A stretch of 33,102 nucleotides of DNA. It comes from a virus. Position 1 is the stretch's first letter, and each line of letters opens with the position of its first letter. This document shows positions 1 through 33,102 of this stretch, one piece after another. Made by a program: the position numbers and the translations under genes. The notes beneath the pieces are model-generated. The model made no database searches, was not told the DNA's origin, and was given only the letters and a program-made list of their open reading frames with translations. The stretch spans positions 1-33,102 of IMG/VR virus record IMGVR_UViG_3300048800_000086. One strand, 5' to 3'.

Positions 1-1
1 T

Positions 2-1037
<1,036 letters not shown>

Positions 1038-1049
1038 AAAGGAGAACCC

Positions 1050-1199
1050 ATCCCATACGATAAAGCAGGCAAAGGCTATTTTATGGCGGATCGTAAGATC
1101 CCGCAACGAACTAAACCCACCGACTGGAGTGACGATTACGGCCGGTTACAGTGCGTTTTTCAGAGTGGGTACTGGTTCGGGCGCTGGCGCGGTCACTGA
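1050..1199 (+). CDS. Small ORF with possible ATC start, unknown function
   Basis: A strong Shine-Dalgarno-like AAAGGAG lies at 1038-1044, five bases before an in-frame ATC at 1050. No ATG, GTG or TTG follows until the ATG at 1083 (MADRKIPQRTKPTDW). The frame stops at 1197-1199 and overlaps the next ORF by about 70 bases in another frame. The first ~33 residues (PYDKAGKGYF...) read like protein; the tail does not. It may be a short peptide with a non-standard start, or the N-terminus of the 1129 ORF displaced by a +1 frameshift or a sequence error. No function is recognised. Confidence 0.3.
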   Translation: MPYDKAGKGYFMADRKIPQRTKPTDWSDDYGRLQCVFQSGYWFGRWRGH

Positions 1200-1428
1200 A
1201 GGGGTTAGCTTTTTTATCGCGCCGCCGGTACTCGGCTCGATAAAACCGACCACGCTAAAGGGGGTAGGGATATCGAATCAGGGCGCCGCTGGGGTCACTA
1301 CGAGCATCGGGTTCGACATCGGCGAACAAACCGGGTCCACGACAAATATCAGTGTGCGTATTGCCAAAGGCGAACAATATACCCTTCAACTGACTGATAC
1401 TAGCCCACGAGCCCGAGCGGCCAGCTAG
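1129..1428 (+). CDS. Small hypothetical protein, possibly virion-associated
   Basis: The GTG start gives 99 residues beginning MTITAGYSAFFRVGTGSG, rich in Gly, Thr, Ser and Val, with predicted beta character and no membrane segment or Cys. No clear ribosome site precedes 1129, so it may be read through coupling or frameshift from the upstream frame. It sits between the tail-fibre gene and the glycosyltransferase, which suggests a fibre accessory or decoration protein, but that is context only. GC starts to rise within this gene. No family is recognised. Confidence 0.5.
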   Translation: MTITAGYSAFFRVGTGSGAGAVTEGVSFFIAPPVLGSIKPTTLKGVGISNQGAAGVTTSIGFDIGEQTGSTTNISVRIAKGEQYTLQLTDTSPRARAAS

Positions 1429-1462
1429 GCGTGGGGCGCGTGAGTGCTGTAGTCTCACGGTT

Positions 1463-2569
1463 ATGAGCCGCCCGACCTTGCACTGCCTTGCAATGTGCCA
1501 CACGCAAACCACCCGTGAGTACGGGATATGCGCCTACACCCAGCGTGTCCGCAAGTTCTGCTCGATGATGCACGACGAGGGCTACTACGTGATCCTGTAC
1601 GCCGGAGATGAGAACGAAGCGCGCTGCGACGAGCTGGTCACGATCCTCAGTAAGCGGAAACAGCGGGAACTTCTGAAACGCGAGAGCTGGTGGCGTGACG
1701 GCGAGATCTACGCCCTCCCGTATTCCGAGTCGGAGCCGATCTGGGAGGCGTATAACACCCGTGCGATCAAGCAGATCGCCAAACGGATCGAGCCGCAAGA
1801 TCTGATCTGCTTGGCGTCCGGAACCCACGCGCCGGTGATGAGGGAGTTCCCGAAACACCTCTCAACTGAGGTATGTGTGGGCTACGAGGGCGTCGTCAGC
1901 AACCACCGCATTTTCGAGTCGAGAGCATGGGCCGCGACAGTTTACGGATGGGAACAGGGCGCTGCGAACGCCGACGGCCGATTCTTCGACGCGGTGATAC
2001 CCCCCAACTTCGAGCTCGAGGACTTCCCGGCCGGCAAGGGTGACGGGGACTACTTTCTGTTCGCCTCACGCATGACACAGAGGAAGGGCCACGAGATCGC
2101 GATCGAGGCCACTCGGCGCGCGGGAGCCAGGCTCGTCATTGCCGGGATCGGCGGCGATCACCCCGAGGCCGAGCACATCTCCTACGCCGGGTTAGCGGAC
2201 ACGCAGAAGCGCGCCGAGCTCATGGGCGGCGCGAAAGCGATCTTCGTGCCGACGCTATACCTCGAGCCGTTCGGCAACGTCGTCGTCGAGGCCGCGCTCT
2301 GCGGCACACCCGCGATCACGACCGACTGGGGGAGCTTCCCGGAGCTGGTCGAGCAGGGCGTCACCGGCTACCGTTGTCGCTCGCTCGGGGAGTTCACATG
2401 GGCTACGGAACACGCAGGGGAACTCGACCGCGGCCTGATCCGCGAGCGAGCCATCTCTCGCTACTCGACAGCGGCGGTCGGCCCGATGTTCTCGCACTAC
2501 TTCGAGCATCTCGGCACGCTATTCGGGAACGGTTGGTACGACGCGACGCCGAAGGAGCCAAAGTGGTGA
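1463..2569 (+). CDS. GT4-like (GT-B fold) glycosyltransferase
   Basis: This 368-residue protein has the two-domain GT-B layout. The C-terminal half shows the donor-binding region (FLFASRMTQRKGHEIAIEA at ~198-216) and the E-x7-E signature E268-PFGNVVV-E276 in LYLEPFGNVVVEAALCGTP, typical of family GT4 retaining transferases that use nucleotide sugars. It has no signal peptide, so it acts in the cytoplasm. Directly after the tail-fibre genes, it could glycosylate virion fibres or modify host wall glycans or phage DNA; the sequence does not decide. The ATG at 1463 is used. It ends one base before the convergent minus-strand gene. Confidence 0.85.
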   Translation: MSRPTLHCLAMCHTQTTREYGICAYTQRVRKFCSMMHDEGYYVILYAGDENEARCDELVTILSKRKQRELLKRESWWRDGEIYALPYSESEPIWEAYNTRAIKQIAKRIEPQDLICLASGTHAPVMREFPKHLSTEVCVGYEGVVSNHRIFESRAWAATVYGWEQGAANADGRFFDAVIPPNFELEDFPAGKGDGDYFLFASRMTQRKGHEIAIEATRRAGARLVIAGIGGDHPEAEHISYAGLADTQKRAELMGGAKAIFVPTLYLEPFGNVVVEAALCGTPAITTDWGSFPELVEQGVTGYRCRSLGEFTWATEHAGELDRGLIRERAISRYSTAAVGPMFSHYFEHLGTLFGNGWYDATPKEPKW

Positions 2570-2570
2570 A

Positions 2571-2777
2571 CTACTCCGTCCACGCCTCGGGATGCGTCTG
2601 CGGGTCGGGTCGGCCGTACGGGTCCGCACCGGCACCAGGGGGTTCCGAGTCCGTGTCGTCCACCGGTTGCCCGCCCAACTCCGCCCAAGCGCAAGAACGG
2701 CAGTAGGGCTCGTCGGCAATGAGATGCACGGCGGGCTTGCCGCAGTCAACGCACGTCTTGTCGATCATCTGATTCAC
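2571..2777 (-). CDS. Small zinc-ribbon-like protein
   Basis: A 68-residue protein starting at a GTG (2777-2775). It has two Cys pairs, CVDCGKP near residue 9 and YCRSC near residue 26, enough for one zinc site, followed by a Pro/Asp-rich tail. The start is preceded by TAGTCT and exactly six bases, the same arrangement as several other genes here, which suggests leaderless initiation; an ATG three codons in is the alternative. It lies 13 bases after the other minus gene. Role unknown; such proteins often bind nucleic acid or protein partners. Confidence 0.65.
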   Translation of the reverse strand: MNQMIDKTCVDCGKPAVHLIADEPYCRSCAWAELGGQPVDDTDSEPPGAGADPYGRPDPQTHPEAWTE

Positions 2778-2790
2778 GATATCAGACTAC

Positions 2791-3009
2791 TCAGCAACGG
2801 CCTTGGCCGGTCGCGTCGAACAGGCTTTCGCGCTTCGGCACCCGGGCGTACTCCGCGTTCTCGCGTTGCTCGGCACGTATTTCAGCGTCGAACGCCTCGA
2901 TCGCGTGCATCTGGTTGCGGCGCTGGATCTCGCGGTCGACATCAAGTTTCGCCAGGTCGAGATTCAGGGTTGCTATCAGCTCGGCGGGTGTGGGTTTTGT
3001 GCTGGGCAT
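2791..3009 (-). CDS. Small helical hypothetical protein
   Basis: The start ATG at 3009-3007 has a good Shine-Dalgarno (AGAGGAG with 8 bases spacing), so the longer upstream reading from 3084 is not used. The 72-residue product begins MPSTKPTPAELIATLNL, is charged and probably helical (a coiled-coil-like stretch of Arg, Glu, Gln), and lacks Cys or membrane segments. It is the first of a two-gene minus unit with the zinc-ribbon gene. No family is recognised. Confidence 0.7.
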   Translation of the reverse strand: MPSTKPTPAELIATLNLDLAKLDVDREIQRRNQMHAIEAFDAEIRAEQRENAEYARVPKRESLFDATGQGRC

Positions 3010-3103
3010 GGTATCTGCTCCTCTGTTGGTGTTCATACCCCCTCTATCGGCAGGCGGGCCGTTAGACTTGAGACACCTGGACAAACGTACTACTGCGCCC
3101 CTG

Positions 3104-3115
3104 TAGAATCTGGCT
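3104..3115 (+). promoter_or_regulatory. Leaderless-type promoter (-10 TAGAAT)
   Basis: TAGAAT at 3104-3109 is followed by six bases and the ATG at 3116, so transcription would start at or next to the start codon. No ribosome site is present. No convincing -35 is seen at standard spacing. Confidence 0.55.
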
Positions 3116-3847
3116 ATGGCCGAGTCTGATCCCGCCCTCTCAACTCAGGACGCGCAGACCGCTAACATTCGTGTCGGCTCAGTGGAGAACCGGCTCTCCG
3201 CCTCCGACCGGCTGTCCTCCGTTGAAGGGCGTCTTTCCGCGCACGATGCAACCTTCGAGGAGCGTGGTAAGGCCGAGACACAGGCACAACGCGAGCGTGA
3301 GCTATCGGCTGCCCAGATTCAGAAAGCGTTGGAGCAGGCCGCGACGCAGATGGCTGAGAACCTCGTCGCCGCGCTGAAGGCCGCCGACAGCATCGAGCTT
3401 GAGCGCGTCGGTCGCGTGCGTGACGAGGTCGACGGAGTCAAGGACGCCTCGGTCCAGAAAGCCGAGTTGCAGCGCCGCGCGCAGGACAAGTTCGAGGCAA
3501 TGGTCGCCAACGAATTTCAGAAAATGAACGAGTTTCGTGACGCGCTCGAGGATCTCGGGAAGGGCATGGCGACGCGCCGCGAGCTTGAGGTGGCGATCCA
3601 GGCGGTCGAGGGCACGATGGGGGAACAGGGGAAACAGATCGCGGAGCTGCGCACGGCGGTAGCGGTCGGGCCGAGCGGCCTCCCTGAACTGAAGACACGT
3701 GCGGATGAGGGCGCAGGTGAACAACGCGCGTTGCTGCGCGAGAAACGCGAAGTGATTACGGCGCAGAACCGGCAGATCGCACTGGTTGGGTCGATCGCTG
3801 GTGTGCTGTCGCTCATCGCCTACCTCATCATTGCGGTGCACCCGTGA
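3116..3847 (+). CDS. Coiled-coil protein with C-terminal membrane anchor
   Basis: This 243-residue protein is mostly long charged helix (RLSAHDATFEERGKAETQAQ and similar, residues ~25-215), predicted coiled coil, then one hydrophobic segment at ~222-240 (IALVGSIAGVLSLIAYLIIAV) and a two-residue tail. The topology is a tail-anchored protein with its bulk on one side of the membrane. It opens the lysis block, so a spanin-like, antiholin or membrane-tether role is possible, but no family signature was found. Its own terminator appears to lie at 4368, beyond a minus-strand HNH gene. Confidence 0.75.
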   Translation: MAESDPALSTQDAQTANIRVGSVENRLSASDRLSSVEGRLSAHDATFEERGKAETQAQRERELSAAQIQKALEQAATQMAENLVAALKAADSIELERVGRVRDEVDGVKDASVQKAELQRRAQDKFEAMVANEFQKMNEFRDALEDLGKGMATRRELEVAIQAVEGTMGEQGKQIAELRTAVAVGPSGLPELKTRADEGAGEQRALLREKREVITAQNRQIALVGSIAGVLSLIAYLIIAVHP

Positions 3848-3862
3848 TCGCTGTCGTGTTCT

Positions 3863-4342
3863 TCACACGCTGGCAGCCGCCCGGTATCGTCGTGACCGAT
3901 CTCGCATACAGACTCGACACTCGCGGTGGCCGTTGGCGCGGCGATGCGTGTTCTCGTCGTCGAACGGGTGGCCCTGCTTGCAATGGGTCTTTTCACGCTG
4001 GTGACGACCCGGTTCGAGCTTACGCCAGTCGAAGCCGTCGAACGCCTTGTGACAGCGGTCGCATAGCTCGAACCAGTCCGTCCGGTTGCGCGTATAGGTG
4101 TGCCCGATGCTGGCGTAAACCGTCCGCCGCACGGTTGTGGCGCAGAACTCACAGCGGCCGACCGGCGGAAAGTTATGGCGCATCCAGATGTGGACTGCGT
4201 GGTAGCCCATACTGGACCCGCGGTCGGGGCCGCCACCGAGCGGGTCGCCGTGGGTGCGCCAGCGACGGTAGTGCTTTCCACACCAGCCCCGTTTTTCGGC
4301 CGGTTTCTCGCACTTCTCAATGCTGCATGTACGCTCTGGCAT
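3863..4342 (-). CDS. HNH-type homing endonuclease-like protein with Cys-rich flanks
   Basis: 159 residues. The N-terminus carries the phage HNH-associated motif CSIEKCEKPAEKRGWCGKHY followed by RRWRTHGDPL. The middle (CEFCATT...YASIGHTY...FELCDRCHKAFD) has the Cys pairs and His expected of a zinc-bound HNH nuclease. The C-terminus has a second module, CKQGHPFDDENTHRR...RECRVC. The ATG at 4342 has AAAGGGG eight bases upstream. It lies opposite to its neighbours, between a gene and what seems to be that gene's terminator, as expected for a free-standing mobile nuclease gene. Related by its N-terminal module to the gene at 9885 and by its GH-N-CRxC module to 6940 and 9885. Confidence 0.8.
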   Translation of the reverse strand: MPERTCSIEKCEKPAEKRGWCGKHYRRWRTHGDPLGGGPDRGSSMGYHAVHIWMRHNFPPVGRCEFCATTVRRTVYASIGHTYTRNRTDWFELCDRCHKAFDGFDWRKLEPGRHQREKTHCKQGHPFDDENTHRRANGHRECRVCMRDRSRRYRAAASV

Positions 4343-4367
4343 GGCATGACCCCTTTCGGTCGTGTCC

Positions 4368-4405
4368 CGCCCCCGAGCGTGTTCGCGCTGCGGGGGCGTT
4401 TTCTT
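4368..4405 (+). terminator. Rho-independent terminator
   Basis: An 8-bp perfect stem, 4368-4375 with 4391-4398 (CGCCCCCG/CGGGGGCG), extended inward by AGCG/CGCT with one bulged G, is followed by TTTTCTT at 4399-4405. The T run is only on the plus side. It would end transcription from 3116 and separates it from the lysin genes. Confidence 0.8.
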
Positions 4406-4440
4406 GCTCGCATCCTAACGCAGGTCGGTCCGAGTGAGTG

Positions 4441-4803
4441 ATGCTCGCGCTCTTCTTCACGCACGCCTACACGTTCTTCTTTCAGCCGGGCGGGGGAGCG
4501 CAGTGGTACACGGGCAATGTCTACGGCAACCTAGTAGCCATAGTGCCCACGGGGCTGCTCCTCTCCCTCTACCTTCGCTCCCGGCATCTGGCGGTGCTCG
4601 CCGCGCATGAGGAGTTGAAGCTCGCTCACGTCGAGCACGCCGCGAAGCTCGATAAGCTGCTAGCTCACATGGACCCGGATACCCCTGGACCGATCACCGA
4701 TGTTCTCGACCGTTTGGATCCGGTGTCGCCTGGCGGGATCGCGGTGTTGGACGGGAAGCTGGACAGGCTCGTGACGAAGCGCTCGGGGAAGGCTGTGGAA
4801 TGA
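4441..4803 (+). CDS. Membrane protein of the lysis cassette
   Basis: About 120 residues. It has a hydrophobic N-terminus (MLALFFTHAYTFFF) and a second hydrophobic segment (LVAIVPTGLLLSLYL), then a helical charged region and a tail with DGKLDRLVTKRSGKAVE. A GTG directly upstream (4438) is an alternative start. It begins 36 bases after the terminator and overlaps the muramidase gene by ATGA (4800), so it is translationally coupled to the lysin. Position and topology fit a holin, antiholin or spanin-type partner. Not assigned to a named family. Confidence 0.7.
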   Translation: MLALFFTHAYTFFFQPGGGAQWYTGNVYGNLVAIVPTGLLLSLYLRSRHLAVLAAHEELKLAHVEHAAKLDKLLAHMDPDTPGPITDVLDRLDPVSPGGIAVLDGKLDRLVTKRSGKAVE

Positions 4804-5738
4804 GGCAATTCCAGGGTTGGCTTGACGATCACGAGCCTCTCGTCGCGCTCACATGCGTGGCGGTGTTCTTTGCGCTGTCGATCCTTCTCTCTGGCTGCGG
4901 GAGCAAGGCGGCGCCGCCGAAGTCCGCCCCAGCGCACCTGACGGCCACGCCGATTGGCTGTATGGGTCCGTGTGTCCCGACACTGAAGGTTGGGTTGCCT
5001 CCGAAGGCGGGCGCGACGCGGCCACGATTGCCGGACACCTCAGAATGGCAGCCGTGCGTGAATGGCGCCGTGCCGACGGTTTTCCGGCTTGCCTACGGTT
5101 CACGGCAGGACACACGAGCCGCCTGCAACGGCCGCTACCTCGCCGCTCACCGTGTCTGGCGTGCGGGCTACACCTACCTGACTGGCGCCTGCGCCGCGGA
5201 GGGTCGAGCGGCCGCCAGCATCGCTCGAGCGGTCGGGGGCGTGAACCTCATCATCGCCGACGGCGAGACGACCCTCCCGGCGCACTGCCTCGCCGACTTT
5301 CGCGCGGCGGCCGGGCGGGCGAGCGGTGATCCCACAGCGACGTACACCGGCTGCTACTCGGGGCTCCCACGCGAATCGCCCCTATGGGTGCCCTCCTACG
5401 GAGCTAGCCCGGCCTGTGGGCCGTTCAAGGCGTGGCAGTACAGCGACGGCTCGTTCTGCGGTGAGAGCTACGTGACTGACTGCTCGTTTGACTATGGGAT
5501 CACGAGCATCGGGGCGAAACCGAAGCCCACTCCGAAGCCGAACCACGCGCAGCTCAAAGCGGAGTTGTATCGAGATTACGGCTTGCGGACTAAGCTCCGT
5601 ACACTCCTCACGGTCCACCGGTGCCGCACGGGGCACGCGAAGCCCGCTCGATACTGGACGGCATGCGGTGTATGGTTCAGGCACGGCGCGAGCACGAATC
5701 GCGCCATCCGGGCGCTCCACGCGCGCGGGATCTTCTAA
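4800..5738 (+). CDS. GH25-like muramidase with lipoprotein signal (endolysin candidate)
   Basis: 312 residues. A hydrophobic N-terminal segment (~14-32) ends in the lipobox L30-S31-G32-C33, so the product may be a lipid-anchored or signal-anchored enzyme. The body fits a GH25 (Chalaropsis-type) barrel: start motif D79-TSEWQ, the acidic strand motif D154-G-E156 (the usual D-x-E pair), and late strands GCYSGLP and FKAWQYSDGSFCG. The family cleaves the MurNAc-GlcNAc beta-1,4 bond of peptidoglycan. The C-terminal ~65 residues (after a KPTPKP linker) could bind cell wall. Many Cys residues suggest disulfides outside the cell. The GH25 call rests on motif order. Confidence 0.72.
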   Translation: MRQFQGWLDDHEPLVALTCVAVFFALSILLSGCGSKAAPPKSAPAHLTATPIGCMGPCVPTLKVGLPPKAGATRPRLPDTSEWQPCVNGAVPTVFRLAYGSRQDTRAACNGRYLAAHRVWRAGYTYLTGACAAEGRAAASIARAVGGVNLIIADGETTLPAHCLADFRAAAGRASGDPTATYTGCYSGLPRESPLWVPSYGASPACGPFKAWQYSDGSFCGESYVTDCSFDYGITSIGAKPKPTPKPNHAQLKAELYRDYGLRTKLRTLLTVHRCRTGHAKPARYWTACGVWFRHGASTNRAIRALHARGIF

Positions 5739-5754
5739 CCACAGGAGCTTAGCT

Positions 5755-6012
5755 ATGCCCACCGCTGAAAGCTTGAAGCTGTTCATCACCGGGACCATCA
5801 TTCCCCCACTCGCCGGAGCCCTGGCAACATGGCTCACGAGTACGCAGGTGCTCAGCGTCTTCCACGTCCAGGCGTCCGCCGCTGCCGCTGAGATCACATC
5901 GGTGCTCGTGTTTGGTGTTGTGACCGGCTTGACGTGGTTGACTCAGCACAACATCCTGAAGGCCAACTACGCCCCGGCCGCTAAAGCCGCCGTGCGTCAG
6001 TCGAAGCTCTAG
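5755..6012 (+). CDS. Holin candidate
   Basis: 85 residues with two hydrophobic segments, LFITGTIIPPLAGALATWL (~9-27) and EITSVLVFGVVTGLTWL (~46-62), and a short basic tail, the usual shape of a class II holin. CAGGAG lies seven bases before the ATG. It sits 16 bases after the muramidase gene and before the cysteine peptidase, in the standard position. Holins form membrane lesions that time lysis. Assignment rests on topology and place, not on a recognised signature. Confidence 0.7.
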   Translation: MPTAESLKLFITGTIIPPLAGALATWLTSTQVLSVFHVQASAAAAEITSVLVFGVVTGLTWLTQHNILKANYAPAAKAAVRQSKL

Positions 6013-6100
6013 ACTTCCCTTCGGGCACGAAGCCCACCTCCAAGGTCGCGTCGTCACTCCCGGGCGGCGCGGCTTTCTTTCCTTCGACGAAAGGACCCGC

Positions 6101-6943
6101 ATGAGCTATCCCGTCTACGGTCGTTTCCAGACCGCCGAGCCGCTCTCGTCGCTCGCGGACCTGCACCAGCACGATGGCGTCACGAAGCTGACGACGGCCG
6201 ACCACGAAACGCCGCTCGGGGTGCTCGACCAGTCGGACTTGATCACCCAGCGTATCCACACGTCCCGGTTCATTCCCGGATGCAAGAAGGATGCGGAAGC
6301 GCTCGGGTCGTGTACGGCGAACACGGCCATCGAGGCGCTGGCGAAGAAGACGGGGGAAGCCGCGTTCCTCGCGTTGTGCAAGCGGCTCATCAACCATCCG
6401 GCCTCAGATCCCCCAAAGAACTACGAGGACGTGATTGGTGCCGAGCGCGCGGGCATAGCCTTCTACCACGACTGCACAGACCAGACGGGGACTCCTTCGG
6501 AAGAGTGGCCGCCAACGGACTGCGGCTCGAGCGGCCCGTACATCGTTAGTGAGTTGAAGCGCCTCGGCGTGATCTCGGGGCAGAAGATTGCCTCGGCCGG
6601 CGAAAGTCTCCTGTCGTTGATGCAGACCGATCTCGTGATGATGGGCTCGCCGTGGTTCTACAAGTGGGAGGAACCGGACGCGCAGGGCTTCATCGACGGG
6701 AACGGCTCACCGTCGGCGATCAAAGAATCCATCGCGTCGGGTGTCGCGGGTGGCCATGAGACATCGCTCACCGCGGTCGAGAAGCTCGTGCTCCTACCCA
6801 CCGGGCATGTCGACCTCGCGAAGACGGTCATCCGGGGTCGCAACCACTGGGGCGCGTGGGGCGACCACGGGTGTTACAGGGTCCACCTGTCTACGCTGAT
6901 GGCTATAGGTGGAAGCTGTGATTTTCGCGCACTGACCCCATGA
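6101..6943 (+). CDS. Papain-like (C1 family) cysteine peptidase
   Basis: 280 residues with the C1 catalytic order: C71 in ALGSCTANTAIEAL, H219 in GGHETSL, N248 in GRNHWGAWGDHGCYRVHLSTL (papain NSWG...WG.G.fr). No signal peptide is seen. The ATG has GAAAGGA five to six bases upstream. In the lysis region it may attack wall peptides or process virion proteins. The last ~22 codons are unusual: they are a recoded version of sequence that recurs at 7494-7565, so the present 3' end came with the downstream HNH gene. ATGA overlap with that gene. Confidence 0.82.
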   Translation: MSYPVYGRFQTAEPLSSLADLHQHDGVTKLTTADHETPLGVLDQSDLITQRIHTSRFIPGCKKDAEALGSCTANTAIEALAKKTGEAAFLALCKRLINHPASDPPKNYEDVIGAERAGIAFYHDCTDQTGTPSEEWPPTDCGSSGPYIVSELKRLGVISGQKIASAGESLLSLMQTDLVMMGSPWFYKWEEPDAQGFIDGNGSPSAIKESIASGVAGGHETSLTAVEKLVLLPTGHVDLAKTVIRGRNHWGAWGDHGCYRVHLSTLMAIGGSCDFRALTP

Positions 6944-7491
6944 ACTGGCAGGCCGCAAAGACCCACTGTCCCGCTGGACACCCGTTGGTGCCCGGCAATC
7001 TTCGAGGGGGTAAGCGCGGGCACCGCGAGTGCCTGACGTGCCATCGCGAACGTGAGCTAGCGCGCAGACGCGCCAAGGGTGCCAAACCGCAGGGGCAGGC
7101 GTTGGTCTGTGGACGGGGGCACGACCTAACTCTTCCCGGCGCGCGGCGGACGAGCGGCAACTATGGTTGCGCCACTTGCCATCGAGAAAACGAGAAGGCA
7201 CGACACCGCGCCGAACCCGAGCGGCTGATGGCTAGACAGACCGCATGGAGGCGCGAGCATCGACCGGAGACGAACGCGCGCACCCAAGCATGGCGAGCGG
7301 AAGGTCCCAACCGCAACCGGGGCCGCATCAAGGGGCGCTACGCGGAAATCCTGCGCCACGATCCGTGCTACATTGAGCCCGTGAGCCGTGGCGGGGCTAG
7401 GGCTGCGGACAACCTCACCGCTGCGTGCCGTCCTTGCAATGTCCGCAAGTACGCCAAGCCACTGCTCACCTACCTACTGGAGGCCACATGA
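6940..7491 (+). CDS. Homing HNH protein with deleted catalytic core
   Basis: 183 residues. Two N-terminal zinc modules of the GH-x-CxxC type (CPAGHPLVPGN...HRECLTC; CGRGHDLTLPG...YGCATC), a basic helical linker, then a C-terminal HNH remnant: RHDPCYIEPVSRGGARAADN followed by LTAACRPCNVRK. In intact relatives of this HNH type the DPC is followed by xxCG...DH before IEP; here those ~12-15 residues, with the first Cys pair partner and catalytic His, are absent in frame. It may be nuclease-dead. It overlaps the peptidase by ATGA and is flanked on both sides by versions of the peptidase 3' end, marking it as an inserted unit. Confidence 0.8.
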   Translation: MNWQAAKTHCPAGHPLVPGNLRGGKRGHRECLTCHRERELARRRAKGAKPQGQALVCGRGHDLTLPGARRTSGNYGCATCHRENEKARHRAEPERLMARQTAWRREHRPETNARTQAWRAEGPNRNRGRIKGRYAEILRHDPCYIEPVSRGGARAADNLTAACRPCNVRKYAKPLLTYLLEAT

Positions 7492-7565
7492 TTTACCGCA
7501 TTCACGCCTCGACGCTGGTCGCTATCGGCGGGTCGTGTGACTTCCGGGCCTTGGTGGCGGCATGA
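7488..7565 (+). pseudogene. Old 3' end of the peptidase gene, left behind by the HNH insertion
   Basis: Read in frame this gives IYRIHASTLVAIGGSCDFRA plus LVAA, nearly identical to the current peptidase C-terminus (YRVHLSTLMAIGGSCDFRAL plus TP), while the DNA differs mostly at third positions. Its stop (7563-7565) overlaps by ATGA the phosphoesterase start, which is how the peptidase gene probably ended before insertion. It could still be translated as a 25-residue peptide from the ATG at 7488, which overlaps the HNH stop. Confidence 0.8.
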
Positions 7566-8590
7566 GACGCTTCGGGATCGGCCCAACCACAGCGAGAGAG
7601 CAGCTCCAGAAGGCATGGCCGCCGCACGTAGGTGTGCAGCCATTGCCGGCGGGGAGCGGCTCAGCGGTCGCCGCCCAGAAGCTCGGCATCGTGGAGGATG
7701 CGAGCCCGCTGACGTTCTTCATCATCGGCGACCACGGAGGCGTCAAGGACCCTACGCCGCAGAACGCTGTGGCTACAGCAATGGAGTCGGAGCAGGCCCC
7801 GGCGTTTGTCTATTCTCTCGGCGATGTCGTGTACTTCAACGGCGACGCTTCGGAGTATCACCCGCAGTTCTTCGAGGCGTATGCGCATCTAGCCGTGCCG
7901 TTCGTGGCGATCCCCGGCAATCACGACGGCGACACGAGCGACGATGCGACCCGTAAGCCGCTGGATACGTTCATGGCGAACTTCTGCGCCAGCACACCCG
8001 CGCTTCCCGTCGGCTCCGAGGAGTACGAACGGGACACCCAGACACAGCCGTACTGCGACTGGACGCTCCTTCATCCGCAGGTCACGATTATCGGCCTATA
8101 CACGAACGTCCCGTCGGGCGGCCATCTGGAGTCGTCGCAGGTCGAATGGCTGGCCGCAGAATTGAAGGCTGCACCTGCGGACGTGCCCGTCATCGTGACG
8201 ATGCACCACCCACCGTATTCGATCGACGCTCATCATGGTGGGTCGAAGAAGATGGGTTCGGCGCTCGATGTTGCGAGCCATTCGGCCGGGCGCGGGCCGA
8301 ATCTTGTCCTCTCGGGTCACGTTCACGACTATCAGCGCTTCACGCGCTCGGACGCGAACGGCAGCACGCCGTATGTCGTCTCTGGCAACGGTGGGTATCA
8401 CAACCTGCACAAGCTGGCACCCGGTGCGAGCAAGGGCCAGGAGCTCGTGCCGGGTGTTGTCTTTGAGGCCGGTGACGATGCGAACTGGGGCTACCTGAAG
8501 GTCACGGTCGCGGCTGGCAAGATCAGCGTCCAAGCGGTTGCGGTGCCGCTCACGGGCGCCACGTCGATCATCGATAGCTTCACTCTGTAG
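7562..8590 (+). CDS. Calcineurin-like (purple acid phosphatase type) metallophosphoesterase
   Basis: 342 residues with the five metal-ligand blocks in order: G56-D57-H-G, G87-D88-VVY91, G119-N120-H121-D122, M214-H215-H216-PPY, and G252-H253-V-H255-DYQR. The GDxxY and GHxHxYxR forms fit the purple-acid-phosphatase branch, which hydrolyses phosphomonoesters or diesters with two metal ions. No signal peptide is obvious; residues 1-45 are unassigned. The ATG overlaps the old peptidase stop. In a lysis/envelope block it might act on wall teichoic or other phosphate polymers, on nucleotides, or be a virion-associated enzyme; the sequence does not choose. Confidence 0.88.
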   Translation: MRRFGIGPTTAREQLQKAWPPHVGVQPLPAGSGSAVAAQKLGIVEDASPLTFFIIGDHGGVKDPTPQNAVATAMESEQAPAFVYSLGDVVYFNGDASEYHPQFFEAYAHLAVPFVAIPGNHDGDTSDDATRKPLDTFMANFCASTPALPVGSEEYERDTQTQPYCDWTLLHPQVTIIGLYTNVPSGGHLESSQVEWLAAELKAAPADVPVIVTMHHPPYSIDAHHGGSKKMGSALDVASHSAGRGPNLVLSGHVHDYQRFTRSDANGSTPYVVSGNGGYHNLHKLAPGASKGQELVPGVVFEAGDDANWGYLKVTVAAGKISVQAVAVPLTGATSIIDSFTL

Positions 8591-8595
8591 GCGGG

Positions 8596-8814
8596 ATGAG
8601 CGAGCAGTTGTGTCCCGTGTGTCAGGGCCGGGGGATGGTCGCACCGGGCTTCTACCTAGGCGCGATGACGATGACGGCTGGCACGTGTAGCGAAGAGTGC
8701 CGGCGCTGTAAGGGTCTCGGGACGATCGTGATCGCCCAGCAACCCAGACAGCCCTTCGGCTACTTGGACAAGGCCCCAGAACGGGTGCCTGCTGGGGAAC
8801 CGCACGAACCCTGA
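8596..8814 (+). CDS. DnaJ-type zinc-finger small protein
   Basis: 72 residues with two CxxCxGxG-like repeats: CPVCQGRGMV near residue 6 and CRRCKGLGTIV near residue 37, the DnaJ cysteine-rich pattern with only two of the usual four repeats. This is enough for one zinc site. It follows the phosphoesterase by five bases. No J domain is present. Such stand-alone fingers are common in actinophages; role unknown, perhaps protein binding. Confidence 0.68.
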   Translation: MSEQLCPVCQGRGMVAPGFYLGAMTMTAGTCSEECRRCKGLGTIVIAQQPRQPFGYLDKAPERVPAGEPHEP

Positions 8815-8827
8815 TACGCTCGCCGGG
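8815..8827 (+). promoter_or_regulatory. Leaderless-type promoter (-10 TACGCT)
   Basis: TACGCT at 8815-8820, then seven bases, then the ATG at 8828. It begins directly after the stop of the zinc-finger gene. Spacing is one base longer than in the other examples. Confidence 0.4.
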
Positions 8828-9100
8828 ATGACCGACACCGCACACAGGGATCACCGCTCAGCGCGGGAGATCCTCCTCGACCTCTCAAAGAAAGTGACCC
8901 ATCTCATGGCGACAGACGCCGAAGTTCTCGCAGCCGCACAGCAGCTCAAGACCGATCTGGAGACCGCAGTCGCGGCGATCCAGGCTGAGTTCGTCAAGCT
9001 CGAAGGGGAGCTGCCAAACGCCGCCGTTCTCGATGAAGCGAAGGCGCTCGTCGATGGGCTCGACACGACCGTCAAAGGCGTGGTCGTCCCCACCGCGTAG
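8828..9100 (+). CDS. Small helical hypothetical protein
   Basis: 90 residues, almost wholly alpha-helical by composition (EVLAAAQQLKTDLETAVAAI then QAEFVKLEGELPNAAVLDEA), with heptad-like spacing suggesting a coiled coil. No Cys or membrane segment. An internal ATG at residue 27 could be a second start. It is the last plus-strand gene before a strong terminator at 9136. Similar short helical proteins occur in phage tail and lysis regions but no family is claimed. Confidence 0.65.
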   Translation: MTDTAHRDHRSAREILLDLSKKVTHLMATDAEVLAAAQQLKTDLETAVAAIQAEFVKLEGELPNAAVLDEAKALVDGLDTTVKGVVVPTA

Positions 9101-9135
9101 CGGCTACACTGAGCAGGTCTCCATCCGCAGCACCC

Positions 9136-9175
9136 GAGCGCCCGTCCTTTCCCCCGAAGGCGGGCGCTCAGTTTT
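9136..9175 (+). terminator. Rho-independent terminator
   Basis: Stem 9136-9144 with 9161-9169 (GAGCGCCCG/CGGGCGCTC), extended inside by CCTT/AAGG around a small bulge, followed by AGTTTT. It lies 36 bases after the stop at 9100 and should end the lysis-block transcript. Confidence 0.8.
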
Positions 9176-9266
9176 GCTCGTCGCCTTTTGCCGCGGCCCT
9201 GCACAGCGCGACAGCGAACACGCCGCACAGAAGCCAAACAGCGATGCCGATGTAGACGTAGATCAT
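9168..9266 (-). CDS. Tiny single-pass membrane protein
   Basis: 32 residues starting at the ATG at 9266-9264: a short N-terminus, one hydrophobic helix (VYIGIAVWLLCGVFAVALC) and a charged tail (RAAAKGDEQN). GAGGATAGG lies ~8-14 bases upstream. The stop overlaps the base of the plus-strand terminator at 9136-9169. Too short for firm support; the clean membrane-anchor layout and good start are the evidence. Confidence 0.45.
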   Translation of the reverse strand: MIYVYIGIAVWLLCGVFAVALCRAAAKGDEQN

Positions 9267-9303
9267 CTGGAGCCTATCCTCGAAGGGCTTATCGGCACGG
9301 CAC

Positions 9304-9321
9304 GGCATCGTATACGATGCC
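9304..9321. promoter_or_regulatory. 18-bp perfect palindrome, possible operator
   Basis: GGCATCGTATACGATGCC is a perfect inverted repeat with no central spacer. It lies upstream of the tiny minus-strand membrane gene (start 9266) and ~110 bases before the 3D-domain gene. Absence of loop and T run argues against a terminator; a dimeric repressor site is the likeliest reading. Confidence 0.4.
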
Positions 9322-9431
9322 CTCAAGCAGCAACCCCGCGATAAGCGGAAGGCGTCCGCCGAAGCACCCCAAACGGACGCGCCTAGCCCCGGCTCACAGC
9401 CCCGGCTACCCTACGAAGGAGGCTAATGCCC

Positions 9432-9864
9432 GATTCTGGCCCTACCGCTGACCATTGCCCTATTCCTACTACCAGCCGCGCAGACGACCCATGCCTTTGC
9501 CGTAAAGCCGGCGAGTCCACCGAAGACTGTCCATGGAAGTGCCCGCCGTTGCCAAACGAAGCGCTGCGGCCGAATATGGGCCAAGCACCACCCGCCGCGC
9601 CACCCGTTCGGCCGCTATGAAAGCACCTGCTACGCCCAGGGCACGACAACCGCGTCCGGTGGGCCTGTCTACATCGGCGAGGTGGCGAACAACGAATACC
9701 CGCTCGGGACGCGCATCGAAGTCTCGCACCCGGTGTTCGGCCGGCGCGTGTTCTCGATCGAGGATCGCATCGGCTACGGCAGCCAGCTCGACTTCTACAA
9801 CCCAAGCGAAGCGGTCTGCGACCAGTACGGCCGGGAGGTGATCGGCGTTCGCGTCCTAAAGTAG
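9432..9864 (+). CDS. Secreted 3D/RlpA-like double-psi beta-barrel protein
   Basis: The frame encodes a signal peptide (LALPLTIALFLLPAAQTTHA), a basic linker, then a domain with STCYAQGTTTASGGPV, PLGTRIEVSHPVFGRRVFSI and EDRIGYGSQLDFYNP, matching the 3D/RlpA double-psi barrel found in lytic transglycosylase-like and cell-wall proteins. No ATG, GTG or TTG opens the signal peptide: an in-frame TAA lies at 9423-9428 region and the first candidate starts are ATT (9432) or CTG (9435), about ten bases after GAAGGAGG. The ATG at 9426 is in another frame. So this has a non-standard start or the read carries an indel. It probably acts on peptidoglycan outside the membrane. Confidence 0.65.
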
Positions 9865-9884
9865 CTAGTGGACCTCGGACGGCA

Positions 9885-10442
9885 TCACCGAAGGGACGCG
9901 GTACGCTTTCGACGGGTAGCCTGCCGGTTGGCGTTGCGGGTGCTCCGGCAGGTACGACAGAAGCGCTTCCCCCGCCAGTGGTATGTGTTCACCTCGTCCA
10001 AAACATGCCCATGGATACAATGCGTCCTAGGATGCCTCGCGCTATGTTCTGCGCTGGTTAGCGCTTCGATGTGTGCCGGACCGCACTCGTCAGCCAGCAC
10101 CTTGACGCACGCCCCATTTTCGCAAACGTGATGCAGCTCGCGACCCCCAAGGATCGGCCCATGCACATCTTCCCACGCCCAGCGATGGGCCAGTGCATTC
10201 CCCGCTTCCCTACCGCCGCGCCCAAGAAGGCCGTAGCCCCCTTTATTCTTTAGGCCAGTCCACACATGGCACGGTCCCAATTCCGGCTTGTGCGCGGGTA
10301 ACGGCCCGTCTTTGTTTACCTTAGACTCAAAGTACTGCGAGCGAGTCTGTCGTGTATACAGCGGGTCGCCGTGGCGCTTCCAGCGCAGGTAGTGCATCGA
10401 ACACCAGCCACGTCTGTAGCTGGCTTTCCCACACCCGTCGAT
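9885..10442 (-). CDS. HNH homing endonuclease-like protein, start codon unclear
   Basis: The core has the HNH_3-type signature LHHVCENGACVKVLA followed by ECGPAHIEALTSAEHSARHP, plus the shared modules CSIDGCGKASYRRGWCSMHY (N-terminal) and CIHGHVLDEVN...FCRTC (C-terminal). Those N-terminal Cys residues are encoded upstream of the first ATG (10397), so 10397 is too short. No ATG, GTG or TTG lies further up: an ATC at 10442 is the only near-start, and an ATG at 10450 is out of frame. The gene may be frameshifted at its start, start at a non-standard codon, or start at 10397 without the first zinc motif. It stops 21 bases past the 3D gene, convergently. Confidence 0.7.
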   Translation of the reverse strand: MDGCGKASYRRGWCSMHYLRWKRHGDPLYTRQTRSQYFESKVNKDGPLPAHKPELGPCHVWTGLKNKGGYGLLGRGGREAGNALAHRWAWEDVHGPILGGRELHHVCENGACVKVLADECGPAHIEALTSAEHSARHPRTHCIHGHVLDEVNTYHWRGKRFCRTCRSTRNANRQATRRKRTASLR

Positions 10443-10456
10443 CGAGCATAGGACTA

Positions 10457-10693
10457 CTACGCCGAACCGCCACCGACCGACGGGACCCTATACGCGCGGG
10501 TCCCATCGTTAAGTATGATCTGGTTGACCCGCTTCAAGGCGCTCTCAGCCTCATCGCTCGCGGACCCGACATCCTCCAACGCGATCAGCGACAAGGACGC
10601 GAGAGCCACATCGAAAGCGTCAATCGTGGCTTTCATCGCCTGGGTTAGGGTGGTGTTCGCGGCGCACGTCGGACAGTCGGTTACGGTATCCAT
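10457..10693 (-). CDS. Small hypothetical protein with N-terminal CxxC
   Basis: The ATG at 10693-10691 has AAAGGAG seven bases upstream, fixing the start over the longer reading. 78 residues: MDTVTDCPTCAANTT, then a helical middle and a TAG-TAG double stop. One CxxC near residue 7 could pair across a dimer. It precedes the HNH gene, whose unclear start lies ~15 bases beyond the stop. Function unknown. Confidence 0.68.
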   Translation of the reverse strand: MDTVTDCPTCAANTTLTQAMKATIDAFDVALASLSLIALEDVGSASDEAESALKRVNQIILNDGTRAYRVPSVGGGSA

Positions 10694-10737
10694 CAGAGCA
10701 CTCCTTTGCTCGGGTGCTAAACATGATACCACACTAC

Positions 10738-11163
10738 TCAGAGCAGCAGCTCGGCAAGTCGCTTGACCAACTCGGGGAAACGCGAGCCGTTGTGTGGCAC
10801 GACCCAGAGATACCCCGCGAAAACGAAGATATCGCCACTGCGGCCACAGCTCCAACAGTGGAAGCTCGTCTCGTAGAACCTGCAGCTCGGCTCGTTGTCT
10901 TCGTGACCCGGTAGCGGACAGCTTATCCGCCGGCCGTTCGGGATCTCCACGCCGGTGAGCGCCGGCACCCAGATGTCGCAAGGAATCTCACGCAGGCGCT
11001 CCTTCTCTTCTCCCGAATCGGGAAAGCGACGTTGGCGCTCAAGTCTGCGCTTCGTCTTCGCCTCGGCCTGGATCACAGCCTCCAGTCGGCGTTCGGCGTG
11101 GCGTAGTTTGAGCTCGAAGTCGTCGCGAGCTATCTCGAGCGCGCGTATCTCTATCTCAGTCAT
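10738..11163 (-). CDS. CHC2 primase-type zinc-finger protein
   Basis: 141 residues. The N-terminal half is a charged helix (IARDDFELKLRHAERRLEAV). The C-terminal half has the DnaG-type CHC2 zinc finger: ISCPLPGHEDNEPSCRFY then FHCWSCGRSGDIFVF, giving C-x2/3-GH and CxxC ligands. In DnaG this finger recognises template DNA during primer synthesis, but no Toprim catalytic domain follows, so this is a stand-alone or truncated form. It may work with host primase or a separate phage helicase outside the window. Overlaps the upstream gene by eight bases. Confidence 0.75.
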   Translation of the reverse strand: MTEIEIRALEIARDDFELKLRHAERRLEAVIQAEAKTKRRLERQRRFPDSGEEKERLREIPCDIWVPALTGVEIPNGRRISCPLPGHEDNEPSCRFYETSFHCWSCGRSGDIFVFAGYLWVVPHNGSRFPELVKRLAELLL

Positions 11164-11353
11164 TGAGCCACTCCTTGAAGCTAAACGGCGTTTCGGTTGA
11201 GAGCCACTCGTCGAGTAGGGTTCGGGACGCTACCCACTCGGCGTGGTTGAGCCAAGCTTCGTCTTGAAGAGTTGAAGGAAGCGAATCGAAGACCGCTTTC
11301 CTTGATTGGCTTGGTAGGTCCTTTGTTTGCTCTTGAAGGATTGTGAAGTTCAT
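11156..11353 (-). CDS. Small hypothetical protein
   Basis: 65 residues from the ATG at 11353, acidic and Trp-rich for its size (EAWLNHAEW, LLDEWLSTE, FSFKEWLND). No ribosome site is evident and an alternating pyrimidine-purine tract lies just upstream. It overlaps the CHC2 gene by eight bases, so the two are probably co-translated. No family recognised. Confidence 0.6.
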   Translation of the reverse strand: MNFTILQEQTKDLPSQSRKAVFDSLPSTLQDEAWLNHAEWVASRTLLDEWLSTETPFSFKEWLND

Positions 11354-11365
11354 AAAGCTGGTGGT

Positions 11366-11385
11366 CGCGCGCGCGTGCGTGTGTA
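11366..11385. repeat. Perfect alternating CG/TG tract
   Basis: Twenty bases alternate pyrimidine and purine without a break (CG repeats passing into TG). Such tracts favour left-handed Z-DNA under negative supercoiling. It sits in the short gap between two minus-strand genes, just upstream of the start at 11353. Confidence 0.6.
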
Positions 11386-11439
11386 GTCCGAGGCCTACCG
11401 GGGCTAACTCCTGGTCCTGCCGGTCGGTAGCGGGGGGCG

Positions 11440-11718
11440 CTACTTCTCGGCGGCCCTTCGTGCGGATAGCTCTGTTAGCTCCGCCGACGCTTCGGCCTTC
11501 GTGAGTTTGGGGATGTCGTGGCGCGGGAGGTTGAACCGGCGGCGCAGGTCTCCGAGCATGAAACGCTGTAGGTCGGTGATCGGCTGCGTCGAGACGGTCG
11601 GCGTTGGCTCGCGCTTCGGTTCGGGTGCTTGCTGGCGTACGGTGAGCGCCGGGCTTGCGTGGCCGCGTTGGAGACGGGCGGCGGCACGAGATGCCTTCGC
11701 GGGCTTGCGCCGGCTCAT
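11440..11718 (-). CDS. Small basic hypothetical protein with C-terminal helical motif
   Basis: 92 residues. A basic, Ala/Arg-rich N-terminus and a Pro/Thr linker lead to a conserved-looking C-terminal domain: QRFMLGDLRRRFNLPRHDIP then KLTKAEASAELTELSARR. The KLTKAEAS.. helix is a recurrent ending in phage DNA-binding or replication accessory proteins, though no named family is claimed. First gene of the minus-strand run; its ATG lies six bases after CATTAT on the minus strand, close to the leaderless pattern. Confidence 0.65.
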   Translation of the reverse strand: MSRRKPAKASRAAARLQRGHASPALTVRQQAPEPKREPTPTVSTQPITDLQRFMLGDLRRRFNLPRHDIPKLTKAEASAELTELSARRAAEK

Positions 11719-11723
11719 GTGCC

Positions 11724-11729
11724 TATAAT
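11724..11729 (+). promoter_or_regulatory. Consensus -10 hexamer in the divergent region
   Basis: A perfect TATAAT on the plus strand, in the gap between divergent gene runs. No good -35 is seen at 16-18 bases. On the minus strand the same bases give CATTAT six bases before the 11718 start, so the site may serve both directions. Confidence 0.45.
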
Positions 11730-11776
11730 GAGAGTTGGTACTCGCATACCGCCAAGCCTATCACCGGCTTCGACAA

Positions 11777-11810
11777 AGCGCCCCTTCGTCTTCACGGACG
11801 TGGGGGCGCT
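11777..11810. terminator. Hairpin in the divergent region
   Basis: Stem AGCGCCCC (11777-11784) with GGGGCGCT (11803-11810), and a nested CGTC/GACG stem in the loop. There is no T run on the plus side and only TTTGT on the minus side. It could end a short plus transcript from the TATAAT at 11724 or serve as a structured leader or insulator. Confidence 0.5.
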
Positions 11811-11846
11811 CCTCGTTAGGAGCCGACACGCCGCCGAGTAGTCTGG

Positions 11847-11858
11847 TATCGTGGAGGG
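11847..11858 (+). promoter_or_regulatory. Leaderless-type promoter (-10 TATCGT)
   Basis: TATCGT at 11847-11852, six bases, then ATG at 11859. The six bases are GGAGGG, but they touch the start codon and are too close to act as a normal ribosome site. Confidence 0.45.
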
Positions 11859-12239
11859 ATGAGCAAGCCTAAGTCCTACACGAAGTGGAAGGGCACGTGG
11901 ATGACTAGAGCACAGAAGATCAAAGCCGCGTTGGCGGAGTACCAGAAGGTGCGCGGCCCCGCGTTGGCGGAGTACCAGAAGGTGCGCGGCCCCGCGTGGG
12001 CGGAGTACCAGAAGGTGCGCGGCCCCGCGTGGGCGGAGTACCAGAAGGTGCGCGGCCCCGCGTTGGCGGAGTACGAGAAGGTGAACGACGCCGCGTGGGC
12101 GGAGTACGAGAAGGTGCGCGACGCCGCGTGGGCGGAGTACGAGAAGGTGTGCGGCCCCGCGTTGGCGGAGTACGAGAAGGTGCGCGGCCCCGCGTTGGCG
12201 GAGTACGAGAAGGTGAGCCGGGAGGCCAAGGATGACTAG
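11859..12239 (+). CDS. Hendecad-repeat helical protein
   Basis: 126 residues: a basic N-terminus (MSKPKSYTKWKGTWMTRAQ), then nine tandem 11-residue units of the form A-(L/W)-A-E-Y-(Q/E)-K-V-x-x-x (residues ~24-122), then AKDD. An 11-residue period equals three helical turns and suits a right-handed or straight coiled coil, so a long rod or oligomer is likely. Units 1-4 have EYQ, units 5-9 EYE, showing expansion by duplication. It is the first plus-strand gene of the early block, upstream of the ERF gene. No enzymatic motif is present. Confidence 0.75.
   Translation: MSKPKSYTKWKGTWMTRAQKIKAALAEYQKVRGPALAEYQKVRGPAWAEYQKVRGPAWAEYQKVRGPALAEYEKVNDAAWAEYEKVRDAAWAEYEKVCGPALAEYEKVRGPALAEYEKVSREAKDD
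11928..12224 (+). repeat. Nine 33-bp in-frame tandem repeats
   Basis: Nine uninterrupted 33-base units, each encoding one 11-residue hendecad. Units 1 and 2 differ from 3 and 4 at one codon (ttg versus tgg), and from units 5-9 mainly at cag versus gag. The similarity implies recent slippage or recombination, and copy number is likely to vary between relatives. Confidence 0.9.
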
Positions 12240-12254
12240 CAATGCCGCTCATAC

Positions 12255-12953
12255 ATGGACGAAACTGGTGTCGTCGTGAGCGACATGGCGATAGACCCTG
12301 CGAGCGCCACCGTGGAGGAGCTGGCCGCACATATGGGTTCGACGGAGCCCGCCGCACAGACCTTGATGGAGGCGCTTCTCGCCTTCCAGGCCGAGGCGCC
12401 GATCTTGACGAAGGACGCTCAGGGCGAAGTCAAGGGTGTCAGCAAGGGCGGCAAGTCCTATGAGTACACGTTCAAGTATGCGGGCTATCCGCAGATCATG
12501 ATCGCGATCCAGCCGTTGCTCACGAAGTACGAGCTGGTCTGGAGCACGCGGCCGGCGGAAACCGAGCAGGGCCGTCCGGTGCTGGACTACGAACTGATAC
12601 ATGTGCCGAGCTGTGAGCTAAAGGACGGCCGGATGCCGTTGATGCTCGGCGCGAACCCAACCGCCCAAGCCCTTGGATCGGCACTCACGTACGCTAAGCG
12701 CCAGGCGTTGACCGCGGTGCTGAACCTTGTAGCGGAAGAGGATGACGACGGGAAGGTGGCCTCGAAGCGTCCGACGGGGGACGCACGTCCAATGCCGAAG
12801 GCGAAGCGCGAGAACATGGTCGCGGCGATCAAAGCGAAGGGCAAGGATCTGGCTATCGTGCTCGGGGCTGTTGGCTTGGAGCGTGTCGAGGATGCAACGG
12901 TCGGCCACGGCCGACAGGTTGAGAAGCTGTTGGAGGATAAGCCCGATGCCTAA
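12255..12953 (+). CDS. ERF-family single-strand annealing recombinase
   Basis: 232 residues. The ERF core spans ~25-160: LMEALLAFQAEAPILTKDAQ, YEYTFKYAGYPQIMIAIQPL, LLTKYELVW, and NPTAQALGSALTYAKRQALT leading to AVLNLVAEEDDDG. ERF/Rad52-like proteins bind single-stranded DNA and anneal complementary strands in phage recombination. The C-terminal ~70 residues are a Lys-rich helical tail. The start is uncertain: the ATG at 12255 lacks a ribosome site, and GTG 12276 or ATG 12285 are alternatives. It pairs functionally with the RecB-like nuclease at 17049. Confidence 0.85.
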   Translation: MDETGVVVSDMAIDPASATVEELAAHMGSTEPAAQTLMEALLAFQAEAPILTKDAQGEVKGVSKGGKSYEYTFKYAGYPQIMIAIQPLLTKYELVWSTRPAETEQGRPVLDYELIHVPSCELKDGRMPLMLGANPTAQALGSALTYAKRQALTAVLNLVAEEDDDGKVASKRPTGDARPMPKAKRENMVAAIKAKGKDLAIVLGAVGLERVEDATVGHGRQVEKLLEDKPDA

Positions 12954-13275
12954 CCCCGACGGTCAAGGGCTCGAGACGCAGTTCGCTGAGGCAGCCGACT
13001 GGTTGATTCAATGCCTCAAAGACGTGTGTGAGCACAAGGTTGTGCGGGGACTCCCCGAAGCTGAAGGCGCTTATCTACAGGCTCGCGCCGCTCTCGCTGC
13101 CCGTGAGGAGCCGCAGGACGACCAGCGAGCCATTCAGGCGGCAGCGGAAGCGCTCAGGGGGATCTACCCAAACGAGTTTGCGGACAACTTCTACTTCTAC
13201 CAGCAGGCAAAGGGAGTCATCGACGCCTACCTTGCAGCCTCCGCCCGGAAGCGCTCAGTCGAGCTGGGGCTATGA
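12946..13275 (+). CDS. Modular small protein (AAREEP linker family)
   Basis: 109 residues from the ATG at 12946, with GGAGG nine bases upstream; it overlaps the ERF stop. It opens MPNPDGQGLETQFAEAADWL, close to the start of the 17848 gene (MSNPDGQE), and carries ARAALAAREEPQDDQRAI at ~45, the linker shared with the 18-20 kb cluster. The C-terminal half (ALRGIYPNEFADNFYFYQQA) is aromatic and may be its own domain. Function unknown; it is the only cluster-type member this far upstream. Confidence 0.7.
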   Translation: MPNPDGQGLETQFAEAADWLIQCLKDVCEHKVVRGLPEAEGAYLQARAALAAREEPQDDQRAIQAAAEALRGIYPNEFADNFYFYQQAKGVIDAYLAASARKRSVELGL

Positions 13276-13511
13276 AGCTCCTGGCCATCGATCCGGGCAG
13301 CGAAGAATCAGCGCTTCTGCTGTACGACGTCACCGGAGCCAAGCCGCTTGTGTGGGCGAAGCTGCCAAACGCGAAGGCGCTCGACAAGCTCGCAGCGGAG
13401 CGCGGCCGTTCGATGGGGCAGGTTATTGAGGACGCGAAGCGGATCGAGCGCGAGTTCGGCCAGGAGAAGCGGGTGGTCGTCTGTGAGCGTTGTGGTCACA
13501 CTCGAACGTGA
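13272..13511 (+). CDS. RuvC-like resolvase, N-terminal part only
   Basis: 79 residues. It begins MKLLAIDPGSEESALLLYD, the RNase-H-fold first strand of phage RuvC-like Holliday junction resolvases with the first catalytic Asp (D7), and runs to VVVCER, where the second acidic residue is expected. Normal relatives are about 150-170 residues and carry further acidic residues; here the frame ends shortly after (CGHTRT). So it is truncated, frameshifted, or a minimal variant. Overlaps the previous gene by ATGA. Confidence 0.62.
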   Translation: MKLLAIDPGSEESALLLYDVTGAKPLVWAKLPNAKALDKLAAERGRSMGQVIEDAKRIEREFGQEKRVVVCERCGHTRT

Positions 13512-13541
13512 ACTGCACAGCGACGATCCGGGTGGGGCCTG

Positions 13542-13916
13542 ATGGCTGAGCGCCAAGCATGGGATTTCCACCAAGCCGTAGAGGCTAGCCGCAGGGCGAA
13601 AGAAGCTCAACGGGAGACCGAGGCGGTCGTCGAGCTGTCCGCTAAGGAGTACGCGGACGCCGAGAGGCTTTACCGTATCGCGCTGGCCAAGCGGATTGTG
13701 GAGCTCGTCGCCGAGGGCAAACCCGCAACGGTGGCGAAGGATCTCGCGCGGGGCGATCCGCGGGTGGCTGACCTGGCCTACGATATGGCCGTGGCGCTCG
13801 GCGTGAAAGAGGCGATGGAACAGCGCGCGTGGCGTTCGACGGCTGATCGTAAGGATGTGCAGAACTTGACGGAATGGTCGAAGCTGGTGGCGCCGATGGG
13901 CGAACCACGCTCGTGA
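13542..13916 (+). CDS. Helical hypothetical protein
   Basis: 124 residues from the ATG at 13542, almost all helix. The C-terminal half contains DLARGDPRVADLAYDMAVAL then GVKEAMEQRAWRSTADRKDV and LTEWSKLVAP, a pattern I associate with conserved small proteins near the recombination genes of actinophages, but with no known function. No Cys or membrane segments. Overlaps the next gene by GTGA at 13913. Confidence 0.7.
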   Translation: MAERQAWDFHQAVEASRRAKEAQRETEAVVELSAKEYADAERLYRIALAKRIVELVAEGKPATVAKDLARGDPRVADLAYDMAVALGVKEAMEQRAWRSTADRKDVQNLTEWSKLVAPMGEPRS

Positions 13917-14338
13917 GCGACGCCCTCTCAGGCTTGAGAACCACGAGAGTCGTGCCCGGCTGGGATTCGATCGGCTTGGATGGCAGCTACATGGTGTGTC
14001 GTGGCCGGATCAAACGTGGGAAACGTCTGAAGGCGGCTGAGAACATGGGTTCTAGCCGACTGATCGGGGAGGTTGAAGAACGGGTGGATCGGTGGCATCG
14101 GATCACGCTGGGACGCTCCCGGAAGAACGATAGCGCTTGGGGGTCCTGGCCGCTCCACTCACTAGGGGATGGCTACGGCGTGTCGGCTGACCTGGCGGCT
14201 CTCGCGACCCGGACGGTTGGACCCGGCGAGTGGCGCAAGGGGACGGTTATATCGATGCCAAACGTGCCTTGTCTCGTGGCCAAGGTGCGTAAAGGTGAGG
14301 TCGTGGCTATCATCGCGCCGTGCCGGGTGAGGCCGTGA
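13913..14338 (+). CDS. Hypothetical protein, beta-rich
   Basis: The GTG at 13913 overlapping the previous stop gives 141 residues; longer upstream starts fall inside the preceding gene. Features: LRTTRVVPGWDSIGLDGSYM, CRGRIKRGKRLK, GEVEERVDRWHRITLGRSRK and a C-terminal KVRKGEVVAIIAPCRV strand pair. Strongly basic overall, so nucleic-acid contact is possible. Not recognised. Confidence 0.62.
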   Translation: MSDALSGLRTTRVVPGWDSIGLDGSYMVCRGRIKRGKRLKAAENMGSSRLIGEVEERVDRWHRITLGRSRKNDSAWGSWPLHSLGDGYGVSADLAALATRTVGPGEWRKGTVISMPNVPCLVAKVRKGEVVAIIAPCRVRP

Positions 14339-14694
14339 AGCGCTCCAGCCCGTTGAAGCGGACACGCGGGAAGCTTAAGGCTTCTCGACCCAAACGCGGC
14401 GGCGTGAGTCAAGAGACCTACGCTATCGCCTGGGCACGAACCGGTGGCCGTTGTGCCTGTGGATGCGATCGGCGTGGCGATCAAGTGCACCACGTCTTTC
14501 CAAAGGCCGCGAACAAGTGGCCCGAGCTGGTTGACGAGCCGGACAACTGCGTCCTAGTCGCCGGGTCCCCGTGTCATTCCAATCACGAGACAGCCTTTCG
14601 CCGGTTGCCGCGCTCCGTCTGCGCTCCGGCCGAGCGTCTCGCCGTCACGGAGCCGATGCGAGCGTTTCTCGATCGAGTGTATGGGTCAGTGTGA
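14335..14694 (+). CDS. HNH nuclease-like protein
   Basis: The GTG at 14335 overlaps the previous stop; GTG 14320 is an alternative. 119 residues: a very basic N-terminus (VKRSSPLKRTRGKLKASRPK), a helix, Cys pair CACGC near 41, then the catalytic-type block DQVHHVFPKAANKWPE followed by DNCVLVAGSPCHSNHETAFR. The HH...N...H order and second Cys fit an HNH/endonuclease VII-like zinc nuclease of the kind found in phage replication modules. It is on the sense strand and overlaps both neighbours, so it looks like a resident gene rather than a mobile one. Confidence 0.78.
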   Translation: MKRSSPLKRTRGKLKASRPKRGGVSQETYAIAWARTGGRCACGCDRRGDQVHHVFPKAANKWPELVDEPDNCVLVAGSPCHSNHETAFRRLPRSVCAPAERLAVTEPMRAFLDRVYGSV

Positions 14695-15755
14695 GCACGG
14701 CCGGTGGACTCTTCTCAGGCATCGGACTGCTCGATTACGGACTCACCCTCGCCGGATGGGAGCACTCCTGGCTCTGTGAGAAGGACGAGTTTCGACGCGG
14801 CGTCCTCGAAACACGCTGGTCCGGCGTTCCCGTCTATGACGATGTCCGGGCAGTTGGATCTGGGTCTGCCTGCCGAGTCGATCTCATCGCCGGAGGCTTC
14901 CCCTGTCGAGGGATTAGCACCGCAGGCAAGCGTGAGGGCTTCGGGAACGCCGAGACCGTTCTGTGGCACGAGATGCGCCGAGTCATTGGCGACCTTCGAC
15001 CTCGCTACTGCCTCATCGAGAATGTCGCCAACATTCTCAGCATGGCGGCGGCCCCAACGGAGCCTCCTGGAAGCCTCTGGGGCACAGTTCTCGGAGACCT
15101 GGCCACGCTCGGGTACGATGCGGTCTGGGACTGTATTCCAGCAGCAGCCTTCGGTGCCCCGCACCTCCGTGACCGGCTTATTTGCATTGCTACGGACACC
15201 GACATCGGCACCGTGGAATCAGGGCGGCTGCGGGGGAGAGAGCGAGGCCGAGATCAAGCGCCTACTCCCAACCCCGAGAGCCAACATCGCCAAACAGGGC
15301 CTACCACGCGAGGGGAACTGGGGCGAGCTTCGCGCGGACATAATGTCGCTACTACCAACGCCCAACAGGGACGACACGCGGCCCAACTCACAGAGCGAGA
15401 GCGAGACGAAGCGTCAAGCACGGTTGAGCGACGCGCTACGCCTTCTCCCGACACCCTCGGCGACCGAGTACGGCAGCAACCAGAGCCCGAGTCCCGGTGC
15501 AGCGGTGCGGCCGAGTCTCCCATCACTGTTGACTGGGGCGAGTACGAGCCAGCCATCCGACGATGGGAGCAGGTTCACGGACCTGCGCCTGAGCCCCTCG
15601 TTCGTCGAGTGGATGATGGGCGCACCCGCAGGGTGGAGCGATCCCGACTGTCCGCCCTCGGCGATGGAGTTCAGGTCCAGCTCGGAAGACTCGCGGGGGA
15701 ATATCTGATGGCTCTACAGCGGATGGTTGAGCCCGCAACTTCACGAGAAGGGTAG
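14691..15755 (+). CDS. Orphan DNA cytosine-C5 methyltransferase (Dcm-type)
   Basis: 354 residues from the GTG at 14691, which overlaps the HNH stop. Motif I AGGLFSGIGLLDYGLTLAGW (5-23), motif IV GGFPCRGIS with catalytic C72, motif VI ENV (110-112), motif VIII AAFGAPHLRDRL (~165). The middle (residues ~180-280) is low-complexity, where the target-recognition region would lie. The C-terminus regains family features: DWGEYEPAIRRWEQVHGPAP, PLVRRVDDG and LSALGDGVQVQLG (motif X). It transfers methyl from SAM to cytosine C5. No restriction gene is next to it, so it probably protects phage DNA. A second protein is encoded in another frame across most of its length. Confidence 0.85.
   Translation: MSTAGGLFSGIGLLDYGLTLAGWEHSWLCEKDEFRRGVLETRWSGVPVYDDVRAVGSGSACRVDLIAGGFPCRGISTAGKREGFGNAETVLWHEMRRVIGDLRPRYCLIENVANILSMAAAPTEPPGSLWGTVLGDLATLGYDAVWDCIPAAAFGAPHLRDRLICIATDTDIGTVESGRLRGRERGRDQAPTPNPESQHRQTGPTTRGELGRASRGHNVATTNAQQGRHAAQLTERERDEASSTVERRATPSPDTLGDRVRQQPEPESRCSGAAESPITVDWGEYEPAIRRWEQVHGPAPEPLVRRVDDGRTRRVERSRLSALGDGVQVQLGRLAGEYLMALQRMVEPATSREG
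14836..15708 (+). CDS. Overprinted LLPTP-repeat phage protein inside the methyltransferase gene
   Basis: A second frame is open for 334 codons (14704-15708). From the ATG at 14836 (or 14842) the product opens MTMSGQLDLGLPAESISSPE, contains FSETWPRSGTMRSGTVF, four spaced Leu-Pro-Thr-Pro type motifs (LLRTPTS, LLPTPRA, LLPTPNR, LLPTPSATEYGSNQSPSPG), RPSLPSLL, and ends DLRLSPSFVEWMMGAPAGW plus SDPDC. This motif order matches a widespread phage family known to me from methyltransferase neighbourhoods. Its last block is the same DNA that in the Dcm frame reads RRVDDG. No ribosome site is visible, so expression is unproven. Start is uncertain. Confidence 0.55.
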   Translation: MTMSGQLDLGLPAESISSPEASPVEGLAPQASVRASGTPRPFCGTRCAESLATFDLATASSRMSPTFSAWRRPQRSLLEASGAQFSETWPRSGTMRSGTVFQQQPSVPRTSVTGLFALLRTPTSAPWNQGGCGGESEAEIKRLLPTPRANIAKQGLPREGNWGELRADIMSLLPTPNRDDTRPNSQSESETKRQARLSDALRLLPTPSATEYGSNQSPSPGAAVRPSLPSLLTGASTSQPSDDGSRFTDLRLSPSFVEWMMGAPAGWSDPDCPPSAMEFRSSSEDSRGNI

Positions 15756-15764
15756 GGTAGAGAA
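15753..15764 (+). promoter_or_regulatory. Leaderless-type promoter (-10 TAGGGT)
   Basis: TAGGGT at 15753-15758, six bases, then GTG at 15765. The first three bases are the methyltransferase stop codon. The intervening AGAGAA could also act as a weak ribosome site. Confidence 0.35.
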
Positions 15765-16253
15765 GTGGCTGCCCCAGCACTGAAGCTGATCGACGGAGCG
15801 AGCGGAGAGGTCGTTGCGGGAGACGACTCATCGCTCATGGCCCGCATCGAAGAGCTCGAGCGAGAACTACAGGATGCCGAGCGTGACCTACGAGCCAAGC
15901 GTCGGCTGATCACAAAGCTCCAGAAGGACAAGGAGCGGGAGCGCCAGAACTTTGAGCAACGTGAGGTCGTCTTCAAGCTCTTTGAATTCTGGCAGCAACG
16001 GTGTCAGAAGCCGCGGAGCCAATGCACCGCGGATCGCTTCGACGCACTCAGGAAGGCGCTGGAGTCCGGCTATACGCCGAGGCAGGTTGCGCTCGCTATT
16101 GCCGGCGCCGCCTATGACCCGTTTGTCACGAAGGCGAAGAACGGCCGTGAGATCAAGCACAACGACCTAGAGCTGATCTGTCGTGACGGCAAGCACTTGG
16201 AGAGCTTCGCAAACAAGGCCCCACGGAGGCGTGATGTAGCTCTAGCGACATAA
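15765..16253 (+). CDS. Coiled-coil protein with conserved C-terminal domain
   Basis: 162 residues. Residues ~25-65 form a charged coiled coil (EELERELQDAERDLRAKRRL). The C-terminal domain has FEFWQQRCQKPRSQCTADRF, ALESGYTPRQVALAIAGAAY, DPFVTKAKNGREIKHNDLEL and ICRDGKHLESFANKAP, a pattern found in actinophage replication regions and perhaps a DNA-binding accessory factor. The ordering of coiled coil then compact domain suggests a dimer. Function not established. Confidence 0.75.
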   Translation: MAAPALKLIDGASGEVVAGDDSSLMARIEELERELQDAERDLRAKRRLITKLQKDKERERQNFEQREVVFKLFEFWQQRCQKPRSQCTADRFDALRKALESGYTPRQVALAIAGAAYDPFVTKAKNGREIKHNDLELICRDGKHLESFANKAPRRRDVALAT

Positions 16254-16480
16254 CAGGTCGATGCAGAAGGCGTAAGCCGCCGGCCCACGGCAAGGGACGG
16301 TCCAGCGGAAGTGGCAAAGACAGCCAAGGACGGCGCAGTCGGCTACCACTGGACAACAGCTCCGGTACCAGGGCGCACTTCGATTTCGACCGCGACCAGT
16401 GTCTTTGTCTCACTGTCCCTAAGGTCCTTGCCAGGGAATGGCAGACCGTACGCGAGAACGGAGGTGATTGTGCCGCTTAG
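16250..16480 (+). CDS. Small protein with no standard start codon
   Basis: This frame is open from after the TGA at ~16231 to the TAG at 16478-16480. Its C-terminal half is convincingly protein-like (GTRAHFDFDRDQCLCLTVPK then VLAREWQTVRENGGDCAA) and its end overlaps the well-marked start of the next gene. Yet no ATG, GTG or TTG occurs in frame: candidates are ATA at 16250 or CTG at 16349. The N-terminal part is basic, Ser/Gly-rich. A competing ORF (GTG 16311, other frame) looks like a shadow. Could be a non-standard start, a frameshift from upstream, or a decayed gene. Confidence 0.42.
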   Translation: MTGRCRRRKPPAHGKGRSSGSGKDSQGRRSRLPLDNSSGTRAHFDFDRDQCLCLTVPKVLAREWQTVRENGGDCAA

Positions 16481-16658
16481 TGAACGCCGCAAACGCGCCG
16501 CAGAGCGAGCACCTCATCTAGTGGCACGCGCGCATCTAGCCGCCCACATCCGCGAGGCGCGCATGCTTGGCGAGCCGTTTCGCACCATCGCTGAGCTCTA
16601 CGGCGTCTCAAAGTCGCAGGTCCAGCGCATTTGCAAGGAGGGCGCGTGGGCTCTCTAA
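16470..16658 (+). CDS. Small helix-turn-helix protein
   Basis: The GTG at 16470 is preceded by GGAGGTGATT, a near-perfect ribosome site, which decides the start. 62 residues: a basic N-terminus (VPLSERRKRAAERAPHL) and a resolvase/sigma-like helix-turn-helix, EPFRTIAELYGVSKSQVQRI, with the usual A.lygVS.s.V.r spacing. Likely a DNA-binding regulator. Overlaps the next gene, whose GTG at 16646 lies inside its last codons. Confidence 0.75.
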   Translation: MPLSERRKRAAERAPHLVARAHLAAHIREARMLGEPFRTIAELYGVSKSQVQRICKEGAWAL

Positions 16659-16969
16659 GCCGAGACAAGGGCGCACGCTTCGAGCGCGAGGTGGTTGGGA
16701 TTCTCCACGAGCATGGGTGGACCAAGGCAGCACGCTCAAGCGACGGGCGCAAGCAGGGCGGACGCGGGGATGTCATCAACCCACCAGCCGGGACGCACAT
16801 CGAGTGCAAGTTTCACGAGCGCCTGAACGTGCCGAGGGCCTTCGATCAGGCGATGGCCGACGCGGGCGACGCTATTCCGATTCTCGTGCATCGCCCTTCA
16901 CGGCATAGGGTCATGGCGACGTTGCCGCTCGCCGATCTGCTGCCGTTGCTTGCTCTGCGCGAGCGTTGA
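16646..16969 (+). CDS. PD-(D/E)XK-type resolvase/nuclease-like protein
   Basis: The GTG at 16646 with AAGGAGGG just upstream gives 107 residues. KGARFEREVVGILHEHGW (an early Glu), RKQGGRGDVINPPAGTHIEC then K fits the E...(G)D...ExK core of Hjc-like archaeal resolvases and VRR-type nucleases; NVPRAFDQAMADAG and DAIPILVHRP complete the fold. It may resolve Holliday junctions or cut branched DNA, perhaps covering for the truncated RuvC-like protein at 13272. Family call from motif order. Confidence 0.7.
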   Translation: MGSLSRDKGARFEREVVGILHEHGWTKAARSSDGRKQGGRGDVINPPAGTHIECKFHERLNVPRAFDQAMADAGDAIPILVHRPSRHRVMATLPLADLLPLLALRER

Positions 16970-17036
16970 GTCCTATGCTGGGTCGCGCTGCCATAACAGT
17001 CGCCGAGGGAAACGAACTCTAGTGCCATGAGTAGTG

Positions 17037-17048
17037 TATACTCGCTGC
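17037..17048 (+). promoter_or_regulatory. Leaderless-type promoter (-10 TATACT)
   Basis: TATACT at 17037-17042, six bases, then ATG at 17049 with no ribosome site. It lies at the end of a 79-base gap and is the best hexamer match among the promoters of this type. Confidence 0.6.
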
Positions 17049-17855
17049 ATGGGTGAGATGGCGATCGTCGAGAAGGACGGCAGCGAGTTCACGGCCTACG
17101 CCGGCTTCCAGATCGAGTATCGGGACGCTTCGCACCGTTACTGGATTCACGAGGACGCCGAGCGCATACCGGTGCCGAGCGTGACGGGCGCCAACGGTGT
17201 CCTCGAGAAGCCTGCGTTGATCTCGTGGGCTGAGCGCATGGGTGCCGAAGCCGTGCTGAAGCTCGAGCGCGAAGGCAGGCTGTCCGACACCCCGATCGAG
17301 AACGCGGTCTACGCGATGCGTAGCTACGGCGAGGGCGCGGGCGCCAAGCGTGACGAGGGGGCCGAGCGGGGAACGTCGATCCACGAGGCCCTACGTGATT
17401 TCTGCGAGGCCGGCCAGGTCCCGAGCCTGTCGAACTGGCCGCTCGAGCACCGCGGCTTCGTCAAGGCGCTCTGCCGGTTCCTGCTCAAAAACGATCCTGA
17501 GCCCGTGCTGGTCGAGCAGGTGGTCGGCTCCGTAAAAAACAAATACGCGGGGCGCCTGGATTTGCTGGCCAAGATCAAGGGCAAGCTGAAACTGATCGAT
17601 TTGAAGAGCAGCACCGGAACGGCCCGGGTGTTTCGCGAGGCGCATGTGCAGGCCGCGGGTTACGAGCTGGCGTTGCCGGAGTGCGGGATCGAGCTGGTCG
17701 AGACCCCGATTATCGTTGCGTTGGGCGAGGATGGGTCGATGGAGGAAGTGCCGAGCTTTGGCACACCGGAGATGTTCTTGAGCGTGTTGGAGTGTTCTCG
17801 GCGGATGAAGGAGCTTGACGCGTTGCTGCGGGCACGGGAGCGGGCGGATGTCTAA
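17049..17855 (+). CDS. RecB/Cas4-like PD-(D/E)XK exonuclease
   Basis: 268 residues. ERGTSIHEALRDFCEAG (conserved G.xxH), VEQVVGSVKNKYAGRLDLLA with the first acidic residue, KLKLIDLKSSTGTARVF with the D-x-K core, and HVQAAGYELA matching the Q-x3-Y motif of RecB-family nucleases. Such enzymes resect DNA ends; with the ERF protein at 12255 this would make a phage recombination pair. The ATG at 17049 directly follows the leaderless promoter; ATG 17058 is an alternative. Confidence 0.83.
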   Translation: MGEMAIVEKDGSEFTAYAGFQIEYRDASHRYWIHEDAERIPVPSVTGANGVLEKPALISWAERMGAEAVLKLEREGRLSDTPIENAVYAMRSYGEGAGAKRDEGAERGTSIHEALRDFCEAGQVPSLSNWPLEHRGFVKALCRFLLKNDPEPVLVEQVVGSVKNKYAGRLDLLAKIKGKLKLIDLKSSTGTARVFREAHVQAAGYELALPECGIELVETPIIVALGEDGSMEEVPSFGTPEMFLSVLECSRRMKELDALLRARERADV

Positions 17856-18060
17856 CCCCGACGGTCAAGAGCGACAGCTACTCGATGCAGGCTGGCAGGT
17901 CGAGGATTGCAACAGTGATCGTCACGCGCTGCGCATGGGCGGACCGGCCACGTACCGGATCTACATTCCGCCGGACTACCGCTGCAACTGGTATCGGCCC
18001 GAGCTGCCGCAAGGCGGTCCTGTTGCCTGGACGCTTGAGGATGCGGTGGCTCGTGCCTGA
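17848..18060 (+). CDS. Small protein, first member of the modular cluster
   Basis: 70 residues from the ATG at 17848, overlapping the nuclease stop by eight bases. It begins MSNPDGQERQLLDAGWQVED, matching the start of the 12946 protein, then TYRIYIPPDYRCNWYRPELP and TLEDAVARA. It has the Q-E-R head but no AAREEP linker. Aromatic, beta-looking centre. Function unknown. Confidence 0.65.
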   Translation: MSNPDGQERQLLDAGWQVEDCNSDRHALRMGGPATYRIYIPPDYRCNWYRPELPQGGPVAWTLEDAVARA

Positions 18061-18214
18061 CCTTAACGATCAAGAGCGCGAGGCGTTGGAAGAGATTGAG
18101 GAGATTTATGCCGAGGGAAGAAAGCCGCCCACTTTGGTTGAGCGTCGCATTCACGAGATTGCTCGTGCCGGCCTCGCTGCCCGTGAGGACACCGAGCAGG
18201 AGCACAAGCGATGA
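18053..18214 (+). CDS. Modular small protein (NDQERE head, AARED tail)
   Basis: 53 residues from the GTG at 18053, overlapping the previous stop. It is almost only modules: head VPDLNDQEREALEEIEEIYA, a short middle (GRKPPTLVERRIHEIARAG) and tail LAAREDTEQEHKR. The DNA of head and tail is near-identical to the 18446 gene. The start is set by homology to MTDLNDQERE in its paralogues. No function known. Confidence 0.62.
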   Translation: MPDLNDQEREALEEIEEIYAEGRKPPTLVERRIHEIARAGLAAREDTEQEHKR

Positions 18215-18453
18215 GGCTTGAGGGACGTATCCACTGTGATGGCCCTGAGTGCAACAGCCACCAGCACGTTGGTGTTGACTCAATGGATCACGGCCGTCTT
18301 CCCGCCGGGTGGATCACGGTGACCGAGCACGGGGACTTCTCCGATCCGACTAGCGCGTTCTGCGGCTGGGACTGTCTGTTGAAGTCCGCAGCGAAAGTTG
18401 AGCCTCCCGTCGAGATTCCTTGGGACCAAGCGCTTGGAGGTAGTGATGACTGA
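18211..18453 (+). CDS. Small zinc-finger-like protein
   Basis: 80 residues starting by ATGA overlap. HCDGPECNSHQHV near residue 8 and FCGWDCLLKSAAKVE near 50 give C/H ligands for one zinc site; DSMDHGRLPAGWITVTEH lies between. I recognise this as a conserved actinophage small protein type without known function. It lacks the shared head and linker of its neighbours, so the cluster mixes modular and non-modular genes. Confidence 0.68.
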   Translation: MRLEGRIHCDGPECNSHQHVGVDSMDHGRLPAGWITVTEHGDFSDPTSAFCGWDCLLKSAAKVEPPVEIPWDQALGGSDD

Positions 18454-18814
18454 CCTCAACGATCAAGAGCGCGAGGCGCTGGAGCGGAGGGCGCAAGACG
18501 CGGCGGGTATGAGCTCGTCGAAGTACCCAGGCGCTAGAGCACGCGAGCTGATTATCTGGCGCTCCGCTCGCAGATTCGAGGCCGCTCTCGCTGCCCGTGA
18601 GGACACCGAGCGACCGGACGGGCCAACTGATGACGACTTGACGGAGTTGATCGAGATGCCGCGTGACCTGGCGCGAGTGCTCAGAGATCCCGGCATCGTC
18701 GTCAAGCAGGACGGTGCCATTTTCGATCTGATCGCTAAATGGCAGAACGCTCCAACACCGACGATGAGCGGTCCCGTGCAGGACCCCGAGCAGGAGCGGG
18801 AGGCCAAGCAATGA
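18446..18814 (+). CDS. Modular small protein (NDQERE head, AAREDTER linker)
   Basis: 122 residues; ATG at 18446 with GGAGG five bases upstream, overlapping the previous stop. Head MTDLNDQEREALERRAQDAA, linker FEAALAAREDTERPDGPTDD at ~47-66, then a unique helical part (LTELIEMPRDLARVLRDPGI...AIFDLIAKWQ) and a tail PVQDPEQEREAKQ that resembles the head-like QERE motif again. Its first 29 bases are identical to those of the 19785 gene. Function unknown. Confidence 0.68.
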   Translation: MTDLNDQEREALERRAQDAAGMSSSKYPGARARELIIWRSARRFEAALAAREDTERPDGPTDDDLTELIEMPRDLARVLRDPGIVVKQDGAIFDLIAKWQNAPTPTMSGPVQDPEQEREAKQ

Positions 18815-18933
18815 GCGAACGATGGGCGACTACACAGGAGATTGCTGGGCGCGTGTGGCGATTGGGGCTGATCTGCGGATTCGTTCTAGGTTCGGCTGGC
18901 GGTTTCATTCTGGGCTGGCTGGTGTTCGCATGA
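18811..18933 (+). CDS. Tiny single-pass membrane protein
   Basis: 40 residues by ATGA overlap: MSERWATTQEIAGRVW, then a single hydrophobic helix (LGLICGFVLGSAGGFILGWL) ending VFA. Gly-zipper spacing (GFVLGSAGGFILG) favours helix packing and oligomers. ATGA overlap with the next gene as well, so it is part of the same transcript. Could be a superinfection-exclusion or membrane-modulating peptide; unproven. Confidence 0.6.
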   Translation: MSERWATTQEIAGRVWRLGLICGFVLGSAGGFILGWLVFA

Positions 18934-19601
18934 GTCACCTCGACGACGAGCGAGCGGAGATGCAGCAGCGCCTTCGACAACACGGCCCACCCGAAGGTCA
19001 AGAGCGCGAGGGGCTGGAGCGGATTGCGGGTCACGGCTCCAACGGCCCGCAAGAACCTAACGCTGACTCTATGAGACGGATAGCCAAGGCCGCGCTCGCT
19101 GCCCGTGAGGAGCCACCCACGATCACCGATGAGATGGTAGAGCGCGCGGTCGCGGTCCATACCACTCGGACCGGCGGTCACTTCGAGGCTGTGCGAGACC
19201 AGACCGAGGAAAAGCTGACTGCGGATGTACGTGTGATTCTTACCGCTGCTCTTAGCGCTGCCCGTGAGGAGCCGCAGAAGCCGAGTTTGCCCGAGGGCGA
19301 GCTGCCCACCACCTTAGAAGTGCAGGTGGCACTCCCGGTCGAGGACTGGCTGCGGCTGGAGAAGATCGCGCTGTTCTCGTATAGCCCGCAGGACGAGCGC
19401 ATTCTCAACGCGATCAAACGCGCGGCAGAAAGCCTGCCACTACGAGCGGCTATGGCGGTGCGGGGATTCCAACGCATTGTCGAGGAGGATGCCGCTGCCC
19501 GTGAGGAGCCGGATCGGTATGAGGTTGACGACCCTTCGACGGGCGAACCGCTCGCGTATCCCGTCGCCCGTGAGGACCCCGGGCAGGAGCCCGAGCGATG
19601 A
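18930..19601 (+). CDS. Largest modular protein, four AAREEP-type linkers
   Basis: 223 residues. Head-like GQEREGLERIAGHGS at ~23, then linkers KAALAAREEPPTITDEM (~50), AALSAAREEPQKPSLPE (~107), DAAAREEPDRYEVDDP (~188) and PVAREDPGQEPER at the C-terminus. The segments between are different: a TITDEMVERAVAVHTTR helix, LEVQVALPVEDWLRLEKIAL, and an ERILNAIKRAAESLPLRAAM helix. It looks like several small proteins joined at the linker. No catalytic motif. ATGA overlaps at both ends. Confidence 0.68.
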   Translation: MSHLDDERAEMQQRLRQHGPPEGQEREGLERIAGHGSNGPQEPNADSMRRIAKAALAAREEPPTITDEMVERAVAVHTTRTGGHFEAVRDQTEEKLTADVRVILTAALSAAREEPQKPSLPEGELPTTLEVQVALPVEDWLRLEKIALFSYSPQDERILNAIKRAAESLPLRAAMAVRGFQRIVEEDAAAREEPDRYEVDDPSTGEPLAYPVAREDPGQEPER

Positions 19602-19792
19602 GTGCCAAACTGCTTCCCGGTGTGGACGCTCTGAGCGTGTCATGCCCGTACTGTGGGATGCCCAAGGGTCACATGTGCCGCTTGAGCACGAACTATTGGG
19701 ATGTACCTAAGCCTCATGTGGCGCGAGTCAAGCTAGCGAACGATCGGAAACGGCCGGTCGATCGGCACTGGAGAGCGGCTCGGGATGACTGA
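19598..19792 (+). CDS. Small zinc-ribbon protein
   Basis: 64 residues. VSCPYCGMPKGHMCRLSTNY and DVPKPHVARVKLANDRKR give CPxC...C...H ligands, a pattern common in actinophage small zinc proteins of unknown role. ATGA overlap upstream; its last codons overlap the ATG of the next gene at 19785. No shared cluster module. Confidence 0.68.
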   Translation: MSAKLLPGVDALSVSCPYCGMPKGHMCRLSTNYWDVPKPHVARVKLANDRKRPVDRHWRAARDD

Positions 19793-20171
19793 CCTCAACG
19801 ATCAAGAGCGCGATACACCGCCGCCTGAGCGATTCGAGTTGTGGTGGTGTCGGACGTGTGGAGAGCCTTCCTTGGAGTGGTGTGACCCGTGCCAAACGTG
19901 CGGGAATTCCATTCAGAGGTGGCCGATGGCCGCTCTCGCTGCCCGTGAGGAGCCACAGGGTGACGAGTTCGACACGCGTGGGCTGCGCGAGGCGATCGGC
20001 GTCATCAATGCGGCGGTGGCTGTGTGGCGGCTGGATAGCCCGGACGAGCCGATTCCTGTGTGGGCCGCTACGAACGCGGTCATTCAGCAAATCTCGTTCG
20101 TGGAGGGGAAGTCAATCAAGGATGTTGTGGCCGAGCTACAGATCGATGAGCAGAGAGAGGCCGAACGATGA
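19785..20171 (+). CDS. Modular zinc-ribbon protein (NDQERD head, AAREEPQ linker)
   Basis: 128 residues. Head MTDLNDQERDTPPPERFEL, zinc ribbon WWCRTCGEPSLEWCDPCQTC (four Cys in two pairs), linker MAALAAREEPQGDEFDTRG at ~48, then a helical domain (LREAIGVINAAVAVWRLDSP, FVEGKSIKDVVAELQIDEQR). It shows the cluster head joined to a different domain, here a zinc ribbon. Coding start is identical in DNA to the 18446 gene for 29 bases. ATGA overlap downstream. Confidence 0.68.
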   Translation: MTDLNDQERDTPPPERFELWWCRTCGEPSLEWCDPCQTCGNSIQRWPMAALAAREEPQGDEFDTRGLREAIGVINAAVAVWRLDSPDEPIPVWAATNAVIQQISFVEGKSIKDVVAELQIDEQREAER

Positions 20172-20365
20172 GCGATCAAGAGCGCGAGAAGATCGAAGCT
20201 GCGTACAAAGCGTGGGATGAGGGCTTCCCGGGGTTGACGCTCTACGACGACGATGTGGTCTTCGAGGCTGGTTACCGTGCCGCTCTCGCTGCCCGTGAGG
20301 AGCCTCATTCCGTCGATTTAGAATCGTTGGCTGCGACTATCTATCGCGATGGGGTATCCACTTAG
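20168..20365 (+). CDS. Modular small protein (SDQERE head, AAREEP linker)
   Basis: 65 residues. Head MSDQEREKIEAAYKAWDEGF, middle LYDDDVVFEAGYRA, linker ALAAREEPHSVDLESL, end AATIYRDGVST. Its 26-base linker core is identical to copies at 13087 and 19929. It is the last cluster member before the methyltransferase, whose GTG abuts its stop. Function unknown. Confidence 0.66.
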   Translation: MSDQEREKIEAAYKAWDEGFPGLTLYDDDVVFEAGYRAALAAREEPHSVDLESLAATIYRDGVST

Positions 20366-21106
20366 GTGACCCGAGGCGGTCCCTTCTTTGATGACGGGCA
20401 GGTCACGCTCTACTGCGGCGACTGTCGCCCGATGCTGGGCGACTTCCTGCCCGATGCGGTCGTGACCGACCCTCCCTACGGCGACACGTCGCTTGATTGG
20501 GATCGGCGGGTCGCAGGTGGCTGGCTGGACGCGCTGCTAGGGCCGCAGCTCTGGTGCTTCGGCTCGATGCGGTTCTGGCTCGAGCAGGCATCCCTGATGG
20601 CCGCGACGGACTGGACCTACGCACAAGAGGTTGTGTGGGAGAAGCACAACGGGTCGGGCTTCCACGCCGACAGGTTCAGGCGCGTTCACGAGCTTGCCGT
20701 CCATTGGTATCGGGGCGCGTGGGGTGACCTCTACCACGTCCCGCCGGTCACGAACGACGCAACAGCCCGGACACTGCGGCGCAAGACGAGACCGACTCAC
20801 ACGGGCCATATTGAGAACGCCGCCTATGCGAGCGAAGACGGCGGCCCGAAGCTCATGCGATCAGTCCAGTACGTCCGCGGTGAGCATGGTCGCGCTGTCC
20901 ATCCGACGCAGAAGCCGCTCGGCATCCTGCGTCCGCTGATCGAATACTCGTGCCCTGTCGACGGGCTCGTGTTCGACCCCTTCGCTGGGTCCGGTTCGAC
21001 CCTCGTCGCCGCCCGTGATCTCGGCAGACGGGCCATCGGCATCGAGATCAGCGAGGCGTATTGCGAGGCGGCGGTTGCTCGGCTGGCGCAGGGAGCACTC
21101 GCATGA
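20366..21106 (+). CDS. Beta-type DNA amino-methyltransferase (N6A or N4C)
   Basis: 246 residues from the GTG next to the previous stop. Motif IV AVVTDPPYGDTSLDW comes early (~32) and motif I LVFDPFAGSGSTLVAARDLG late (~205), the beta-class order. VHPTQKPLGILRPLI precedes motif I as usual. Catalysis: methyl from SAM to an exocyclic amino group; DPPY is compatible with either N6-adenine or N4-cytosine. The target recognition part lies between. No restriction partner adjoins it, so self-protection against host restriction is likely. Confidence 0.88.
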   Translation: MTRGGPFFDDGQVTLYCGDCRPMLGDFLPDAVVTDPPYGDTSLDWDRRVAGGWLDALLGPQLWCFGSMRFWLEQASLMAATDWTYAQEVVWEKHNGSGFHADRFRRVHELAVHWYRGAWGDLYHVPPVTNDATARTLRRKTRPTHTGHIENAAYASEDGGPKLMRSVQYVRGEHGRAVHPTQKPLGILRPLIEYSCPVDGLVFDPFAGSGSTLVAARDLGRRAIGIEISEAYCEAAVARLAQGALA

Positions 21107-21378
21107 CTCCGGGCCAGCTAAGTAGATACCCCATAGTTGGCGACGTGTGCCTTGAGGGCTTCACGCCCACCACCTACGACTTCGTATCGACGATTGTCGA
21201 GGACCGCTACGGCCATCCGAAGATGTCGCACGCCCGTCCGACCGTGATCCCGTTCGAGTCTGCGGCGACGCTGTATTTCATGTTGCGCGCCACGCCTGAT
21301 GGCGAGTTCCCTAGCGGCAAGTGGGGGACGATTCAGCACCTTGAGAACTTGATCCAGGCGCAGTGTGCCGCGACGTGA
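21103..21378 (+). CDS. Hypothetical protein
   Basis: 91 residues from an ATG overlapping the methyltransferase stop. It starts MTPGQLSRYPIVGDVCLEGF, later IVEDRYGHPKMSHARPTVIP and WGTIQHLENLIQAQCA. Its first ~30 bases recur at 22850, where they open a much shorter ORF (MTPGHLSGYPI). No family recognised; it ends by GTGA overlap with the next gene. Confidence 0.65.
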   Translation: MTPGQLSRYPIVGDVCLEGFTPTTYDFVSTIVEDRYGHPKMSHARPTVIPFESAATLYFMLRATPDGEFPSGKWGTIQHLENLIQAQCAAT

Positions 21379-21944
21379 GACACGACTACACCAAGGTCGT
21401 AGCACCCGAGATGCCCGAGGTGGGCCTGCGCGACTTCCGCCACAACGGCTGGATCTACCAGCTCGAGCCGCTCGACACGGGCATGAGCATTCCCGAGCTG
21501 CGGTGGACGCGCTCACGTGACGGCTTGACGGAGATCCTAGTCTTGCGCGCATTGCACGGGGCCGTCGAAGAGTACGAGCCGGCACGGTCGTGGACGGCTG
21601 AAGCGCTCGCCCTCTACGACGACGACCGGGACATCTCGACAGCTCGGCTGAAGGGCGAGCAGCAGCGCATGGACGGCAGCCCCCTAGTGCTGAATAAGGG
21701 ACTGCGCATGGCCGTGGTTGCTGCCCTGGTGGAAGGCAGAACCCTCAGCGACATTGCGATCAAATGCGGACGCTACCGAAAGAGCAGAAGCCGCCGGGAC
21801 GCTGAAACGAGCTGGGTGCTACGACGAACCGGCCTATTCGCCTTAGGAAAAGGCGACCCTACACCTTGGGTCCATTCCGACGTGTTGGCCCGGATAGCCC
21901 GCGATGGTCTCGACATGGCGCCGCGCGAGGTCGAAGTCCCGTGA
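21375..21944 (+). CDS. Hypothetical protein, possible DNA-binding C-terminus
   Basis: The GTG at 21375 overlaps the previous stop (GTG 21363 is the alternative). 189 residues: an N-terminal part with RDFRHNGWIYQLEPLDTGMS, then NKGLRMAVVAALVEGRTLSD and IAIKCGRYRKSRSRRDAETS, a helix-turn-helix-like stretch with a basic patch, and PWVHSDVLARIARDGLDM. May be a regulator; no firm homology. Confidence 0.65.
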   Translation: MRHDYTKVVAPEMPEVGLRDFRHNGWIYQLEPLDTGMSIPELRWTRSRDGLTEILVLRALHGAVEEYEPARSWTAEALALYDDDRDISTARLKGEQQRMDGSPLVLNKGLRMAVVAALVEGRTLSDIAIKCGRYRKSRSRRDAETSWVLRRTGLFALGKGDPTPWVHSDVLARIARDGLDMAPREVEVP

Positions 21945-21984
21945 CGCGGCGTCTCAACCGAACACCGTAGTATCATGTCCAGTC

Positions 21985-22179
21985 GTGGCAACTAAACTCC
22001 CCGAGGTGGTTGGAAGGCAGGAGGCCGCGAAGATCCTCGGGGTTCTCCAGAACAACCTTCCGCGTGATGTGCCGGAGATGCCGCTACCTGCACAGAGGCT
22101 ATCCACGGGGCCTGTCTGGGCGAAGGCCGATGTGGAGAAGCTGGCTCGAGAACGGGCGAAGGCCAAGGCGAAGCGGTGA
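21985..22179 (+). CDS. MerR/AlpA-like helix-turn-helix protein
   Basis: 64 residues from the GTG at 21985. LPEVVGRQEAAKILGVLQNN is the winged-helix recognition unit of the excisionase/MerR type (vgr.eAA.iLGV...n), followed by GPVWAKADVEKLARERAKAK. It is a small DNA-binding factor, possibly an early regulator or packaging accessory. TATCAT eight bases before the start may be its -10. GTGA overlap with the next gene. Confidence 0.72.
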   Translation: MATKLPEVVGRQEAAKILGVLQNNLPRDVPEMPLPAQRLSTGPVWAKADVEKLARERAKAKAKR

Positions 22180-22511
22180 GCGGCTCGGCCGACCTGTTCG
22201 TGTACGACCCCGAGATGGAGACTGGCTCTCGCCTCGAGTCCGTGCTGATCCAGATCGGCAAGGAGCGCAGACGCCAGAACCGACTCAAGCACGAAGGCCG
22301 CTTCCTCTATACCTGCGCGGACGACGGGCTGACCCCGGCCGAGAAGCTGGCGTGCTTGACTGAGGAGCTTGGAGAGGTCGCCAAAGAGGTCCTGACACGT
22401 GAGGGGCATGCCTTAGCGAATGACACGCAGGGCTCACTCGAGGGACTACGCAAGGAGCTAACTCAGGTAGCTGCGATTGCGGCTGCGTGGCTCGAAACGC
22501 TGGGGGAGTAG
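22176..22511 (+). CDS. MazG-like nucleotide pyrophosphohydrolase
   Basis: 111 residues. The MazG-type metal-binding helices are visible: LTPAEKLACLTEELGEVAKE (E-E-x2-E) and LRKELTQVAAIAAAWLETLG. Members hydrolyse (d)NTPs to NMP and pyrophosphate; phage versions can change nucleotide or alarmone pools. The N-terminal part MSGSADLFVYDPEMETGSRL is less conserved. Its TAG stop forms the first half of the -10 of the next gene. Confidence 0.75.
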   Translation: MSGSADLFVYDPEMETGSRLESVLIQIGKERRRQNRLKHEGRFLYTCADDGLTPAEKLACLTEELGEVAKEVLTREGHALANDTQGSLEGLRKELTQVAAIAAAWLETLGE

Positions 22512-22520
22512 AATCCAAGC
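22509..22520 (+). promoter_or_regulatory. Leaderless-type promoter (-10 TAGAAT)
   Basis: TAGAAT at 22509-22514 is followed by six bases and ATG at 22521. The hexamer is the same as at 3104 and begins with the MazG-like stop codon. No ribosome site is present. Confidence 0.55.
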
Positions 22521-22853
22521 ATGAGCCTCACAACGGACCCCAACGACCCGCGTCTTGGCCGGCAGGGTGAGCGCGGCCTCAATGATGCCTACCTTGTCCT
22601 TAGCGAGGAGGAGCGCGGAAAGGGCTTCGCTCGTCCACTGCGCAGGGCGTATGTTCATGTCGGTGTCGGCGGCACCGAGCAGAGCCGCACGGGTGGTGGC
22701 TGTGGCGCAGAAACGAGGATGGCGCTTGCGCTCTGCGAGACGTACGCCCGCGACCCCGGCTTCTACGGCGCGACCTACTGCATTGGCTGCCGGACGCACC
22801 TGCCGGTCGGTGAGTTCGTCTGGGATGAGGACGGGCAGGTGGTCGGATCATGA
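22521..22853 (+). CDS. Conserved small phage protein with Cys-rich C-terminus
   Basis: 110 residues. The N-terminus is helical (DPRLGRQGERGLNDAYLVLS). The C-terminus CETYARDPGFYGATYCIGCR then THLPVGEFVWDEDG is a pattern I recognise from many phage genomes, with the CxxC suggesting a zinc site; function is unknown. It starts without a ribosome site at the leaderless promoter. ATGA overlap with the next ORF. Confidence 0.75.
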   Translation: MSLTTDPNDPRLGRQGERGLNDAYLVLSEEERGKGFARPLRRAYVHVGVGGTEQSRTGGGCGAETRMALALCETYARDPGFYGATYCIGCRTHLPVGEFVWDEDGQVVGS

Positions 22854-22909
22854 CTCCGGGTCATCTAAGTGGATACCCCATCAAGCAAGACTGGGCACCC
22901 TACCGATGA
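22850..22909 (+). CDS. Short ORF copied from the 21103 gene start
   Basis: 19 residues, MTPGHLSGYPIKQDWAPYR, opening by ATGA overlap and closing by ATGA overlap into 22906. About 30 bases match the start of the gene at 21103 except for a few changes. It may be a real micropeptide, a translational coupler, or the remnant of a duplicated gene. Confidence 0.35.
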   Translation: MTPGHLSGYPIKQDWAPYR

Positions 22910-23043
22910 GCAAGCGAGCGCTCCTACACAAACTCCACTGCCCCTACTGCCGGTACCACTGGCTACACACCGGGGCCGAGTGGAATGCGCTCAGCCAAGA
23001 TCAGCGCACCGCGATCGTCGCCAAACGGACCTGCAAGAACTAG
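22906..23043 (+). CDS. Small CxxC protein
   Basis: 45 residues: MSKRALLHKLHCPYCRYHWL, then TGAEWNALSQDQRTAIVAKR and TCKN. CPYC plus nearby His and the late Cys could hold a zinc ion. Overlaps the short ORF by ATGA and is followed after two bases by another MSKRA start. Unknown function. Confidence 0.55.
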   Translation: MSKRALLHKLHCPYCRYHWLHTGAEWNALSQDQRTAIVAKRTCKN

Positions 23044-23045
23044 CC

Positions 23046-23117
23046 ATGAGCAAGCGAGCATGCCACGGCACCACCAAGCGAACGCAGACTTGTAGTGTCT
23101 GTCTACGATCCGGATAA
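23046..23117 (+). CDS. Tiny Cys-rich protein
   Basis: 23 residues, MSKRACHGTTKRTQTCSVCL plus RSG. It shares the first 14 bases with the 22906 gene. C/H spacing (C6-H7 ... C16, C19) may form a zinc knuckle. Its end overlaps the TerS candidate start at 23095. Very short, so support is modest. Confidence 0.4.
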   Translation: MSKRACHGTTKRTQTCSVCLRSG

Positions 23118-23778
23118 GCACTGTGGAGGCCAGCGGGCTAACGAGCCGGAGGGCGTCCTCTGCACTCGACCGAAGGGCTGGGGCACACCACATCCCGGTG
23201 TGGGCCGGTGCAAGAGGCACGCGGGATCTACGGCCAACCACGTCAAAGCCGCGAGCCTGGAGATAGCGAGACGCGAGTGTGCAACGCTTGGCCTCGCGGT
23301 AGAGACAACGCCGGCTGACGCGCTGATCCAGGAGGTGTGGGAGGCGTGCGGCAACGTCGAGTTCTACCGCTCGCTAATCCAGGAGCTTCCGACGCACCCC
23401 GAGCCGGACGTGCACGTTGCCGGTGACGAGAGCGACGGCAGTGACCACTGGGAGCGCGGCGACACAGGTATCTACGGCCGCACCTACCACGTCTCGGGAC
23501 TGCCGACCGGCGAGGGCAAAGAGCACATCCTGCTCCGGCTGTACAACGATGAGCGGAAACGGAAGCTGGAGGCAGCGTCCGCCGCGCTCAGGGCTGGTGT
23601 CGATGAGCGCCGTGTGCGCCTGGCGGAAGCTGACGCTACGTGGATCACCGCCGCGTTCGTGCAGACGCTAGAGACGATGGGCCTGGCGGGTAGAGTGGAG
23701 GAGTTCCGTGCCCTCTTCAACGCTAATCTCGCCGCCAGCACGCAGCCCGCTCATCTCGGCGCTGCTGGCGCAGGGTGA
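23095..23778 (+). CDS. Terminase small subunit candidate with N-terminal zinc motif
   Basis: 227 residues from the GTG at 23095. The N-terminus GQRANEPEGVLCTRPKGWGT, PHPGVGRCKRHAGSTANHVK has the C...C...RPxGWGT.HPG.GxCxxH pattern found in phage proteins directly upstream of TerL. The C-terminal half is helical (RLYNDERKRKLEAASAALRA, VQTLETMGLAGRVEEFRALF). TerS binds pac/cos DNA and feeds it to TerL. Assignment rests on this pattern and on overlap with the TerL gene (71 bases). Confidence 0.62.
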   Translation: MSVYDPDKHCGGQRANEPEGVLCTRPKGWGTPHPGVGRCKRHAGSTANHVKAASLEIARRECATLGLAVETTPADALIQEVWEACGNVEFYRSLIQELPTHPEPDVHVAGDESDGSDHWERGDTGIYGRTYHVSGLPTGEGKEHILLRLYNDERKRKLEAASAALRAGVDERRVRLAEADATWITAAFVQTLETMGLAGRVEEFRALFNANLAASTQPAHLGAAGAG

Positions 23779-25519
23779 GGGCCCGAAGCACAGCGACGCG
23801 ACACCCGGTGAGCTAGCCGCACGCCTGGACCCGATGAGGGTCCAGACACCGGCGCTGGACATCATCGACGCGGAGCTTGTAGCGATCGGCGAAGCGCTGG
23901 CGTTGATGTACGAGCGGCGTGCCCGGTTTGCCGTGCTGGCGCGGCAGGGAGTGGATCTAAAGTCGGCGATCAAGCAAACCGAGGACGAGATCCCGGACCG
24001 TGGGAACCGTCGCCTGTTGGTGTCGATGCCGCCACAGGAGGGTAAGACGACCGCGATCAGTCGCTACGGGCTGCTGTGGCTGCTGATGAGGTTCCCAAAG
24101 CTGCGCATGGCGCTCGTGTCCTATGACGGCAAGATCGCTGGGGCCACGTCGTACATGGCGCGTGGTGACATTGCGATCCACGACGGCAGCGCCGGCAATG
24201 TCGACCTCGGGTTGCGGCTGGAGAAAGACTCGAAGGCGCTCGGGTTCTGGCGGCTGGCGGCACCACACGAGGGGTCGGTGTACTCGATCGGGATCGGCGG
24301 CGGTATCGCAGGCAGGCCGCTCGACCTACTGCTGATGGATGACGTGGTCAAGGACGACGAGGTGGCGTCCAGTGAGATCAGAAGCAGCCGTGCATGGTCG
24401 TGGTGGGAAGGCGTCGGCCGTACTCGTCTGGCTCCGTGGGCGCCGGTGATAGGTGTGGGTACACGCTGGCATGAGTTGGACTTGCAAGGTCGCCTGACGG
24501 CGAGGCAGGAGGAGGACGAATCAGCCGGCTTGGAGAACATCGAACGGTGGCGCTGTGTGAACATCCCAGCCCAGGCGGACCACGATCCAGCGAAGGGCGA
24601 GGTGGATGTGCTTGGCCGTGAGCCTGGCGAGTTCATGGTCTCGGCGCGTGGGCGTACCACCGAGGTGTGGGAGTCGATCAAGAACGGCACGTCGCCCCGC
24701 GTGTGGACGGCGCTGTATCAGGGCAAACCATCACCCGACGTGGGGAACGTGTGGCTGAAGACGTGGTGGCGACGCTACGACAAGCCGAAGTGGGCGCAGC
24801 AACCCGATGGCACGTTCCGCCTACCTGGCGTGGACAAGGGCCTACTGTCGCTGGACTGCGCCTTCAAGGATAAGAAGGACTCGGACTATGTCACGATCGG
24901 CGTGTGGGGCAAATGGGCGGCTGAGGTGTACCTGATCTACCAGGTGTGGGCCAGGCTGAACTTTACGGACACCTGCACGGCGCTGACACGGGTCGCCGGG
25001 CTGTTCCCGGACTGCTACACGAAGCTGGTGGAGGACAAGGCGAACGGCACGGCGGTGCTTGACAGCCTGAAAAAGACGGTACCTGGCATGGTGCCGATTG
25101 TGCCGGTACAGCACAAGCAGGCGAGGGCGGAAGCCGTCTCGCCGTTCATTCGCGCCGGTAACGTGCATCTACCAACCGCGCAGCTCGCAGCGATGAGCCA
25201 GGAGATCAGCTTCGATGTCGAGGCGTTCATTCAGGAGTCGACGTCGTTCCCGAACGCTGCGCACGACGACCAGGTGGACCAGTGCTCGCAGGCGTTGGCG
25301 GAGTTCTACTTAAGCGGCGGCCAGGGCGAGGCGTTCCTTGCCGCGTGGAACAAGGAGGTGGCCGATCGTCCCGAGCACCCGGAGCCCGAGAGCCTACGCG
25401 GCCTACCGAAACTCTCATCCGATACGGCCGGGTTCCCTTGCAAATGCTCGAAGCCGAGGTGGCAGCGGTGGCCTGACGGGTTGAAGTGCGTGCATTGCGG
25501 TGGGGAGCAGGCGGGCTAG
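23708..25519 (+). CDS. terL: Terminase large subunit with C-terminal zinc ribbon
   Basis: 603 residues; GTG at 23708 with GAGGAG four bases upstream. ATPase domain: Walker A-like MPPQEGKT (107-114), adenine/coupling region, Walker B LDLLLMDD (205-212). Nuclease domain: SLDCAFKD (D383), LVEDKANG (440-447) and HDDQVDQ (519-525), the three acidic sites. It packages DNA into proheads and cuts it. Residues ~576-600 add an unusual zinc ribbon, FPCKCSKP...LKCVHCGGE (C578, C580, C594, C597). Confidence 0.92.
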   Translation: MPSSTLISPPARSPLISALLAQGEGPKHSDATPGELAARLDPMRVQTPALDIIDAELVAIGEALALMYERRARFAVLARQGVDLKSAIKQTEDEIPDRGNRRLLVSMPPQEGKTTAISRYGLLWLLMRFPKLRMALVSYDGKIAGATSYMARGDIAIHDGSAGNVDLGLRLEKDSKALGFWRLAAPHEGSVYSIGIGGGIAGRPLDLLLMDDVVKDDEVASSEIRSSRAWSWWEGVGRTRLAPWAPVIGVGTRWHELDLQGRLTARQEEDESAGLENIERWRCVNIPAQADHDPAKGEVDVLGREPGEFMVSARGRTTEVWESIKNGTSPRVWTALYQGKPSPDVGNVWLKTWWRRYDKPKWAQQPDGTFRLPGVDKGLLSLDCAFKDKKDSDYVTIGVWGKWAAEVYLIYQVWARLNFTDTCTALTRVAGLFPDCYTKLVEDKANGTAVLDSLKKTVPGMVPIVPVQHKQARAEAVSPFIRAGNVHLPTAQLAAMSQEISFDVEAFIQESTSFPNAAHDDQVDQCSQALAEFYLSGGQGEAFLAAWNKEVADRPEHPEPESLRGLPKLSSDTAGFPCKCSKPRWQRWPDGLKCVHCGGEQAG

Positions 25520-25524
25520 CGGTG

Positions 25525-25571
25525 TGATTCAATGGTGATTCAAGGACGACTCTGATTCAGGAGATGATTCA
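25525..25571 (+). promoter_or_regulatory. Four TGATTCA direct repeats upstream of the HTH gene
   Basis: TGATTCA occurs at 25525, 25536, 25553 and 25565, with spacings of 11, 17 and 12 bases, from just after the TerL stop to the ATG itself. Each is a near-palindrome (TGAxTCA). They could be operator sites for the HTH protein encoded next. CAGGAG at 25558-25563 is the ribosome site. Confidence 0.5.
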
Positions 25572-25954
25572 TGGACGTGAAGGCGGAACGCGAGCGGCTT
25601 GGTGTCTCGCAGCGGGACTTGTCGAGCAAGACGGGTATCAGTCAGGCGACACTCAGCCGGATCGAGAGCGGCGAGCGCACGCTGATGGTGGGTGAGGGTA
25701 ACCTGATCGAGATGGCGCTGTCACTCGCACCACGGCTTTCCCCCACGCCAGATGTGCCGGTGCTGGCGACACCGGCGCAGATCCAGTCACGACGCCGCGC
25801 ATTCATCTGCGCTCACGCGACCAAAGGTCAGCGTGATTGCAACCGACGCGTCTTCCTTACACCCGATGAACCGGATCGTGTCCCGGACTGTCCCGAACAC
25901 GGCGTGATGGTGTTGCAGCCGAACCGGCACTATCGGGGTTCGCAGCCCGCGTAG
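25571..25954 (+). CDS. XRE-type HTH protein with Cys/His C-terminus
   Basis: 127 residues. The N-terminus is a Cro/CI-type helix-turn-helix: AERERLGVSQRDLSSKTGIS then QATLSRIESGERTLMVG. The C-terminus (FICAHATKGQRDCNRRVFLT and PDCPEHGVMVLQPNRHYRG) has three Cys and several His, possibly a zinc module. A transcription regulator between TerL and portal is unusual; it may control the late operon or recognise packaging DNA. Four repeats in its leader suggest autoregulation. Confidence 0.78.
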   Translation: MDVKAERERLGVSQRDLSSKTGISQATLSRIESGERTLMVGEGNLIEMALSLAPRLSPTPDVPVLATPAQIQSRRRAFICAHATKGQRDCNRRVFLTPDEPDRVPDCPEHGVMVLQPNRHYRGSQPA

Positions 25955-25980
25955 GTTTGCGTAGCGTTTACACTACGGCT
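25952..25980 (+). promoter_or_regulatory. Phased-repeat leaderless promoter before the portal gene
   Basis: TAGGTTT at 25952 and TAGCGTTT at 25962 are exactly 10 bases apart, then TACACT at 25969-25974, six bases, and GTG at 25981. The same layout of 10-bp-phased TAGsTTT elements occurs before the gene at 29559. Confidence 0.55.
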
Positions 25981-25995
25981 GTGAGCCGTCGATGA
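25981..25995 (+). CDS. Four-codon leader ORF overlapping the portal start
   Basis: GTG AGC CGT CGA TGA (V-S-R-R-stop) begins exactly where the leaderless promoter predicts and overlaps the portal ATG (25992) by ATGA. A leaderless ribosome would end here and restart on the portal codon. Inference from spacing; it could be chance. Confidence 0.4.
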   Translation: MSRR

Positions 25996-28900
25996 ACGTC
26001 CCGATCCTCTCAGCCCGTCGTGCGCAGTACCGCAAGCAAGTCGAGGACGACGCGATGCAGAAGGCCGTCGGCGCGGTCAAAGAGGCGATGGAGTGGTCGG
26101 GTGTTGCCGAGAAGGGATTCTTAAACGGAAACGCCGCGTTGATGGGGAACACCGGCATGGGTGGCTCGGCGACGATGCTCTCAGCCCAGGCAGGCCGCGG
26201 TGCGAGCGGCGGCAGTCTGAGTCGTGCGCTGGAGGCCAGAGTCACACAGAACCTAGCGTCTGGATTTGCACGTGCACCCGAAGAGCTCGAGCTCGCACTT
26301 GCCGAGCAAGGCATGTCGTGGAATCCACCGTTCCCACCTGGCCGACCGCTGGACCCGAACTGGGGGTATCGCCGTCCGCCACGCACTTGGGACTACTCGG
26401 TTGGCGAGAACGTCCAGATATCGCCGCGGTGGAACCGGATCAGCTTCAACACGATCCAGTCGATCTGGGAATCCTACGACGTAGCGATGATCTGCACGCA
26501 GCACCTGATCAACGACGTGCGTTCGCTGACGTACAACTGGGAGCCGATCCCTGGCATCAAGGCCGACGTGTCCAAAGACATCGAGGCGGCTATCAGGTTC
26601 TTCGACATGCCGGACAAGCGACTGCCGTTCCGTGCGTGGCTCGCGAAGTGGCTGCAGGACGTCATCAAATTCGATGCGGGTGCGCTGTACATCCGCCGCA
26701 ACAACGCGGACGAACCGATCGCGTTGGAGGTGATCAGCGGGAAAACCATCTTGCCGCTTGTGGATTACTACGGACGCCGTCCCGAAGATGAGCACGACGA
26801 AACCGAGGACCCGGAGGGCATGTTTGGCGGTGAGATCGTGCCGGCGTACACGCAGATCATCGAGGGCATGCCGTGGGACATGCTCGCGGCGGACGATCTG
26901 CTCTACATCCCGTGGAACCCGGAGCCCGACAGTCAGTATGGGCGTGCACCGCTTGAGCGGGTGCTGCTCAGTGCGAACACGGACATCCGTTTTCAGTGGC
27001 ATTTCCTGAACTTCTTCACGGAGGGCACCGTGCCCGCCGGCTTCATGGAGGCGCCACCGGACATGTCCGACCCAGCGCAGGTCGCCCACTGGCAGGAGGT
27101 CTGGGACGCGGTCATGCAAGGGGATCAGACGAAGCAGACGCAGATCCGCTGGGTGCCGAACGGGTCGAAGTTCACGGGCACGAAGGACGACGCGAACAAG
27201 TTCGACAAGGACTTCCCGCTTTATCTCATGAGGCGTACGTGTGCGGCGCACGGGACCACGCCTAGCGACCTCGGATTCACCGAAGAAGTAAACAAAGCGA
27301 CCGGGGATACGCAGGTGGACGTGCAGTTCCGTGTCGGCACCACGCCGCTGCTCAGGCATGTGGAGGACGTCATCAACCTGTTCGTCCGGGAGCACTTGAA
27401 GCTCAAATGCCGGCTGAACATCGACGACGGCAAGGAGACGGAGGACCGGGTTGCTACCGCTATGGCGGCCAAGGTTGATATCGAAGTTGGCGCGTTGGGT
27501 GTGGATGAGCGTAGGATGCAGCTGGGTTTGCATGTGGATAAGAGCCGGCCGATGCCACGGTATGTGTTGACCAGGGTGGGTCCGATCCCGCTGTTGAGCC
27601 TGGAGAGCATGGCGGGGAAGATCGACCCGGAGACGTATGGTCCTGCGGATGATCAGCCGCCGGTGAACACGCCGTTCAGTGAGGCGCCTGGTCCGGTACC
27701 ACCGAAGGGCAGCCCGGAGGAGAAGCTGGCGGCGGAACATACGGCGCAGCAGGCTAGGGATCTGATCGAGGCGACGACTGGTGAGATGCCACCTGCGCCA
27801 CCACCGGCGCCGGGTGAGCCGCCGGCACCGACGACGACGAAAGCTGTTGTGCCCGCAACGAAGACTGAACCGCCGGGCGAAGACGTGAGCGCCGAAGACG
27901 AAAGCGAAGAAGGGGAAGCTGGGAAGGCCGCGTCGAACATGGGTGGCCCGGGCGTCACGGGTGTCACGGGCGGCTATGCGGGTGACGGCGCGCCGACGAC
28001 GATCGTGGGTGGCACGGATGGGATCACCGTGCAGACCGGTGTCCAGGGTGAGGATCTCTTGGATGATGAGGAAGACGACGAGGACGACGAGGCGACGAAG
28101 GCCCTCGTGGCGTTCACGTTGCGGCGCTGGCGGGACTCAAGCCGCAACCGGCTGAAGAAGGGCAGGGCGCCACGCAGGTTTGTCGATCCGAACCTACCGG
28201 CGGCTGTGCATGACGAGGTGTGGGCGAAGCTCCAGGCGGCGAAGACGCGAGAGGCGGTTGACGAGGCCTTCGCGGATGTGGTGCGCCCAAAAGCCTTAGC
28301 CGGGATTAGCCCGGAGACTAAACCTGCCGTGAAGGCCAAGCGGCCACCGTTCCACCACAACGCGGACGCGATCGTCGAGCACTACGCGCCGTTGATCGCG
28401 AAAGCACTCGGCGAGATGTTCTCGAGCTCGGACCTTGACGCCGCGGTTGCTGCAGGTGTGGCCGCAAAGAAGAAGCCCGTCGAGAAGAGTGCTGGCCCGC
28501 CGCCTCATTTGCGGGCCAGCGAAAACAGTCTGGCACGCTGCGCGAACTGCTGCTTGGCGAACAACCCCAAATGCGTCAAGTACGGCGACTGGGATGTCAA
28601 GCCGGATTGGACTTGCGATGGCTGGGAGATCGCGATCCCCGAGGTGGCGAAGGCCGAAGCCGTTGACGCTGTGAAAGCCGCTGTGGTCGGTGTGCTCTCG
28701 AAAGCGAAGGCGAATGTTGGCAAGCTCAAGGATGTGCTGACATCGCTGTACGGCGACTCGTTCTTGACTGGCGCTCACGACGCGGCGCAAGCGGCTGGTG
28801 GGTCTGTGGTGGCGAGCTTGAAGGATGTGAGCGAGTCTGTGCCGAAGGGCTACTGGGACGCTTGGACGCCTGGCTTCGGTGCCGCTGCCGAAGCCGCTGC

Positions 28901-29324
28901 CGACGGTGGGATGCGCGCGATGCTCGACAAGGCTGAGATCACGATTCAAGGGCTGAGCGAAACCTCGATCGATCGGATCGGCGGCATGGTCAGCGAAGGG
29001 CTCTCGAAAGGCGACTCGATCCAGACGGTCGGGAAAGACATCCGCGACGTGCTCGAAGATCCCGCGCGGTCTGAAACGGTGGCGAACACGGAGATGGCTC
29101 GTGCTACCTCGGCGGCGAGCGAACAGACCTATGGCGATGCTGGGATCACGCAGGTCGAATGGCTCGCCGAGGATGACGCGTGCCCGGATTGCGAGGCGTT
29201 GGCCGCAGATTCGCCGCTTGATCTGGGTTCGGATTCGCCGCCAGATCACCCAAACTGTAGGTGTGCGATTGCGCCCGTTGTGGATCTCGGGACGCCCGAC
29301 AGTGGTGTAGACTCCGGCGAATGA
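25992..29324 (+). CDS. Portal protein fused to MuF-type head morphogenesis domain
   Basis: 1110 residues. The portal body (~120-520) includes RTWDYSVGENVQISPRWNRI, LINDVRSLTYNWEPIPGIKA, DVIKFDAGALYIRRNNADEP, DDLLYIPWNPEPDSQYGRAP and LNFFTEGTVPAGFM. A Pro/Gly-rich, acidic linker (~560-700) follows. Near ~850 is a Cys-rich insert (LARCANCCLANNPKCVKYGD...WTCDGWE). The C-terminus (~1032-1095) is a MuF/SPP1 gp7-like domain: NTEMARATSAASEQTYGDAG, ACPDCEALAADSP, PPDHPNCRCAIAPV. Portal rings hold the packaging motor; MuF domains help head assembly or are injected. These are separate genes in many phages. Confidence 0.88.
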   Translation: MNVPILSARRAQYRKQVEDDAMQKAVGAVKEAMEWSGVAEKGFLNGNAALMGNTGMGGSATMLSAQAGRGASGGSLSRALEARVTQNLASGFARAPEELELALAEQGMSWNPPFPPGRPLDPNWGYRRPPRTWDYSVGENVQISPRWNRISFNTIQSIWESYDVAMICTQHLINDVRSLTYNWEPIPGIKADVSKDIEAAIRFFDMPDKRLPFRAWLAKWLQDVIKFDAGALYIRRNNADEPIALEVISGKTILPLVDYYGRRPEDEHDETEDPEGMFGGEIVPAYTQIIEGMPWDMLAADDLLYIPWNPEPDSQYGRAPLERVLLSANTDIRFQWHFLNFFTEGTVPAGFMEAPPDMSDPAQVAHWQEVWDAVMQGDQTKQTQIRWVPNGSKFTGTKDDANKFDKDFPLYLMRRTCAAHGTTPSDLGFTEEVNKATGDTQVDVQFRVGTTPLLRHVEDVINLFVREHLKLKCRLNIDDGKETEDRVATAMAAKVDIEVGALGVDERRMQLGLHVDKSRPMPRYVLTRVGPIPLLSLESMAGKIDPETYGPADDQPPVNTPFSEAPGPVPPKGSPEEKLAAEHTAQQARDLIEATTGEMPPAPPPAPGEPPAPTTTKAVVPATKTEPPGEDVSAEDESEEGEAGKAASNMGGPGVTGVTGGYAGDGAPTTIVGGTDGITVQTGVQGEDLLDDEEDDEDDEATKALVAFTLRRWRDSSRNRLKKGRAPRRFVDPNLPAAVHDEVWAKLQAAKTREAVDEAFADVVRPKALAGISPETKPAVKAKRPPFHHNADAIVEHYAPLIAKALGEMFSSSDLDAAVAAGVAAKKKPVEKSAGPPPHLRASENSLARCANCCLANNPKCVKYGDWDVKPDWTCDGWEIAIPEVAKAEAVDAVKAAVVGVLSKAKANVGKLKDVLTSLYGDSFLTGAHDAAQAAGGSVVASLKDVSESVPKGYWDAWTPGFGAAAEAAADGGMRAMLDKAEITIQGLSETSIDRIGGMVSEGLSKGDSIQTVGKDIRDVLEDPARSETVANTEMARATSAASEQTYGDAGITQVEWLAEDDACPDCEALAADSPLDLGSDSPPDHPNCRCAIAPVVDLGTPDSGVDSGE

Positions 29325-29352
29325 GCAACTTCCTATTGGAAAGAGGCGCGTC

Positions 29353-29517
29353 ATCTCTCTCACCCAGATCGCGGTAGTCATCGCCGGAGCCTGGCTGATC
29401 CTTGTCGGCGCGAACTCCGAACCGAGCACCACGTTGACGCTGGTCGCCGGCATCGCGATCGTCGTGCTGGTGCTGATCGACTCGGACTTTGTGCAGGCGT
29501 ATCGCACCCGCGCATAG
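29353..29517 (+). CDS. Small two-helix membrane protein with possible ATC start
   Basis: The frame gives SLTQIAVVIAGAWLILVGAN, a short polar turn (SEPSTT), a second hydrophobic segment (LTLVAGIAIVVLVLIDSDF) and VQAYRTRA. AAGAGG lies exactly six bases before an ATC at 29353; an in-frame TAG precedes, and no ATG, GTG or TTG lies in between (ATT 29335 is the other option). 54 residues. Sits between portal and collagen-like genes. The hydrophobic pattern supports coding; the start is the weak point. Confidence 0.5.
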   Translation: MSLTQIAVVIAGAWLILVGANSEPSTTLTLVAGIAIVVLVLIDSDFVQAYRTRA

Positions 29518-29558
29518 CTTTGAGTAGCTTTTCGTAGGCTTGGCGCTATGCTTGTGCC
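29515..29558 (+). promoter_or_regulatory. Phased-repeat leaderless promoter before the collagen-like gene
   Basis: TAGCTTT at 29515, TAGCTTTT at 29525 and TAGGCTT at 29535 recur every 10 bases, followed by TATGCT at 29547-29552, six bases, and GTG at 29559. One helical turn spacing puts the repeats on one face of the DNA. Confidence 0.58.
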
Positions 29559-30122
29559 GTGGCTTTCACGCAAACCACCGTCATAGGCAGATTGCATCTG
29601 GCGAACGGCGAACCCGCGAGCTGCGTGCCAGTGACCGCGGCGCTGTCGAAAACGATCCACAACGGGTCATCGCAAGCACCGGTCGGCACGACGACGGTCT
29701 CGACGAGCGCCACCGGGGACTTCGCGTTCACGTTGCCGTCGAATAGCGACGAGGGCACGTTCCCTGCCGGCTCGCACTACGCGTTCAAATGCGCTGCGAC
29801 TGGGTTGAACCAGGAAGCGGTGGTTCCGCCGAGCGAGGAGCCGGTGTTGCTGACGTCGCTGGCTACCGCTGGCGGTGGGGTTGGTGCGACTGGACCTACT
29901 GGGCCTACGGGTGGGACGGGCGCGAAAGGTGCGACGGGACCGTCTGGTGGTCCGACCGGCGCAACTGGTCCCGAAGGCGGCACTGGCGGCACTGGTGGCA
30001 CGGGTGGCACGGGTGGGACTGGGCCGGTCGCTGGACCTGCCGCGTTCGTCAACCCGTCTGGCGGCACGACCGCAGAAGTGATCGAATCCTTGATCGCCGC
30101 TGGGATGATGAAAGCGTCCTGA
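29559..30122 (+). CDS. Collagen-like virion protein
   Basis: 187 residues from the GTG at 29559. The N-terminal ~105 residues are a beta-rich domain ([40 protein letters not shown]) resembling a carboxypeptidase-regulatory or fibre-base fold. Residues ~108-160 are Gly-X-Y repeats ([20 protein letters not shown]). The C-terminus [20 protein letters not shown] may trimerise. It lies in the head region, so a capsid fibre or head decoration is possible. Its collagen stretch resembles the one at the window start. Confidence 0.75.
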
Positions 30123-30655
30123 TGGGCGATACTCACATCCACATCCACAACCATGCGGGCGAGGCTGTGAAGGCCGAGGACATCGACACGCCCCGCGTGC
30201 AGAAGGCTTTGGAGAGCGGCCTAGCGGCGTGCCGGGTCGTAAAGACCGCAGAGGAGCGACGCTACACGCTGGGCGTCGCCTACCCAGCGATGAAGGCCGA
30301 CACAGCCCGAGCGGCGGACGGGCACCGGGACTTTGTGGGAGCCGAGGCGCTTGAGGCGACGGCCTGGAGCTGGATGACAAAGAGCCGCGACATTGGGCTG
30401 TTCCACCAAGGCGGCACCGAGGGGCACGCGACGGTGGTGGAGAGCTACATCTACCGTGGCCCCGACTGGACGATCCCGTCCCCCGTCGACGGGCAGGACT
30501 ACGTGGTGAAGGCGGGTGACTGGCTCCTAAGCACCGTGTGGGATGAGCACGGCTGGGAGCTTGTGAAGTCCGGGCTTGTGAATGGGTGGAGCCCCGAGGG
30601 TGGCGCACGGCGAGCGAAACCGAGTGCGGAGCGCCTAGCCCTTTTGAGGAGCTAG
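30122..30655 (+). CDS. XkdF-like protein (putative capsid maturation protease)
   Basis: 177 residues from an ATG that overlaps the previous TGA. After a His-rich start ([20 protein letters not shown]), the sequence RYTLGVAYPAMKADTARAAD, HATVVESYIYRGPDWTIPSP, VVKAGDWLLSTVWDEHGWEL and VKSGLVNGWSPEGGARR matches the XkdF family of phage proteins, annotated as putative serine proteases. Catalytic residues are not assigned with confidence. Position between portal and scaffold/capsid fits prohead processing. Confidence 0.8.
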   Translation: MGDTHIHIHNHAGEAVKAEDIDTPRVQKALESGLAACRVVKTAEERRYTLGVAYPAMKADTARAADGHRDFVGAEALEATAWSWMTKSRDIGLFHQGGTEGHATVVESYIYRGPDWTIPSPVDGQDYVVKAGDWLLSTVWDEHGWELVKSGLVNGWSPEGGARRAKPSAERLALLRS

Positions 30656-30658
30656 GCG
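30632..30658 (+). terminator. Hairpin at the XkdF stop codon
   Basis: CGCCTAGC (30632-30639) pairs with GCTAGGCG (30651-30658), with CCT/AGG extending the stem around a TTTG loop. The TAG stop lies in the right arm. No T run follows, so it may attenuate or protect mRNA rather than terminate. Confidence 0.45.
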
Positions 30659-30766
30659 ACCCCTACACTATGCCTACCATGACTCGCCATACCGTGCCAC
30701 GCCTAGCCTCGCCATGCCTGGCCCCGCCTCGCCTTGCCCGGCCTATCCTACTAGAGGAGCCATCCC
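30656..30766 (+). other. Pyrimidine-rich leader before the scaffold-like gene
   Basis: 111 bases without a convincing gene. It holds TACACT at 30664-30669, many overlapping CCTCGCC/CCTTGCC/CCTAGCC repeats (30695-30745) and the ribosome site AGAGGAG at 30753-30759. A 35-codon ORF (30670-30777) crosses it but has Pro/Arg/Leu-biased composition typical of chance. Confidence 0.5.
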
Positions 30767-32629
30767 GTGGAGACTGAGATAACCGAGCTGGTGGAGTTGG
30801 ACGCGACGAAGGTTTCCGGCGTGGGCACTCCGGCGAACGGTACGCCGTGGCTGGTGTTGAAGGCTGCCGCCGCCGACGGCAAGGAAAAGTGCGGCACCTG
30901 CGACGGCAGCGGGAAGATCATGGCGGGCAACCGCGTATGCCCTGACTGTAAGGGGAAGGGCGAAGTCGCCGCGAAGAGCGAGAGCGCGGAGGCCGACGCC
31001 GAGGAGGAGGAGGTCACTGGCTCGTCTGCGAAGGAAGCGGAAGCGGTGGACAAGGCTCTGAGCGCCGCCGACCGTAAGGCGATGCCCGCGAGCAGCTTCG
31101 CTTTCGTGGACAAGAACGGCGGGAAGCACCTGCCGATCCACGATGAAGCGCACGCGAAAGCCGCGCTCGGCCGCTTCGGCCAGCAGGACTTCAGTGCAGC
31201 GAAGGGTGACACTGCCGACGCGAAGCAGAAAGCCGCCGCCAAGATCAAGTCGGCCGCGAAAGAGCACGGCATCGAAGTGGACGACAAGTCCGACGTCGCG
31301 GAAGCCGCGTCGAAGAACGCCGCACAGGACGCTCTCGGCGGGCTGGACGAACCCAAACAGGTGGGGCACCTGGACACGGGCCACTCTGGCCTGGTGGGTC
31401 CGGTCGTGACGGGCGTGAAGCCGGCGCCGGACGACAGCGCATTGGTCCAGGGTGGCGAGACCACGGCGTTGATCCCCGATGAGCTGAAGGTCACGGACCA
31501 CGCGCCGGTCTCGCGGACCACGGACGGCTGGGGGATCGTGAACCCGCAGGCGATTGCGAAGGCCATCGCTGCCGCGTCGCTGGTCGAAGCGATGGATGGG
31601 CTCGACGCGCAGCGTCAGGCGATCAAGGACGGCACGTTCCCTGAGCCGACGCCTGAGGAGTCCGCGACACCGGGGAACATGCCGTGGGAGTCCTACGACG
31701 CCGCGACGCTCAGGCAGGTCGGGGAGACCCTGGCCGGCTGTTGCACCGCGCTGGACAACATCACCGAACGCGAGCGCACGGAGTCTCGTGTCGCTGACGC
31801 GGGTGACACATCGAACGCTTGGGATCTTGAAGACGCAGCAGGCGCGCTGGAGTTCGCTCTTGGAACTGTCGCGCGCTTGTCGTACCATGAGGCAGCAGAG
31901 GGTGAAGCGACCAAGGGCACGGATGAAGAGGCCGTCAAGGTTGGTCGGATGCTCAGCGGTAAGAACATGACAGCGTTGGAAGCTGCGCATAAACACCTTG
32001 GTGCCGTCATCGATGGCGCGAAAGGCAAAACCGATGACGAGGAGATTGACATGGCTTCAGTGACAAAGGATGAGCTTGGCGAGCTGGTTGTGAAGTCCGT
32101 CAAGGCGGTCCTCGACCAGGAAAAGCAGGACGCCGAGGCTCAGAAGAAGCTTGCCGCCGAAGAGGCGGAGAAGAACGCCAACAACGGCGGCGACATTTCA
32201 ACCGCCGACATCAAGCCGACCGCTTCGGCGGACGCGGACGACGTGAACGCTATCCCTGATGGCGGGAAGGTCGACGCGCAGCATGTGAACAAGGGAGCCG
32301 ACGAGGCTCTCACAAAGCAGGTTTCGGACCAGCTCGAGGATCTGAAAAAGGACCTGGATACCAGGTTGGGTTCAGTTGAGGAGATGGTTGCCAAGTTCGC
32401 GAAGCGCCCCCGTGCTGGTGGCCCTTCGCTCGACGGTCAGGCTCGCGGGGCTTTCCCCGGTGCTGAGGGCCGGCTGAGCGACGAGGCGTCGAAGAGCACG
32501 CAGGACGCTGAGATCGAGACGCTGGAGAAGTCCCTCGCCGAGGAGACCAATCCGTCGCGTCGCGCTGAGCTTGGCGAGAAGCTGACATACGCTCGGATCT
32601 ACGCGAGCGTGGGCGGCCAGCAGCTCTAA
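30767..32629 (+). CDS. Scaffold-like head protein with zinc finger and DUF6582-like domain
   Basis: 620 residues; GTG at 30767 with AGAGGAG seven bases upstream. Order: DATKVSGVGTPANGTPWLVL (start motif shared with XkdF-like C-terminal proteins), a DnaJ-like zinc pair CGTCDGSGKIM...CPDCKGKGEV (~44-70), a DUF6582-like helical domain (LSAADRKAMPASSFAFVDKN, HLPIHDEAHAKAALGRFGQQ), a long middle, and a C-terminal Lys/Glu coiled coil (LVVKSVKAVLDQEKQDAEAQ; DQLEDLKKDLDTRLGSVEEM). Acidic coiled-coil ends next to capsid genes are typical of scaffolds. It may also link protease and scaffold roles. Confidence 0.72.
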   Translation: METEITELVELDATKVSGVGTPANGTPWLVLKAAAADGKEKCGTCDGSGKIMAGNRVCPDCKGKGEVAAKSESAEADAEEEEVTGSSAKEAEAVDKALSAADRKAMPASSFAFVDKNGGKHLPIHDEAHAKAALGRFGQQDFSAAKGDTADAKQKAAAKIKSAAKEHGIEVDDKSDVAEAASKNAAQDALGGLDEPKQVGHLDTGHSGLVGPVVTGVKPAPDDSALVQGGETTALIPDELKVTDHAPVSRTTDGWGIVNPQAIAKAIAAASLVEAMDGLDAQRQAIKDGTFPEPTPEESATPGNMPWESYDAATLRQVGETLAGCCTALDNITERERTESRVADAGDTSNAWDLEDAAGALEFALGTVARLSYHEAAEGEATKGTDEEAVKVGRMLSGKNMTALEAAHKHLGAVIDGAKGKTDDEEIDMASVTKDELGELVVKSVKAVLDQEKQDAEAQKKLAAEEAEKNANNGGDISTADIKPTASADADDVNAIPDGGKVDAQHVNKGADEALTKQVSDQLEDLKKDLDTRLGSVEEMVAKFAKRPRAGGPSLDGQARGAFPGAEGRLSDEASKSTQDAEIETLEKSLAEETNPSRRAELGEKLTYARIYASVGGQQL

Positions 32630-32688
32630 CCGTGTGCGGCCGTGGGGCCGTGCGAGTAATCCCCTTTAGCTGAACTGGAGTTGATGAG

Positions 32689-33102
32689 ATGAACGGTGGA
32701 ACCGTGCTCGACGTCGAGCAGATCACGAAGGAAACGATCGCGGCTGTAAAGAAGAGCTCGGAAGGCATCATGGCTGGGACGGGTATCCAGGGCGTTGATC
32801 TTGGCGGCCAGATCGCCTTGATCCCGGTGAACGTGCCGGCTCGCAACAACACGAGTGCTTTCCCGCGTGTGATCGCGGGTGAGGGTTCGCAGACCGCGAC
32901 GTGGCGTGCGCTGTTGAACATCAACAGTCAGCAGACGGATGCCGCGGTCGGCATGGACTTCGCGGGTTCGCTGGCAAAGTTCGAAGAGCAGAACTGCTTC
33001 GCGCCGTATCGTCCTCTGGCGAAGGCTTGCCGGGTGACGCTGGACGCTGTGGCGGTTGCTCGGAACTGGGCGGACGCTCTGGCGATCGGCAAGCTGCAGA
33101 CG
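32689..33102 (+). CDS. Major capsid protein, N-terminal part
   Basis: The ATG at 32689 has GGAG eight bases upstream; the frame is open to the window edge (138 codons). MNGGTVLDVEQITKETIAAV, KKSSEGIMAGTGIQGVDLGG, ALIPVNVPARNNTSAFPRVI, AGEGSQTATWRALLNINSQQ and CFAPYRPLAKACRVTLDAVA agree with the N-arm and E-loop region of HK97-fold capsids in actinophages. It directly follows the scaffold-like gene, as expected. C-terminal part lies outside. Confidence 0.8.
   Translation, partial: MNGGTVLDVEQITKETIAAVKKSSEGIMAGTGIQGVDLGGQIALIPVNVPARNNTSAFPRVIAGEGSQTATWRALLNINSQQTDAAVGMDFAGSLAKFEEQNCFAPYRPLAKACRVTLDAVAVARNWADALAIGKLQT

Follow-up and report, generated by a model that had tools for sequence, protein, structure and literature searches.

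A probable homing element in a phage peptidase gene: an HNH gene that carries a recoded replacement for the gene's 3' end

Homing genes usually need an intron, an intein or an intergenic gap if the gene they invade is to be spared. The closest described systems to the phage locus reported here are the mORFs of fungal mitochondria, found in Allomyces macrogynus atp6 and in atp6, atp9, cox2 and nad3 of Glomus sp. (PMC3630166). As in our locus, an endonuclease gene near the 3' end of its host gene supplies a diverged carboxy-terminus in place of the native one, and the displaced native end persists downstream; again as in our locus, the native end is the one closest to relatives, and the inserted end has diverged mainly at synonymous sites. 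For Glomus atp6, the published identity between the two ends is 63.5% at the DNA level and 91% at the protein level, and that between the native end and the uninterrupted relative is 91% (PMC3630166); the values given below are very similar. There are also differences: mORFs use LAGLIDADG or GIY-YIG enzymes and reside in mitochondria, whereas the phage element has an HNH gene, is short (619 bp), belongs to an operon whose genes overlap by ATGA, and carries a nuclease that is apparently inactive.

Among phage systems, free-standing HNH genes such as the T4 mob genes, Skunavirus HNHE and the ICP1 HEGs resemble the locus in being stand-alone HNH genes between conserved phage genes but, in the parts of the published accounts consulted, no duplicated host-gene end is described for them. 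Degenerate HNH copies are frequent in Skunavirus (56 of 268; PMC12724721). The ShiLan element, an HNH hidden in a phage methylase gene, is similar in that it occupies a phage gene without an intron or intein and leaves the host protein readable; its HNH, however, is read through in the host frame, and its abstract describes no donated gene end (PMC11855218). The limited collection of literature that was searched contained no phage example of a donated gene end. The logic of the arrangement is already known from fungal mitochondria; what differs here is the HNH enzyme, the phage, the operon setting and a 5' version of the same design.

The window, i.e. the whole 33,102-nt stretch of viral DNA that was analysed (IMG/VR record IMGVR_UViG_3300048800_000086), contains the following features at this locus.

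6101-6943, + strand: papain-like cysteine peptidase gene, whole; a 280-aa ORF ending CYRVHLSTLMAIGGSCDFRALTP and stop
6101-6874, + strand: native part of the peptidase gene body, which stops just past the conserved N-x-W-G..W-G..G motif
6875-6943, + strand: copy 1, the donated, recoded peptidase 3' end, YRVHLSTLMAIGGSCDFRALTP plus stop
6940-6943, + strand: ATGA overlap between the peptidase stop and the HNH start, read from the sequence
6940-7491, + strand: HNH homing-type endonuclease gene, 183 aa (PF01844, PHROG 826, PHROG 1492)
7488-7565, + strand: mini-ORF of 25 codons derived from the stranded native end, reading MIYRIHASTLVAIGGSCDFRALVAA and stop
7494-7565, + strand: copy 2, the original peptidase 3' end, YRIHASTLVAIGGSCDFRALVAA plus stop
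6875-7493, + strand: putative inserted element of 619 bp (recoded end plus HNH)
7562-8590, + strand: calcineurin-like phosphoesterase gene, the original downstream neighbour (PF00149, E=4e-13)

The first-pass annotation of this DNA had described a chain in which the peptidase gene leads by ATGA into the HNH gene, followed by a second peptidase end that leads by ATGA into the phosphoesterase gene. This chain is present, and an ATGA overlap occurs at each junction between the peptidase, the HNH, the 25-codon ORF and the phosphoesterase: besides the overlap at 6940-6943, the mini-ORF shares ATGA with the HNH gene at 7488-7491 (its start, the HNH stop) and with the phosphoesterase gene at 7562-7565 (its stop, the phosphoesterase start). 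The two overlaps of the mini-ORF could preserve translational coupling to the phosphoesterase.

The peptidase body matches the PHROG 16701 peptidase (E=7e-10) and, in the PDB, procerain (E=4e-4), and alignments show the SC motif, G-H-E and N-x-W-G..W-G..G that mark papain-like cysteine peptidases. In papain-family enzymes the last of these motifs bears the catalytic Asn. When the window peptidase is aligned with seven phage peptidases, the insertion point falls directly after this motif in every sequence; conserved active-site codons are the usual preference of homing enzymes. An AlphaFold model of the peptidase built from a two-sequence alignment had a pLDDT of 30 and was uninformative, and a search of genome contigs with the peptidase alignment gave no match.

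The final 21 codons of the peptidase gene (copy 1) are repeated directly after the HNH gene (copy 2), with 39 of 63 nucleotides identical. Is the second copy a genuine gene end, and which of the two is native? The annotation had claimed that the same C-terminus is encoded twice by DNA differing mostly at synonymous sites, and the codon-by-codon alignment that it proposed bears this out: 17 of 20 residues are identical although DNA identity over those 20 codons is 65%, 11 of the 14 changed codons are synonymous, and identity at codon positions 1, 2 and 3 is 70, 90 and 35%, respectively. The flank-to-flank match has E = 3e-9, whereas the best among ~134 random flank pairings has 0.007, so the duplicated end is real and chance is ruled out; the counter-possibility raised in the annotation, that the second copy is an unrelated gene, falls with it. 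The 24 nucleotide differences between the copies alter 4 amino acids, where 13.3 changes would be expected in the absence of selection; none of 20,000 simulations gave as few as 4. Differences occur at 82% of synonymous but 22% of nonsynonymous sites (pS 0.82, pN 0.22). Both copies thus diverged in a functional state, as ends of working genes, and this speaks against local duplication. Copy 1 is, moreover, foreign to the phage by codon usage. Its GC3 is 12/22 versus 216/258 in the peptidase body (Fisher p=0.002), where the value of 0.84 is typical, and its CAI falls in the lowest 0.5% when the main genes of the phage are scanned in 21-codon windows, with copy 2 at the median. The putative left edge of the element is placed from this codon usage.

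Relatives in which the peptidase gene is uninterrupted, as the annotation had predicted, were found in two contigs. The first, IMG/VR contig L001, has the nearest uninterrupted peptidase, at only 69% identity to that of the window and with a different downstream gene. It ends CYRIHASTLVAISGACDFRQLTA and passes into the next gene via ATGA; its terminal stretch, YRIHASTLVAI, resembles copy 2. Nucleotide identity to L001 is 47/63 for copy 2 and 37/63 for copy 1; of the 20 informative sites that distinguish the two copies within these 63 bases, L001 shares 15 with copy 2 and 5 with copy 1 (p=0.04). Relatives ending in the TP version of copy 1 had been named beforehand as the finding that would speak against replacement. 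On the site counts L001 sides with copy 2, but one small contrary sign remains, since its last two residues, TA, equal copy 1's TP in length, unlike copy 2's VAA. The second contig, L009, has the direct junction that the annotation had predicted: its papain-like peptidase ends SDLRTIVRAV and leads via ATGA straight into a phosphoesterase that shares 53% identity with the window's, the start contexts being ATGAGGCGCTTTGGG (L009) and ATGAGACGCTTCGG (window). A match of the peptidase C-terminus to another contig, L003, was rejected as chance because it lies inside an unrelated frame.

The empty site can also be rebuilt from the window itself. Joining 6101-6874 to 7494 yields an uninterrupted peptidase ORF of 281 aa, as long as the L001 peptidase, that runs via ATGA into the phosphoesterase gene. 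Taken with the two contigs, and with the foreign codon usage of copy 1 and the typical usage of copy 2, this identifies copy 1 plus the HNH gene as the insert and copy 2 as the stranded native end. The annotation's central proposals, that the HNH gene replaced the peptidase 3' end and left the old end behind it, and that the element consists of the HNH plus a donated 3' segment and did not inactivate the gene, agree with these data. The endonuclease ORF is flanked by two copies of its host gene's end, the stranded copy is like the uninterrupted relative, the donated copy has diverged mainly at synonymous sites, and the hybrid gene is open and in frame (the 280-aa ORF), all as in mORFs.

The HNH protein of the window has two CxxGH-type zinc-binding repeats and covers only positions 18-46 of the 47 in the PF01844 profile (E=1.4e-5). 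Alignment with Pam1_20 and Ponzi_39 shows that it lacks the first C-x-x-C and the catalytic Asp-His, and hence a complete HNH motif (catalytic His plus two cysteine pairs); the missing part looks like an in-frame deletion. Because the first zinc cysteines and the catalytic Asp-His are missing, this HNH is, to judge from its sequence, probably no longer active and a fossil of the original element. Relatives of it were not found in viral contigs and phages gave only weak matches, with no intact close relative in either.

The likely explanation of the locus is a homing-endonuclease element that brings a substitute gene end with it. A diverged version of the final 21-22 peptidase codons, followed by an HNH gene, would have entered the intact peptidase gene of a related phage just 3' of the conserved catalytic-Asn motif, most likely by cut-and-repair of the intact allele, and cutting of the intact gene by the HNH at this boundary may have driven the recombination. 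The donated end would have fused in frame with the native peptidase body, so that the peptidase was kept whole, and the native end would have been displaced behind the HNH, where it persists as the 25-codon mini-ORF. Recoding and displacement of the native end would remove the cleavage site and thereby protect the occupied allele. The HNH would afterwards have lost its catalytic half.

Alternatively, two diverged phages might have recombined so as to bring a foreign gene end beside the HNH, which would then merely lie at the exchange boundary and not be its cause. HEGs are known at genetic-exchange boundaries between phages (PMC10448857), and the window's HNH now looks inactive, but the new end lies directly before the HNH and the old end directly behind it, in exact register, and the arrangement recurs mirrored at a helicase gene with intact HNH genes (see below). 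We consider this alternative unlikely. It is very unlikely that the gene end was duplicated in tandem locally and that the HNH was inserted between the copies later while they drifted. Two adjacent copies are indeed present, but a spare end free of constraint would not preserve its protein sequence through substitution of most synonymous sites (4 changes versus 13.3 expected), and the codon usage of copy 1 is foreign to this phage. Phage introns often contain HNH genes, so a self-splicing intron with an internal ORF and copy 2 as the true 3' exon was also considered; it is highly improbable, as no Rfam intron family matched window positions 6700-7800 and there would be no need for a copy 1 that has a stop of its own. 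With only 25 codons in its ORF, copy 2 might also be taken for a short gene of unrelated origin or a coincidental match; the probability of this is negligible, and it is already refuted by the E values above and by its exact position at the gene junction.

Does replacement of a gene end by a homing gene occur elsewhere in phages? About 180 HNH ORFs (134 in IMG/VR loci and 46 in enterobacterial, Pectobacterium and Bacteroides phages) were surveyed for flanking duplicated peptides; Ponzi_39-type loci fell outside the survey, and in Ponzi the HNH adjoins terminase genes. One other lineage emerged, comprising phage contigs L067, L126 and L127. No clear case besides this lineage was found among the ~180 ORFs, so the arrangement is rare. 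The weak matches fall in off-frame low-complexity translations. The window's three other HNH-like ORFs, at 3863-4342 (-), 9885-10397 (-) and 14320-14694 (+), have no duplicated flanks.

L067, L126 and L127 each carry an intact HNH/AP2-type gene where an SNF2-type helicase gene begins, at its Walker A motif. Upstream of the HNH is a remnant of the native N-terminus, e.g. MLRKNQLHKYQHRAVKHILDIPKSAL, and downstream is a donated start, MSKNLTQGGRPILKKEQLHKYQERAVEHILTIPKSALFLDMGL, that continues into the Walker A motif. The two copies in L067 are identical at 42 of 66 nucleotides and 7 of 22 third positions, and uninterrupted helicases (Vibrio phage 1.017.O, Pseudoalteromonas phage AL) begin like the remnant. 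The remnant comprises 26 codons in L067 and ~11 in L126, and in L127 it is fused in frame to the HNH. No intron family matched at these loci. The helicase lineage is an independent mirror image of the window's 3' case, with the 5' end donated.

There may well be a class of free-standing phage HNH homing genes that need neither intron nor intein to invade active-site codons, because they carry a recoded copy of the gene end they displace, in 3' (window) and 5' (L067, L126, L127) versions and with an origin independent of the fungal mitochondrial mORFs. This would be a further phage route, in which the homing gene brings its own copy of the part that it displaces, and would account for stand-alone HNH genes at codons for catalytic residues in phage genes. 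Such elements can be searched for by a simple rule (a nuclease ORF flanked by a recoded gene end), and they offer natural allele pairs for studying how recoding shields an occupied site. As the nucleases of the helicase lineage are intact, the mechanism is directly testable there.

Other features of these loci deserve mention. In the helicase lineage (L067:3500, L126:3617, L127:3617) the donated start ends FLDMGL and is followed by CTTTGAC and then, in the +1 frame, by DLGKT; that frame remains open for 353-414 codons. CTTTGAC is absent from uninterrupted helicases. It is the same heptamer as that of the RF2 (prfB) +1 frameshift site, and the sequence suggests a programmed frameshift within Walker A next to the HNH. 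In L123 (Bacteroides phage BU2-2) an HNH of the L067 family (1508-2041) immediately precedes the same helicase gene and overlaps it, with the N-terminal helicase remnant absent. Within the window, an ORF at 11859-12239 is built of tandem repeats (ALAEYQKVRGPA units), and several small ORFs at 12900-20365 share an (A)LAARE(E/D) motif, e.g. ARAALAAREEPQ, ARAGLAAREDTE, AKAALAAREEPP and YRAALAAREEPH, which resembles a repeated module spread over different genes.
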